From an uncultured Spirochaetaceae bacterium (lineage in GTDB: Bacteria; Spirochaetota; Spirochaetia; Sphaerochaetales; Sphaerochaetaceae), in NCBI GenBank assembly GCA_900321635.1, contig ONWV01000003.1:1-55721 (forward strand): 55,721 nt of DNA, read 5' to 3'. Below the pieces are notes generated by a model. The model ran no database searches, was not told the DNA's origin, and worked only from the letters and a program-made list of their open reading frames with translations. The translations under genes and the position numbers were made by a program. Of the stretch, positions 1-55,721 are shown one piece after another; the first letter of the stretch is position 1; the number at the start of each line of letters is the position of its first letter.

Positions 1-110
1 TGCAGAGCCTGGCGCCTCTGCTGCGTCAGCCCGCTTTTGCTATCCTGCCTGCGGGCCTCCTGGCTCCGGCTGGCCACTTCACAGGCTGCGAACAGCCTGT
101 TCACAATCGC
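1..110. other. GC-rich edge segment, unassigned
   Basis: About two thirds of the first 100 bases are G or C, while the following 600 bases are strongly AT-rich, so a compositional boundary lies near position 110. It contains a perfect 8-bp hairpin, ACAGGCTG-CGAA-CAGCCTGT, at 81-100, with no T-tract after it. All three forward frames are open from base 1 for at least 38 codons, but none gives a protein I recognise. It could be the tail of a gene or a repeat that begins outside the window. Confidence 0.35.
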
Positions 111-147
111 AGTTTCAGACCATGACTATAAATAGGACGGTTTCTCT

Positions 148-290
148 GTTTTTTATAACTGGAAAAAGTATTATTTCGGCCAAAAGTCTTGGATTTATTA
201 TATTTTGAAGGACTCTTATATGTTCGCCAGTTATAAAAACAGACTCCGGGCTCTGTTTTATAACTTTCACCCTTTGAAATAGTTATAAAT
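148..290. repeat. GTTATAAAA inverted-repeat cluster, left copy
   Basis: The core GTTATAAAA(A)CAG or its complement occurs repeatedly: 148-162 (complement), 227-242, 252-264 (complement), and a shorter GTTATAAAT near 282-290. The 148-162 and 227-240 copies are inverted partners (CCAGTTATAAAAAC against its complement with one extra T). The 230-243 and 252-264 copies form a hairpin with an 8-nt loop. A stretch CACCCTTTG precedes one site and also precedes a copy in the second cluster at 39,781-39,800, so this looks like a dispersed intergenic element. Function unknown; regulator sites or a small non-autonomous repeat are both possible. Confidence 0.6.
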
Positions 291-363
291 CCGAAGGATA
301 TATCGGATTTTATTATAGACATTGGAATGACCAGGCCAACCGGGGATGGTCAAAAATAGGCTC

Positions 364-557
364 GACAGCAATAAGAGAAAAAATATGAATTATTGCTGTC
401 AGCGTGACAGCAAAAATAACATGTATGCCCTGTCTTTGCTGTAAAAATGAAGTACGACGGGAAGGCGTGACAGCAAAATGTGAGTTTTCTTTAAATCTTT
501 CTGTTTTTGCTCTTTGAAAAGACAGCAAAAACTCAGGGTTGTGCAGGTTTTTGCTGT
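364..557. repeat. GACAGCAAAA / TTTTGCTGTC repeat cluster
   Basis: Within 190 bases the word GACAGCAAAA or its complement appears about seven times, some degenerate: 364-370, 393-400 (complement), 405-416, 434-442 (complement), 468-478, 521-531 and 547-557 (complement). Positions 393-401 and 405-413 form a perfect 9-bp inverted repeat with a 3-nt loop. Positions 522-532 and 547-557 form a perfect 11-bp inverted repeat with a 14-nt loop. The word GCGTGACAGCAAAA is repeated exactly 63 bases apart (402-415, 465-478). No coding frame explains it. It could be an array of protein-binding sites or a structured RNA; I cannot tell which. Confidence 0.65.
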
Positions 558-676
558 TGAACCAGTAATCAGGGTCCAGAACAGAGGGCTAGATTAGCCG
601 CAGACGTGCCAGAATAACCGGTTGACTGCGAGTGAGTGAAATAGTTTTTCGAATTATTAAATCAGATTATAAAAAA

Positions 677-694
677 ATTATAAAAACAGCCTGA
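677..694 (+). promoter_or_regulatory. Candidate IclR operator upstream of gudD
   Basis: The sequence ATTATAAAAACAGCCTGA lies 14 bases before the gudD -35 box. A near-identical sequence, with GT in place of the A, is found at 7027-7045 just upstream of the iclR-family gene that faces this operon. Sharing between the presumed target operon and the regulator's own promoter is what an autoregulated operator would look like. This is inference from sequence similarity only; the AT-rich half also resembles the repeat cluster at 148-264. Confidence 0.45.
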
Positions 695-708
695 AAATAT
701 AATTTTTG

Positions 709-737
709 TTGACAACTGATTTCTGCTCTTTTATGAT
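709..737 (+). promoter_or_regulatory. Sigma70-type promoter of the gudD operon
   Basis: TTGACA at 709-714 and TATGAT at 732-737 are separated by 17 bases, a near-consensus housekeeping promoter. Transcription would begin near 744, giving a leader of about 45 bases before the gudD ATG at 789, which has GGGGG at 779-783 as ribosome binding site. Confidence 0.8.
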
Positions 738-788
738 TTTATACTGCGGGACGTTTTGTGCGTTCCTCAGATTATTACGGGGGCTGAC

Positions 789-2123
789 ATGATTCCTACA
801 ATCACAAAAATGGAAATCTATCCGGTAGCCGGACATGACTGCATGGAGCTGAACCTTTCAGGAGCACATGCACCTTATTTCACCAGAAACGTTGTCATTC
901 TTACAGACTCGACGGGAAAAGAGGGAATCGGCGAGGTTCCGGGCGGAGAGAAAATCACCAAAGCCCTTGAAGATGTCAAGGACCTTGTCCTGGGCACAAG
1001 AATTGCTGACTACAAGCAGACTCTGAACAAGGTCAGAGCCTGGCTTACAAAGAACATCAAGGACGATGTCAGAGGTCTTCAGACATTCGACCTCAGAACA
1101 GGTGTCCACGTTGTCACAGCAATAGAGGCTCCTCTTCTTGACCTGCTCGGAAAGTTCCTGGACGTTCCTGCTGCAGCTCTGATGGGAGACGGAATCCAGC
1201 GTGACAGAGTCAGATTCCTCAGCTATCTATTCTATGTCGGCGACAGAAAGAAGACAGATCTTGAGTATGAGGAAGAGCCGGATGCAACATGCGACTGGTA
1301 CAGACTCAGACATGAAGAGGCAATGACGCCTGAAGCTATTGTTGCCCTTGCAAAGGCTACACATGAGAAGTACGGCTTTGAAGATTTCAAGCTCAAGGGC
1401 GGAGTTCTTGATCCCCATGAGGAAGTCAAGGCTGTCACAGCTATTAAGAAGGCATTTCCGAATGCAAGAGTCGACCTTGATCCTAACGGATGCTGGAGTC
1501 TTAAGCAGGCTCTGGAAGTAGCACCAGATCTCAAGAAGGTTCTTGCCTACTGTGAAGACCCCTGCGGAGCAGAGGACGGATTTTCAGGCCGTGAGGTCAT
1601 GGCTGAGTTCAGAAAGGCCACAATGATGCCTACTGCCACAAATATGATAAACACCGACTGGAGACAGATGTGTCACACAATCGCTCTTCAGAGCGTTGAC
1701 ATTCCTTTGGCCGATCCTCACTTCTGGACAATGGAAGGTTCTGTCAGAGTAGGACAGCTTTGCAATGACTTCGGTCTGATGTGGGGCTGCCACTCCAACA
1801 ACCATTTTGATATCTCTCTTGCAATGGTCGTGCAGTGTGCCGCAGCAATTCCCGGAAAGATGAACGGAATAGACACCCACTGGATCTGGCAGGAAGGCAG
1901 AGAGCGCCTTACAAAAGAGCCGCTTCAGATTCAGGGCGGATGCATTGATCTTCCCAAGAAGCCCGGTCTGGGAGTCGAGGTAGACCGCGAGCAGGTCATG
2001 AAGGCACATAAGCTGTACATGGACAAGTGCTATGGCAAGGGTGCAAGAAACGATGCTGTGGGAATGCAGTACCTGATTCCTGGTTGGAAGTTTGATAACA
2101 AGAGACCATGTATGGTCAGATAA
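789..2123 (+). CDS. gudD: Glucarate dehydratase (EC 4.2.1.40)
   Basis: Cytoplasmic enolase-superfamily enzyme that dehydrates D-glucarate (and usually L-idarate) to 5-keto-4-deoxy-D-glucarate. The 444-residue protein is full length for the family. Catalytic residues are all present at a constant offset of four from the E. coli enzyme: K201/K203 in FKLKGG, metal ligands D231, E256 and N285, and the D309-H335 dyad. I chose ATG 789 rather than an upstream TTG at 756 because GGGGG lies six bases before it and the upstream codons add no conserved sequence. It is the first gene of an operon with a TTT transporter and a tartronate semialdehyde reductase, which fits glucarate uptake and breakdown. 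Confidence 0.95.
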
Positions 2124-2160
2124 AACACATAATTTGGAAAGGTTATTTCAGGAGGAAATA

Positions 2161-3192
2161 ATGAAGAAAGTACTTATGGTTCTTTTCGTAGCCCTTGCAA
2201 TTACAGCAATGGTCTTCGCACAGGGCGGAAAAGAGGGTGGCGCAGCAGCTTCTCTCAAGGGTAAAAACGTCAGAGTCGTCATCGGATCAACATCCACAAG
2301 CGGTGACTCTTATCTCATCGCATCAACAGTCTGCAGATATCTGGCAGATGCTGTCGGTGCCAACATGAAGGTTGACGGACTCAAGTCCGGTGAGGATTTC
2401 TATGCTCTTGCAACAGACAAGGGTCAGGGCGATGTCATTGAGATTTTCCACGACATGTTCTATCTCTCAACTCCGTTCGGAGCTCAGGGACCTGAGTATG
2501 CTCTTGAGAACTTCACAATCGGACCAAGAGTAGCACAGAACCCGACATCCTGCTGGGCAACAAGAAAGAGTGCTCCTTACACAACACTTGTCGAGGCAGC
2601 TGAGTGGCTCAAGGCCAATCCGAATGAGATCGTCAGATACTCATGCGAGAGCGGCGGAGTTTCACACTGTGCATTCATCGTTTACTGGAACTGGGTCAAC
2701 GAGACCTACGGACCGTCTGTTTCCTCCAGAATGAAGGTTGTCATCGGCGGATCCACCGATAAGAAGCTCCAGCAGATCTGGGACAACAACACCGATATCA
2801 TCTTCGCCGATGTCAAGTCACTGCTTCAGTACACACAGACCGACGATCCTAAGCTTGCTCTGAAGTTCAGCGGAACTCTGGACAACATGGACGGCGTTGA
2901 TGTACCGAGCTATGCAGACCAGGGAATCACACTTAACGGCGAGCCGTTCAGATTCTCCAAGGACTTCGTCATCTACCTTCCGAAGAACATCGACAAGAAC
3001 ATTGTCGCAGAGCTTGAGGAAGCAGTTAAGAAGATCAATGCAGATCCGAACCTCCAGGCTGATCTTGCAAAGATGAACTACAGAACCGGTGACTTCCTTA
3101 CTGTCGCTGAGACTGCAGCTTTCATCCAGAACAAGTACAACGGACTTGCAAACCTCATTGCAACAGCTCCGAGTCTTGATTCACTGATGTGA
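2161..3192 (+). CDS. tctC: TTT transporter solute-binding protein (TctC/Bug family)
   Basis: Periplasmic substrate-binding protein of a tripartite tricarboxylate transporter, 343 residues. It begins with a clear signal peptide (MKKVLMVLFVALAITAMVFA, cleavage probably before QGG); no lipobox cysteine is visible. The body has the Bug-family layout, with LKGKNVRVVIGSTSTSGDSY near the mature N-terminus. The ATG at 2161 follows AGGAGG. Lying between gudD and the membrane components, it probably binds glucarate or galactarate rather than citrate; that specificity is inferred from context. A stable hairpin follows the stop codon. Confidence 0.88.
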   Translation: MKKVLMVLFVALAITAMVFAQGGKEGGAAASLKGKNVRVVIGSTSTSGDSYLIASTVCRYLADAVGANMKVDGLKSGEDFYALATDKGQGDVIEIFHDMFYLSTPFGAQGPEYALENFTIGPRVAQNPTSCWATRKSAPYTTLVEAAEWLKANPNEIVRYSCESGGVSHCAFIVYWNWVNETYGPSVSSRMKVVIGGSTDKKLQQIWDNNTDIIFADVKSLLQYTQTDDPKLALKFSGTLDNMDGVDVPSYADQGITLNGEPFRFSKDFVIYLPKNIDKNIVAELEEAVKKINADPNLQADLAKMNYRTGDFLTVAETAAFIQNKYNGLANLIATAPSLDSLM

Positions 3193-3207
3193 TATAATCA
3201 GACAACA

Positions 3208-3236
3208 GACAGATGGTCCTGTAGGGGCCATCTGTC
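3208..3236 (+). promoter_or_regulatory. Intercistronic hairpin between tctC and tctB
   Basis: GACAGATGG at 3208-3216 pairs with CCATCTGTC at 3228-3236, and the stem extends inward by TCC/GGG (one G-U) to a 5-nt loop, about 12 pairs in all. There is no good T-tract, so it probably acts as a partial terminator or 3'-end stabiliser that raises binding protein relative to permease. This is a known arrangement in transporter operons, inferred here. Confidence 0.7.
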
Positions 3237-3263
3237 CATTTATTACTAAGGAGCAAAGTTGGT

Positions 3264-3716
3264 ATGTTCCATATTGATTTCAAGTTTTCACAGGCTCATC
3301 TGATTGTGCCGAGAATTATCGCATGGGTTCTTGTAATCCTGCTTGTTGCGATTCTCATCAGGCGTATTGTCAGATGCATAAAGACAAAGAAACCGTTCTT
3401 CAACAAGGACTTCAGACTTTTGGTCAAAGGTTGGGACAAGGTAAGGCTTATAGGCTACCTGGTCCTTTTGTGTCTTTATCCGCTTGCCATGCAGGCAATT
3501 CATTTTCTGCCTGCTTCCATAATCTTCATGTTCCTCTTCAACGTCATTTTCAACGGTGTTGAGCACGTCAAGGGATTTGTGGCAGCAGTTAAGGCAAAAG
3601 AGGGATGGAGCAATCCTAGTTTCAGGTCCATCATCATTTCTTTGATTGTTTCAGTTGTTTCATCAGTTCTTATCTGGCTGATTTTCGGAACACTGTTCAA
3701 AATAACATTGCCGTAA
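3264..3716 (+). CDS. tctB: TTT transporter small membrane subunit (TctB)
   Basis: A 150-residue inner-membrane protein with about four hydrophobic segments (roughly residues 14-32, 60-75, 78-95 and 125-145), the expected size and topology of TctB. Sequence is poorly conserved in this family, so the call rests on topology and position between tctC and tctA. AAGGAG lies upstream of the start. Its stop is 11 bases from the tctA ATG. The partner of TctA in the permease complex. Confidence 0.8.
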   Translation: MFHIDFKFSQAHLIVPRIIAWVLVILLVAILIRRIVRCIKTKKPFFNKDFRLLVKGWDKVRLIGYLVLLCLYPLAMQAIHFLPASIIFMFLFNVIFNGVEHVKGFVAAVKAKEGWSNPSFRSIIISLIVSVVSSVLIWLIFGTLFKITLP

Positions 3717-3727
3717 GGAGGTAGGAA

Positions 3728-5233
3728 ATGGGTGGAATTACTTTTCAGTTTCAGTACCTTCTGATGTCCCTTCTGGGAGTCGGTGTCGGTATTATTTTCG
3801 GTGCCCTTCCGGGCATGACAGCCACAATGGCAATTGCCATTTTCCTGCCGCTCACATATGCATATGATCTGAACACATCGCTGTATCTGCTTCTCGGACT
3901 GTATGTCGGAGGAATTTCAGGAGGTTTGATTCCTGCAATTCTTGTCAACATTCCGGGAACACCGTCATCGATCTGTACAGGTTTTGACGGACATCCGATG
4001 GCCATGAGGGGAGAAGGAGAGCGTGCCCTTAAGATCGGTATCACGGCATCCTTCATCGGCGGAATGGTTTCTCTTGTGTTCCTCTGGTTCTTCACACCTC
4101 CGCTTGCAAAGTTCGCAATCAATTTCGGAGCCGTTGAGAAGTTCCTCATCATTCTGTTTGCCATGACAATCATTGCCGCTCTTTCCAAGGGAGATATGCT
4201 TATGGGTATCTTCAGCGGTTTTGTCGGAGTTCTGATTTCCCTCATGGGTAACTTCGCATACAACGGAATGAACAGAATGATTCCTACATCAGGAATCCTC
4301 AAGCTGAAGATGAGAAACGGTTTTGCTCTGCTTCCTGTCATGATCGGTCTTTTTGCACTGATGCAGATATTCCAGGAAGCGGAAACAGGAATGAAGGAAA
4401 ATGACTTCAAGACCAACCTCGATACTCAGACAAGAAAGTTCAAGTTCTCCGATTTGAAGGGACAGGGAATAAACTTCATCAGGTCCGCAATCATCGGAAC
4501 CTTTGTCGGAGTTCTGCCGGGTGTCGGCGGATCTGCTGCATCTCTTCTTTCCTACTCACAGGCAAAGAACTTCAGCAAGCATCCAGAGGAGCTCGGAAAG
4601 GGTTCAGTCGAGGGTCTTGTGGCATCTGAGTGTGCAAACAACGGACTGACAGGAGGAGCTTTGATTCCTCTTCTGTCACTGGGAATTCCAGGCGACAGCA
4701 CAACGGCAGTCCTTGTCGGAGCATTCCTCCTTCAGGGTGTCACAGTAGGACCTCTGTTCATCTCAGAGAATCCGATTCTTTGGAAATCCATTCTTCTCGG
4801 ACTGTTCATCGCAAACATCTTCATGTTCATCCTGATGTTCTATCCGATCAAATGGATCAGCAAGATCATCAATCTTCCTAAGGGAAGGCTCTATCCGGTG
4901 ATCATTCTGCTCTGTGTCGTGGGAGCATATTCCGCAAACAACGGAAACATGTTCGACGTATGGTCCATGATTCTGTTCGGATTCGGTTTCTACATTCTGA
5001 ACAAGTTCGGAATGACAACGGCACCGTTCCTGATCGGTTTCATCTTGGGAAAGAATCTCGAGGAGTACTTCATAGATGCCATCCAGGGTTCCGGCGGATC
5101 TTTGGGCATCTTCTTCTCGAGCACAATCGGTAACGTGATCTGGGTTCTCATAGCTGTCTCAATCTTCTATTCGATCTGGGATGCTACAAAGGACTCCAGA
5201 AAAGCAAGAAAGGCTGCTAAGGCGGCAAAGTAA
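3728..5233 (+). CDS. tctA: TTT transporter large permease subunit (TctA)
   Basis: A 501-residue polytopic inner-membrane protein with about 11-12 membrane segments. It carries the two family signatures: GALPGMTATMAIAIFLPLTY near residues 21-40, and VLPGVGGSAASLLSYSQAK near residues 262-280. These pseudo-repeats are characteristic of TctA and form the transport core. AAGGAGG precedes the ATG. It works with the adjacent TctB and TctC to import an organic acid driven by the ion gradient. The C-terminus is lysine/alanine-rich. Context points to glucarate as substrate. Confidence 0.92.
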   Translation: MGGITFQFQYLLMSLLGVGVGIIFGALPGMTATMAIAIFLPLTYAYDLNTSLYLLLGLYVGGISGGLIPAILVNIPGTPSSICTGFDGHPMAMRGEGERALKIGITASFIGGMVSLVFLWFFTPPLAKFAINFGAVEKFLIILFAMTIIAALSKGDMLMGIFSGFVGVLISLMGNFAYNGMNRMIPTSGILKLKMRNGFALLPVMIGLFALMQIFQEAETGMKENDFKTNLDTQTRKFKFSDLKGQGINFIRSAIIGTFVGVLPGVGGSAASLLSYSQAKNFSKHPEELGKGSVEGLVASECANNGLTGGALIPLLSLGIPGDSTTAVLVGAFLLQGVTVGPLFISENPILWKSILLGLFIANIFMFILMFYPIKWISKIINLPKGRLYPVIILLCVVGAYSANNGNMFDVWSMILFGFGFYILNKFGMTTAPFLIGFILGKNLEEYFIDAIQGSGGSLGIFFSSTIGNVIWVLIAVSIFYSIWDATKDSRKARKAAKAAK

Positions 5234-5246
5234 TAAGGAGAATAAA

Positions 5247-6131
5247 ATGAAAATTGCATTTATCGGACTTGGAATCATGGGAAAGCCCATGGTAAGAAAC
5301 CTTCTGAAGCATGGAAACGAAGTCTGGGTCTATGACCGCAAGGAAGAGAATATAGCTCTTGTCACAAAGGACGGTGCAAAGGCCGGAAAGAGCAATGCAG
5401 ATATCATCACAAAAGCTGATGTCATCATCACAATGGTTCCGAACGGACCTCAGGTGGAAGAGGTTGTTCTGGGCAAGGACGGAGTTCTTGACAACGCCAA
5501 GAAGGGTGCCGTTCTTATTGATATGAGCTCAATCGCACCGGCTGTCAGCCAGAAGGTCTGTGCCGCATGTGCAGAAAAGGGAATCAGGATGCTTGATGCT
5601 CCTGTCTCAGGCGGAGAGCCCAAGGCAATTGACGGAACACTGGCCATCATGGTCGGCGGAGACAAGGCACTGTTCGATGAGTATCAGAGCCTGCTTCTTC
5701 AGATGGGTGCATCAGCAGTCTATTGCGGACCTATCGGCGCCGGAAACACAACAAAGCTTGCAAACCAGATCATCGTTGCTGTCAACATCGCAGCAGTTGC
5801 AGAGGCTTTCACAATGGTTAAGAAGGCCGGAGTTGACCCGCATCTCGTATTCGAGGCTATCAAGGGCGGACTTGCAGGAAGCACAGTCATGAACGCCAAG
5901 GCTCCGATGATGATGGACGACAACTTCAAGCCTGGTTTCAGGATCGACCTTCACATCAAGGATCTGAACAACGCCATCGAGACCGGTCACGTCTGCGGAT
6001 CTCCTCTTCCGCTGACAGTACAGGTTCAGGAGATGTTCGAGACTCTGCATGCTGACGGAAACGGAAGCGACGACCACAGCGGTCTTGCAAAGTACTACGC
6101 AAAGCTTTCCGGAACAAAGATTGCTGACTGA
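5247..6131 (+). CDS. garR: Tartronate semialdehyde reductase (2-hydroxy-3-oxopropionate reductase)
   Basis: A 294-residue beta-hydroxyacid dehydrogenase that reduces tartronate semialdehyde to D-glycerate with NAD(P)H. It has the N-terminal dinucleotide-binding motif GLGIMGKPM (residues 7-15), the substrate-binding segment DAPVSGGEPKA, and the catalytic lysine K170 in GNTTKLANQ. ATG 5247 follows AAGGAG; an upstream in-frame start would overlap tctA and lacks support. Other members of the family (3-hydroxyisobutyrate dehydrogenase, glyoxylate reductase) look alike, so the exact substrate rests on linkage to gudD. The aldolase that would generate tartronate semialdehyde is not in this window. 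Confidence 0.88.
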   Translation: MKIAFIGLGIMGKPMVRNLLKHGNEVWVYDRKEENIALVTKDGAKAGKSNADIITKADVIITMVPNGPQVEEVVLGKDGVLDNAKKGAVLIDMSSIAPAVSQKVCAACAEKGIRMLDAPVSGGEPKAIDGTLAIMVGGDKALFDEYQSLLLQMGASAVYCGPIGAGNTTKLANQIIVAVNIAAVAEAFTMVKKAGVDPHLVFEAIKGGLAGSTVMNAKAPMMMDDNFKPGFRIDLHIKDLNNAIETGHVCGSPLPLTVQVQEMFETLHADGNGSDDHSGLAKYYAKLSGTKIAD

Positions 6132-6152
6132 TCAGCAAAAGGCAAAGACAAT

Positions 6153-6190
6153 GAAGGCCGGTTCAACAGATCCGGCCTTCACTTTTTATT
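6153..6190. terminator. Rho-independent terminator of the gudD operon
   Basis: GAAGGCCGG at 6153-6161 pairs with CCGGCCTTC at 6172-6180 and is followed by ACTTTTTATT. It lies 21 bases past garR and 16 bases before the end of the converging iclR gene, so it may serve both strands. Confidence 0.88.
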
Positions 6191-6205
6191 CATAAAAAGT
6201 TGTGA

Positions 6206-6982
6206 TTAATAACCCATAAGGGAGGCGATTGCAGAAGCTGTTTCCTTGAGCTTAGGAACCGCTGCTTCCAGAGCCTCGCGCTTCATGTTGGACGAAAGGG
6301 CCGACAGGCTGATTGCGCAGACGGTCTTTCCTTTGTTGTTGATAATGGGAACGGCCACACAGTTGTCTTCAAGGGCTAGCTCCTCGCGGTCTCTTCCGAC
6401 TCCTTCCTCTCTGACCTTAAGAAGCTCCTTCTTAAGAAGGACGGGGTCTGTAATGGTGTACTTGGTAAGAGGCTTGATCTGTGTGCGGCTTATAAGAGCA
6501 TCAATCTCCTTGTCGGACAATGAGCTTGCAAGGACTTTTCCAAGACCCGAGCAGTAGAAGGGAACCTTCTTGCCGGGGGTGAAATGAGTTCTTGGAATAC
6601 TCTGGCTGTCAATGCGGTCGATTATCAGAATCTCGTCCTCATACATGACGCCGAGGTTTCCGTTTGCAAGCGGGAACTGGCTCCACAAAAGTTCCAGAGA
6701 AGGCATGGCAACCTTTCTGATTTCCAGAGACTGTAGTGCACGGGCAGAGAGCTTCAGACTTTTAAGGCTGACTGTATAGGTATCAGTGTGCTCGTCTTTT
6801 GAAAGGTATCCGGTGGATACAAGAGTCGATAGCATCCTGAATGCCATATTGCTGTTGACACCAAGCTTGTCACATACATCCTGAATCGTGAGCGGACGAG
6901 TCTGCTCTATTGCCAGATCCAGGATTGCAAAGCATCTGACTGCGGCTTTGATGTCATATTTTCCAAGGTTGTCAGTTTCCAT
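6206..6982 (-). CDS. IclR-family transcriptional regulator
   Basis: A 258-residue cytoplasmic regulator. An N-terminal winged helix-turn-helix (residues about 10-75, with LTIQDVCDKLGVNSNMAFRM) is followed by the effector-binding IclR domain. Segments such as HFTPGKKVPFYCSGLGKVLAS and GRDREELALEDNCVAVPI are typical of that domain. It converges on the glucarate operon and is most likely its repressor or activator, sensing a sugar acid or breakdown product; this is inference from position and from a shared upstream motif (677-694 and 7027-7045). It is divergent from the DUF362 gene. Confidence 0.9.
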   Translation of the reverse strand: METDNLGKYDIKAAVRCFAILDLAIEQTRPLTIQDVCDKLGVNSNMAFRMLSTLVSTGYLSKDEHTDTYTVSLKSLKLSARALQSLEIRKVAMPSLELLWSQFPLANGNLGVMYEDEILIIDRIDSQSIPRTHFTPGKKVPFYCSGLGKVLASSLSDKEIDALISRTQIKPLTKYTITDPVLLKKELLKVREEGVGRDREELALEDNCVAVPIINNKGKTVCAISLSALSSNMKREALEAAVPKLKETASAIASLMGY

Positions 6983-7026
6983 TGAAAACTCCCCAACTGT
7001 ATTACTGATTCAGATAATATAATTAT

Positions 7027-7045
7027 ATTATAAAAACGTGCCTGA
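7027..7045. promoter_or_regulatory. Candidate IclR operator upstream of iclR
   Basis: ATTATAAAAACGTGCCTGA, matching the sequence upstream of gudD except for GT in place of A. It lies 45 bases before the iclR ATG in the 177-bp region shared with the divergent DUF362 gene, so it could control both. The rest of this region is AT-rich, with TATAAT at 7106-7111 as a possible -10 for the DUF362 gene. Confidence 0.4.
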
Positions 7046-7159
7046 TGCCATAAATTATTATAATGAAACAGGTTTTTTTATTGTCAAATTGCACTTTTTT
7101 TCCACTATAATTGATGCATACGCTTTCTATCTTATTCATGATTGATATAGGAGAGGATA

Positions 7160-8287
7160 ATGGAAAAATCCAAAGTATATTTCACTGATTTCAGAACAAA
7201 AATCGGTGTAAGCCAGCCGGCCAAACTTCAGAAGCTGATTAAGGCCGCAGGCATCGGAAAAATTGATTTTGACGGAAAGTTCGTTGCAATCAAAATGCAT
7301 TTCGGAGAACTGGGAAACTGTGCATATCTCAGGCCCAACTACGTCAGGGCTGTGGCAGATGTGATAAAGGAGCTGGGCGGAAAGCCGTTTCTGACAGATT
7401 GCAACACTCTATATCCGGGAAGCCGCAAGAACGCAGTTGACCATCTTGTCTGTGCGGAGATGAACGGCTTTAATTCCGTGACCACAGGATGTCAGATCAT
7501 CATCGCAGACGGCCTTAAGGGAACAGACGATGTGGAGCTCCCGATTCCCGGCGGCGAGTACTGTAAGACAGCTCTTATCGGACGCGCTGTGGCCGATGCT
7601 GATATCTTCATCTCCCTTTCCCATTTCAAGGGCCATGAGAGCACAGGTTTCGGCGGAGCCATCAAGAACATAGGAATGGGCTGCGGAAGCCGTGCCGGAA
7701 AGATGGCACAGCACGATCAGGGAAAACCTGCAGTTGACCCGGATCTTTGCAGGGGCTGCAGAAAATGCGCCGCTTCATGCGGAAGTGATGCAATAACATA
7801 CGGTCCTGACCGCAAGGCACACATTGACCAGGACCTTTGCAAAGGCTGCGGAAGGTGTATAGGTGCATGTAACTTCGATGCAATCAGCGCTCAGTTCGAT
7901 GCTGCGAACGAGGTTCTCTGTTGCAAGATGGCCGAATATACACAGGCTGTTGTAAACGGAAAGCCGAACTTCCACATCTCTCTGATCATGGATGTCTCAC
8001 CGAACTGCGACTGCCATGATGAGAACGATGCTCCGATTCTTCCAAACATCGGAATGCTTGCTTCCTTTGACCCTGTTGCATTGGATCAGGCCTGTGTAGA
8101 CCTTTGTCAGAAGGCAACTCCTGTTCGTAACAGCCAGCTGGGTGATAATCTTGCAGATCCTCACTGGCACTGCCACCATGACCACTTCACTGACAGCAAT
8201 CCGAACGTCAGGTGGAAGGAGGCTCTTTCTCATGGTGAGAAAATCGGCCTTGGAACCAGAGACTACGAGCTTTGCGTAATTAAATAA
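7160..8287 (+). CDS. DUF362 protein with two 4Fe-4S clusters
   Basis: A 375-residue cytoplasmic protein. An N-terminal DUF362 domain (about residues 1-190, with KMHFGELGN and SLSHFKGHESTGFGG) is followed by a ferredoxin domain with two motifs: CRGCRKCAASC and CKGCGRCIGAC, around residues 197-236. Such proteins bind two [4Fe-4S] clusters and are presumed electron carriers or redox sensors; no reaction is established for the family. The region after the clusters is cysteine/histidine-rich (CDCHDEND, HWHCHHDH). It is transcribed alone, from AGGAG before ATG 7160 to a strong terminator. Its link to the iclR/glucarate locus is unclear. Confidence 0.85.
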   Translation: MEKSKVYFTDFRTKIGVSQPAKLQKLIKAAGIGKIDFDGKFVAIKMHFGELGNCAYLRPNYVRAVADVIKELGGKPFLTDCNTLYPGSRKNAVDHLVCAEMNGFNSVTTGCQIIIADGLKGTDDVELPIPGGEYCKTALIGRAVADADIFISLSHFKGHESTGFGGAIKNIGMGCGSRAGKMAQHDQGKPAVDPDLCRGCRKCAASCGSDAITYGPDRKAHIDQDLCKGCGRCIGACNFDAISAQFDAANEVLCCKMAEYTQAVVNGKPNFHISLIMDVSPNCDCHDENDAPILPNIGMLASFDPVALDQACVDLCQKATPVRNSQLGDNLADPHWHCHHDHFTDSNPNVRWKEALSHGEKIGLGTRDYELCVIK

Positions 8288-8307
8288 AACAGCGCCGTAA
8301 AAAAGAG

Positions 8308-8340
8308 CAGGGCTGTCATAACGACAGCCCTGTTTGTATT
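8308..8340. terminator. Terminator between DUF362 gene and mmsB
   Basis: CAGGGCTGTC at 8308-8317 pairs perfectly with GACAGCCCTG at 8323-8332 around the loop ATAAC. It is followed by TTTGTATT and preceded by an A-rich stretch, so it can stop both converging transcripts. Confidence 0.88.
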
Positions 8341-8353
8341 AATAGGTTTAAAA

Positions 8354-9511
8354 TCAGGCTTTCTTCTTCTTTGAAACGATATCGAAGATGACAGCTGCAA
8401 GAAGAACAAGACCCTTGACGACCTTCTGGTAGTTTGCATCGACACCCATGATGTTCATACCGAGGTTGATGACACCCATCAGAATGGCACCGACGATGAC
8501 GCCCGGAACAGTTCCGATTCCACCGTATGCGGAAGCGCCGCCGATGAAACAGGATCCGATTGCATCCATCTCGTAGTTGGTACCGGCTGTCGGGTTGGCT
8601 GAGTTCAGTCTTGCGATTGTGATCATTCCTGCGATGGCTGCAAGGAAGGCCATGTTGATGTAAGCGGTGAAGTATACCTTCTTGGTGTCAACACCGGAAA
8701 GTGCGGCGGCCTTCTCGTTTCCGCCGACTGCATAGAAGTGTCTTCCGATTGTTGTCTTAGATGTGATGTAGTTGTAGATGATGATTACAACAGCAACCCA
8801 CAGAAGGACAACAGGAATTCCTTTGTACTGTGAAAGCTTGAACACAAAGGCCAGGATTGCCAGGTCAATGATGACAAGTCTCACAATCATTGAAGAGAAG
8901 CTTTCTACAGTGTAGCCCTTGCTGATCTTCACGGCTCTTCCTCTGATTGACAGAACGGAAGAGACAACGGCCACTATGACACCGAACAGCATACATGTCA
9001 CGTTGAATCCCTCTACATGGAAGAAATCAGGAATATAGCTGTTGAACAGGTTCAGATAGGAAGCAGGCATCGGAGCCAGGGTAAGGCCGTTGAGGATGAC
9101 GTTTGCAAGACCTCTGAAAACAAGCATTCCGGCAAGTGTAGTGATGAACGGAGGAATCTTCATGTATGCAATCCAGAATCCCTGCCAGGCACCTATAGCA
9201 AGACCTACGGCAATCATTGCAATCATTGCAAGCCAGATCGGGAGCTTGGCATTGACCATCATTGATCCGCCGACGGCACCGACGAAACAGACGACAGAAC
9301 CGACTGAAAGGTCGATGTTTCCACCTGTGAGAATACAGAGCAGCATACCTGTCGCAAGCACAAAGACGTAGGCGTTCTGCGCGATGAGGTTGTTGATGTT
9401 AGCAGGAAGAAGCATTCTTCCCCTTGTTCCGATTGTGAAGGCTATGATAACCAGAATCAGAACAAGAACCATCGTATATTTTTTGAAAATCTCTTTTACC
9501 TTATCCATCAT
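8354..9511 (-). CDS. mmsB: Multiple-monosaccharide ABC transporter permease
   Basis: A 385-residue inner-membrane permease of the CUT2 (ribose/xylose/ChvE-type) family with about ten membrane segments. Recognisable segments include [20 protein letters not shown] near residues 64-83, the cytoplasmic [18 protein letters not shown] loop that contacts the ATPase, and the C-terminal [19 protein letters not shown]. The start ATG overlaps the mmsA stop by four bases and has GGAGG just upstream within mmsA. Likely imports aldoses such as xylose, arabinose, glucose or galactose. Also called gguB in Agrobacterium. Confidence 0.92.
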
Positions 9512-11058
9512 TTTCCTCCTTTATTCTTGTGGGAAGCGACTATGCACTCCATAATCGATTCCTGGCTTGCGGATGCGGCATCAAGTTCCCCGACGATACG
9601 GCCTTCGTCCATGACATATATTCTGTCGGCCATTCCAAGGACCTCGGGCAGCTCGGAGCTGATCAGTATGACCGATTTTCCCATTTCCACCAGTTGGTTG
9701 ATGATGCAGTAGATCTCGTACTTGGCTCCGACATCAATACCTCTGGTAGGCTCATCAAGAATCAGGATATCCGGTTTTGCGAACATCCACTTTGCAAGAA
9801 GAACCTTTTGCTGGTTTCCTCCTGAGAGGTTTCCTACATTCTGTTCAACGGTCGGGCACTTGATCTTCAGTTCTTTCTTGTAGCCCTTGGCAACCTGATG
9901 TTCCTTATCCACATCAATGACTCCCTGCTTGTTGGAAACCTCGGCGAGGTTTGAAAGGGAGATGTTCATCTTGATTGCGTTGGGAAGAATCAGGCCGTTG
10001 CCTTTTCTGTCTTCTGTGACATATGCAAGGCCGTGGGCAATGGCTTCCTTGACATTATTCAGATGGACTTCCTTGCCGTTGATTTTGATCTTTCCTGATA
10101 TCTGGGTTCCGTAGCTCTTTCCGAAGATGCTCATCGAAAGCTCCGTTCGTCCGGCTCCCATAAGGCCTGCGATTCCCAGAACCTCACCGCGGCGCACATT
10201 GAATGAAACATTGTCGATGACCTTCTTCTCAAGGAAGATCGGATGGTAGACGTTCCAGTTCTTGACTTCCATCATGATATCGCCGATCTCATGGGCCTCG
10301 CGCTTAGGGAAGCGGTCGGTCAGGTCTCGGCCTACCATGCCCTTGATGATGCGGGCCTCGGAGATGTCATCGGTGGCTTTGTTGAGAGTCTCGATGGTCT
10401 GTCCGTCTCTGATGATTGTGATCTGGTCGGCTACATAGGAAATCTCATTCAGCTTGTGTGAAATGATGATTGAAGTCATTCCTTTCTTCTTGAATTCCAA
10501 AAGGAGATTCAGAAGGGCTCTGGATTCTGATTCGTTGAGCGAAGATGTGGGCTCGTCCAGAATGAGAAGCCTTGCATTCTTGGCAAGGGCCTTTGCAATC
10601 TCGACAAGCTGCATCTTTCCGACTCCGATATCTTTGACCAGTGTCTTGGATGACTCTTTGAGTCCGACCTGCTTAAGATATTTATCAGCCAGATTGAAGG
10701 TCTCATCCCAGTCTATGGCATACTTTTTCCCCCTCTCGTTTCCGAGGAACATGTTTTCTCCGATTGAGAGATAGGGGATAAGGGCAAGCTCCTGATGGAT
10801 GATGACTATACCTTTCTTCTCACTGTCTGTGATTTTCGTGAATTTACAGCGCTCACCGTCATAGATGATTTCGCCTTTGTAGGTTCCGTATGGGTGAATT
10901 CCGCTCAGAACCTTCATGAGTGTTGATTTTCCGGCTCCATTCTCTCCGACAAGAGCATGGATCTCACCGTCTTCCACTTTGAGATTTACATTATCAAGTG
11001 CCTTTACACCCGGGAAGGTTTTGGTGATGTTTTTTAATTCCAAAAGTGTGGTGCTCAA
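9508..11058 (-). CDS. mmsA: Multiple-monosaccharide ABC transporter ATP-binding protein
   Basis: A 516-residue protein with two fused ABC domains, as in all CUT2 transporters. The first has Walker [10 protein letters not shown], signature [14 protein letters not shown] (degenerate) and LILDEPTSS; the second has a degenerate Walker A (GLMGAGRTE), a good signature (NLSGGNQQK) and [12 protein letters not shown] chose the TTG at 11058 as start: it gives [13 protein letters not shown] and has AGGAG ten bases upstream. An in-frame ATG at 11100 lies inside a hairpin loop and lacks a ribosome binding site. It energises MmsB. Confidence 0.92.
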
Positions 11059-11087
11059 AATAAACAATCTCCTGTCTAACGATAAAC

Positions 11088-11115
11088 GCGGATACTCCAT
11101 TTCTGAAGTATCCGC
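11088..11115 (-). promoter_or_regulatory. Intercistronic hairpin between chvE and mmsA
   Basis: GCGGATACT and AGTATCCGC pair over 9 bp (11088-11096 with 11107-11115) around a 10-nt loop, just after the binding-protein gene. No T-tract follows. As with the hairpin after tctC, it probably protects the 3' end of the binding-protein message and limits downstream expression. It also argues against translation from the ATG at 11100. Confidence 0.7.
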
Positions 11116-11148
11116 ATGACGATTACTAATTAACTGATGTAGTTGAAA

Positions 11149-12207
11149 TTACTTCAGCTGGTCAGCTGTGTAGTAACCGGAATCGAGCAGAAGCTCCTTG
11201 TAGTTGTTGACATCTGCAAATACCGGCTCACAGAGGTAGCTCGGGACAACCTTGACACCGTTGTTGTATGTTGATGTGTCGTTGACAGGAGCCTTGGCAC
11301 CCTTAGCAATGGCATCGACCATCTCGACGACCTTAGCTGCGAGAGTTCTGGTATCCTTGAAGATTGACATTGACTGCTTTCCGGCAAGCATGTTCTTGAC
11401 GTTGGCAATATCACAGTCCTGTCCGGTGATTACCGGCCATGCACCCTTGTAGTTGTTGGCAAGAGCGTTCTCAACTCCGAGAGCTGTTGAGTCGTTTGAG
11501 CAGAGGACAACGTCCAGAGTCTTTCCGCCTGCATAGTAGGATGAGAGGATAGCCTCCATTCTGTTCTGTGCATTCTCTGTTGACCAGTTGGCTGTTGCGA
11601 CTTCTGCGAAATCAATCTGCTTTGAGTTGACGATCAGCTGACCCTTCTCGATGTACGGTCTTACGACATCCATAGCTCCGCCGTAGAAGAACAATGCGTT
11701 GTTGTCGCCCGGGTCACCGGTGAAGATTTCCATGTTGTAAGGTCCCTTTCCGTCCTTGAGTCCGAGAGCCTTCTCAATGTACTCGCCCTGCTTGGTTCCG
11801 ACCATGTAGTTGTCGAATGTTGCATAGTAGTCTACTGCGTCTGTGTTCATGATGAGACGGTCGTAGGCGATTACGGGGATTCCCTTTGCCTTAGCTTCTG
11901 CAAGAGGAGTTCCGAGTGAGCTTCCATCGATTGAAGCGATGACAAGGACTTTGCATCCGTTGTTGATCATGTTCTCAACCTGGGAAACCTGCTGTGCGAT
12001 ATCGTTACCTGCATAGAGCAGTTCGACCTCATAACCTGCTGCCTCAAGCAACTTCTTCATGTTGTCACCATCCTGGTTCCATCTCTGAAGGTCCTTTGTA
12101 GGCATTGCGACACCGATGCGTGTCTTTCCTGAGCTTTCTGCTGCAGCCTGTGCGAACAGTGAGAAGCAGCATACGAGAACAAGAAGTGCAACAATAAGTT
12201 TCTTCAT
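11149..12207 (-). CDS. chvE: Sugar-binding periplasmic protein (ChvE-like)
   Basis: A 352-residue periplasmic-binding protein with a signal peptide (MKKLIVALLVLVCCFSLFAQA). The mature part is a type I sugar-binding fold, with TRIGVAMPTKDLQRWNQDG at its start, a VLVIASIDGSS segment and IPVIAYDRLI. The length and these segments match ChvE-type multiple-sugar receptors rather than ribose RbsB. It is first in the chvE-mmsA-mmsB operon, with AGGAG before its ATG and a consensus-like promoter about 80 bases upstream. In Agrobacterium ChvE also passes sugar signals to a kinase; nothing here indicates that role. Confidence 0.92.
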   Translation of the reverse strand: MKKLIVALLVLVCCFSLFAQAAAESSGKTRIGVAMPTKDLQRWNQDGDNMKKLLEAAGYEVELLYAGNDIAQQVSQVENMINNGCKVLVIASIDGSSLGTPLAEAKAKGIPVIAYDRLIMNTDAVDYYATFDNYMVGTKQGEYIEKALGLKDGKGPYNMEIFTGDPGDNNALFFYGGAMDVVRPYIEKGQLIVNSKQIDFAEVATANWSTENAQNRMEAILSSYYAGGKTLDVVLCSNDSTALGVENALANNYKGAWPVITGQDCDIANVKNMLAGKQSMSIFKDTRTLAAKVVEMVDAIAKGAKAPVNDTSTYNNGVKVVPSYLCEPVFADVNNYKELLLDSGYYTADQLK

Positions 12208-12283
12208 CTTTTACTCCTTTTTTCCGGCTTTACGCCATTCTTTGTAAAACGCAAGGTTTTTAACCCCACGCCTTGTACAATGA

Positions 12284-12312
12284 ATTATAGAGCACGTATT
12301 TTTCAAAAGCAA
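12284..12312 (-). promoter_or_regulatory. Sigma70-type promoter of chvE operon
   Basis: On the minus strand TTGCTT (12312-12307) is followed by a 17-base spacer and TATAAT (12289-12284), an excellent promoter. It gives a leader of about 70 bases that contains a weak CAAGG...CCTTG hairpin before the ribosome binding site. The rest of the 307-base gap up to 12,514 is AT-rich and, apart from the terminator-like hairpin at 12451-12485, I see nothing in it. Confidence 0.8.
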
Positions 12313-12450
12313 GAAAATTTTATCTAATTCTTTTAGTGAAAAAAAGTTAGGACAAAGTTTCTGAATAAAAAGAACAACATTGTCATATAAAATACGCTTT
12401 TTTTCAACGTATATTTTTTGCTGGAAAAGAATTCGTTGAAGCCTTGAACA

Positions 12451-12485
12451 AACTGGGACAGCAAGATTGTCTTGCCGTCCCAGTT
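12451..12485 (-). terminator. Hairpin downstream of the TRAP permease gene
   Basis: AACTGGGACAGCAAG at 12451-12465 pairs with CTTGCCGTCCCAGTT at 12471-12485, a 15-bp stem with a single wobble pair on the minus-strand RNA and a 5-nt loop. It lies 30 bases after the permease stop. The T-tract is poor (TTTGTT), so termination strength is uncertain. Confidence 0.65.
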
Positions 12486-12514
12486 AATAAAAGAATCAGA
12501 TATGCTTATAAGAA

Positions 12515-14512
12515 TCAGGCCGCCAGGTCTTTTCCCGCAGAGCGCGAGGAAAGGATGTTCAGGACTATCACAAGTCCAACACCGATTATTCCGATAATAT
12601 CCGAGACGGTTCCAGGATAAATCAGAAGAAGGCCTGTTGCTGCTGCAAGGATTCTGAACGGCGTCTTGATTTTCCCGCTCAGATAACCTTCAAGACCCAT
12701 CGAGACTCCGAAAAGTCCGATAAGTGATGTTACGATGCTCTGCACGGCCTTGAAGAAGCCCTGGTTCATCAGGAGCATTGAAGGATTCAGACAGAACATG
12801 TACGGAACGATGAAGGCGGCAATGGCCAGCTTTGTGGCATTCACTCCGGTTTTCATCGGATCAGACCTTGCTATGGCAGAACCTGCATAGGCTGCAAGCG
12901 CCACAGGAGGTGTGATGTCGGCGACTATTCCGAAATAGAACACGAAAAAGTGTGCGGCAACACGTGGAATTCCGAGCTGAATAAGAATCGGTGCACAGGT
13001 GGATGCCATGATGCAGTAGTTGGCAGTGGTGGGAACACCCATGCCAAGGATGATGCAGCAGAGCATTGTCAGAACCAGTGCGATGAAAAGACCAATCATC
13101 GGATACGGAATTGATTCGCTTATGGAGACAATGGCGCCGATGAGTCTTGATGCAAGACCTGTTACTGTGATGCATCCTGCGACCATTCCAGCCATGGAAC
13201 ATGCCACTATGACTGTGATGCAGCTCTTTCCGCCTGCGGAAAGGGAATCTACTATCATCCTTCCTGTCTTCTTTGCGGTTCCTGCGAATGTCTTTTCGGT
13301 TCTGATATGACCCGGAATGGCAACGAGGATTGCAACTGCAATTGCAATTGAAGCAGAGTAGGAAAGAGATCTGATGTTTCCGGCAACAAGTGTCACAAGA
13401 AGAACCAGAGGCAGAAGAAGGTAGATGTCCTTCATGAGTGAGCCGATTTTGGGAAGCTTGTCACGTGGAATTCCCTTCAGCCCGAGCTTCTTTGCTTCCA
13501 GATGGACGGAAATGAAGATTCCTGCAAAGTAGAGCACGGCTGGAAGAATAGCCCACAGGGCTACCTTGATGTAGGGCTCTCCCATGTACTCGGCCATGAG
13601 GAAGGCTGCGGCACCCATGATCGGAGGCATTATCTGGCCACCTGTGGAGGCTGCGGCCTCAACGGCTCCTGCAAATTCGCCCTTATAGCCTGTCTCCTTC
13701 ATCATCGGAATTGTGATTGAACCGGTTGTGACGGTGTTTCCGACACTCGAACCTGATACCATTCCGCAAAGAGCCGATGAGATGACTGCGACCTTGGCAG
13801 GTCCGCCTGATGCCCATCCTACGAGGGAGTTGGCAAGATCAATGAAGAAGCTTGCAACGCCTGTTCTCTCAAGGAACGCTCCGAATATTATGAACAGCGC
13901 TATGAATTTGGCACAGACCTGTAAAGGTGTGCTCATAAGGCCGCTTGTTCCGAAGAACATAGTGTAGATGACTCTGGGAAGGTTCTGACCGCTTGCGAAG
14001 GTATAGACCAGAAGAGCTCCGACTACGAAAAGAATCGGAAGACCTACGCATCTTCTGCAAAGCTCTGCCATGACCAGAATCGACACGATTCCGATGAGCA
14101 GATAGAACACTGCGCCCTTTACAGCCGTCTCACTTGCCGGGTTTATCTTACTGGCTGAAGTTATTGTCATGACCAGACGGTTGTAGTTCAGGCAGTAGTA
14201 GAAGAAACAGAAGGCACCTACGGCCATGATCAGAATGTCATACCAAGGGATGTAGTTTTCCCTGACATGCTTCTTTGAGGCCGGATATGTGAGGTATCCC
14301 ATTATCACACTGAATCCCAGGAAGGCTGTGAGCCTTACTGGGATATCAGCTGTTGAAAACAGTGTGGACCAGATACAGTACACTGAAAACAGTGCTGTAA
14401 TGACCGTTACTGCAGTTTTTGGGATGCCCGTCCAGATTCTTGTCGCAGACTCTTTGTCATACTTGCGCATGATCTCATCTGCGGACATCCCGTCATGTTT
14501 TTTATCTGACAT
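12515..14512 (-). CDS. TRAP transporter fused permease (4TM/12TM, TAXI type)
   Basis: A 665-residue inner-membrane protein fusing the small DctQ-like and large DctM-like TRAP subunits, as is usual for systems that use a TAXI binding protein. Hydrophobic segments span the protein. DctM-type signatures include SGSSVGNTVTTGSITIPMMK, ASTGGQIMPPIMGAAAFLMA and ILGMGVPTTANYCIMAS. The ATG at 14512 shares one base with the upstream stop (TGATG); a GTG one codon earlier is also possible. Sodium- or proton-driven import of an unknown carboxylate. It is paralogous to the permease at 37039-38922. Confidence 0.92.
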   Translation of the reverse strand: MSDKKHDGMSADEIMRKYDKESATRIWTGIPKTAVTVITALFSVYCIWSTLFSTADIPVRLTAFLGFSVIMGYLTYPASKKHVRENYIPWYDILIMAVGAFCFFYYCLNYNRLVMTITSASKINPASETAVKGAVFYLLIGIVSILVMAELCRRCVGLPILFVVGALLVYTFASGQNLPRVIYTMFFGTSGLMSTPLQVCAKFIALFIIFGAFLERTGVASFFIDLANSLVGWASGGPAKVAVISSALCGMVSGSSVGNTVTTGSITIPMMKETGYKGEFAGAVEAAASTGGQIMPPIMGAAAFLMAEYMGEPYIKVALWAILPAVLYFAGIFISVHLEAKKLGLKGIPRDKLPKIGSLMKDIYLLLPLVLLVTLVAGNIRSLSYSASIAIAVAILVAIPGHIRTEKTFAGTAKKTGRMIVDSLSAGGKSCITVIVACSMAGMVAGCITVTGLASRLIGAIVSISESIPYPMIGLFIALVLTMLCCIILGMGVPTTANYCIMASTCAPILIQLGIPRVAAHFFVFYFGIVADITPPVALAAYAGSAIARSDPMKTGVNATKLAIAAFIVPYMFCLNPSMLLMNQGFFKAVQSIVTSLIGLFGVSMGLEGYLSGKIKTPFRILAAATGLLLIYPGTVSDIIGIIGVGLVIVLNILSSRSAGKDLAA

Positions 14513-15522
14513 CACTTTGATCCGTATGTCCCTGCCGGGATTGTGTACTTGCTGTAGAACGGTGATGCGGCGATCAGTGAATCAGCATGTGCATCATCGA
14601 TGTTTACAAGGAAGACTGTCTTTGCGGTGGCAAGATCAGTGATAGCTGTTGTCGGTGCACCTGCAACGATGAAAGCAGCGTCAATCTTTCCGTCCTTGAG
14701 GCTGTCAGCTGAATCGCCGAAGCTCTGATAGACTGCCTTGATATCCTTTTCTGTCAGACCATAGGCTGTCAGGACATCAATTGCGTTGAAGTAGACTCCG
14801 GAACCAACAGCTCCGATGGAGACTGACTTACCCTTGAGGTCGGCACCGCTTGTGATTGAGCTGTTTGTTGTGACGATCTGGACCTGCTCCATGTAAAGAG
14901 CTGCGACAACGCTGAAGCCCTTGATCGGAGAATCGAACAGTCTCTGACCGTTATAGGCATAGCTCATGACATCGGACTGGACAAAACCGAGCTGGACATC
15001 GTTGGATGTCAGGTCCTCGATATTGGCCTTTGAACCGCCGGATGTGACTGCTGTGACAGAATACGGGGTGTTCTTTGTGACATAGCCTGCAAGAACGCTG
15101 CCGAATCCGTAGTATGTTCCGGTATCACCGCCGGTTCCGAATGAAAGAGAAGAAGCCTTTCCGTTTCCGGCTCCGTCCTTGACTGAAGCAACATTGTAGC
15201 CTTTCTCTGCGAAATACTTTGCAGCACCCGGATGATAAGGAACAGCTGTCACTGAAGAAGCGAATGCCAGATCAAGCTCTTTTCCCTTTGCATGCTGGGC
15301 TGAGATGGCATCTTTGTTTTCAAAGATTGAAGATACGATTGCATAAATTTCGTCTGTGGGTACATCATCACGTGCGATGACAACAGCACCGACTGCAACT
15401 GTATTTGTATCAACGTTAGCAGCGCTCTTTGATACGTCAACTGCGCTTTCGTTGGATCCGCCTGCGAATACCATTGAAACTGAAACAAATGCGAGAACAA
15501 TAAAGTAAGCTAGTTTTTTCAT
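14512..15522 (-). CDS. TRAP transporter TAXI-family solute-binding protein
   Basis: A 336-residue periplasmic protein with a signal peptide (MKKLAYFIVLAFVSVSMVFA). The TAXI hallmark region is present: SLSFGTGGDTGTYYGFGSVL and the later SVSIGAVGSGVYFNAIDVL and KDIKAVYQSFGDSADSLKDG segments. It delivers substrate to the fused permease immediately downstream. An unusual point is a roughly 90-residue stretch between the signal peptide and the TAXI core, with VAVGAVVIARDDVPTDEIYA, which resembles a C-terminal TAXI segment placed first. Known TAXI ligands include glutamate and other dicarboxylates; the ligand here cannot be inferred. Confidence 0.9.
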   Translation of the reverse strand: MKKLAYFIVLAFVSVSMVFAGGSNESAVDVSKSAANVDTNTVAVGAVVIARDDVPTDEIYAIVSSIFENKDAISAQHAKGKELDLAFASSVTAVPYHPGAAKYFAEKGYNVASVKDGAGNGKASSLSFGTGGDTGTYYGFGSVLAGYVTKNTPYSVTAVTSGGSKANIEDLTSNDVQLGFVQSDVMSYAYNGQRLFDSPIKGFSVVAALYMEQVQIVTTNSSITSGADLKGKSVSIGAVGSGVYFNAIDVLTAYGLTEKDIKAVYQSFGDSADSLKDGKIDAAFIVAGAPTTAITDLATAKTVFLVNIDDAHADSLIAASPFYSKYTIPAGTYGSK

Positions 15523-15607
15523 GTAATTCCTCCTGCATTTGAATGAAAATGTATCAAAATCGAAAAAAAATGCAAAACATTATTTTCCAAACAAATCTAG
15601 GTACTTG

Positions 15608-15627
15608 CCACAAGCATATGGTTGTGG
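15608..15627. promoter_or_regulatory. 20-bp palindrome, probable LysR operator
   Basis: CCACAAGCATATGGTTGTGG is a perfect inverted repeat except for one central pair, located in the divergent region between the TAXI gene and the lysR gene and ending 12 bases before the lysR start. LysR regulators commonly bind such a site to repress themselves and activate the divergent operon. No obvious ribosome binding site follows it. Confidence 0.65.
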
Positions 15628-15639
15628 TAATCATAAAGC

Positions 15640-16578
15640 ATGAACTTTCTGGCACTGACCTATTTCAAAACCGTCGCAGACGAGCTTAACATCACCCACG
15701 CAGCCCAAAAGCACTACATATCCCAGCAGGCATTAAGTTCCCACATCCGCAATCTTGAAAACGAGCTTGGAGTCCGTCTCTTTGACAGAAACCCGCGTCT
15801 TTCACTCACCGATGCCGGACGCTGCCTTTACGAGGCCGTGCAGGGCTTTGATTCCATAAACAGCACCTTGAACGAAAAGCTCAACAACATCCGAAAGGAA
15901 GAGCGCGGAGAGCTGCGACTGGGACTGTCATTCACAAGAGGTCAGTTCATCCTCCCGCGCGTGCTTCCGGGCTATGCCTTGGACCACCCGCACGTACACA
16001 TCAGCATATTCGAAGAGCATTCAAGCGACCTTCTGGACCGCCTGATTAGAGGCGAGCTTGACTTCTGGATCACAGCCGACAACCCCTCCGTGGAAGGCTT
16101 TGCCAGCGACCCGCTGTTTGAGGAGCACTTTTTCATCGTCATCCCCAGGAAGGTCCTTTCAAACGTGAAGGGCCCCGAACAGGCCGCCGTCATCCTCAGC
16201 AAAAATACCGAGGACTTTGCCCTCGAGGACATAATCGACTGTCCGTTTGTTCTTCTCAATCCGGGAAACAGAAGCCGGGATATGTTCGACAATGCCCTGC
16301 GAAGCAGAAAGCTCACACCAAAGATTCTGCTTGAGACAGAAAACTCTCAGACGGCCTTTGAGCTTTCCCAGAAGGAGATGGCACTGACAATCTATTCGGA
16401 CATGTTCTTGAGAAACTACACAGGAAAGCTAAATCCTGATGTAAGTATCATCCCCGTGGACCGCTTCATGCCGCCTGATGTTCTACGTGTTTATTATAAA
16501 GAGGATAACGCGCGCATACGATACAAGGACAGCTTTCTCAGAAACCTTCATAATGCATTTGCAGGTGTCATGGACTAG
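15640..16578 (+). CDS. LysR-family transcriptional regulator
   Basis: A 312-residue regulator. The N-terminal winged helix-turn-helix (residues about 1-60, with ITHAAQKHYISQQALSSHIR and LENELGVRLFDR) is typical of the family, followed by a periplasmic-binding-protein-like effector domain from about residue 88. It is divergent from the TAXI/TRAP operon and followed 33 bases later by a TSUP permease, so it may control one or both. The palindrome upstream fits autoregulation. The effector is unknown. Confidence 0.92.
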   Translation: MNFLALTYFKTVADELNITHAAQKHYISQQALSSHIRNLENELGVRLFDRNPRLSLTDAGRCLYEAVQGFDSINSTLNEKLNNIRKEERGELRLGLSFTRGQFILPRVLPGYALDHPHVHISIFEEHSSDLLDRLIRGELDFWITADNPSVEGFASDPLFEEHFFIVIPRKVLSNVKGPEQAAVILSKNTEDFALEDIIDCPFVLLNPGNRSRDMFDNALRSRKLTPKILLETENSQTAFELSQKEMALTIYSDMFLRNYTGKLNPDVSIIPVDRFMPPDVLRVYYKEDNARIRYKDSFLRNLHNAFAGVMD

Positions 16579-16611
16579 AAACATCGGCCCTGTTTTGGGA
16601 ATAATATAAAC

Positions 16612-17367
16612 ATGATTCAGCAGTTATTGATTCTTTGTCCGCTTATCTTTCTCGCAGGTTTCATCGACTCCATCGCCGGTGGCGGTGGCCTTATCAGCCT
16701 GAACTCCTATCAGGCTGTGGGAATCAAGGACCAGTTCGCACTTGGAACCAACAAGTTCTCATCGATAATCGGCGGCACTGTAGCATCTGTAAACTACATC
16801 AGAACGGGCAATGTCCATACACTGAGCCTGATTCCGTCTGTAATCTGTGCCCTGGTGGGATCTTTTTTCGGAAGCAAGGTGGCTTTGGGAATCAGCGGAA
16901 GAGCCTTCAATTTGATCATGCTCATCGCAACACCTGTGGTAGCACTTTTAGTGTTTCTCAAGAAAGACTACTCAAGTCGTGAGCACAAGACAAAAAGCAA
17001 TGCCGCCTACATCCTTCTGGGAGCCTTGATCGGCCTGATTGTCGGTTTCTACGACGGATTCTACGGCCCCGGAGCCGGCATGTTCATGCAGTTCGGCTTT
17101 ATCATGATAGTCGGTCTTGAGGTAAAGAAGGCCTGCGGAAATGCAAGAATCGTCAACTGGGCCTCAAACCTTGCAGCGCTGTTCAATTTCGTGCGTTACG
17201 GCTATGTAGTCTACAATGTTGCCATCATCTGCGCATTGTTCTCCATTTTGGGTAACTTCATCGGAAGCCGTCTTGCCATCAAGAAGGATGTGAAGATCGT
17301 AAGACCTGTCATGCTGATTGTCACAGGCCTTCTGTTCATGAAGCTGATTCTGGACTACATTGCATAA
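16612..17367 (+). CDS. TSUP-family permease (TauE/SafE, DUF81)
   Basis: A 251-residue inner-membrane protein with about eight hydrophobic segments. The two halves carry the family motifs FIDSIAGGGGLISLNSYQAVG (residues about 17-37, with the GGGG that marks the family) and VGFYDGFYGPGAGMFMQFGF in the second half. TSUP proteins move organosulfonates, sulfite or related anions across the inner membrane; the substrate here is unknown. Probably co-transcribed with lysR. Its message ends in a terminator right after the stop. Confidence 0.9.
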   Translation: MIQQLLILCPLIFLAGFIDSIAGGGGLISLNSYQAVGIKDQFALGTNKFSSIIGGTVASVNYIRTGNVHTLSLIPSVICALVGSFFGSKVALGISGRAFNLIMLIATPVVALLVFLKKDYSSREHKTKSNAAYILLGALIGLIVGFYDGFYGPGAGMFMQFGFIMIVGLEVKKACGNARIVNWASNLAALFNFVRYGYVVYNVAIICALFSILGNFIGSRLAIKKDVKIVRPVMLIVTGLLFMKLILDYIA

Positions 17368-17370
17368 AAA

Positions 17371-17396
17371 AGGGCTGAAGAATGAACTTCAGCCCC
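17371..17396. terminator. Bidirectional terminator between TSUP gene and OMP gene
   Basis: GGGCTGAAG at 17372-17380 pairs with CTTCAGCCC at 17387-17395 around a 6-nt loop. AAAAAA before the stem gives a good T-tract on the minus strand, so it mainly ends the converging outer-membrane protein transcript. Confidence 0.85.
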
Positions 17397-17417
17397 ATGT
17401 TGCAAATTCCAATTAAT

Positions 17418-18125
17418 TTAGAACTTGAAGGTGACTCCGACAGAAGCATTGAACTTGAAGGAGAATGCTGTGCCGACTGTCACCTTAGTTATTGATATCG
17501 ATTCAGATGTTTTATCCTTAGTATCGGTATTTGTTATAGAAGTGACGTTATTGCTTATAATCATGAAATCCGGATGGACTGTAGCTGTGATGGAAACCCT
17601 GTCAGAGAGGCTATAACCTACGTTGGCATAGAGACCTAAACCAACAGCCATTACTCCATACTCCATCTGAGAGGTTTTAGTTGTTGTTCCAGCCTTCTCT
17701 GTATCAGTAAGAACCATTTTGGCATATTCAACTGCAAGTCCGCCACCGACCTGAAGATCAAGGGCGCTGTCAAAATCAAAGTCATATGCAGCACCAGCAT
17801 GGCTTGTCTGTGCAAAGAAGAACAGCTTATCAAAACCTTCCTTGGTGATTTCCTCATCACCGATTTTGAACTTGTTATAGAATCCGACTGATGAATCACC
17901 ATAGACAAGGAATGAGTCTGAGAAGTTGTATGTGACTCCGAACTCTGCGCCAAAAGCATTTGCTCTCCAAATCTTGTCGGAGTAAACGTCCCCAGCAGAT
18001 TCAGCGGTTTTTACATTGACGAAATCATAGGAGAAACCTCCTCTGAGTGTGAATCCCTGCTTTGCGAAAACAGCTGTTGTTGTCACAGCAAGAAGGATCA
18101 TCATAATAACCAATACTTTCTTCAT
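17418..18125 (-). CDS. Small outer-membrane beta-barrel protein, copy 1
   Basis: A 235-residue secreted protein, MKKVLVIMMILLAVTTTAVFA signal peptide followed by FTLRGGFSYDF. The mature part alternates polar and hydrophobic residues in strands of about ten, and it ends FNASVGVTFKF with a terminal phenylalanine, as expected for a beta-barrel recognised by BamA. It is a close paralogue of the gene upstream at 18261-18974: signal peptide, strand pattern and C-terminus are nearly identical while the loops differ. AAGGAG precedes the ATG and a TTGACA lies at 18183-18188 with TATTTT 16 bases on. No enzyme signature; function unknown, perhaps a porin or adhesin-like barrel. Confidence 0.8.
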   Translation of the reverse strand: MKKVLVIMMILLAVTTTAVFAKQGFTLRGGFSYDFVNVKTAESAGDVYSDKIWRANAFGAEFGVTYNFSDSFLVYGDSSVGFYNKFKIGDEEITKEGFDKLFFFAQTSHAGAAYDFDFDSALDLQVGGGLAVEYAKMVLTDTEKAGTTTKTSQMEYGVMAVGLGLYANVGYSLSDRVSITATVHPDFMIISNNVTSITNTDTKDKTSESISITKVTVGTAFSFKFNASVGVTFKF

Positions 18126-18206
18126 GTTTTAACTCCTTATTACAAAAAGTACTTCGATATAAAATACCATTTACTATGCTGTTGTCAACAAAAAAGTGAT
18201 TTCAAC

Positions 18207-18257
18207 AAAAAAAAGAGGCCGCCGCAATGCGACAGCCTCTTTTTTTTTTTTTTTTTT
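18207..18257 (-). terminator. Terminator between tandem OMP genes, with A18/T18 tract
   Basis: On the minus strand an A18 run sits before an 11-bp stem with loop ATT (18215-18239, two G-U pairs), followed by T8. The matching plus-strand T18 run covers 18240-18257, three bases from the upstream OMP stop codon. A homopolymer this long is prone to length variation. Confidence 0.85.
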
Positions 18258-18260
18258 AAC

Positions 18261-18974
18261 TTAGAACTTGAAGGTGACTCCGACGGAAGCATTGAACTTG
18301 AAGGAGAATGCTGCGTCCAAAATCATGGTAGTTTCAGTGTCCTGATGGACGATCTTAGAATCTGGAGAGGTTACGGTTTCAATTTCGTTGTAAACATAAG
18401 AACTTACAACCATGAAATCCGGATGGACTGTAGCCGTGATGGAAACTCTGTCTGAGAGGCTGTAGCCTACGTTTGCATAGAGTCCGAAGCCAAGTGCTAG
18501 AACTCCTTGGGAAACTGTAGAAGTTGTTGTGGATTCACTGCTTTTTACAGTTGTAGCTTCCGAAGATCTTGCATACTCCACAGCAAGTCCGCCACCGACC
18601 TGAAGATCAAGTGCGCTGCCAAAGTCAAAGTCATATGCAGCACCTACATGTTCTGCGGTTCCAAGGAAGAATATTTTCTCATCGTCATCCTTCTTAACCT
18701 CTTTTCCTCCAAGCTCGAATGAGTTGTAGAAACCGAGTGTAGTGTCGGCGTATACCAGGAAAGAGTCTGAGAAGTTGTAAGTAACTCCGAACTCTGCTCC
18801 GAAAGCGTTTGCTCTCCAGTATGCATCCTTATCCAGCGGACCAAGAATATTGGGAAGCTTGACGTTGATGAAATCATAGGAGAATCCACCTCTGAGTGTG
18901 AAACCTTCTTTTGCGAAAACAGCTGTTGTTGTAACAGCAAGAAGAATCATCATGATAACCAGAACTTTCTTCAT
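18261..18974 (-). CDS. Small outer-membrane beta-barrel protein, copy 2
   Basis: A 237-residue paralogue of the downstream gene, with the same signal peptide (VLVIMMILLAVTTTAVFAKE) and the same ending, FNASVGVTFKF. Differences cluster in presumed surface loops, for example around residues 40-55 (KLPNILGPLDKDAYWRAN) and in the region before the last strands. I chose the ATG at 18974, with AAGGAG eight bases upstream, over an earlier in-frame start at 19037. The leader TTTGTAATAAGGAGTTAAAA is shared with copy 1, so the duplication included the translation signals. Confidence 0.8.
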   Translation of the reverse strand: MKKVLVIMMILLAVTTTAVFAKEGFTLRGGFSYDFINVKLPNILGPLDKDAYWRANAFGAEFGVTYNFSDSFLVYADTTLGFYNSFELGGKEVKKDDDEKIFFLGTAEHVGAAYDFDFGSALDLQVGGGLAVEYARSSEATTVKSSESTTTSTVSQGVLALGFGLYANVGYSLSDRVSITATVHPDFMVVSSYVYNEIETVTSPDSKIVHQDTETTMILDAAFSFKFNASVGVTFKF

Positions 18975-19143
18975 TTTTAACTCCTTATTACAAAGTCTGA
19001 TAATATGAGAAACCTTTTGCTGGCTTGCTGTCAACAAAAAGTTTACCCAACAATCAAAACAACAACGGATAAAAATGGTTACAAGCCCTTAATTGATAAT
19101 CAAGCTTACTGTGTAGTATTCTCTGTCTATAAGAGGAGTTTCT

Positions 19144-20370
19144 ATGTTCAAAGAAGAGGTTCTTGAGCGTTTTCTCAGATATACGGTCATAGACACGATG
19201 AGCGATGAGTCTGTGGCGGACAAAAAGCATCCGTCCACAGAAGGACAGTGGGATCTTCTGAGGCTTTTGGAAAAAGAGCTCAGGGGCATGGGCCTTACGG
19301 ATGTTGAACTTGATGGCCACGGCTATCTTCTTGCAAGAGTCCCTGCCACGGATAAGGGCCTTGATGCCATTGCCTTCAGTTCCCATGTGGACACTGCAGA
19401 TGATGTTGAAGGCAACCATGTGCATCCCGTGGTCAATTACTACAAAGGCGGGGACATTGTCCTGAAAAACGGTCTTGTCCTTGAAGTTTCAAAAAATCCG
19501 GACCTTGAGCAGTACAAGGGCTCTAAGATCATCACATCAGAGGGCGATACCCTTTTGGGATGTGATGACAAAGGCGGCATTTGCGAGATAATGACAGCTG
19601 TGTCATACCTTATGAAGCATCCTGAAATCAGACACGGAGAGATTGAGATTCTCTTCTCCCCTGACGAGGAGACTGGCTTTGGCATGGACTTCTTTGATGC
19701 AAAGAGGCTTCACAGCAAGGCCTTCTATACTGTAGACGGCGGAGAGAGGTATTCTGTTGAGCTTGAGTGCTTCAATGCCGCAACGGTCAAGGTCCATTTC
19801 TCAGGAGTCTCGTTCCATCTTGGTGCAGCACGCGGAAGAATGGTGAATGCCCTTACCATGGCAGCCTCGTTCATAAGTGCCCTTCCTCAGGCCGAAAGCC
19901 CCGAGGCCACGGACGGAAGATACGGATACTACTGTGCCCAGCAGGCAAACGGAAACGCAACAGATATGTATGTGACGTTATATCTCAGGGATTTTGACTA
20001 TGACAATCTGTTAAGAAGAATCGAGGTTCTTAAGTCACTCGGCTCGGCCATCGAGGCCCTGTACATCGGAGGCAAGGTCACAGTCGATGCCAAGATAAGC
20101 TACCTGAACATGGGTGAAGAGGCCAAAAAGAGCCCCAAGGCAGTTGATGCCATATTTGCTGCGGGAAAAGCTCTGGGACAGCCTTTGGAAAAGCAGATAA
20201 TCCGCGGAGGCACGGACGGCTCCAGAATCGCACAGATGGCGGAAATACCTTGTCCGAACCTGTATACAGGCGGCTATAATTATCACAGCCGTTATGAATG
20301 GGCGGCCCTGGATGCCATGAACGACAGTGTTGCTCTGATTATCGGAATCATCAGACAGTGGGCAGAATAA
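19144..20370 (+). CDS. pepT: Peptidase T, tripeptide aminopeptidase (EC 3.4.11.4)
   Basis: A 408-residue cytoplasmic M20B zinc peptidase that removes N-terminal residues from tripeptides. Metal and catalytic residues are visible: H81 and D83 in SSHVDTADD, bridging D142 in GCDDKGG, E175/E176 in SPDEETGFG, and the C-terminal GYNYHSRYEW. Length matches the family. GAGGAG precedes the ATG. It begins a head-to-tail run with a secreted protein, a lipoprotein and an M16C protease, suggesting a peptide-handling cluster. Confidence 0.93.
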   Translation: MFKEEVLERFLRYTVIDTMSDESVADKKHPSTEGQWDLLRLLEKELRGMGLTDVELDGHGYLLARVPATDKGLDAIAFSSHVDTADDVEGNHVHPVVNYYKGGDIVLKNGLVLEVSKNPDLEQYKGSKIITSEGDTLLGCDDKGGICEIMTAVSYLMKHPEIRHGEIEILFSPDEETGFGMDFFDAKRLHSKAFYTVDGGERYSVELECFNAATVKVHFSGVSFHLGAARGRMVNALTMAASFISALPQAESPEATDGRYGYYCAQQANGNATDMYVTLYLRDFDYDNLLRRIEVLKSLGSAIEALYIGGKVTVDAKISYLNMGEEAKKSPKAVDAIFAAGKALGQPLEKQIIRGGTDGSRIAQMAEIPCPNLYTGGYNYHSRYEWAALDAMNDSVALIIGIIRQWAE

Positions 20371-20371
20371 A

Positions 20372-21049
20372 GTGAAAAAATATTGCGCGCTAGGTGTTTT
20401 TCTGTTTCTATTTGTCCTCGCCGTCGGAGCTTCGACAACAACCTTTGTTTATAAGGGCAGCATTTCATCGACCGATATGGATTCAGATGTCAGAACAGGT
20501 CAGATGTATACAGACGGGTCTTCCAATGTCCTTGCGGTGAAAGCCGTCCATGACGGTGTGGCTGAATTTGACAAGGTTATTTCACGTGGTGAGTACTTTT
20601 CCGGAAACAGCCTGACAAGACGCGGGAGCCTTCACAGCATCGGTCTGTATTCAGGTCTGTATCACTCTTTGGCAGGTTATTCCTTATCCTGCTTCATGTA
20701 TCCGTTCTATCCTGTTGTGATGGGCGGAGTCGGCTATAATCTTGTTTCCACCTTCAAGGGTGGGTCTTTTTCAGTTTCGGACGGCCTTGCTCTGGCAGGG
20801 GTGGGAGTCTCGTTTCCCCTTGCAAGGCTTTGGAATACCAAGAATACATTGATTGAAAACGGAAAGATAACGGCATGGTGTGCAGCCGGAGTCAGCATAT
20901 CAAGCTCTGTAACGTTCGCATGCTCATATGGTTTTTCGTACAGACATAACCTGGGAACCTTCCATTGGGACCTTGGAGCTATGTGGCTTTACAGAAACGG
21001 AGGCAGTAACAGAATTTCCCCGTATCTGGGAGCCGGAGTTGATATCTGA
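20372..21049 (+). CDS. Secreted protein of unknown function, likely beta-barrel
   Basis: A 225-residue protein starting with GTG one base after the pepT stop, so it is probably translated by coupling; no good ribosome binding site is visible. It has a signal peptide (MKKYCALGVFLFLFVLAVGA), then a serine/glycine-rich sequence of alternating strands rich in Y, F and W (for example GLYSGLYHSLAGYSLSCFMY). I do not recognise a family. The pattern suggests an outer-membrane barrel, but the protein ends in GAGVDI rather than phenylalanine. The stop shares a base with the next start. Confidence 0.65.
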   Translation: MKKYCALGVFLFLFVLAVGASTTTFVYKGSISSTDMDSDVRTGQMYTDGSSNVLAVKAVHDGVAEFDKVISRGEYFSGNSLTRRGSLHSIGLYSGLYHSLAGYSLSCFMYPFYPVVMGGVGYNLVSTFKGGSFSVSDGLALAGVGVSFPLARLWNTKNTLIENGKITAWCAAGVSISSSVTFACSYGFSYRHNLGTFHWDLGAMWLYRNGGSNRISPYLGAGVDI

Positions 21050-22458
21050 TGAAGAAAAGGTCCCGTTCTGTTTCCATACTAATTATTCTTACTCTTGCTC
21101 TTGTGCTTCTTGCAGGATGCAGCTCCGTCAGGGCGGTTCTTAAGTCAAACCTTTCGGGAATACCGTACTGGTACTATGAGCCTCAGATGGGAATTGCAAA
21201 AGGCAAAGTCGGAATGATCGGCGAGGGATCTGCCTCCACTCAGAGGCAGGCAGAACTTATTGCCTACAACAACGTGATAGAGAGACTTTCCGAGAAAATT
21301 GGTTCCGAAATCGGACAAGAAGCCTATAGGGAGCTGAGTGTCCTTGGAACCATCTCCGAATATGGCCTTGTTCTTGAAGACAGCTACGTCAACACTGCAG
21401 AAGGCATGTACAATGTCTTTTTACACGTCTCAATCGACCAGTCACTTCTGGACAAGGCAACAACCGATGAGACGAAAAGACGTGAAAGCATAACCCATCA
21501 GGTGTCGGATCTTATCGTCAAGGGTGATGAGTTTGTAAGAAACGGAAATGAAATCAGGGCCGTTTCCAACTACATGAAGGCTATGGCGCTTTCCGAGGGA
21601 AAGGACTACATAGACTCGGAGTATCAGTTCAAGGAACTGTATCCTGTTGTCCTTCAGCTTCTGAAGGGCGTGACGCTTACAATAGTCTCCTCCAGAACCG
21701 ATGTTGTCTCATGTGTGGTCTCAATTACCAGAAAAGGAACGTTTGTCTCTTCATCTGTCGCTTCGGCTGAGGTTCTGGCCTCTTATCAGGCCGAGGATGT
21801 CAAAGGCGTGATCTATAACGACTCCTTTGTGTACGTAAGTGATGAGAACGGAATGTTTGTGTTCAACCCAATCAACGATTCCATTTTACGAAAGGGCGTT
21901 GTTCGCTTTGAACTGAACCTCTCAAGAGAACTCAAGGCTCTTGAAGATGCCGTCGGACCTGAGAACGTTGAAGATCTCAGAGCTTTGATAGATTCAAAGA
22001 CGATCAGCTTTGAATATGACAAGCAGTACTCGATGGGAAGCATCGCAGTTGCCGCAATAGAACATGACAATCTGGGTTATGTCACAGGAGTCAGGAACAT
22101 CACTGACTATGTGACATCAAGGCTTATATCCGATGAGGCAAAAGCGTATGCATTCTATGCAGAGCTTGATGATCAGGATGATGTGTACTACGAGTTCCTG
22201 CATTCTGACAGAACCGAGAACTGTCTGTTGGTCATGCGCATAGGAATTACAAACCACGTATCCTCAAGAAACGGATTTGAAGTTGTTGGGGCCGAGGGTA
22301 TCTTCTACCTCTTTGAAAGAGGAAAGAATGAACCTATTTACACGAGCGATGTAATCTACTCAAGCGCGTTTGCCGATACATATACAGAAGCTGCGCAGGA
22401 CGCCTTCAAGGCTCTTGCGGATATTGCATATTCATTAGTCAAGGCGGTCTATGTTTGA
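21049..22458 (+). CDS. LPP20-like lipoprotein
   Basis: A 469-residue secreted protein with a lipoprotein signal: LVLLAGC, lipidated cysteine C24. After it, residues about 55-110 (GEGSASTQRQAELIAYNNVI) match the LPP20 fold often found in spirochaete and Helicobacter lipoproteins. The rest, with several GxV-type strands and a conserved-looking C-terminal helix, has no known domain that I recognise. The ATG overlaps the previous stop by one base, and its own stop overlaps the M16C gene by eight bases, so all four genes from pepT on are coupled. Probably an outer- or inner-membrane-anchored periplasmic protein of unknown role. Confidence 0.7.
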   Translation: MKKRSRSVSILIILTLALVLLAGCSSVRAVLKSNLSGIPYWYYEPQMGIAKGKVGMIGEGSASTQRQAELIAYNNVIERLSEKIGSEIGQEAYRELSVLGTISEYGLVLEDSYVNTAEGMYNVFLHVSIDQSLLDKATTDETKRRESITHQVSDLIVKGDEFVRNGNEIRAVSNYMKAMALSEGKDYIDSEYQFKELYPVVLQLLKGVTLTIVSSRTDVVSCVVSITRKGTFVSSSVASAEVLASYQAEDVKGVIYNDSFVYVSDENGMFVFNPINDSILRKGVVRFELNLSRELKALEDAVGPENVEDLRALIDSKTISFEYDKQYSMGSIAVAAIEHDNLGYVTGVRNITDYVTSRLISDEAKAYAFYAELDDQDDVYYEFLHSDRTENCLLVMRIGITNHVSSRNGFEVVGAEGIFYLFERGKNEPIYTSDVIYSSAFADTYTEAAQDAFKALADIAYSLVKAVYV

Positions 22459-25324
22459 ACTGAAGAAGAAAGTCCCCATGTCGGAGTACGGGGGAGAGGC
22501 ATGTCTTTATGTCCATGATGGAACAGGCTTGGAAGTATTCCATATAAAGAATAAGGACACCGAAAGGTGCTGCAACTTCATGTTCAGCACACCGTCCGAG
22601 GACAGCAAGGGCGTTGCCCACATACTTGGGCATACCGTGCTGTGCGGCTCAAAACGCTTTCCGGTAAAAGATCCGTTCACACAGGTCCTTCTTTCCAGTC
22701 CTAACACATTTTTAAATGCAATAACCTTCACCGACAAGACGATGTATCCCTTCGCATCTCCTCTGAAGAAGGACTTTGACATTCTCTTTGATATCTATGC
22801 GGATGCTGTGTTCGCACCGCTTTTAAGGCGTGAATCTTTTTTGCAGGAGGGAATCAGGGCCTTTGACGGAAAGTTTGACGGTGTAGTATTCAACGAGATG
22901 TGCGGAGCCAGAAGCACCGAGGATTCTGTTGTTCAGTTCTGCAGTACACGCGATATGTTCAGGGGCACACCCTATGAATATGACTCAGGCGGAGACCCGC
23001 TTCATATTGTGGATCTTACTTATGAGGAGTACCTGGCGCGTTATGAAAAATGGTATAGCCCGTCCAACTGCAGACTGTATCTTTACGGGGATCTGGATGC
23101 AAATGAGTATCTGGACAAAATAGAGCAGAGATACCTGAAAGGACGCAAAAAAGGTGTAAAAATTATTCCGAAATCGGAAAACTATCTGATGAAACAACTA
23201 AAACCTCTGCAAATTCACGAGTCTTGCCCATCAGGTGATGCAAGAAGCGTTGTCCTTACCTGGCTCACTACGCAAGGCGATGACACTTTGGAGGTTCTTA
23301 CTGTTTCAGTTCTTGTAGACATCCTACTGGGCAATCCCGGAGCTCCTCTGTATAAGGCCATAACCGAATCCGATCTTGGCCTTGATCTTAATCCCTTAAG
23401 CGGAACGGATGTGGACAGTCCTGTACTTACATTCACTGTCGGTTTCAGCCATGCAAAGGAGAATGCAGAGAAAGAGATAGAGCGTTTTATCCTTGATCAG
23501 ATTTCCACTTATGTCAGAGACGGTCTTCCAAAGGATGCTGTTGATGCTGCCATAAAGAGGCTGGAATTCAAGGAGCAGGAGATTCCTTCAGGTGGAATTC
23601 CTTTCGGTATAGGAACTTGTCTTAAGGTTGCCCGTTCTTGGATGCGTGGAAAGGACCCCTATGAGGCTGCATCAAGTATGGAGCGCCTCAAAAAGCTTAA
23701 GGAACGCGTTTCCTCAGGCCGCTATTTTGAGACCTGGATGCAGAAGAATCTTCTTGAAAACGAAAGAAGATGCCTTCTCACTGTTGAATCATCCGATTCC
23801 TTTGATACTGATTTTCATGCCGAGCTTGAAAGAAAGTATGCCCAAAAGCATGCATCCGGTTCAGATGAGGAAAAGGACAGAGCTTCATTTGAGAAGTTTG
23901 TAAACACTCCGGACTCTCCTGAGGCCCTTGCCACAATCGACCGTATCACGCTTTCCGATCTTCCGAAGACCATTGCCCGCTATGACCAGAAAAGGACAAG
24001 GCTTCCAGGCGGTGCGCTGATGCTGGACTACAGGGTTTTCACAAGAGGAATCATCTATCTTGGCATTGCCTTTGATACAAGAAACCTCTCCCTTGAGGAG
24101 AAGAAAGTCCTGCCTCTTCTTGTTCGGGCGATGCAGATGTGCGGAACAAAGAAGCACTCTTTTTCTCAGATAAGCACCCTTGTGAAGATGCTCACAGGAA
24201 GCTTCTTCATGTACCCGAACGCAGGCTCTGATGTGCACCATAAACCTGTGAGTACGGTTGTCCTGAAGGCCAAGACACTTAGGGAGGATTTTGCCAAAGC
24301 CATGGACCTTATTGCCGAGATTCTCACAGAGTGCGACCTGTCGGATGAGCAGAGGCTCAAGGCATCTTTGGCGGATATGATTACGGAGTTTGAAAGCGGC
24401 TATACATACAGCGGAAACTCCTATGCGGTGATGAATGCCTCCAGTGTTTTCTCGGCCTCGGCATATGAGAGTGAGATAAACATGGGAACGGCTTTATGGC
24501 TGAATCTTGTGGCTCTGAAAAAGGACCTTGAAAGCGGAAAAATGAGCTATAAAGCTTTGTCAGCTATCCTTACTAAGTTATGGAAGAAGGTCTTTGTGCA
24601 GAGGTCAATGACAGTTCACATAGGCCATGATGAAGACGATGATGACCGTACGCAACTTATTAGTACGTTTACAGATAAGTTTGATGTCGGTAAGTTTGTA
24701 AGGACTGCTGACTATTATAAAACCTACAGTGCGGACAAGCCTTACGGAAGCCTTAAGAGTCCCAAAGCCTATACTGTTCCGTCAGGCCCTGCCTTCAATG
24801 CCCTGGCTGTGAAATTCAACAGGACAGATGAGAAAAAATACGTGGCCGCGCTGCTGTTGGCCTCGGTATTGTCATCGGGATATCTGTGGGATACGGTGCG
24901 CGGAAAGATGGGAGCCTACGGGGTGGAAAGCCATGTGGACGGCATGGAGAATCTGTTTGTGTTCTCGTCCTACAGGGACCCCGGAATCGAGGGGACTTAC
25001 AAGGTGTTCAGAAAGGCCCTGACACACAAGGTTGATCCCACGGAAATCGAGTATGCGGTAGTCACAATCATCGGAAAGGAGATCAGGCCTCTTTCGCCTC
25101 AGGCCAAGAGTTCGGAGGCCTTTACCCGTGCCCTGTTCGGAAACAGCACAGCCCTGTATCTGAAAAGACGACGCCTCCTTCTTCAGATGACAGAGGCTGA
25201 CCTGAAGCAGGTTGCATCAGAGATTGAAAAGAGCCTTGATTCACAGTCAAGTGCGACCGTGGTCTGCTCTCAGGATGCGGGCAGGAAACAGAAATTCATA
25301 AAGACGGTGGCACTTCCTATCTGA
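22451..25324 (+). CDS. M16C peptidase (presequence-protease type) with HxxGH zinc motif
   Basis: A 957-residue protein of the PreP/insulinase family, full length, with both duplicated halves and a helical linker. The N-terminal half has GVAHILGHTVLCGS, where the inverted zinc motif is normally HxxEH: here the catalytic glutamate at position 60 is glycine (codon GGG, 22628-22630). Zinc ligands H57 and H61 and the distal E149 (VVFNEMCG) are intact. The C-terminal half keeps the RGKMGAYGVES segment that contacts substrate. As written, the protein should bind zinc but not cleave efficiently. GGG is one substitution from GAG, so a true catalytic change and a sequencing error are both open. It overlaps the preceding lipoprotein gene. 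Confidence 0.85.
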   Translation: MFELKKKVPMSEYGGEACLYVHDGTGLEVFHIKNKDTERCCNFMFSTPSEDSKGVAHILGHTVLCGSKRFPVKDPFTQVLLSSPNTFLNAITFTDKTMYPFASPLKKDFDILFDIYADAVFAPLLRRESFLQEGIRAFDGKFDGVVFNEMCGARSTEDSVVQFCSTRDMFRGTPYEYDSGGDPLHIVDLTYEEYLARYEKWYSPSNCRLYLYGDLDANEYLDKIEQRYLKGRKKGVKIIPKSENYLMKQLKPLQIHESCPSGDARSVVLTWLTTQGDDTLEVLTVSVLVDILLGNPGAPLYKAITESDLGLDLNPLSGTDVDSPVLTFTVGFSHAKENAEKEIERFILDQISTYVRDGLPKDAVDAAIKRLEFKEQEIPSGGIPFGIGTCLKVARSWMRGKDPYEAASSMERLKKLKERVSSGRYFETWMQKNLLENERRCLLTVESSDSFDTDFHAELERKYAQKHASGSDEEKDRASFEKFVNTPDSPEALATIDRITLSDLPKTIARYDQKRTRLPGGALMLDYRVFTRGIIYLGIAFDTRNLSLEEKKVLPLLVRAMQMCGTKKHSFSQISTLVKMLTGSFFMYPNAGSDVHHKPVSTVVLKAKTLREDFAKAMDLIAEILTECDLSDEQRLKASLADMITEFESGYTYSGNSYAVMNASSVFSASAYESEINMGTALWLNLVALKKDLESGKMSYKALSAILTKLWKKVFVQRSMTVHIGHDEDDDDRTQLISTFTDKFDVGKFVRTADYYKTYSADKPYGSLKSPKAYTVPSGPAFNALAVKFNRTDEKKYVAALLLASVLSSGYLWDTVRGKMGAYGVESHVDGMENLFVFSSYRDPGIEGTYKVFRKALTHKVDPTEIEYAVVTIIGKEIRPLSPQAKSSEAFTRALFGNSTALYLKRRRLLLQMTEADLKQVASEIEKSLDSQSSATVVCSQDAGRKQKFIKTVALPI

Positions 25325-25364
25325 AGAACAATGATATATAATTCTTGGAATCAGGAGGATGTTG

Positions 25365-26165
25365 ATGCCGGTTTCGACAATTGACTGGATACGGGCAGCG
25401 GTTCAGATTCTGCTTCTGACAGTCTTCTTCTACAATTTCTACATCGCATTGGCACAGAACAGAGCCACCCAGCTTGTCAGGTCTGTTCTTCTCTATGTTT
25501 TTGCCTATATCGTGTGCAGGCTGGCAGGTCTGACTGTTCTGGAGAATGTTCTCAGAATCTGTGCCGTTCCTGCGGCGGTTTTCCTTTGTGTTCTCTACCA
25601 GCCCGAGCTCAGAAGAACATTCACTCCGGGTGTCAGCAGAAACAGGCTGTTCAGAATCGGCGGAGTCCAGACTTCGTCCGAACAGATTGAGACTATTCTC
25701 AGCGCATGCCAGCGCCTTGTTCAGTCAAAGCGCGGAGCCCTGATTGTGTTCCCCAGAAAGCTTGCACTGAAGAACATCATAGACAGCGGAACCAAAATCA
25801 ACGCGGATATCTCAAGTGCTCTGATTGTCACGGTCTTTGACCACGATACTCCGCTTCATGACGGAGCCATGATAATCCAGGGTTCCAAGATCATAGCAGC
25901 TGGATGCTACCTGCCTCTTTCAGGTCAGACAGACATCAGGGCATCTTTCGGAACCAGACACAGAGCCGCTCTGGGAATGGCCGAGGAATCTGATGCGGCA
26001 ATCATCGTCGTATCTGAGGAGACGGGAGCCATCTCCCTTGCCTGCAACGGCAATCTCTACTACGACCTCTCACATGACGAGATAAAGAGCATGCTGCTGT
26101 CTCTGTTCAACAACCTCGATGTCTCACCGATACAGCTTGAGGAGGGCAGAAACGATGCGCAGTAA
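25365..26165 (+). CDS. cdaA: Diadenylate cyclase CdaA (EC 2.7.7.85)
   Basis: A 266-residue membrane-anchored enzyme that makes cyclic di-AMP from two ATP. Three hydrophobic N-terminal segments (residues about 8-80) are followed by the DisA_N catalytic domain, with D166-G167-A168 (LHDGAMIIQ) and R198-H199-R200 (GTRHRAALG), both intact. ATG 25365 is six bases from AGGAGG; the earlier ATG at 25359 directly abuts it and is too close. A TATAAT at 25337-25342 may be a promoter -10. It heads the overlapped run with cdaR, acpS, truA and others. Confidence 0.93.
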   Translation: MPVSTIDWIRAAVQILLLTVFFYNFYIALAQNRATQLVRSVLLYVFAYIVCRLAGLTVLENVLRICAVPAAVFLCVLYQPELRRTFTPGVSRNRLFRIGGVQTSSEQIETILSACQRLVQSKRGALIVFPRKLALKNIIDSGTKINADISSALIVTVFDHDTPLHDGAMIIQGSKIIAAGCYLPLSGQTDIRASFGTRHRAALGMAEESDAAIIVVSEETGAISLACNGNLYYDLSHDEIKSMLLSLFNNLDVSPIQLEEGRNDAQ

Positions 26166-26565
26166 ATTCTTTCAGAAGTTGTTCTACAACTGGCAGGCCA
26201 AGATTCTCTGCCTTCTGTTCGCGGTTCTGGTTTACTTCCTTCTTGTTTTCACAATCCAGGCCGAAAGAAAGGTCACACTGCCTGTGACGGTTAAGATGCC
26301 TGAGCTCTATCACGCAGAAAGCAACGTGCCTCAGAACGTGAGACTTGTCATCCAGGGAACAGAGGACCAGATCTACATGATCGATGTTTCCCAGATTTCC
26401 CTATCTGCTGATTTTACGACGGTCAACCGCGAGGGCGTCAACTACGCCGTAGTGCAGATTGATACCAACGAGCTTGAAAAACATGTGGACATGTCGTCTC
26501 TTCACCTTTACACCGTTCCTTCTCAGCTGAAGGTCTATTTCTCTCTCGGGGGCAAACAGCAGTGA
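26155..26565 (+). CDS. cdaR: CdaR-type YbbR-domain protein, short form
   Basis: A 136-residue membrane-anchored protein: one N-terminal transmembrane helix (about residues 15-35) and a single YbbR repeat (residues about 45-130, with the strand pattern of that domain). CdaR in Firmicutes has several YbbR repeats and activates CdaA by direct contact; this copy has one. The gene overlaps cdaA by 11 bases and starts at an ATG preceded by GGAGG. Role as CdaA regulator is inferred from linkage and fold. Confidence 0.82.
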   Translation: MRSKFFQKLFYNWQAKILCLLFAVLVYFLLVFTIQAERKVTLPVTVKMPELYHAESNVPQNVRLVIQGTEDQIYMIDVSQISLSADFTTVNREGVNYAVVQIDTNELEKHVDMSSLHLYTVPSQLKVYFSLGGKQQ

Positions 26566-26963
26566 TTTTGGGCATTGGGGTGGACGCGGTTTCCATAGAC
26601 AGAGTCAAGAAACTCAGCCAAAGGGCACTGGAGAAAATGTTCAGCCCAAGTGAGCTTGAGGAGTATTCGAAACTTGAGAAAGCCCATGAAGATGTCAGAT
26701 CTCAGTTTCTGGCATCCCGCTTTGCCGTGAAGGAGGCCTATTCCAAGGCCCGCGGGACCGGTTTTAACGGCCTTGTTATTCCGAATGAGATAACAACTGC
26801 AAAGGAAAAGGACGGGCGTCCTTATATTATTCTTAGCGGAATCACTCTGGATAATGCCCCAAGGGCTGTAATTCATCTCTCACTTACCCATGAACAGCCT
26901 CTGGCCATTGCCATGGTGGTTCTGGAATCCGATGACAGCGGGGATTCCGATGGCACGCTCTGA
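26562..26963 (+). CDS. acpS: Holo-[acyl-carrier-protein] synthase (EC 2.7.8.7)
   Basis: A 133-residue enzyme that transfers phosphopantetheine from CoA to acyl carrier protein. Both family signatures are present: GIGVDAVSIDRV near the N-terminus (catalytic Asp) and ASRFAVKEAYSKARGTG (residues about 50-66, Glu/Lys). It begins with GTG, and that codon overlaps the previous TGA (GTGA); GGGGG lies about nine bases upstream. Length is normal. Overlaps truA by 14 bases at its 3' end. Confidence 0.93.
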   Translation: MILGIGVDAVSIDRVKKLSQRALEKMFSPSELEEYSKLEKAHEDVRSQFLASRFAVKEAYSKARGTGFNGLVIPNEITTAKEKDGRPYIILSGITLDNAPRAVIHLSLTHEQPLAIAMVVLESDDSGDSDGTL

Positions 26964-27822
26964 TTGGAAACGCCCCAAGGATTTCTCTGCTCCCGAAGGA
27001 AGACGCCGAGTTGCTCTTGAAGTAAGCTACGACGGAAGGGCTTTCTGCGGCTGGCAGAGTCAGCTTGATGAGAAGTCCGTCCAGGATACCATCAAGGCCG
27101 CGGTCGAGCGCCTTGTAGGAGAGGATAAGCATGTGGTTGTTGTGGGAAGCGGCAGGACAGACAGCGGTGTTCATGCCTACGGTCAGGTGGCTCATGCGGA
27201 GTTCGATGACTGCTCAATACCGATCAAGGCCTTCTATGCCGGGCTGAATTCAATTCTGCCTTTCAGTGTAAGAATAAAAAGAAGCTGGGATGCAGAGCCT
27301 TCTTTTCATGCACGCTACAGTGCCATGGCACGAGAGTACAGGTATTTTTGCAAGGAAGGCGAGGGCCATGACTGTTTCTCAGACGGGCTTGTGACGATCA
27401 TCCGCTCCTTTCCGGATATCGACCTTCTGAACGGTTATGCAAAAACGCTGATTGGAACACACGATTTCAATACCTTCACTTCTGCAAAGGATGACTGTCC
27501 CAGCAAGGTGAGGGATATCTATGAATCTTCTTTCAGCTGGACAAAGTCCATGTTCGGAGAGAAGGTTCTTTGCTATAAGATCTGCGGCAACGCTTTTTTG
27601 TATCACATGGTCCGTTCCCTTGTGGGAACGATGCTTGATATGGGAAGCCGCGGCTGTTCTGTAAGTGAGTTTGAAGAAGTTCTTGCTTCAAAGGACAGAA
27701 GTCGCGCAGGAAAGACAGCCGCATCAGACGGGCTTTATCTTTGGCGTGTAAGCTATGACCCCGAAGAATACAGATGGTTTGAGGAAGAGTATGGAAAACA
27801 AAGAAAAGCGCAGAGCACTTGA
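26950..27822 (+). CDS. truA: tRNA pseudouridine(38-40) synthase TruA (EC 5.4.99.12)
   Basis: A 290-residue enzyme that isomerises uridine at positions 38-40 of the anticodon arm. The catalytic motif GSGRTDSGVHA is present with the nucleophilic Asp, and CYKICGNAFLYHMVRSLVGT near residues 200-220 is the conserved second block. Start ATG 26950 lies inside acpS. It has a slightly long N-terminus before the first conserved strand (RVALEVSYDGRAF). Its end overlaps the uracil-DNA glycosylase gene by 32 bases. Confidence 0.93.
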   Translation: MARSDWKRPKDFSAPEGRRRVALEVSYDGRAFCGWQSQLDEKSVQDTIKAAVERLVGEDKHVVVVGSGRTDSGVHAYGQVAHAEFDDCSIPIKAFYAGLNSILPFSVRIKRSWDAEPSFHARYSAMAREYRYFCKEGEGHDCFSDGLVTIIRSFPDIDLLNGYAKTLIGTHDFNTFTSAKDDCPSKVRDIYESSFSWTKSMFGEKVLCYKICGNAFLYHMVRSLVGTMLDMGSRGCSVSEFEEVLASKDRSRAGKTAASDGLYLWRVSYDPEEYRWFEEEYGKQRKAQST

Positions 27823-28579
27823 ATCTGCCCTAGAAAGAACAGATGAACTCTTTGATGCTTTCTCCGATGTCCTCAGACGCGATTTTTCCGGCAAGGGTCA
27901 TCCGAAGCGAGACTTCTCAGCAACTGCACAAAAGCTTGTTCCGGATCCCAAGATTGAGGAGCCGGCATTTGAAAATGCTCCGCAAGACAGAGAAGATGAA
28001 AGACTTCATATGTCGCTTGAAGCTCTTATTTCAGATTCAAAGAAGTGCTCGCGCTGCGGCCTTTGCTCAACAAGAACAAATGTCGTTTTCGGAACAGGCT
28101 GCACCGACAGGCCCACAGTCATGGTCATAGGAGAGGGTCCTGGAGAGACCGAGGATCTTCAGGGTCTTCCGTTTGTGGGAAGGGCAGGTCTGTTTCTTGA
28201 CAAGTGGCTTTCTGCCATCTCCCTTTCCAGAGACAGAAACGTCTATATAACAAACACCGTCAAATGCAGACCACCTCAGAACAGAGACCCGCTTCCTGAT
28301 GAGAAAAAGGCATGCTTTGCATATCTGAAGCAGCAGATTTCCATCATCCATCCTCAAGCTATTTTGTGCCTCGGACGTCCTGCCTCTACACTTATGACGG
28401 GACAGCCGGATTCTTCCATGGGAGCTCTGAGAGGAAGGTTCTTCTTCTTTGACGGGATTCCAATGATCTGCACCTACCATCCTGCCGCAGTTTTGCGGGA
28501 TATGGAACTCAAGCGCCCTGTCTGGGATGATTTGAAGAAGCTGGCCAGGTACCTTGGTCTTCCTGTGGGTGGCAAGTGA
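27791..28579 (+). CDS. Uracil-DNA glycosylase, family 4 (iron-sulfur)
   Basis: A 262-residue DNA-repair enzyme that excises uracil. After an N-terminal extension of about 80 charged residues it has the [4Fe-4S] cysteines starting C86/C89 (CSRCGLC) and C104, then motif A GEGPGETED, the NTVKCRPPQNRDP segment and the C-terminal HPAA motif (YHPAAVLRD). The extension is longer than in Thermotoga-type enzymes and has no recognised domain. Start ATG 27791 has a purine-rich GAGGAAG upstream inside truA. The stop overlaps priA (TGATG). Confidence 0.92.
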   Translation: MENKEKRRALESALERTDELFDAFSDVLRRDFSGKGHPKRDFSATAQKLVPDPKIEEPAFENAPQDREDERLHMSLEALISDSKKCSRCGLCSTRTNVVFGTGCTDRPTVMVIGEGPGETEDLQGLPFVGRAGLFLDKWLSAISLSRDRNVYITNTVKCRPPQNRDPLPDEKKACFAYLKQQISIIHPQAILCLGRPASTLMTGQPDSSMGALRGRFFFFDGIPMICTYHPAAVLRDMELKRPVWDDLKKLARYLGLPVGGK

Positions 28580-30555
28580 TGATGCGCTACGCAAAGGTTG
28601 CAGTACCTGTACCTCTTAAGACGGAATTCACCTACAGCTTTGACCCGGACGTGATGGACGTAAAGCCCGGAGTGCGGGTGATTGTACCCTTCGGCAAGGG
28701 AAAAGGAAATGTTTCCCGAAAAGTACAGGCCTATGTCATTGATGTCCTGGATTCTGTTAAAGATGAAAAATTTGAGATAAAACCGATAATTCGGGTCATT
28801 GATAAGGAACCGTTGTTTGACAAGAAGGACTATGATCTTGCCCTGTGGATGGAGAAGTTTTACTTCTCAAGCCGCGGAGAGATTTTGGATACGATGATTC
28901 CCGGAGGTAAGAAAGACATAGTCTTCGGAGGTCTTGATGCCGATGAGGCCATTGCCCGTCCTGATGTTGTTCTTTCATCCGAACAGCAGAATGCGGTGCG
29001 AACCGTCATGGACGGCAAAGAGGGCCTTTATTACATTTTCGGAGTCACAGGATCAGGTAAGACGGAGGTGTTTCTGCGCTGTGCCGAAGAGGTCATAGCT
29101 CAGGGCGGACAGGTCATCTACCTTGTCCCTGAAATAACGCTGACTCACCAGCTTGCCCTTCAGGTCATGAAAAGGTTTCAGAACAATGTGGCCATACTGC
29201 ATTCGGGCCTTACCGACTCTCAGAGAATCGCCCAGTGGAGGCGCATAAAAAGATCCGAAGTCAAGCTTGTCATCGGTGCCAGAAGTGCGGTTTTCGCACC
29301 GTTTGAGAATCTGAAGATGATCATCATCGATGAAGAGCATGAGAATTCTTACAAGAGCGGTAATGCCCCGAGGTATCATGCCCGTCAGGTTGCCCAGAAG
29401 CGTATTGCTGACTGCAAGGGAAAGCTTCTTATGGGAAGCGCAACGCCAAGCCTTGAGGCATGGCATCTGATGAAAGATCCGTCAAAGATGGTCAGAATCA
29501 ATCTGACTCACCGTGTCGGCGGAGGCTCAATGCCCAAGGTTGAGATTGCCGACATGAGCAAGGAAAGCGGAATCTTCGGACCTCTTCTTCAGGAAAAAAT
29601 GACGCGGACCCTGGCTAAGGGAAAGCAGGTGATTCTGTTTCTGAACAGGCGCGGCTACAGTTATTACTTTCACTGCAGAAGCTGCGGCTATGAGCTCAAA
29701 TGCCCGCACTGCGATGTTGCCATGACTTATCACAAGAGGCGCAACATGCTTCAGTGTCACTACTGCGGCCATATGCAGAGGCCCATTTCAAGATGCCCTC
29801 AGTGCGGCTCAAATGATGTCATGTATTCGGGCTTCGGAACGGAGCAGGTTGAACAGGAACTTACAAGACTTTTCCCGTTGTACCGCATCGCCCGTCTTGA
29901 TACCGATACAGTCTCAAAGGACAGAAGCACAATCCAGAAGACTCTTTCGGATTTCCGCTCAGGTGAGATTCAGATTCTTCTGGGAACTCAGATGGTTGCA
30001 AAGGGCCTGAATTTTCCGAATGTTCAGCTTGTGGGAATAATCATGGCAGACAGCGGACTTCTGATTCCTGATTTCCGTGCAGAGGAAAGAACTTTTGATC
30101 TTTTGGTTCAGGTCTCCGGGCGTTCCGGCAGAGCCGATTCGGACGGAGAGGTGATAATTCAGACCAGAACCAAAGACAATCCTGCAATCACGTTTGCGGC
30201 AAAGGGAGATGTACAGCACTTCTTTGACCAGGAACTTTCTATCCGTGAAGAGACTCAGTTTCCGCCGTTTTCCAGAATGGCGAACATCGTCTTCAGATCC
30301 TCCAATGCACAGGCGGCCCGCACCTTTGCACAAAGCGTTGCCGATAATCTCAGGCAGAACGGGAAGGGGATTCAGGTATACGGTGCAAACGAGTGTCCGA
30401 TTGAAAAGATACGTTCCAACTACAGATTCCAGGTTCTGGTAAGGTCAAAGAACCCTGCCGATCTTCTTTCATCGCTGAACAAAGTGGTATCAAGCGTCAA
30501 GGTTCCATACAATGTGGCCATGGACATAGACGTTGACCCTGTAGACCTTCTCTGA
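28579..30555 (+). CDS. priA: Primosomal protein N', replication restart helicase PriA
   Basis: A 658-residue DExH helicase that loads the replisome at stalled forks. It has the N-terminal DNA-binding domain, Walker A GVTGSGKT (155-162), DEEH box (251-254), and the zinc-binding cysteine blocks CRSCGYELKCPHC and CHYCGH...CPQCGS in the middle, with helicase motif VI-like VSGRSGRAD. Length is slightly short of E. coli (732). Start chosen at 28579, sharing a base with the upstream TGA; an ATG one codon later is also possible. Operon position between UDG and def. Confidence 0.93.
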   Translation: MMRYAKVAVPVPLKTEFTYSFDPDVMDVKPGVRVIVPFGKGKGNVSRKVQAYVIDVLDSVKDEKFEIKPIIRVIDKEPLFDKKDYDLALWMEKFYFSSRGEILDTMIPGGKKDIVFGGLDADEAIARPDVVLSSEQQNAVRTVMDGKEGLYYIFGVTGSGKTEVFLRCAEEVIAQGGQVIYLVPEITLTHQLALQVMKRFQNNVAILHSGLTDSQRIAQWRRIKRSEVKLVIGARSAVFAPFENLKMIIIDEEHENSYKSGNAPRYHARQVAQKRIADCKGKLLMGSATPSLEAWHLMKDPSKMVRINLTHRVGGGSMPKVEIADMSKESGIFGPLLQEKMTRTLAKGKQVILFLNRRGYSYYFHCRSCGYELKCPHCDVAMTYHKRRNMLQCHYCGHMQRPISRCPQCGSNDVMYSGFGTEQVEQELTRLFPLYRIARLDTDTVSKDRSTIQKTLSDFRSGEIQILLGTQMVAKGLNFPNVQLVGIIMADSGLLIPDFRAEERTFDLLVQVSGRSGRADSDGEVIIQTRTKDNPAITFAAKGDVQHFFDQELSIREETQFPPFSRMANIVFRSSNAQAARTFAQSVADNLRQNGKGIQVYGANECPIEKIRSNYRFQVLVRSKNPADLLSSLNKVVSSVKVPYNVAMDIDVDPVDLL

Positions 30556-30577
30556 GAAGGAGATATATAATCAAGAC

Positions 30578-31078
30578 ATGCTTGATATTATGAAATTAGG
30601 GGAAGAAGTTCTCAGAGAAAAGTGTACGCCGGTCACGGAGTTTGATGACGGGCTCCGCATTCTGATCCAGGCCATGTATGAGACCATGGAGGAGGCCGAC
30701 GGAATAGGTCTTGCCGCACCTCAGGTAGGTGTGGACAAGAGGTTTTTTGTAGTAGGCCTTCCTGACGGCACAAAGAAAGAGTTCATCAACCCTCAGATAA
30801 CAGGGACATCCGTTGAGACCAGTCCCTACGAAGAAGGCTGTCTGAGTCTTCCGAATGTATATCACGAAGTAATCAGACCCTCAAAGGTCATAGTCAGTGC
30901 TCAGGACATGAACGGAAATCCGTTCACTCTCAAGGCCTCGGGTCTCATGGCCCGTGTGATTCAGCACGAGTACGATCATCTGGACGGAGTCCTTTTCATC
31001 GACCACCTCAGCGAGGAGGAGAAGAGCAAGGTCGTCCGCGCCTACGAGAAAAAGAACCGCAGGAACAGACATAGATAA
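30578..31078 (+). CDS. def: Peptide deformylase (EC 3.5.1.88)
   Basis: A 166-residue Fe/Zn enzyme that removes the formyl group from nascent proteins. All three motifs are intact: GIGLAAPQVG (42-51), EEGCLSLP with the metal-binding Cys, and QHEYDHLDG (129-137) with the two metal His and catalytic Glu. Start at 30578; an ATG at 30590 is an alternative. A TATAAT-like sequence lies about a dozen bases before the start and could be a promoter. The stop is one base from fmt. Confidence 0.94.
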   Translation: MLDIMKLGEEVLREKCTPVTEFDDGLRILIQAMYETMEEADGIGLAAPQVGVDKRFFVVGLPDGTKKEFINPQITGTSVETSPYEEGCLSLPNVYHEVIRPSKVIVSAQDMNGNPFTLKASGLMARVIQHEYDHLDGVLFIDHLSEEEKSKVVRAYEKKNRRNRHR

Positions 31079-31079
31079 G

Positions 31080-32033
31080 ATGGAAGAACACAGGATCCTT
31101 CTGGCGGGAACGCCTGACATAGCAGTGCCTCTTTTGAAAGCCCTCTGTGAAAAGTTCAACGTAGTGGGGGTCCTGACATCGTCTGATAAAAGAGTGGGCC
31201 GCTCGGACAAACTTGTACCAAGTCCGGTCAAGGCCGCAGCTTTGGAGCTGGGCCTTCCTGTTTTACAGTTCGACACAATCAGAACCGAAGCCAGAAATGC
31301 AGTGAAAGAGCTCGGAGCTGATACTCTTATCTCTTTTGCCTTCGGAAGAATCTTCGGACCCATGTTCCTTGGCCTCTTTCCGAAGGGACGTTTCAATGTC
31401 CATCCGTCTGCTCTTCCACAGCTTCGCGGACCTTCGCCCGTTCAGTTCACCATTGACCAGGGTCTGAGGTACGCAGCCATTTCCCTTCAGGACATAGGAC
31501 TTGCTATGGACGAAGGTGATATCTGGGGTGTACACAGCTTCCCTCTGGACGGAAAGGAGACAAATCAGTCCCTGACAGAAAAGGTTGCAACCGAAGTGGC
31601 TTCTTTTGTTCCTCCTCTTTTGGAAAAGATATTCGAAGGCTCGGTTACGCCTGTGCCGCAGGTAGGAGAAGTATCCTACTGCACCATGATTGACCGCCAG
31701 TTCGGAAAGCTTGATTTTACCAAAGATGTAAGAAGCCTCCATGCAAGAATCCGATCCTGCTATCCGTGGCCCAAGGCCTGGGCACATGTCAACGGAACCG
31801 ATATTGCCATAACAGGAGTATGGGGAGGTTTCTCGGACCTTGAAAATCTTGACCGATCTGAAAATCCAGAGCCGGGCAAGGTCGTGGCATTCAGAAAGGA
31901 CAGGGGAATCGGAATCTGCTGCGGTGATGGAATTCTCTGGGTCACATCACTTCAGCTTCCTGCAAAGAAGGAGCTTGATTTCAAGGCCTTTGTGAACGGC
32001 AACCGTTGGATTCTGGAGTCCAGGTTCGAATAA
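31080..32033 (+). CDS. fmt: Methionyl-tRNA formyltransferase (EC 2.1.2.9)
   Basis: A 317-residue enzyme that formylates Met-tRNAfMet. The formyl-transfer core NVHPSALPQLRGPSPVQ (residues about 104-120) has the catalytic Asn and His, and the downstream DEGDI has the catalytic Asp. The N-terminus (LLAGTPDIAVPLL) and C-terminal anticodon-binding domain are present. Placed right after def, as in many bacteria. Its stop codon overlaps the next start by one base. Confidence 0.93.
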   Translation: MEEHRILLAGTPDIAVPLLKALCEKFNVVGVLTSSDKRVGRSDKLVPSPVKAAALELGLPVLQFDTIRTEARNAVKELGADTLISFAFGRIFGPMFLGLFPKGRFNVHPSALPQLRGPSPVQFTIDQGLRYAAISLQDIGLAMDEGDIWGVHSFPLDGKETNQSLTEKVATEVASFVPPLLEKIFEGSVTPVPQVGEVSYCTMIDRQFGKLDFTKDVRSLHARIRSCYPWPKAWAHVNGTDIAITGVWGGFSDLENLDRSENPEPGKVVAFRKDRGIGICCGDGILWVTSLQLPAKKELDFKAFVNGNRWILESRFE

Positions 32034-33055
32034 TGAGCTGTCCTTACAATTCATATTCAGAGAGCCTCAGAAAAAGATTCGGAAGCAGCGTATTCCGAAT
32101 AGGAATCGACGCAGGATTCTCGTGTCCCAACCGCTGTAAAAGCCCTGACGGATCAGGGTGCAGTTACTGTGACAGCATGGGAGCGAAGGCTGCATACCTC
32201 AGAACTTCCGAAAGCTCTTTCTCTCACTCAAGCGGCTTTGTGTCTGACATTGATTCAGTGTCCCAGAATCAGAGAGAATGTGAACTTTATTCATTTACAT
32301 TGGATAAAGAGAGCATCAAAGCTCAGGTTGAGCGCGGAGTTGAATTTGTCAGAAGGCGCTATAAGACAGACCGTTTTTCAGCATACCTTCAGTCTTTTTC
32401 AAATACTTTCGCTCCGATTGAGAAACTCGGGGAGCTTTATGACTATGTCCTTTCTCTGCGACACTGGGAGCAGCTTATCATCTCCACAAGGCCTGACTGC
32501 CTGGATGAAAAGATTCTGGACCTGATTTCTTCCTACAAGAAAGACGGCCTTGGGGTCTGTCTTGAGCTGGGCCTTCAGAGCGGTGATGATGAAATACTGA
32601 AAAGCATGAGGCGCGGTCATGATGTCCAATGCCTGATAGATAGCGCAAACAAGGTCAAAGATCATGGCATAGAGCTGTGTCTTCATATTCTCACAGGATA
32701 TCCAGGGGAGGGTAAGACCCAGCTGGATAAAACCATCGATGTGATAAACAGAATTCACCCGGATTCTCTTAAAATCCACAACCTGAATATAGTCTCGGGA
32801 ACACATCTGTACGAAGAATTTCTTGACGGAGAAGTGACAGCCCCCTGCATGACACGCCACATTGAGAATGTGATTTACATACTCAGAAGGATTCCTTCCG
32901 ATGTGGTAATAGAGCGTCTGATGTGCGAGACTCCGTCCCACAGGCTTGCATCTCCCAGACTTTTTGCGGATAAGAACCGCTTCCTCAGAACGCTTGAAAC
33001 AGAGATGGAAAAGCGCGGTGCTGTGCAGGGAGACCTGACATCCGAGCGGTCTTGA
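32033..33055 (+). CDS. Radical SAM protein, YhcC/TIGR01212 type
   Basis: A 340-residue iron-sulfur protein. The cluster-binding region CPNRCKSPDGSGCSYCDS (residues about 26-43) matches the extended YhcC form, with cysteines in the CxnCxxC arrangement and a glycine-rich insertion, and the rest has the TIM-barrel pattern (SFSNTFAPIE, ELGLQSGDDEILKSMRRGHD, HILTGYPGEG). The family's reaction is not established; some members are thought to act on tRNA or protein. It ends the overlapped run from cdaA. An in-frame upstream TTG start is possible but the ATG 32033 gives the standard MSCPYNSYSESLRKRFG. Confidence 0.88.
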   Translation: MSCPYNSYSESLRKRFGSSVFRIGIDAGFSCPNRCKSPDGSGCSYCDSMGAKAAYLRTSESSFSHSSGFVSDIDSVSQNQRECELYSFTLDKESIKAQVERGVEFVRRRYKTDRFSAYLQSFSNTFAPIEKLGELYDYVLSLRHWEQLIISTRPDCLDEKILDLISSYKKDGLGVCLELGLQSGDDEILKSMRRGHDVQCLIDSANKVKDHGIELCLHILTGYPGEGKTQLDKTIDVINRIHPDSLKIHNLNIVSGTHLYEEFLDGEVTAPCMTRHIENVIYILRRIPSDVVIERLMCETPSHRLASPRLFADKNRFLRTLETEMEKRGAVQGDLTSERS

Positions 33056-33080
33056 TAGTCTGGCTTTCAGGTTATAGAAT
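33052..33080 (+). promoter_or_regulatory. Likely promoter of the FKBP gene
   Basis: TTGATA at 33052-33057 and TAGAAT at 33075-33080 are 17 bases apart, each one base off consensus. The -35 box overlaps the stop codon of the preceding gene. This separates the FKBP unit from the upstream operon. Confidence 0.55.
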
Positions 33081-33100
33081 ACCAATTCATGGAGATCCAT

Positions 33101-33808
33101 ATGTCAAAAAAGACAGTCGCGTTGGTTTTGATAATCATCATTGCAATGGGCCTTGTTTTTGCTGCAGCTCCTCAGACACTTGCCGAGAAATTCAGCTATG
33201 CGTTCGGAATCTATCTGCTTCAGCAGACAGGTGAAAATGCCCTGTATTATTTTTCCGCATACCAGCAGAATGTCTATCCGGAAATGGATATTAACTTCGG
33301 ATACATGGGAATGATGGACTTTTCTCAGAACCGAAGCCTTTATACCGTACAGGAACTCAACAGAATAATCGCCGAGTACAAAGAGGATTATGCAGCCAGG
33401 ATGGCCATCAAGGCCAAGGAGAATCTCGAGGCCGCCGAGGCCTTCCTCAAAGAGAACGAAACCAAGCCTGAAATCAAGAAAACCGCTTCGGGACTTCAGT
33501 ACAAGGTGATCAAGCAGGGAAGCGGAGAAAAGGTCACGGATAAAACTGCTAAAGTCGAATTGGACTACGAGCTTAGGCTTTTGGACGGAACTGTCGTTGA
33601 CAGCTCATATAAGAGAGGAAAGCATTCTACACTCCAGCTTACGCAGGTGATTGAAGGTTTCCGTGAGGGTGTGATGCTCATGCCGATGGGATCTCATTAC
33701 ATCTTCTACATTCATCCTGACCTGGGGTACGGGGCAAAAGGTTCGGGTAATACCGAGCCCAATTCGCTTCTCATTTTTGAGATTGAGACTTATTCTATAG
33801 TTGATTGA
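33101..33808 (+). CDS. FKBP-type peptidyl-prolyl isomerase, exported
   Basis: A 235-residue secreted foldase. N-terminal hydrophobic signal or anchor (residues 4-24), a helical FKBP_N dimerisation region (about residues 30-120, ending AKENLEAAEAFLKENE), then the FKBP domain from residue about 130, with LDYELRLLDGTVVDSS, GFREGVMLMPMGSHYIFYI and the LGYGAKGSG loop. The isomerase pocket residues (Y, F, D, V, Y) look mostly conserved, with VIEGFREG in place of VIPGW. Start ATG 33101 has GGAGA six bases upstream. Probably folds periplasmic proteins. Start chosen over ATG 33089 on that basis. Confidence 0.9.
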   Translation: MSKKTVALVLIIIIAMGLVFAAAPQTLAEKFSYAFGIYLLQQTGENALYYFSAYQQNVYPEMDINFGYMGMMDFSQNRSLYTVQELNRIIAEYKEDYAARMAIKAKENLEAAEAFLKENETKPEIKKTASGLQYKVIKQGSGEKVTDKTAKVELDYELRLLDGTVVDSSYKRGKHSTLQLTQVIEGFREGVMLMPMGSHYIFYIHPDLGYGAKGSGNTEPNSLLIFEIETYSIVD

Positions 33809-33829
33809 CAGTTTGTTTGGAGGAATCAA

Positions 33830-34429
33830 ATGACAACAAGAGTCAAAGGACTTATCAAAATGCTCCTTATCGGAGTCATTGCAATAGTAGCAGGAATCCT
33901 GATTATCAATCACACGGATTCATTTTTGAAGATCATCATGATCGCAGCCGGAGTCGGTGCTGTAATCTCAGGTGCCTACACACTGATCGGTGTGAGCAAA
34001 TGGAAGTACACAGACCTTACCAAGCGCCTTGCCATCATCAAGGGTTTTGAGTCCCTCGCTGTTGGTATCGCTGCCGTGTTCATCGCTCTGTTTGCAGCTG
34101 ATGCCGCACTGACTGTGATGGTCTATATCTTTGCAATCGGTCTTCTTTTCTCTGCATGTGTCTCATTCGAGAACGCCGTTGTTGCCAAGAACTTCGATAT
34201 TGCTGACATGAAGAGCCAGTTTATCCTTGAAGGTGTCATCTCTCTTCTGATTGCAATTCTTCTGTTCTTCAAACCGGTCGACACCCTTGTGAAGGTCGTT
34301 CAGGTTCTTTCAATCGGATTCATTGTTATCGGTGCCATAATGGTCATTGTGGCAATCATTTCCATGTGCAAGAAACCTAAGGCAGATACCATAGTTGTTG
34401 AGGCAGAGGTCGTTAATAAAGATAAATAA
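33830..34429 (+). CDS. HdeD-like membrane protein (DUF308)
   Basis: A 199-residue inner-membrane protein with six hydrophobic segments in three helix-pairs, the DUF308/HdeD pattern. It has TTG-GAGG-type ribosome binding sequence (GGAGG, about seven bases before the ATG). HdeD contributes to acid-stress survival in E. coli, but that function cannot be assumed here. It lies downstream of the FKBP gene and converges with the phosphohexomutase gene, only 12 bases apart. Confidence 0.78.
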   Translation: MTTRVKGLIKMLLIGVIAIVAGILIINHTDSFLKIIMIAAGVGAVISGAYTLIGVSKWKYTDLTKRLAIIKGFESLAVGIAAVFIALFAADAALTVMVYIFAIGLLFSACVSFENAVVAKNFDIADMKSQFILEGVISLLIAILLFFKPVDTLVKVVQVLSIGFIVIGAIMVIVAIISMCKKPKADTIVVEAEVVNKDK

Positions 34430-34441
34430 GGAATTCAGGCG

Positions 34442-35974
34442 TCAATAGTGGGCATAGCCCGCTTTGACGTACCTGTCTGTAATTTCCTTTACGTAGCCGT
34501 TGTATCTGGCGCACTCCTCGGGGTCGTTGGATACAACTTCCCAGCGGCACATGGCTTCTTCGCTTCTGGAGATTCTCTGTGCCACCTGGACCCATTTGGT
34601 GCCTTCAAGAGAGTAGTCTGCGCTGAAAGTCTTTGGCAGATTGAATCTCATAAGGCATGCATCCAGGTCGCTTCCGTCGTCCATATCCTTGATGATTGTG
34701 GCACCGAGGTCAGTCATCTTCTTTTCGACCTCATCCATGAGAAGAGGCATCTTCTCAGGTGCTGCCTCGCAGTGAAGCGGCCATTCCCTTTCCCTGAAAA
34801 GCGAAGTCTGAAGTTTGTAGGCTCTCTCATAGGCTGCTACGTCTTCCTTGTAGCATCTTGCGCTTAAAAGAGCGATGAAAAGAGTGGACTCGATTGCGGC
34901 AAAACCCTTTGAAAGGTCATCCGGATCGTAGGGGTAGTTCATGTAGTAGTGGGCACTTTCTTCCTCGGCTGCAAAGTATCCGTCTTTGCAGTGTTCGCGT
35001 AGCTTCTCCTTGATGAAGGAGTGTCCGTTTCTGATTATGTGGACCTTCACGCCGCTTTTGGCAATCTCGCAAAGCGAAAGGGGAATTGCCTTTACATCGG
35101 CATAGACATCCATCTTCTTTCCGCCGTAGATCCCGATCATCTTCTTGACGATGATGGACATATTGAGACCCGGAACAATCTGGTCGCCGTTGGGTGCCAT
35201 GAGATCCACTCTGTCGCCGTCTCCGTCGAAGCAGAATCCGAAGTCAAAATGCCCTTCCTTCATTGCGACTCTGGCAGGTGCTATGGATGTCTCGATAATC
35301 GGGTTCGGGTCTCCCTGTCTGAAGAATCCGTCGGGAACGATGTTTCTGACTTCAAGGTCAGCTCCTGCTTTCTGGAAAGCAAGTGCAATCTCGCTTCCTG
35401 CAGATCCGTTGAGGAACTCAAGAAGAATCTTTGTTCCCTTCAGGCTTCCTTCTTTGACACCTGAAAGTCTCATGCAGTAGCTGATATAGTCCTCAAGGTA
35501 GTTGATGATGGTGAGTTTTGCGTGCTTGTCGCCATCGACCTTGGCATCGGCGATGTAGAGCTCCTTGATCTTGGCGATTCCGTCGGCGGGGCCGCATCCG
35601 AACGCGATGGGGGAGACCTCTGGGGCAAGAAGCTTAAGTCCGATGTACTCGGCGGGGTTGTGAGAGGCGGTGACCATGATGCCTGCGCTCTGACGCTCCT
35701 TCATGCAGCTGAAGTAGAACTGGCATGTGGAAATCGGAAGCGGATTGAGAAGAACATCGATTCCTGCCTTTCTGAAAAGCCTCGTCAGGCCCTCGGCAAG
35801 CTCGGGGACATAAAGACGCGTGTCACGGCCGATCACAATGGATTTGGCCTTCACATAGTCCCGGTAATAGACTGCAATGGCGTTGTACAGCCTCTCCTTC
35901 TGCTGGTCGTTTATGGCATTATGCCTGGTTCTTATGTCGTACTGCTTGAACATTGAAAGGTTCAGATTGTCCAT
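34442..35974 (-). CDS. Phosphomannomutase/phosphoglucomutase family protein
   Basis: A 510-residue alpha-D-phosphohexomutase. The active-site serine loop MVTASHNPAEYIG (residues about 99-111), the metal loop FCFDGDGDRVD (near 241-251) and the sugar-binding FAAEEESAHYY segment are all clear. Which sugar is the substrate (mannose, glucose or glucosamine phosphate) cannot be read from sequence alone. Start ATG 35974 has AAGGAG upstream, preceded by a small palindrome TCCGCATTTGCGGA at 35989-36002. It is a single gene on the minus strand, possibly with its own promoter (TATAAT at 36010-36015 complement). Confidence 0.9.
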   Translation of the reverse strand: MDNLNLSMFKQYDIRTRHNAINDQQKERLYNAIAVYYRDYVKAKSIVIGRDTRLYVPELAEGLTRLFRKAGIDVLLNPLPISTCQFYFSCMKERQSAGIMVTASHNPAEYIGLKLLAPEVSPIAFGCGPADGIAKIKELYIADAKVDGDKHAKLTIINYLEDYISYCMRLSGVKEGSLKGTKILLEFLNGSAGSEIALAFQKAGADLEVRNIVPDGFFRQGDPNPIIETSIAPARVAMKEGHFDFGFCFDGDGDRVDLMAPNGDQIVPGLNMSIIVKKMIGIYGGKKMDVYADVKAIPLSLCEIAKSGVKVHIIRNGHSFIKEKLREHCKDGYFAAEEESAHYYMNYPYDPDDLSKGFAAIESTLFIALLSARCYKEDVAAYERAYKLQTSLFREREWPLHCEAAPEKMPLLMDEVEKKMTDLGATIIKDMDDGSDLDACLMRFNLPKTFSADYSLEGTKWVQVAQRISRSEEAMCRWEVVSNDPEECARYNGYVKEITDRYVKAGYAHY

Positions 35975-36040
35975 GCCTCAGTCTCCTTTCCGCATTTGCG
36001 GACAGTGTAATTATAACGGCTGTGAACTTGTTTAATAAAC

Positions 36041-36059
36041 AACTTTTCGACTAAAAGTT
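36041..36059 (-). terminator. AT-rich hairpin at end of second TAXI gene
   Basis: AACTTTT at 36041-36047 pairs with AAAAGTT at 36053-36059 and overlaps the TAXI stop codon. A second palindrome of the form TTGTTTA-A-TAAACAA follows. Both stems are A/T only, so this is a weak terminator candidate at best. Confidence 0.35.
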
Positions 36060-37031
36060 TAGGATCTCTTCGTAATAGCGTCTGGCTCCGTCATGAAGCG
36101 GAAGGCCTGCGATGTCCTTCACTGCATCATTTACGCTCAATCCCCTGAGGCTGCTCTGGGATTCTCCCAAGTCACCCATATTCTCCCAAAGCGTTTTTGT
36201 GAGCATGTACACAGTCTCTTCATCAAGATCCGAAGAGCAGAACATCACCATCTTGATTGCCGTTGTCCGAACATCTTCGTTCTGGTTCGGATAGGATCCT
36301 GCAGGAATTGTGTAGCTGACATACCATGGGTATTCGGCCTTGAGCTTTTCGATTGTTGCCTCGTCTATTTCAAGCAGGTGGCATCCTGTGGACAGGGCCT
36401 GGCTCACCGCCGCAGCGGGAATTCCGCTCATGATCCATGAACCGTCAAGCTGCCCGTTTGCAAGAAGCTCGGCTGAGTCGGAGAAGGAGATATATTCGGC
36501 CCGGATGTCGTCCGGGTATTTAAGTCCTGCTGCGGTGAAATGATTGCTGCATTCACCTTCTACACTGGACCCAAGTGCGGCCACAGCAAAGTGTTTTCCT
36601 TTTACATCTTCAAGAGTCTGTATGCCGCTTTTCTGTGTGACCACAACCTGATTTGGGTTGAGATACAGGCCTGCTATGACCCGAAGTTTCGGATTTGCCC
36701 TTCCTTCGAAGCTGTCTGTTCCGTAGAAACTCTGCCAGCAGTTGGAGCTGATTGCTATGGAGACCTGGCTTTCACCGTCTGCAATCTGATTAAGATTGTC
36801 TATTCCTCCGTTTGATGCCTGGCTTGAGGCTTTGACGAAAGGAATCTGATTATTCCACATGTTTGTTATTGCCGCGCCTACGGAATACAGTGCACCTGAA
36901 GCCCCGGCTGTGGGAAAACGCAGTACTACGGTCGGATGCGTATTGGAAGAGGGGACTTCCGCTTTTCCGCCGGCTGAGATGCAGAACAAGGCTGATGTGA
37001 GAATAAGAAATAAAGCCAGAATCTTTTTCAT
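36051..37031 (-). CDS. TRAP transporter TAXI-family solute-binding protein, second system
   Basis: A 326-residue periplasmic protein with a signal peptide (ILALFLILTSALFCISAGGK; a cysteine lies inside it but the context is not a good lipobox). The mature start, VVLRFPTAGASGALYSVGA, is the TAXI N-terminal signature. Later GKHFAVAALGSSVEGECSNHF matches the ligand-pocket region. It is the last gene of the permease-TAXI pair and starts seven bases after the permease stop, the reverse of the order in the first TRAP system. No clear ribosome binding site, so translation is probably coupled. Confidence 0.88.
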   Translation of the reverse strand: MKKILALFLILTSALFCISAGGKAEVPSSNTHPTVVLRFPTAGASGALYSVGAAITNMWNNQIPFVKASSQASNGGIDNLNQIADGESQVSIAISSNCWQSFYGTDSFEGRANPKLRVIAGLYLNPNQVVVTQKSGIQTLEDVKGKHFAVAALGSSVEGECSNHFTAAGLKYPDDIRAEYISFSDSAELLANGQLDGSWIMSGIPAAAVSQALSTGCHLLEIDEATIEKLKAEYPWYVSYTIPAGSYPNQNEDVRTTAIKMVMFCSSDLDEETVYMLTKTLWENMGDLGESQSSLRGLSVNDAVKDIAGLPLHDGARRYYEEILNF

Positions 37032-37038
37032 GCTGAGC

Positions 37039-38922
37039 TTACATTACATTATTCTTTTGTTTATTTCTACGTGTTTGAATCTGAAAGACGATGAGGGCCG
37101 CAGCCAGAACCAGACCGCAGAGGTCAGTCACAGAACCGGGATAAAGAAGTAAAAGCGACGCTGCGGCAAAAAGAATTCTTTCAATCCAGTTCTGTTTTGT
37201 CAGAAAGTATCCTTCCAGGGCGCTGCTTAAAAGAACGGTTCCTATTGCCGCACTTGCTGTTGCCGTAAGTGTCATGTAGACGGATGAGCTCTGAGCAAGC
37301 GGAAGAAGAACAGGATTTGACAAGAAGAACATCGGAATGATGAAACCTATAAGAGCAAGTCTCACAGAAAGAAGTCCTGTCTTTGTCTGGTCGGCATCCG
37401 CAATTCCCGCGGCAACAAAGCAACTTATGGCAACAGGAGGAGTGATGTTCGAAAGACAGGCATAAATCAGGCAGAACATGTGGGCTGCAAGAGGAATGGC
37501 TCCGGCTTTGAGAAGCACCGGAACTGCAACAGCCTGAACTATGACATAGGCGGCCACACCCGGAACTCCCATTCCAAGAACAACGGAAATAACCATCACA
37601 AGAAGTCCGACAAGGAAAAGACTGCCGGATGCAAGGCCGTTTGTGATCATGTACCCTATGTTCAGACCAAGGCTTGTCAGTGTCACCGTTGCAATGATGA
37701 TTCCAATAAGCAGACACGGGACTCCAACCGTCACGGCGCTTTTGGCACCGTCCGTGCACGAGGCGATGATCTTATCCCATGTCATCCTGGTATCTTTCTT
37801 GATCCATGAAGAGGCTACCGTGACAGGTATTGCAAGAGATGCCGCAAAGAGCGGGCTTCTTCCGATCAGCATGACGGAAATCAGGACCACAAGCGGAATC
37901 ATCAGATGCCAGCCTTTTTTTAGAACATCCCTGGTTCTTGGAATATCTTGTTCCGTAACACCGCACAGGCCTAATCTTTTTGCCTCAAAGTGTACGGACA
38001 TCATAAGTCCCAGATAATACAAAAACGCCGGGACCATGGCAGCCAGAATCACCGTTGTGTATCTTATGCCAAGAAATTCCGCCATGATGAATCCTACAGC
38101 ACCCATCACAGGAGGGCAGAACTGTCCGCCTGTTGATGAAGTGGCCTCAACTGCCGCTGCAAACTCGTTTTTGTAGCCGGCCTTCTTCATCATGGGAATA
38201 GTTATTGTTCCCGTTGTCGCAACATTGGCTACGGCAGATCCGTTGACCATTCCCAAAAGTGCACTTGCAACTACAGCGACCTTGGCAGGACCTCCTGGAG
38301 TTCTTCCCACAAGAGAAAGAGCCAGGTCACTGATGAAATCCGAAAACCCGCTGTATTTCAGAAATGCACCGAAAACAACGAACAGGAAGATGTAGCTTGC
38401 AAAAGCTCCGGCACCTGTTCCGAGAATTCCCTGTGTTCCCCAGAACTGGGTGATGAGAATCCTCTTAAGGGTGAACCCGTTGTGTCCCAGATAGCCTGAA
38501 AAAAACTTGCCCAGAAAGTTGTATGCGAGAAAAATGACGGCAAGGACTGTAAGGTTTTTGGAAATCCTGCGTCCTGCCTCAAGCACAACCAGAATGCCTG
38601 TAAGTGCAATGCACATCTGAAAGCTGTCTATGCGGCCTCCCAGCCGTGCCACCTGCGTGTACTTTACAATCAGATATCCGAAAGCTGTGAAAGACAGTGC
38701 AATCAGAACAAAATCAACAACCGAAAGCCTTTCTTCACCGATGCCTTGTTTCTTTCGAGCCGGATAAAGCAGGAACGTGAACAGAAGCAGAAACAGACAG
38801 TGAAATGCCCTGAGCCTGATTGCCGAAATAATGCCTAAAGTGGAGAACCAGAGCTGAAAAAGCACCCACGCCACCATCAGTGTGGATATAGCCGTATTTG
38901 CTTTTTTCCCGTAGGTTCTCAT
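37039..38922 (-). CDS. TRAP transporter fused permease, second system
   Basis: A 627-residue inner-membrane protein homologous to the one at 12515-14512, with the same DctM-type blocks: VNGSAVANVATTGTITIPMM, SSTGGQFCPPVMGAVGFIMA and VVLGMGVPGVAAYVIVQAVA. About 16 membrane segments are expected. It starts with ATG 38922, with AAGGCGGA upstream as a weak ribosome binding site. It works with the TAXI protein that follows; the ligand is unknown. The two permeases are similar in their core but differ elsewhere, so this is an old duplication or separate acquisition rather than a recent one. Confidence 0.91.
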   Translation of the reverse strand: MRTYGKKANTAISTLMVAWVLFQLWFSTLGIISAIRLRAFHCLFLLLFTFLLYPARKKQGIGEERLSVVDFVLIALSFTAFGYLIVKYTQVARLGGRIDSFQMCIALTGILVVLEAGRRISKNLTVLAVIFLAYNFLGKFFSGYLGHNGFTLKRILITQFWGTQGILGTGAGAFASYIFLFVVFGAFLKYSGFSDFISDLALSLVGRTPGGPAKVAVVASALLGMVNGSAVANVATTGTITIPMMKKAGYKNEFAAAVEATSSTGGQFCPPVMGAVGFIMAEFLGIRYTTVILAAMVPAFLYYLGLMMSVHFEAKRLGLCGVTEQDIPRTRDVLKKGWHLMIPLVVLISVMLIGRSPLFAASLAIPVTVASSWIKKDTRMTWDKIIASCTDGAKSAVTVGVPCLLIGIIIATVTLTSLGLNIGYMITNGLASGSLFLVGLLVMVISVVLGMGVPGVAAYVIVQAVAVPVLLKAGAIPLAAHMFCLIYACLSNITPPVAISCFVAAGIADADQTKTGLLSVRLALIGFIIPMFFLSNPVLLPLAQSSSVYMTLTATASAAIGTVLLSSALEGYFLTKQNWIERILFAAASLLLLYPGSVTDLCGLVLAAALIVFQIQTRRNKQKNNVM

Positions 38923-39073
38923 TCTGACAATTCCGCCTTAGTTTACCGTCATAGTTTATCGTCAGAGGAAGAATGAGTTCAATCCTTCTGCCAAATGCTT
39001 GGTGTCCGATTTTTTTGTGTTGTTTTTCCGAAAAAACCGAAATATTTTCAGCACTTTTTTCGTATATAGCAGT

Positions 39074-39766
39074 ATGAAATACGAAACCAGAACAATTGAT
39101 TTCAAGTCCATCAAGGAAATGCCTTCCGAGGAGCGCCCCCGCGAAAGGCTCATCGCATCGGGTCCCCTGGGGATTTCTGATCTGGAACTGCTGTGTCTCA
39201 TCATCGGCTCCGGAAACAAAAACCGCCCTGTCCAGGACATCGCCCAGGATATCCTCTATCTGATGAACAGCAAGGGCAGCTGCGGAGTCAGCACCGAGGA
39301 CATCTCATCCATCCCAGGAGTCGGAAAAGCCAACGCCTCCCGCATCTGCGCCGCTCTTGAAATAGGACGCAGGTTCTCATTCTTCAAACCCCGTCCCTGC
39401 AAGGAGCCCAAAAACATATTCGACCTTGTCAGGCACTACGGTGACAGACAGCAGGAGCACTTTATCACCGTCATGCTCAACGGCGCCCACGAGCTCATGG
39501 GTGTCAGCGTGGTGACGGTAGGTCTTGTGAACCGCACATTGGTCCACCCCCGCGAAGTCTTCGCCGAACCCCTGAAACTAAGAGCCACCGCGATTGTCCT
39601 GGCCCACAACCACCCCTCAGGCAATCTCGAGCCCAGCCCCGACGACCTCGAGGTGACCCTCCGCATCCGCAAAGCCGGCCTCCTTCTGGGGATCGAGGTC
39701 CTTGACCACATCATTTTCAGCTTGGACGACTACAAGTCGATGATGGAGAGCGGCGAAATGTTGTGA
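39074..39766 (+). CDS. radC: RadC-family JAB/MPN domain protein
   Basis: A 230-residue protein. The N-terminal helix-hairpin-helix region includes GVGKANASRICAALE, and the C-terminal JAMM metalloprotease-like motif is intact: the HNHPSGNLEPSPDD segment with its two His and Asp, following an upstream Glu. The family's biochemical role is unresolved; the old DNA-repair label is not supported. I chose ATG 39074 (MKYETRTIDFKSIKEMP) over an earlier in-frame start that adds 25 AT-rich codons. The TATATA at 39063-39068 is so near the ATG that the message may be leaderless. Divergent from the second TRAP system. Confidence 0.9.
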   Translation: MKYETRTIDFKSIKEMPSEERPRERLIASGPLGISDLELLCLIIGSGNKNRPVQDIAQDILYLMNSKGSCGVSTEDISSIPGVGKANASRICAALEIGRRFSFFKPRPCKEPKNIFDLVRHYGDRQQEHFITVMLNGAHELMGVSVVTVGLVNRTLVHPREVFAEPLKLRATAIVLAHNHPSGNLEPSPDDLEVTLRIRKAGLLLGIEVLDHIIFSLDDYKSMMESGEML

Positions 39767-39789
39767 TTTTCACCTGGAAGCACCCTTTG

Positions 39790-39980
39790 GTTATAAAAAC
39801 TGAAATTTCGATGTAATTTATAATCATAAAAGTAATTTAATTCATATAAATGGTCGATATTATAACGTTTTTTGCCAAATTTGGATGGATCTAGTTATAA
39901 AAGACAGAGTTGAAAGCGATTTTATAACTTTTCGGAGAAAAAAATATAATAAAACTACGATTGTGAGAAGGTTTTATAAC
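39790..39980. repeat. GTTATAAAA inverted-repeat cluster, right copy
   Basis: In the 247-base gap between radC and the next gene, GTTATAAAA or its complement occurs at 39790-39800, 39894-39903, 39920-39928 (complement) and 39972-39980 (complement). The first copy is preceded by CACCCTTTG, as is a copy near 270-290 in the left cluster. The gap is strongly AT-rich and otherwise shows only a ribosome binding site (AAGGAG) at its end. It belongs to the same repeat family as 148-290. Confidence 0.6.
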
Positions 39981-40013
39981 TGCATCACTTTTTATGGTTA
40001 AAAAGGAGAAACA

Positions 40014-40814
40014 ATGATTCATGACGAATTAAATAAACGACTTACTAAGTGCAATGAAATAATAAAAGATGTTTCAAGCAAGATTAAAAAGTATCCTCAA
40101 GGACATTTGCGAGTTGTTATAGCACATCGAAAAGAGAAGAATGTACATCTGTATTTTCACAGGGAAAGGCCGACAGACTCAAACGGCAGGTATCTGTCCA
40201 AAGATGAGATGGGCTTGGCAAGGAATCTTGCGCAGAAGGAGTACTGTGAAAAGGTGCTCAGCGCGGCCAAGAAAGAAAAGAAGGAAATAGAGAAAATCTG
40301 TGTAAAATTCAGTAAGGACACCCTTCTTGAAGCATATACCAAGATGAAAAAAGGGAAGCGGATTCTGGTGGAACCATATGTGCTTCCGGATGAAGAATAT
40401 GCAAGACGTTGGCAGGCAAAGAAATATGAAGGCGGAAAGTTTGAAGAAGGAGACTCTGTCCAATACACTAAAAGGGGAGATAGAGTTAGGTCCAAATCAG
40501 AGCAGATAATCGCCGACAGGCTTTATGATGCCAAAATACCGTACAGATATGAATATCCGCTTGAGTATGTGAAAGACAGATTAATCTATACTGATTTCAC
40601 CGTACTGAATCCAAAAACAAGGAGGGTGTACAGATGGGAGCACTTCGGGAGGATGGACGATGAAAACTACAGAAAGACCTTTTTCTGGAAACAGTCCGTC
40701 TACATGAGCTGCGGCTATGTTCCTGGAGTCAATTACATCTGCACGTTTGAAGACAACGAGAATCCCTTAGATGTAAGAGTAGTGGATAAAATCATAGAAA
40801 AGATTCTTTGCTGA
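40014..40814 (+). CDS. Uncharacterised protein, probable PD-(D/E)XK-like nuclease fold
   Basis: A 266-residue protein without signal or membrane segments. An N-terminal charged helical region (residues 1-130, many K/E) is followed by a C-terminal domain with an arrangement reminiscent of PD-(D/E)XK nucleases: RSKSEQIIADRL (Glu), a YTDFTVLNP strand (Asp) and RWEHFGRMD, where the usual (D/E)xK reads ExH. I know similar proteins of unknown function from gut Firmicutes; none has an established activity. Composition is AT-richer than the neighbours and it sits beside the repeat cluster, which suggests transfer. ATG 40014 follows AAGGAG. It converges on the MalY gene, three bases away. Confidence 0.6.
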   Translation: MIHDELNKRLTKCNEIIKDVSSKIKKYPQGHLRVVIAHRKEKNVHLYFHRERPTDSNGRYLSKDEMGLARNLAQKEYCEKVLSAAKKEKKEIEKICVKFSKDTLLEAYTKMKKGKRILVEPYVLPDEEYARRWQAKKYEGGKFEEGDSVQYTKRGDRVRSKSEQIIADRLYDAKIPYRYEYPLEYVKDRLIYTDFTVLNPKTRRVYRWEHFGRMDDENYRKTFFWKQSVYMSCGYVPGVNYICTFEDNENPLDVRVVDKIIEKILC

Positions 40815-40817
40815 GGC

Positions 40818-41969
40818 TTAGTTGACGGCGCGTCTGAGTCTGTCAAGGCCGTCCATCAGCACGGATCTGGGGCAGGCGAGGTTGAAACGCAGAAACTGCC
40901 TTCCGCTTTCTCCGTACTGAGTTCCGTTGGAAAGAAAGAGTCCTGTTTTTCTTCTGATTTCAGAGGCAAAGGAAACCGAATCCGAAGTGAGCTTCGAGCA
41001 GTCAAGCCAGACCAGGTAAGTAGCCTTGGAGGGGACAACGTGAATCTGGGGAATGTTTTCATTGATGTACTTTGTCAGGGCCTTCTTGTTCTCGTAGAGG
41101 TATGAGCGAAGCTCGTCCAGCCAGGGGGCGCATTTTTCAAAGGCCGCGACAGTTGCCACTACGGAGAAGGCGTTGGGCTCGGATACCAGGTCGGTGTTCA
41201 GGGCATGGCGGATTTTGTCCCTCAGGCTTCGGTTGGGAACCATGGCTGCGGAAGACTGGATTCCGGCGATATTGAAGGCCTTTGTCGGGGCAATTGTCGT
41301 TACGCAGATGTCGCTGCAGGTCTGGGAGACGGATGCGAAGGGAATATAACTAGTTCCGGGATCTGTTATGTCGCAGTGGATTTCATCGGAAAGGACTGTG
41401 ACGTTGTGCTTGGCGCAAAGCTGTCCGATTATCTCCAGGGTGTCTCTGTCCCAGATGTTGCCGGACGGGTTCTGGGGATTGCACAGAATCATCAGGGTTG
41501 TTTTGGGATCGGAGAGCTTTTTCTCAAGATCCGAAAGGTCCATGCGGTATTCGCCGTTTTCATACACAAGCGGAGACTCAACGATGCGGCGCCTGTTGTC
41601 GTTCAGGACATTGTAAAAAGCATTGTAGACAGGGGGCTGAATCAGAACGTTCTCATCAGGGGCTGTGAGTTCTCTCACAGTGCTTGCGATGATTGGAACC
41701 ACGCCTGTGGCAAACAGCAGTGATGATGGATTGATTTCATAGTTATGGCGGGTTTTCCACCAGTGGACATAGGCTCTGCGCCATTCGTCAGGGATGACGG
41801 AGTAGCCGTAGACTCCGTTATCCATACGCTTCTGGATGGCCTCTCTGATTTCAGGAGCGGCCTGAAAATCCATGTCGGCAACCCACATGGGAAGCTCGCC
41901 GTCTTTTACGTCCCACTTGACGGAACCGGTGTTGTGTCTGTCTATGACTGTATCAAAATCGTATTTCAT
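40818..41969 (-). CDS. MalY/PatB-type PLP C-S lyase or aminotransferase
   Basis: A 383-residue fold-type I PLP enzyme. The Schiff-base lysine is K230 in APTKAFNIAG, with the CNPQNPSGN and SDEIHCDI segments that hold the cofactor. This subgroup (MalY, PatB) usually cleaves cystathionine or cysteine to give pyruvate, ammonia and a thiol, and some act as regulators; specificity here is unproven. ATG 41969 gives the typical start MKYDFDTVIDRHNTGSVKWD. It lies just downstream of tRNA-Arg on the same strand. Confidence 0.9.
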   Translation of the reverse strand: MKYDFDTVIDRHNTGSVKWDVKDGELPMWVADMDFQAAPEIREAIQKRMDNGVYGYSVIPDEWRRAYVHWWKTRHNYEINPSSLLFATGVVPIIASTVRELTAPDENVLIQPPVYNAFYNVLNDNRRRIVESPLVYENGEYRMDLSDLEKKLSDPKTTLMILCNPQNPSGNIWDRDTLEIIGQLCAKHNVTVLSDEIHCDITDPGTSYIPFASVSQTCSDICVTTIAPTKAFNIAGIQSSAAMVPNRSLRDKIRHALNTDLVSEPNAFSVVATVAAFEKCAPWLDELRSYLYENKKALTKYINENIPQIHVVPSKATYLVWLDCSKLTSDSVSFASEIRRKTGLFLSNGTQYGESGRQFLRFNLACPRSVLMDGLDRLRRAVN

Positions 41970-41982
41970 AACCTGACCCTTT

Positions 41983-42054
41983 TAGGTCCAGCGGGAATCG
42001 AACCCGCATTTCAGCCTCCGGAGGGCTGCGCCTTATCCATTGGGCTATGGACCC
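41983..42054 (-). tRNA. tRNA-Arg (anticodon CCG)
   Basis: Reading the minus strand, a cloverleaf fits: acceptor GGGTCCA with TGGACCT (first pair G-U), D arm with loop AATGGATAA, anticodon stem CAGCC/GGCTG around loop CTCCGGA (anticodon CCG), and T arm GCGGG-TTCGATT-CCCGC. The CCA end is not encoded. It reads CGG arginine codons. It sits 14 bases before the MalY start. Confidence 0.92.
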
Positions 42055-42173
42055 AGTCATGGAACACTATATGAAATCATACGGCAAGGGGCAAGCACAG
42101 TCCTTCTGAATGGTTGAAAAACGGATGCTTTTATTGGATAATCATTTTGTAAAAATAAAGTGAGAGGTGGCAG

Positions 42174-43082
42174 ATGAAACCTTCATTGTTGGTGCTTGCA
42201 GCAGGTATGGGATCCCGCTATGGCGGAGTCAAGCAGATAGATCCGGTCGGAATGCACGGAGAGACACTTTTGGACTACAGTGTCTTTGATGCAAGGCGCG
42301 CAGGATACGGAAAGGTCGTGTTCATAATCAGACCTGATATTGAGAAGGATTTTAGGGAAAGACTTTTTGACAGAATCGCCAGAAACATGGATGCAGAGTA
42401 TGTTTTCCAGACCCGTGAGAGTCTTCTTAACGAAGAACAGATCAGGGCATCTCAGGGAAGGGAGAAACCCTGGGGAACGATCCATGCCGTCATTTGTGCA
42501 AAGGATGCGGTAAAGACACCTTTCACCGTTATCAACGCTGATGACTACTATGGCCGTGAGGCGTATACGATTCTCGGTGATTATCTTTCAAAGCTCGACA
42601 ACAACAGTGACGACCACGCCATGGTCGGATACTTTCTTAAGAACACGATGAGTCCTGTCGGCAGCGTCTCAAGAGGCGTCTGCCAGGTCAAGGACGGGCT
42701 TCTTCAGGGCATGAGGGAAAACACCAAAATCGAGTTCGAGGGAAATAAAATTGTCTCACATCTTCCGGAAGGTGATGTGTATCTTACCGGAGACGAGTGG
42801 GTGTCAATGAACTTCTTCGGATTCTCTCCCAAGGTATTCGGTCTCATGTGCGATTATTTTGAGAGATTCATGAAAGACAATGCCTCGCAGCCAAAGGCCG
42901 AGGTCCTTCTTCCCAACTTCGCAGGTGAGATGGTTCAGACCGGAAAGGGCAGGATGAAGGTGTTCTCAACATCTGAGAAATGGTTCGGTATGACATATAA
43001 AGAGGACAGGGAGACTGTAAAGCAGAACCTCGCCCAGAAGACCCGCGAGGGAATCTACCCTGAGAGGTTGTGGGAGAAATGA
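42174..43082 (+). CDS. NDP-sugar nucleotidyltransferase-like protein
   Basis: A 302-residue protein with the nucleotidyltransferase N-terminus LVLAAGMGSRYGGVKQIDPV (residues 6-25) and the metal-site segment FTVINADDYYGREAY. The family transfers a nucleotide to a sugar phosphate; the actual sugar is unknown, and the missing classical Lys environment makes UTP-glucose-1-P less likely. GAGAGG-type ribosome binding sites are seen for the gene that follows, which overlaps its stop by four bases. The ATG 42174 is preceded by AGGTGG. Confidence 0.85.
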   Translation: MKPSLLVLAAGMGSRYGGVKQIDPVGMHGETLLDYSVFDARRAGYGKVVFIIRPDIEKDFRERLFDRIARNMDAEYVFQTRESLLNEEQIRASQGREKPWGTIHAVICAKDAVKTPFTVINADDYYGREAYTILGDYLSKLDNNSDDHAMVGYFLKNTMSPVGSVSRGVCQVKDGLLQGMRENTKIEFEGNKIVSHLPEGDVYLTGDEWVSMNFFGFSPKVFGLMCDYFERFMKDNASQPKAEVLLPNFAGEMVQTGKGRMKVFSTSEKWFGMTYKEDRETVKQNLAQKTREGIYPERLWEK

Positions 43083-43996
43083 GAAAGCTCGTTCTCTGCC
43101 TCGCTCTGGCATTGATTTGTACGGCGTCTCTTTTTGCGGTCCTGGCAAATGTGACCTGGACCTGGTATGAAAACGACCCCGATGTCATGTTCTACCGCTA
43201 TCAGGTGGACTCTCAGGACGATGGCGGATGGACCGTTGTTGACAGCTCTGTCAACGAAGTGACTCTTCTTTTAGATGTTTCACAGGTCCACAGTCTCTAT
43301 CTTCAGCAGTCCTATGACGGGGAGCTCTGGAGCCCCAGCAGCGTTGTTGAGTCCGAGATCTTCACTGATTTCGGGAAAAACAATGATGAAGAGCCTGCCA
43401 TTGAGGAGACTGTAACTGAAGAGACTGTTGCTGAAGAGGTTGTCTCGCAAGAGGCTATCTCGGAAGAGGAGCCGGTTCAGACAGAGTCCGCCCAGAGCTC
43501 AGCTGCTGAAGCTTCGGAGAAAGCTGAAAGCCGTTCTCCGTTCAGGTCATTGGACTATGGTATCGGATACCTGAACACCATACCTGATTCAGCAGGTCCT
43601 AAGACGGCAGGTGCCTTTGTTGCCCTAAGCATGCCGTTCATCGATACCACAGTCATCAAGGTCGGATTCAAGGCCAATTTGGCAGTCTTTGCATCCAAAG
43701 AGCTTTTCACCCATCTGTCGGATGTGACAATAGTCTCCTATGCGAACATTCTTGCATTGGGAGTTCTTCCGATTGGAAACGGTGAGCTGTATCTGGCATT
43801 GGGACCTGATGCCGGCTTTGATCTGTTCAACGGGTATTCGTACAGAGTGGGTCTTTCCATGGAACTGGGTGTCCGTTATCACCGTTCTGAGAAGACTGCT
43901 TTCGGAATCGCTGTTGCCGATCATCAGTATCTGTTTCCGTATGAAAGAATCGAAAACAGATTCGATGTCAGGGTCTTCATGAGCACGGTATTCTGA
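43079..43996 (+). CDS. Exported fusion: Fn3-like domain, acidic linker, beta-barrel
   Basis: A 305-residue secreted protein. Signal peptide (residues about 1-19), then about 75 residues with a fibronectin-III-like pattern (VTWTWYENDPDVMFYRYQVD). Next comes a roughly 60-residue Glu/Thr/Ser/Val-rich stretch of imperfect repeats (EETVTEETVAEEVVSQE), then a barrel-like domain (SLDYGIGYLNTIPD to the end) closing in a phenylalanine. I do not recognise a family name. It may expose a domain through an outer-membrane barrel. Its ATG overlaps the preceding stop (ATGA), so it may be coupled to the nucleotidyltransferase gene. Confidence 0.72.
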   Translation: MRKLVLCLALALICTASLFAVLANVTWTWYENDPDVMFYRYQVDSQDDGGWTVVDSSVNEVTLLLDVSQVHSLYLQQSYDGELWSPSSVVESEIFTDFGKNNDEEPAIEETVTEETVAEEVVSQEAISEEEPVQTESAQSSAAEASEKAESRSPFRSLDYGIGYLNTIPDSAGPKTAGAFVALSMPFIDTTVIKVGFKANLAVFASKELFTHLSDVTIVSYANILALGVLPIGNGELYLALGPDAGFDLFNGYSYRVGLSMELGVRYHRSEKTAFGIAVADHQYLFPYERIENRFDVRVFMSTVF

Positions 43997-44035
43997 TTGA
44001 AAGAGGATTTTGATTAAAATATTTCGGAGGAAAGT

Positions 44036-44407
44036 ATGGCTGAGAAAAAAGGTTTCTTTGCTGAATTCAAGGAGTTTGTCGCACGTGGAAACGTTGTTGA
44101 CATGGCTGTTGGTATCATTGTCGGTGGTCTGTTCACCGCAATAGTCAATTCGTTTGTTAAGGACATTCTCAATCCGATTCTCGGTCTGCTTGTTGGCGGA
44201 ACCGATTTCGGCAGTCTGAAGATTGTTCTCAAGGCAGCGACTGAGACCACTGAAGAGCTTGCCATCAGATACGGCAACCTGATTCAGAACATTATCCAGT
44301 TCCTGCTCACTGCCCTTGTTCTTTTCTGCATCATCCGTGCAATCAACAGGATGAAGGAAAAGGCTGAGGCACTTGCTGCCAAGCCGGAAAAGAAAGAAGA
44401 AAAATAA
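44036..44407 (+). CDS. mscL: Large-conductance mechanosensitive channel MscL
   Basis: A 123-residue inner-membrane channel that opens under membrane tension to release solutes on osmotic downshift. Two transmembrane helices flank a periplasmic loop; the first, VVDMAVGIIVGGLFTAIVNS, has the Gly/Ala-rich constriction region typical of MscL. Size and lysine-rich tail are normal. AGGAGG lies just before ATG 44036. A terminator follows. Confidence 0.95.
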   Translation: MAEKKGFFAEFKEFVARGNVVDMAVGIIVGGLFTAIVNSFVKDILNPILGLLVGGTDFGSLKIVLKAATETTEELAIRYGNLIQNIIQFLLTALVLFCIIRAINRMKEKAEALAAKPEKKEEK

Positions 44408-44422
44408 GAGCAGCTCTTATTA

Positions 44423-44460
44423 ACAGAAAGGCCGGGTTCAAACGCCCGGCCTCTGTTTTT
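44423..44460. terminator. Terminator after mscL
   Basis: AGGCCGGG at 44429-44436 pairs with CCCGGCCT at 44445-44452 around TTCAAACG; an outer ACAG/CTGT pair set extends it, and CTGTTTTTTC follows. It lies between converging mscL and rlmKL transcripts. Confidence 0.88.
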
Positions 44461-44479
44461 TCAACTCAAACTAAAACAA

Positions 44480-46726
44480 TCAGCTTTTCTTGACAACCCT
44501 CTTTGAAATCTTCTTGGGAACATCAATGACCATTGCTTTTTCAACTCTGTGTCTGATCTTGTAGCAGCGGTGGATTTTGCTGTTGCGGGCAAAGTCAAAA
44601 CCTATGGTGCTTTCTGTGATGTCCTCGACTATGAAGTCCTCAAAGAGTTCGCCGAACATCTTGAATCTGGTGTAGTTGGTGGAGAAGATCAGGACTCCGT
44701 CGCTTGCCAGGTGTCTCATGCATGAGCGGATCAGGTATCCGTGATCACGCTGGACATCGAACACATCGCGGCCCTTGCTGTTTGAGAATGTCGGCGGGTC
44801 ACAGAAGATCAGGTCAAAGACATCGCGGTTCTCTCTTAAGAATGAGATGCAGTCGTCTTTGTAGAAGAAGTGGTTCATAGTGTTGAAGCCGTTGATCTGC
44901 ATGTTCTTGTTGGCCCACTCAAGGTAGTTGGCATTGGCATCCACGCTGACTGTGGAAAGTGCTCCGCCTGCTGCGGCATGGACCGTGGCGCTAGCGGTGT
45001 AGCAGAACAGATTCAAAAATCTCTTGTCGCGGCTCATGGACTCGATCATCTTCCTCACCGGTCTGTGATCCAGAAAGAGTCCCGTATCAAGATAATCGGT
45101 GAAGTTGACAAGGAATTTGTGGCCGTTTTCGTTTGCGATGAAGAAGTGAGAGGCGCTGCCTTTTTTGGTGTACTGGTTGGCGCCTTTCTGGATCTCACGT
45201 CGTTTTACGAAGATGTTGTCGTAGTCGATTCCCGTGGTGCGCTCGGTGGCAAGTACCAGTTCCTCGAGTCTTCTTTTAGCATCTTCCGGGTCAATGGTGG
45301 AAGGAGCCGCATACTCCTGGAGGCTGATCCATTTACCTTCATAGATGTCTATTGCTGCGCTGTATTCGGGCATGTCGGCATCATAGAGGCGGTAGCATGT
45401 CACACCTTCCTTGGCCATTTCCTTTCCGATTGAGGCCATGTTCTTCTTCAGGCGGTTGGCAGCCATCTGGGCTCCAGGAGAGAGGGGAGCTGACAGGCGC
45501 TCGGCACGTCTTGCCTTGGCCTTCTCAATCATCTGCTCTCGCTCTGCCTTGCTGAAGACATAGTAGTGTGCGGCCTGACATTCGATTCCGCCGTTGATAA
45601 GGGTGTTGGTTCTGTTCGGCTTCATGTCGATGTAGCCTAAAAGCTCGCTGTTTCCGCAAAGGATAGCAGCATCCCAGCCGCAGAATACGTTGTAGATTAT
45701 CTGGCCCATGGAGGTGTAGAGACGCCTGATTGCGGCAGATCCGCTGTCAAGCCTTACTCCGTAGGGAGGATCTGTTACTATGCAGCCTCTTTCGGACGGA
45801 AGATCCTCTTCGGTGCATGTTGTGAAATCCTTGACTGCAAACTGGATTTCGGAGGCAACTCCTGCACGTTTTGCGTTCTCTGTTGAAATCTCAATTGCAC
45901 GGCTGTCGATGTCCCATCCGATGATCTTACACTTGTTTTCACAGCGTTCTGCTTCGGCCTGGTCTACCGTTTCCTGCCAAAGGTCATCATTGTGAATCGG
46001 GAGTTTCAAGAAGGCGAAGCTTTCTGTCTTCAGAAGACCGGGGGCTGTGTTTGATGCCATTAGAGCGGCCTCAATGCAGATTGTTCCGCTTCCGCAGAAC
46101 GGATCCAGCATTGTGGGAGCTTCCTCCTGACCCTCGCGGAAAGCACAGAGGTGTCTGTACCAGTCGCTTCTGTAAAGAAGTGAGGCGGCCATGAACTCGC
46201 CCATGACGGCCTGGGTCTGGCTCTTTCTGTAGGAACGCCTTGAAAGGTCGCGTCCTCCGAAGTCAACGTACCAGCTTACAAGGTTTCTGTTCACATGGAG
46301 GTGAAAGACGATATCCGGATTGTCGCGGTCCACGTTGGGTCGCTCTCCGTTGAACTTGCCTCTGATTCTCTCGACAATGGCGTCCTTGAATCTAAGGGAT
46401 GCGAAATGGCTGTTTCTGATCCAGCGGCAGTCTGTGACTGTCTCTGTGATTGCGAATGTCTTGTCAGGATTCACCCAGTTCTCCCAAGGAAGGGTGAGCG
46501 AGTGTTCATAAAGATCATCTGTAGACTGAAGCTTGTCAGTTCTGTGGACCAAAACCAGAAGTCTTGTGGCACAGCGTGTCCACATGCAGAAGCGGTATGC
46601 TGTCCTCAGGTCCGCATTGAATTCTACACCGCCCGAGCTGACTTGGATGTCGATGGCTCCTGCCTGGCGTACTTCTCTTTCGACAAGGTCGTTCTGGTTT
46701 GCGGAAGCTGATGCGAAGAAAATCAT
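44480..46726 (-). CDS. rlmL: Bifunctional 23S rRNA methyltransferase RlmKL (m2G2445 / m7G2069)
   Basis: A 748-residue fusion of two methyltransferases. The first half carries a THUMP RNA-binding region and the RlmL domain, with LDPFCGSGTICIEAA (208 on) and IVTDPPYGVRL. The second half is the RlmK domain, with FLNLFCYTASATVHAA and DLIFCDPPTFSNSKG. It methylates G2445 and G2069 of 23S rRNA near the peptidyl transferase centre. Slightly longer than the E. coli enzyme (702). The ATG overlaps the hslO stop (ATGA), with GGAGAG upstream. Confidence 0.93.
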   Translation of the reverse strand: MIFFASASANQNDLVEREVRQAGAIDIQVSSGGVEFNADLRTAYRFCMWTRCATRLLVLVHRTDKLQSTDDLYEHSLTLPWENWVNPDKTFAITETVTDCRWIRNSHFASLRFKDAIVERIRGKFNGERPNVDRDNPDIVFHLHVNRNLVSWYVDFGGRDLSRRSYRKSQTQAVMGEFMAASLLYRSDWYRHLCAFREGQEEAPTMLDPFCGSGTICIEAALMASNTAPGLLKTESFAFLKLPIHNDDLWQETVDQAEAERCENKCKIIGWDIDSRAIEISTENAKRAGVASEIQFAVKDFTTCTEEDLPSERGCIVTDPPYGVRLDSGSAAIRRLYTSMGQIIYNVFCGWDAAILCGNSELLGYIDMKPNRTNTLINGGIECQAAHYYVFSKAEREQMIEKAKARRAERLSAPLSPGAQMAANRLKKNMASIGKEMAKEGVTCYRLYDADMPEYSAAIDIYEGKWISLQEYAAPSTIDPEDAKRRLEELVLATERTTGIDYDNIFVKRREIQKGANQYTKKGSASHFFIANENGHKFLVNFTDYLDTGLFLDHRPVRKMIESMSRDKRFLNLFCYTASATVHAAAGGALSTVSVDANANYLEWANKNMQINGFNTMNHFFYKDDCISFLRENRDVFDLIFCDPPTFSNSKGRDVFDVQRDHGYLIRSCMRHLASDGVLIFSTNYTRFKMFGELFEDFIVEDITESTIGFDFARNSKIHRCYKIRHRVEKAMVIDVPKKISKRVVKKS

Positions 46727-47658
46727 TTTTTCTCTCCTTTGAAGATGTTCTGGACTTCGTCCTTTTCAAAACTGTACTTGGTGCCGCAGTTCAGGCACTC
46801 AAGCTCAAGCGGGAACTTGTCGTCATCCAGGATTCCCTGTTTCTCGTCCTGGGGAAGTCTTCCCAAGAATGTGCTGAAATGATCCCGTGTGCAGGGGCAG
46901 GAGAATCCGAGAGGTTCGGATGAAAGCATCTGAACGCCGAAATCGGAGAAGTTTTCCTGAATATATTCCGAAACGCTCTTGCCCTCGCTGATTGCCTTTC
47001 CAAGGGCGGGAAGCTTTGTGCTGTGATTCTGAAGCTTCTCAAGGACTTCGTCCGAACAGCCCGGCATGGCCTGAAGGAAAAGTCCTCCTGCTCCGATTAA
47101 GCGTCCTGCTTTGTCAAAGTGAAGGCCAAGGCTGAACATCGTGGGAGTCTGTTCGCTTTCGTTGTAGTAAAGGGCAAGGTCCTTGGCAAGGTCGCCGTAC
47201 TGCATCATGGTCTGGCCTGTAAACGGGGTTCTGTTGCCCTCGAGAAGCTTTGTGACGCTGATGAAGCCAGGCCCGTACAAAAGCGAGATGTCCTTGCTTT
47301 CAACCGGTTTGTCCAATGGAATGGGGTTGTTCTTGATGAAGCCGCGCACGGCTCCGCATGCCCAGGATTCGACGTAGATGCCGCCGATTGGGCCGCCGCA
47401 ATCGATGTTAAGCTGGATGCGGTCGTTTCCTTTCACAGACGAGGCCATGAGTCCTGCTGCGATATATGCCTGCCCGAGAATATATGTCTCAAGCAGCCCG
47501 AGGTTGAAATTGGCCCGCATCTGGTTCACCATAGTGGTTCCGCCTAAACCTGTAAGACGGATCTGGCCATCAGCGAGCAGCGATACTTGCCTGCCATCTT
47601 CAGGAAGCCCGTCCAGGTGTTGGAGGAGCTCCTGGTCTTCAATTTTCTTCTTAATCAT
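46723..47658 (-). CDS. hslO: Redox-regulated chaperone Hsp33
   Basis: A 311-residue cytoplasmic chaperone activated by oxidation. The C-terminal zinc switch is intact, with cysteines C254 and C256 (SCPCTRDH) and C288 and C291 (ECLNCGTKY). The N-terminal core has the substrate-binding region. It protects proteins from aggregation in oxidative stress. First gene of hslO-rlmKL on the minus strand, with a promoter-like TTGAAT and TAATCT upstream. Confidence 0.94.
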   Translation of the reverse strand: MIKKKIEDQELLQHLDGLPEDGRQVSLLADGQIRLTGLGGTTMVNQMRANFNLGLLETYILGQAYIAAGLMASSVKGNDRIQLNIDCGGPIGGIYVESWACGAVRGFIKNNPIPLDKPVESKDISLLYGPGFISVTKLLEGNRTPFTGQTMMQYGDLAKDLALYYNESEQTPTMFSLGLHFDKAGRLIGAGGLFLQAMPGCSDEVLEKLQNHSTKLPALGKAISEGKSVSEYIQENFSDFGVQMLSSEPLGFSCPCTRDHFSTFLGRLPQDEKQGILDDDKFPLELECLNCGTKYSFEKDEVQNIFKGEKK

Positions 47659-47667
47659 GTTGGACTC

Positions 47668-47696
47668 AGATTATTGTAAGAAAAAATTTTATTCAA
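47668..47696 (-). promoter_or_regulatory. Likely promoter of hslO-rlmKL
   Basis: TTGAAT (47696-47691) and TAATCT (47673-47668) are 17 bases apart on the minus strand, about 10 bases before the ATG at 47658, so the leader would be very short. Divergent from the histidine kinase gene, whose own possible -10 is TATAAT at 47720-47725. Confidence 0.5.
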
Positions 47697-47738
47697 GGAC
47701 ATTTGTCATTATCGGAGAATATAATATACTTTAATACC

Positions 47739-49067
47739 ATGAAGACCCCGAAAGTCATCGCCGCAGCTCAGAAGAATATCAAACGCAGATGGACGTTCAT
47801 CGAAGGAAAGGAACGTCCGTTCGTGTATGTGGGCCTTGCCGTTGCCTACCTGATCTTTCTGGTCTTCATTTTTCTCATCTACAACGGAATCTCCGACAAG
47901 TATCTTCTTCAGATGAAATTCGACTCCGAGAAATCCTTCAACAACATCTACATGGCCATGAACGACAGCACCGCAAAGGCCCTGTCCGTGATGGAGGATG
48001 AAGGGGTCACAGGCATTGGAATCTATGCTTCAAGCGGGCAGGCCTTCCAGCGCCTGGGAGATGTCCCTCCTGTTCTTCCGCTGTCCAAGCTGGTACGTGG
48101 AAGACGCTCAGGTCAGGACTCCACCTTGGGAATCTATCTTCTTGATGAGGATACCAACCAGATCGAGTACTTCAGGCTCTCGCGCCTGAATGTTGTTCTT
48201 GAGATGTCTAACGTTCCTCAACCTAAGGGAAACGAGGCCATGTCCGAACTTCCTGATATCATCTACATCAAGTTCGACGGCACTTCCTATTTCAACAGCA
48301 TCAGGCGTGCATGGATTCTGGCAATCGCAGGTGTCTTTGTCATGCTTGGCATCTTCCTGGTCATCCTGAGCATCTACACCAACAACCGCAAATACAGGAT
48401 GCAGCTTCAGAAGAACGAGAGCCTCGCAAAGCTCGGAGCCGCTGCGCGCACTCTGACCCATGAGATCAAGAATCCTCTGTCGGCAATGACAATCCAGAGC
48501 GCTCTTATGCGTAAGCTTCTTCCTGCGGAGTTCTACCCGGATCTTGATGTCATGGACCATGAGATTACAAGACTCACGAACCTGACCAACCGTGTCAGTG
48601 AGTTTTTGAAAAATCCTTCGGGGACACCCAAGGACATTGAGCTTGTGGGCTTCATAAGCGACATTGCAAGACTTTTCCGAAACGATATTAAGATTGAAAA
48701 CGATGTCAAAGCCGTTGTTGTCAGCTTTGACCCCGACCGTGCAAGGTCGGTCTTTGAGAACCTGATAAAGAATGCATCGGAAAGCTGTGAAGACCGTGAC
48801 CCTGAGGTGACGGTGGAAATCAGCGTCAAACACAAGATGGTTGCGGTGAAGGTAATGGACAGGGGCAACGGACTTCCCGAGGGAACAAGGGAGAAGCTCT
48901 TTGATCCGTTCTTCACCACAAAGATACACGGAAGCGGAATAGGGCTTTCCATATCGAAGCAGTTTGTTGAATCCCGTGGCGGAAGTCTGAAGCTCTATGA
49001 CCGCGAAGGCGGCGGAACCGTAGCAGAGGTGACTCTGCCCTGCAAAGTACAAAGAGGTGAACGATGA
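47739..49067 (+). CDS. Sensor histidine kinase of a sigma54-type two-component system
   Basis: A 442-residue membrane kinase. Two transmembrane segments (residues about 30-50 and 190-215) bracket a periplasmic sensor of about 140 residues. There is no HAMP domain; the H-box is LGAAARTLTHEIKNPLSAMT with H241, and the N box is FENLIKNASES near residue 340. G boxes DRGNGLP and HGSGIGLSIS complete the ATPase. Its ligand is unknown. The stop overlaps the response-regulator start (ATGA), so the two are coupled. Confidence 0.93.
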   Translation: MKTPKVIAAAQKNIKRRWTFIEGKERPFVYVGLAVAYLIFLVFIFLIYNGISDKYLLQMKFDSEKSFNNIYMAMNDSTAKALSVMEDEGVTGIGIYASSGQAFQRLGDVPPVLPLSKLVRGRRSGQDSTLGIYLLDEDTNQIEYFRLSRLNVVLEMSNVPQPKGNEAMSELPDIIYIKFDGTSYFNSIRRAWILAIAGVFVMLGIFLVILSIYTNNRKYRMQLQKNESLAKLGAAARTLTHEIKNPLSAMTIQSALMRKLLPAEFYPDLDVMDHEITRLTNLTNRVSEFLKNPSGTPKDIELVGFISDIARLFRNDIKIENDVKAVVVSFDPDRARSVFENLIKNASESCEDRDPEVTVEISVKHKMVAVKVMDRGNGLPEGTREKLFDPFFTTKIHGSGIGLSISKQFVESRGGSLKLYDREGGGTVAEVTLPCKVQRGER

Positions 49068-50410
49068 AGATACTGATTGTTGATGACGAGCCCAACATCC
49101 GTGATCTGATGTGCAGATTTCTAAGAATCGAATCCATCGACGGCATAGGGGCAGAGAACGCCTTCTCTGCTCAGCGTCTTTTGCGCGAAGAGCCGTTCGA
49201 CGGAATTCTTGTAGACCTGAAGATGCCTGGTATGGACGGTCTTGAGTTCGTCCGCTGGGTGCGTGACGAGGGTTTCAGGATGCCCATCATCATGATGAGC
49301 GCACATGGTGAGATCCGCGATGCCGTTGATGCTCTGAAGCACGGAGTTCAGGACTACATTGTAAAGCCGTTCAACCCTGAGGAGGTCGTCATCAAGCTCA
49401 AGAACCTTGTTGAGGCCCAGAACTTCAGAACATTGCAGGAGATGGAGGAGCGCCTTCCGCAGGAGAGGGCTTTCATCGGAGAGAGCATCCAGATCCGAAA
49501 GATCAAGGACACGATTTCAAGAATCGCACAGACCAACTCCAGCATCCTCATCACAGGCGAAAGCGGAACAGGTAAGGAGGTTGTTGCAAGGACCATCCAC
49601 GAGCAGAGTCCTGTCTCATCAGGTCCCTTTGTGGCCATCAATATCGGCGGAGTTCCGGAGAACCTTCTTGAAAGCGAGCTTTTCGGCTATGAGAAGGGTG
49701 CCTTCACGGGGGCAAATTCCAGAAAGATAGGAATGTTCGAGCTTGCAAACGGAGGAACGCTGTTTTTGGATGAGATAGGCGACATGCCGTTTTCTCTTCA
49801 GGTGAAGATTCTCAGAGTTCTTCAGGAAAGGTCCATTACAAGACTTGGAGGCACCGAGCCTCTTCCGATTAATGCCAGAATCATCTGTGCCACCAACAAG
49901 GATTTGGAGCAGATGGTGCGTGACGGCAAGTTCCGTGAGGATCTGTTTTTCCGTCTGAATGTCGTAAGAATCCACATCCCGCCTCTCAGAGAGCGCAAGG
50001 ATGATATTCCTCTTTTGGCTGCATGGATAATCAAGAAGCTCAATGCCAACATGGGCCGTCATTTTTCAGGCCTCACTCCTGAGGCAATGGAGAAGCTCAA
50101 GAGCTACGACTTTTACGGCAACATCCGTGAGCTTGAGAACATCCTTGAGCGTGCCGCCATCTTCTCGGACGGGGACCTTATCACCGACGATAACATCGAA
50201 CTTAGGGGCGAGGACCTCAGACCTGCTGCTTCTAAGGGCGCAGCGGCCTCGGCCGATATGGAGGCTGTATCATTGAAGGAGATTGAGAAGCAGACAATCG
50301 AAAAGGCCCTGAGGCGCTGGGAAGGCAACCGCACAAAGGCTGCCAAGGAGCTTGGAATCACACGCAGAACATTGATCACAAAGATTGAGGAGTACGACCT
50401 GGATGTCTGA
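49064..50410 (+). CDS. NtrC-family sigma54-dependent response regulator
   Basis: A 448-residue transcription activator. The receiver domain has phosphoacceptor D51 (VDLKMPGMDG). The AAA+ domain follows, with Walker A GESGTGKE (165-172) and the sigma54-contact loop GAFTGA (212-217) intact. The C-terminal Fis-type helix-turn-helix (RTKAAKELGITRRTLITKIE) binds enhancers. It activates sigma54 promoters on phosphorylation by the adjacent kinase. Targets are not evident in this window. AGAGGTGA precedes the ATG inside the kinase gene. Confidence 0.94.
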   Translation: MKILIVDDEPNIRDLMCRFLRIESIDGIGAENAFSAQRLLREEPFDGILVDLKMPGMDGLEFVRWVRDEGFRMPIIMMSAHGEIRDAVDALKHGVQDYIVKPFNPEEVVIKLKNLVEAQNFRTLQEMEERLPQERAFIGESIQIRKIKDTISRIAQTNSSILITGESGTGKEVVARTIHEQSPVSSGPFVAINIGGVPENLLESELFGYEKGAFTGANSRKIGMFELANGGTLFLDEIGDMPFSLQVKILRVLQERSITRLGGTEPLPINARIICATNKDLEQMVRDGKFREDLFFRLNVVRIHIPPLRERKDDIPLLAAWIIKKLNANMGRHFSGLTPEAMEKLKSYDFYGNIRELENILERAAIFSDGDLITDDNIELRGEDLRPAASKGAAASADMEAVSLKEIEKQTIEKALRRWEGNRTKAAKELGITRRTLITKIEEYDLDV

Positions 50411-52154
50411 AGCAAACAAGCGTTGGGACCTGAGTCCCGTTTATCCGTCGGTAGATTCCAAGGAATTCAAGGATGATCTTAAAAAGCTTTCGGACCTTCT
50501 TGCTAGGTTCAGGACATCGTTGGCGGATAAGAATACGGCCCTTGAAGCCCTGATAAAGATGAGAAACGAGGTCTCAGACCTGTTTGAGACCCTCAATTCC
50601 TATGCATACTGCAATGTGTCGGTAAATACCACTGACAAGGCGGCCGTCAATGCCCTGAACAAGGTAGAGGAGCTGTCTGTGGACATGGCAGTCTGCGATA
50701 CGATGTTCAATTCATTTGTGGCAATGCACAAGGACCAGGTTGATGCCTTTTGCAAAAAGAATCCCGAATACGGATTCGTGCTGGGCGAGATTGAAAAAGA
50801 GGCTTCTCATCAGATGTCAACGGAGATGGAAAGCCTTGCCGCAGACCTCATGAGAAGCGGCTCAGACAGCTTTGAGCGTCTTCAGGAGACAATATCTTCA
50901 TCCGCATGTGCGGATTTTGAAGGTGAAAGAAAAACCGTGATAGAGCTGAGGGCCCTTGCGACGAGCCCCGACAGGGAAACAAGGCGCAAAGCCTATGAGG
51001 CGGAGCTAAAGGTCTGGAAGGAACATGAGATTGCCTTCTGCTATGCATTGAATTCGATAAAGGGGACAAGCCTTTCGCTTGAGAAAAGACGCAACTGGGA
51101 AAGTCCCATAGAAAGGTCCATCTCCACAGCCAGGATTTCCCGAAAGACTTTGGACGCCCTTATCACGACGCTTGAGAAGAACCTTCCCATGTTCCGCTCG
51201 TACCTCAAGACAAAGGCAAAGCTTCTTGGAATAAAGAAGTGTGCGTTCTTTGACCTTTACGCTCCTGTGGGAAAGGCCGAGATGAGCTATACCTTCGACC
51301 AGGCAAGGGATTTTGTCATAAGGCAGTACGGTGCATTCAACCCTGCTATGGGGGAATTTGCAAAGAATGCGTTTGACAACAGATGGATTGATGTTTTTCC
51401 ACGTTCGGGAAAGACCGGAGGTGCCTACGACATCTATCTTCCGAAGATCAGAGAGAGCAGGGTGTTTGCAAACTTTGACGGAACCTATGACGGGGTTTCC
51501 ACCTTCGCACACGAGTTGGGTCATGCCTGGCACGACCACATTGTCAGCACAAAGCCGGCTCTTTTGAGAACCTATCCCATGACACTTGCCGAGACTGCAT
51601 CCATTTTCAGCGAGTTCATCGCGTTCCGCGGTGCTGTCTCCGAAGCCGATGATGTTCATAAGGTTGGCATAATCGAGCAGTTTGTTCAGGGCGCCTGCGC
51701 TGTCTGCGTTGATATTCTGTGCCGCTTCTACTTTGAGCGAGAGGTCTTTGAAAAGCGTCGTGAAGGCGAACTTATGCCTGATGAGATGTGTCAGATCATG
51801 ATTGACTGCCAGAAAAAGACCTACGGCGACGGTCTTGATGAAGCCTTCCTTCATCCGTACATGTGGGCTGTAAAGGGGCATTACTACAGCACGGACTTTT
51901 CGTTCTATAACTATCCCTATGCTTTTGGTCAGCTTTTCGGCCTGGGTCTTTACAACCGTTCTACAAAAGAGAAGAGAGAAAGACCTTTCTATGAAAAGTA
52001 CAACGAGCTGTTGTCTCTGACAGGTCAGCTTCCGGCAGAGGAAGTTGCAAAGTCAGCCGGTATAGATATCACAGATTCCTCTTTCTGGCAGGAAGGCATG
52101 GACATAATCGCTTCCTATGCCAAGCAGCTTGAGGAGCTTTCACGATGTACGTAA
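50403..52154 (+). CDS. pepF: Oligoendopeptidase F (M3B metallopeptidase)
   Basis: A 583-residue cytoplasmic zinc peptidase that cleaves short peptides. The zinc motif HELGH is present in VSTFAHELGHAWHDH (near residue 375), with ETASIFSEF downstream providing the third ligand. Length fits family M3B. I start at ATG 50403, which has GAGGAG ten bases upstream and overlaps the response-regulator stop by eight bases. Its place after the two-component pair may be incidental. Confidence 0.92.
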   Translation: MSEANKRWDLSPVYPSVDSKEFKDDLKKLSDLLARFRTSLADKNTALEALIKMRNEVSDLFETLNSYAYCNVSVNTTDKAAVNALNKVEELSVDMAVCDTMFNSFVAMHKDQVDAFCKKNPEYGFVLGEIEKEASHQMSTEMESLAADLMRSGSDSFERLQETISSSACADFEGERKTVIELRALATSPDRETRRKAYEAELKVWKEHEIAFCYALNSIKGTSLSLEKRRNWESPIERSISTARISRKTLDALITTLEKNLPMFRSYLKTKAKLLGIKKCAFFDLYAPVGKAEMSYTFDQARDFVIRQYGAFNPAMGEFAKNAFDNRWIDVFPRSGKTGGAYDIYLPKIRESRVFANFDGTYDGVSTFAHELGHAWHDHIVSTKPALLRTYPMTLAETASIFSEFIAFRGAVSEADDVHKVGIIEQFVQGACAVCVDILCRFYFEREVFEKRREGELMPDEMCQIMIDCQKKTYGDGLDEAFLHPYMWAVKGHYYSTDFSFYNYPYAFGQLFGLGLYNRSTKEKRERPFYEKYNELLSLTGQLPAEEVAKSAGIDITDSSFWQEGMDIIASYAKQLEELSRCT

Positions 52155-53248
52155 GAGCTGAGAAGTTTGCACAGGGAGGCCGTAGTGTCGGTCATCTGGA
52201 AGACGGGCGTGTTGTCTTTATTGATGGCCTGTTTCCAGGAGAAGAAGCTGAAATTTCAATAGTAGAAGACAAAAAAGACTATTGTATCGCCACTGTTAAG
52301 GAAATCTTTGTCAAAAGTCCTGACCGCCGTGCAAGCGTCTGCAAGTACAGCGGAAGCTGCGGCGGCTGTCCTTGGATCGAGCTTTCATATGACAGACAGG
52401 TTGCCGAGAAAGACAGGCTTCTCAAAGAACTGTTTTCGGACTTTCCGGATGCCCATTTCAATGAGCCTGTCACGGGTCCTGAACTTGGCTACCGTTGCCG
52501 TGCCCGTTTCCAGTACTCGGTGAAAAACGGAAAGGCCTCTCTGGGCTTCTGCGCAGAAAACTCCAACACAAGTATAGAAATCAAAAGCTGTCCTGTTGCG
52601 GACAAGGCCCTAAACGACCTTATCTCCAACCCGCCGCGCCTTAATGCCTGGGAGCTTAAAAACAGCGAGCTTTCCTGCATCTCGACAGACGACGGTGTTC
52701 TTTATGACGAAAGAACCGGTTGGATCACAGTGGGAGACAGAAGACTTCCTGTGAGCAACAAGGTTTTCTTTCAGTCAAATCCGATTCTTCTTCCAAAGCT
52801 GATTGACTATGTTGTTTCCCTGACGCAAGGCCCATCTGTCATGGACCTTTACAGCGGAGTGGGTACCTTCAGCGCTTTTTTGGAGGACAGGTTCGATGTG
52901 ACTGCCGTTGAGATCAACAAGTTCTGTCTGTCGTTGGCAAAGCAGCATCTGAAAAAGACCCGCTTCTTTACATCCCCGGTGGAAAAATGGAATCCCAAGG
53001 TAGATAAGGTTGATACTGTCATAGTGGATCCTCCCCGCGTGGGTCTGGACAAGGCCGTACCTCAGATGATTGCCTCCTGGCAGCCGTCAAGAATCATCTA
53101 CGTTTCCTGTTACGCACCCACGCTTCACCGCGACTGCCTGCGCCTTGCGCAGCTGGGCTACAAGGTGGAGTCCATCAGGATGTATGACTTCTACCCACAG
53201 ACGTCTCATGTTGAGACGGTAGTATTGATGTCACAGAAAGATACATAA
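52145..53248 (+). CDS. 23S rRNA (uracil-5-)-methyltransferase, RlmD/TrmA family
   Basis: A 367-residue SAM-dependent methyltransferase that makes 5-methyluridine in RNA. An N-terminal TRAM domain (about residues 1-55) is followed by the iron-sulfur cysteines C66, C72 and C75 (CKYSGSCGGC) and a fourth cysteine in IEIKSCPV. The SAM motif is VMDLYSGVGTFSAFL, then DPPRVGLD and the nucleophile in VSCYAPTLHRD (the usual SCNPATLARD differs but the cysteine is kept). Which uridine it modifies (U747, U1939 or tRNA U54) cannot be told. It overlaps pepF by 10 bases. Confidence 0.9.
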   Translation: MYVRAEKFAQGGRSVGHLEDGRVVFIDGLFPGEEAEISIVEDKKDYCIATVKEIFVKSPDRRASVCKYSGSCGGCPWIELSYDRQVAEKDRLLKELFSDFPDAHFNEPVTGPELGYRCRARFQYSVKNGKASLGFCAENSNTSIEIKSCPVADKALNDLISNPPRLNAWELKNSELSCISTDDGVLYDERTGWITVGDRRLPVSNKVFFQSNPILLPKLIDYVVSLTQGPSVMDLYSGVGTFSAFLEDRFDVTAVEINKFCLSLAKQHLKKTRFFTSPVEKWNPKVDKVDTVIVDPPRVGLDKAVPQMIASWQPSRIIYVSCYAPTLHRDCLRLAQLGYKVESIRMYDFYPQTSHVETVVLMSQKDT

Positions 53249-53361
53249 GACTGTCAAAAGTGCCGTATTTCCGGGGTTTTCGGGCATCTGAGCATCAGCG
53301 GTGGAGAGCAGATTTGACCGTAAAAATCGCTCTGTCAGAACAGATCAATCGCTCTGGTCGG

Positions 53362-53477
53362 AGGGTTGAATAGGCCGTTTAGATGTCATAGGGTTGAGTG
53401 GCCGTTTTAGATGTTTTTGCGGTAGGGTTGAGTTAGTGGTTTGGATAACGGCAGGTTGTGGCTGTGGTTTGAATGTC
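53362..53477. repeat. Degenerate tandem repeats resembling an IS21-family end
   Basis: The stretch 53249-53513 has no gene. Within it, AGGGTTGA(A/G)-TGGCCGTTTT-AGATG-like units begin at 53362, 53390 and 53424, and weaker GTGGTTTG(G/A)AT units continue to about 53477. Terminal arrays of short GTGGCC...TTT units are a known trait of IS21-family insertion sequences. No istA or istB gene is in the window, so if this is a mobile-element end, it is a scar or the element lies elsewhere. The AT-rich accessory genes begin right after it. Confidence 0.45.
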
Positions 53478-53513
53478 AGCGTGGCAACTCGGGATTTATA
53501 AGGAGGCGATAAG

Positions 53514-53861
53514 ATGGATGGCTATAACGAGGATTTTTGGAAAGCGTTAGATGAATTGGTAAGCAATTCAGAAATCGTGATCGACAGGCCCAGAGGCTCT
53601 GCTCATCCCAGATTTCCAAACTTCATCTATAAGGTTGACTATGGCTATTTGAAAGATACCGCCTCTATGGATGGCGGAGGAATTGATGTATGGGTCGGAA
53701 GCGGAGATAAAAAGATTGATGCCATCATGTGTATCGTTGATTTGATGAAGAGAGATTCAGAAATCAAAATACTGGTAGGTTGTACGGAAGAAGAAAAGCT
53801 GGATATATACAAAACGTATAATGAAACGCAGTATATGAAAGGAGTTTTGATACGTCGATAA
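53514..53861 (+). CDS. Inorganic pyrophosphatase-like small protein
   Basis: A 115-residue protein resembling a short family annotated as inorganic pyrophosphatase in Firmicutes. It has DRPRGSAHPRFPNFIYKVDY (residues about 24-43) and SMDGGGIDVWVGS, which place acidic residues like those of a metal-dependent phosphohydrolase. It is well under the length of a classical PPase (about 175), so activity is unproven. AGGAGG lies just upstream. Codon use and composition are AT-richer than the genes to the left, consistent with acquisition from another phylum. Confidence 0.7.
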   Translation: MDGYNEDFWKALDELVSNSEIVIDRPRGSAHPRFPNFIYKVDYGYLKDTASMDGGGIDVWVGSGDKKIDAIMCIVDLMKRDSEIKILVGCTEEEKLDIYKTYNETQYMKGVLIRR

Positions 53862-54014
53862 ATTTCAGTTTGTCGAAAGTATTATATTGGCTGTTTGGCA
53901 GTAGTAAAAGAAGAACGAGGAACTTCCTGCACCGAAGAAAAAGAAGTAAGAAAACACCAACGTTCCCACACTGCCAACGGTGGCGTGGCTGAATGAAGAA
54001 GGAGATATGGATTT

Positions 54015-54527
54015 ATGAAAATTCTTGTGTTGAACGGCAGTCCCAGACCGAATGGGAATACAGCCGGAATGGTAAAGACGTTTCAGCAGGCAGCTGAAGA
54101 ACACGGACATCAGGTAAAAGTGTTCAATGTATGTAAAATGAATATCAAGGGTTGCCTTGCATGCGAATACTGTCACGGAAAAAGGCACGGTCAATGTGTC
54201 CAGAAGGATGATATGCAGGAGATCTATGCGGAGCTGAGGGATGCGGAAATGCTGGTTCTTGCGGCACCGATTTATTACCACGGGATATCCGGACAGCTGA
54301 AATGTGTGATAGACCGGTTCTACTCGGCACTATATCCGACCGCACCTGCAACACTGAAGAAGGTCGCCATGTTCCTCAGCTCCGGAGACGATAATATGTA
54401 CGATGGAGCAAAGTTCTCGTATGATGGCGATTTCCTCGGTTATCTCGGCCTGGAGGGAATGGGTATCTTTACAAATCACGACAGGAACGTGATGTGCAGA
54501 ATAAAAGACATGGCAGCATCTCTATAA
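54015..54527 (+). CDS. NADPH-dependent FMN reductase / flavodoxin-fold protein
   Basis: A 170-residue flavodoxin-fold protein. The FMN phosphate loop LNGSPRPNGNTAGM (residues about 6-19) is intact, followed by CLACEYC and a third cysteine in HGQC, which in related iron-sulfur flavoproteins bind a cluster, then AAPIYYHGISGQLKCVIDRF. Likely reduces quinones, metals or flavin with NADPH. AAGGAGA precedes the ATG. It ends in MAASL and may be slightly short at its C-terminus. Part of the AT-rich accessory tail. Confidence 0.85.
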   Translation: MKILVLNGSPRPNGNTAGMVKTFQQAAEEHGHQVKVFNVCKMNIKGCLACEYCHGKRHGQCVQKDDMQEIYAELRDAEMLVLAAPIYYHGISGQLKCVIDRFYSALYPTAPATLKKVAMFLSSGDDNMYDGAKFSYDGDFLGYLGLEGMGIFTNHDRNVMCRIKDMAASL

Positions 54528-54558
54528 AGTCGCTATCACAACACATAGGGTGAAATGA

Positions 54559-54747
54559 TTACGGGTAGAGAGTATTGCACTGTGCTGTATATCAACGGGA
54601 GTCTTTATGTTTCCAAATCAGAGGGCAGCAGAGATAGCTGTTGATACCGTAAAAGCGTGGCTGGCTGAGACCGGTAGCCAGATGAAGGTTGTATTTAATG
54701 TTTACAAGGATTTGGATTTATAGATATATAGTGAATTATTGCAGTAG
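54559..54747 (+). pseudogene. C-terminal remnant of a macro-domain (ADP-ribose hydrolase) gene
   Basis: The only open frame reads [20 protein letters not shown] then [13 protein letters not shown], an excellent match to the end of a macro domain of the protein-ADP-ribose hydrolase type, with the catalytic ISTG loop. It begins after a stop at 54556 and so has no N-terminal half. It also has an in-frame TAG at 54721-54723 where DLDL-stop-IYSELLQ continues to a second stop at 54745; the reading is restored beyond the TAG, so TAG probably replaced GAG. Both lesions make this a pseudogene. It sits in the accessory tail between the flavodoxin and the EamA genes. Confidence 0.75.
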
Positions 54748-54847
54748 AAGGATGGTACTCAGTATTTTGGAGACCAAGAAATAATATCAACATTATTTTA
54801 TTTTGCAACAAGCTATATTTAGACTCAGATTAGCCTATAGATCACAA

Positions 54848-54875
54848 AGCATCGGATAGTAAAATATCCGGTGCT
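54848..54875. terminator. Hairpin upstream of the EamA gene
   Basis: AGCATCGGATA at 54848-54858 pairs with TATCCGGTGCT at 54865-54875 (one wobble) around GTAAAA. Little T-tract follows. The rest of the 54748-54976 gap is AT-rich and I see no gene in it. Confidence 0.45.
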
Positions 54876-54976
54876 GTATTAGAATTTGATGTATAAGAGT
54901 CATATGAAATTATTAGAAAGGTAAAATTCCAGTTTTATAGACGATGGCAAATATCGAATTTGTAGGGGGTATAGTG

Positions 54977-55390
54977 ATGTGGTTTTGGTTAGCACTCGGT
55001 TCAGCAGTCTTTGCTGCACTGACATCAATACTGGCAAAAGTTGGAATTGAGGGAGTCGAATCCAATCTTGCTACGGCTATACGCACGATGGTAGTTGTTA
55101 TAATGGCTTGGGGAATGGTATTTATTACGCATCAGCAAGGCGGTATCAGAGCAATCAGTCAGAAGAGCTGGATTTTCCTGATCCTGTCCGGGCTGGCAAC
55201 GGGAGCTTCATGGCTATGCTATTACAAGGCATTGCAGATGGGAGATGCTTCCAAAGTAGTGCCGATAGATAAACTGTCCGTAGTTATCACTCTGGTGTTG
55301 GCATTTGTTTTCCTTCATGAAGAGTTTACTGCAAAGTCGATGATTGGATGCATCCTGATCGGGGCCGGAACATTGTTGATGGTTCTATAA
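54977..55390 (+). CDS. Short EamA-family transporter (DMT superfamily)
   Basis: A 137-residue inner-membrane protein with about five hydrophobic helices, one EamA repeat (half the size of the usual ten-helix transporter; it should dimerise). The N-terminal WFWLALGSAVFAALTSILAK and the end LIGAGTLLMVL match this group. ATG 54977 has GGGGG upstream; an earlier in-frame start adds 11 residues without support. It may export amino acids, drugs or metabolites; no substrate is implied. Confidence 0.8.
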   Translation: MWFWLALGSAVFAALTSILAKVGIEGVESNLATAIRTMVVVIMAWGMVFITHQQGGIRAISQKSWIFLILSGLATGASWLCYYKALQMGDASKVVPIDKLSVVITLVLAFVFLHEEFTAKSMIGCILIGAGTLLMVL

Positions 55391-55419
55391 ATAAACAAAT
55401 TCTAATTTATGGGGGAATT

Positions 55420-55721
55420 ATGGTTTTATATCATTATTTTGATAAAAAGATCGGGCCGTTTAGGAATCTTTCGGACCTCAGCGAAGAGGAAGCAAACCAA
55501 ATTTTATTATCTATAAAAGAGACTAAACCGAATTCCATGTGCGCCAAGCGGCAGGAAAGCTATATTTCTGATCGAAGAAGATTTGAAGGAATTCTCAGAG
55601 AAGAATTTTTGAAGAAAGGTGGAAAAATAGAGCGTAATGTTCCGCACTATCTTGTGGTTGGAAAATGCCCATGGCTTCAAAGTTGGTATGAGGATTGCGA
55701 TTATATAGAGATCGATACTGC
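55420..55721 (+). CDS. Partial protein of unknown function, cut by window end
   Basis: An open frame starts at ATG 55420 after GGGGG and runs to the last base without a stop, giving 100 residues so far (MVLYHYFDKKIGPFRNLSDL is the beginning). It is hydrophilic, with charged residues and no signal peptide or clear domain; a segment HYLVVGKCPWLQSWYEDCDY may form the start of a core. I do not recognise the family. AT-rich composition like the neighbouring accessory genes. Confidence 0.55.
   Translation, partial: MVLYHYFDKKIGPFRNLSDLSEEEANQILLSIKETKPNSMCAKRQESYISDRRRFEGILREEFLKKGGKIERNVPHYLVVGKCPWLQSWYEDCDYIEIDT

Follow-up and report, generated by a model that had tools for sequence, protein, structure and literature searches.

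One isolated Glu-to-Gly codon in the HxxEH motif of an otherwise ordinary PreP-type peptidase gene from a spirochaete draft genome

Introduction

In peptidases of the M16 family, the water bound to zinc is activated by a base, the glutamate of the HxxEH motif (PMC12731061), and in the M16C group an R/Y pair completes the active site (PMC12731061, PMC8983764). The form of human PreP used for crystallisation is a Glu-to-Gln protein (PMC8983764), and the corresponding structure, 4l3t, carries HILQH. The window, by which is meant the whole stretch of 55,721 nucleotides analysed here, from an uncultured Spirochaetaceae bacterium, encodes a PreP-type protein in which the catalytic glutamate is replaced by glycine. 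The question is whether this protein represents a lineage of M16 pseudoproteases, with a role other than hydrolysis, or an ordinary enzyme with a single altered base.

The PreP-type gene and its active site

The gene and the parts of it that form the active site are the following:

22451-25324, + strand: gene for an M16C / PreP-type zinc metallopeptidase, intact frame, 957 aa, with an orthologue in 10 of the 10 congeners searched
22619-22633, + strand: active-site motif HILGH (H57-H61), where all relatives have the canonical HxxEH
22628-22630, + strand: codon 60, GGG (Gly), which is GAG or GAA (Glu) in 10 of 10 congeners
22895-22897, + strand: codon 149, the distal zinc-ligand Glu in FNEM, intact
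24899-24919, + strand: codons 817-823 with the R/Y pair (R817, Y823) of the active site, intact

Pfam domains Peptidase_M16, Peptidase_M16_C, M16C_assoc, and PreP_C are spread over the full length of the open reading frame, which corresponds to the architecture of the class, one polypeptide some 1,000 residues long. Of the proteins with known structures, Arabidopsis PreP1 (2fge, E 9e-104), human PreP, and falcilysin are its best relatives. Members of the M16C / PreP class cleave peptides of 10-65 residues. Judged by its sequence, the window protein is a member of this class by descent, an assignment that makes no claim on its catalytic competence as encoded. Both zinc ligands of the HxxxH pattern (H57 and H61), the distal glutamate (E149), and the C-terminal pair (R817/Y823) are in place, so that every active-site residue other than Glu60 is intact.

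The window bases 22619-22633 read cacatacttgggcat, which translates into H57 I L G60 H61, and G60 aligns with the Glu of HILEH in the solved PreP-type relatives. The catalytic base is therefore missing from the protein as assembled. The change amounts to one base, a GAG-to-GGG transition, at a site without homopolymer or repeat. A frame or alignment artefact as the source of Gly60 is ruled out, since the frame is intact and G60 falls on the column of the catalytic Glu. A sequence-only reading of this DNA had described a full-length PreP protein with H57, H61, and E149, in which HxxGH takes the place of the catalytic HxxEH through a GGG codon; the Pfam domains, the alignment with the structural relatives, the residue positions, and the bases of the motif all bear out that description.

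In a normal PreP, unfolded peptides are clamped between the two halves of the protein, and Glu60 activates the zinc-bound water that hydrolyses the clamped peptide, a mechanism known from PreP and IDE. The protein as encoded, with Gly60, is predicted to fold and to bind both zinc and peptide, while hydrolysing little or nothing. On sequence grounds, Gly60 would thus be expected to cost the protein its activity.

Gene neighbourhood

The gene lies in a conserved cluster, in which it is preceded by three genes:

19144-20370, + strand: pepT-like M20 peptidase, with which the conserved cluster opens
20372-21049, + strand: small exported protein, no Pfam match, position conserved
21049-22458, + strand: lipoprotein-like protein with an LAGC signal, no Pfam match, overlapping the PreP start by 8 bases

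The complete order is pepT, small exported protein, lipoprotein, PreP, cdaA, ybbR, acpS, truA, uracil-DNA glycosylase, priA, def, and fmt. This order, from pepT to fmt, is conserved throughout the genus and in nearby genera, and further out in the family pepT, the lipoprotein gene, and PreP still lie close together. The PreP lineage beside pepT is vertically inherited; its members, the window gene included, are ordinary cytoplasmic M16C/PreP oligopeptidases under constraint. The pairing of an M20 PepT-like peptidase with PreP suggests a function in peptide recycling, where PreP would cut longer peptides and PepT would trim tripeptides.

Two further observations concern the same region. The lipoprotein and the small exported protein of the cluster evolve fast, and neither has a family. 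On the reverse strand, 17418-18125 and 18261-19037 encode adjacent, similar proteins that resemble outer-membrane beta-barrels, with weak OMP_b-brl matches and near-identical signal peptides; this pair is a tandem duplication.

Conservation of Glu60 among relatives

A conserved glycine in related spirochaetes was the test that the sequence-only reading had set for a pseudoprotease lineage, and the relatives fail to provide it. Of 30 family relatives aligned, 29 are full-length homologues that cover column 60, and every one of them has Glu there; the 10 congeners all carry the motif as HILEH or HIIEH. The sister species, whose PreP is 94% identical to the window protein and sits in the same conserved gene cluster, keeps Glu60. 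Family-wide, a protein match is present in 138 of 139 genomes. When 393 genomes of the phylum were scanned with a degenerate DNA pattern, the motif was found with Glu in 162 genomes and with Gly, Ala, or Val only in the window's own genome. Loss of the catalytic residue is not conserved among relatives in any of these comparisons.

Matches to the motif with residues of A-, C-, or T-starting codons (Asp codons being outside the scan) came from seven genomes, none of them in an M16 protein. These seven were discarded on the basis of phmmer searches against the query; three of them read HILNHAVFKG and lie in long membrane-protein-like frames. No second genome of the same species was found in the genome and viral contig collections, where the genome contigs yielded only the sister, RGIG9374 from yak abomasum, and a cousin, RUG14151, both of them gut spirochaete metagenome genomes, and the viral contigs yielded no match.

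The claimed pseudoprotease lineage is therefore absent, while the base G itself is present in the given sequence. The sequence-only reading had named a single-base change or sequencing error as its alternative, and this fits everything seen.

Selection and age of the change

Between the window PreP and that of the sister, dS is 0.52 and dN/dS is 0.065. Polarised by the nearest outgroup, nonsynonymous and synonymous changes stand at 6:64 on the window branch versus 12:77 on the sister branch, so that the ratio is no higher on the former (Fisher p = 0.45). The share of the window branch that could have been unconstrained is at most about 2-8%, depending on the outgroup, an approximate one-sided 95% bound that comes from simple codon counts. 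An old, decaying pseudogene is rejected by the intact frame and the undiminished branch-specific selection.

Among about 220 near-invariant columns the window PreP differs at two, through E60G and through M27L, a milder odd change in the same domain. The other active-site residues show no drift, and none of the invariant columns in the family alignment holds a change in the window PreP that would compensate for E60G. Because relatives keep Glu, the other sites are intact, and selection is undiminished, E60G reads as an isolated event that is either very young or not real in the organism.

Genome quality and other M16 proteins

The source is a fragmented draft of 1.83 Mb, split into 92 contigs, with a completeness of 80.6%. 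In 12 cluster genes, which together hold about 1,300 invariant columns, the window genome and the sister show four unique departures each; therefore, the consensus is not generally poor. No further M16 protein, whether a duplicate active copy or a partner, was found in this draft of about 81% completeness. An inactive PreP would therefore have no obvious partner or backup, subject to the incompleteness of the genome.

About half of the congeners (G008, G002, and G007, for example) carry a second M16C-type protein, mostly of about 1,160 aa and with HVFEH, and no protein of this type was found in the window's genome or in that of the sister. A second PreP, 29% identical and broken by one in-frame TAG, occurs in congener G003 (C25:440-3214), and is possibly a pseudogene, an assembly error, or part of a foreign contig.

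Origin and meaning of Gly60

The gene is very probably an ordinary PreP gene with one isolated GAG-to-GGG change, which could be either an erroneous or minority base in the draft consensus or an inactivating change, whether mutation or polymorphism, that arose very recently in the sampled population. The former, where base 22629 is miscalled or represents a minority variant and the organism's enzyme is an active HILEH protein, has close to an even chance of being correct. It agrees with the restriction of Gly60 to one assembly, the full constraint on the remainder of the gene along the same branch, the fragmentation of the draft, and the fact that a genome scan inspecting very many windows is bound to meet single-base events. 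However, the genes around it carry no surplus of odd substitutions, and codon 60 offers no repetitive sequence to explain a miscall. The same clean consensus around the codon favours a genuine loss in the sampled strain, a reading whose chances are appreciable though below even. The absence of decay would fit such a change only if it were very young; the inactive PreP might then be tolerated, with PepT and other peptidases making peptide breakdown redundant, or be awaiting removal by selection. Against this stand the retention of the gene by all 10 congeners and the lack of a second M16 protein to cover for it in the draft, of which an estimated 19% is missing.

A functional pseudoprotease, in which PreP would have taken on the part of a scaffold, chaperone, or decoy that binds peptides, after the manner of MPP-alpha or the bc1 core proteins, is improbable. 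Peptide binding could persist with the zinc ligands, the distal Glu, and the R/Y pair all kept, and the whole chain is under strong purifying selection, but the selection seen on the branch simply reflects the constraint inherited from an active ancestral enzyme, and Gly is conserved in no relative. Known M16 pseudo-subunits, moreover, lose several motif residues and need an active partner (PMC11266112, PMC9291397), whereas the window protein is a single-chain enzyme in whose genome no M16 partner was found. The more specific proposal of a single-chain M16C pseudoprotease is very improbable: Gly60 would be fixed in the species, a gut spirochaete, and within the pepT-lipoprotein cluster PreP would act as a non-hydrolytic peptide binder that contains zinc. 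Least credible is an HILGH enzyme that is still active through another residue or a bound anion substituting for the catalytic base: the pocket is intact, but the base catalyst of M16 enzymes is the Glu of HxxEH (PMC12731061), its replacement by Gln gave the human PreP protein used for crystallisation (PMC8983764; 4l3t, HILQH), and no invariant column shows a compensating change.

Gly60 thus probably reflects either a mistake in the assembly or a knock-out that happened very recently, and not the rise of a new kind of non-enzymatic protein. Base 22629 would owe its state to an error or variant in the first case and to a recent mutation in the second, and both origins are ordinary. As it stands, Gly60 matters little, since it alters one base of an otherwise canonical enzyme in one draft genome. 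It recommends caution: when a draft genome shows one altered catalytic residue, the nearest relative is best consulted before a pseudoenzyme is inferred. Were Gly60 fixed in the species, the protein would be a rare instance of a single-chain M16C protein lacking the catalytic base.

Comparison with known systems

The closest known system is PreP itself (MEROPS M16C), represented by Arabidopsis PreP1 (2fge) and human PreP/PITRM1 (4l3t, 6xos). Like these, the window protein is a full-length single chain, and it shares with them the zinc ligands, the distal Glu, an equally spaced R/Y pair, and the PreP_C and M16C_assoc domains. Unlike them, it has Gly for the catalytic Glu, in this assembly only, and it is a bacterial protein in which a targeting sequence is not evident. 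Falcilysin (3s5h), the M16C oligopeptidase of Plasmodium, is also a relative by sequence, but has the canonical HILEH and is more distant than PreP. The M16B pseudopeptidases, MPP-alpha and the bc1 core proteins, resemble the window protein in having an M16 fold without a working HxxEH, the motif of MPP-alpha being HxxDR (PMC11266112). In contrast to the window protein, where the departure comes down to one base in one genome, they are separate subunits that have lost several motif residues and form a conserved lineage.
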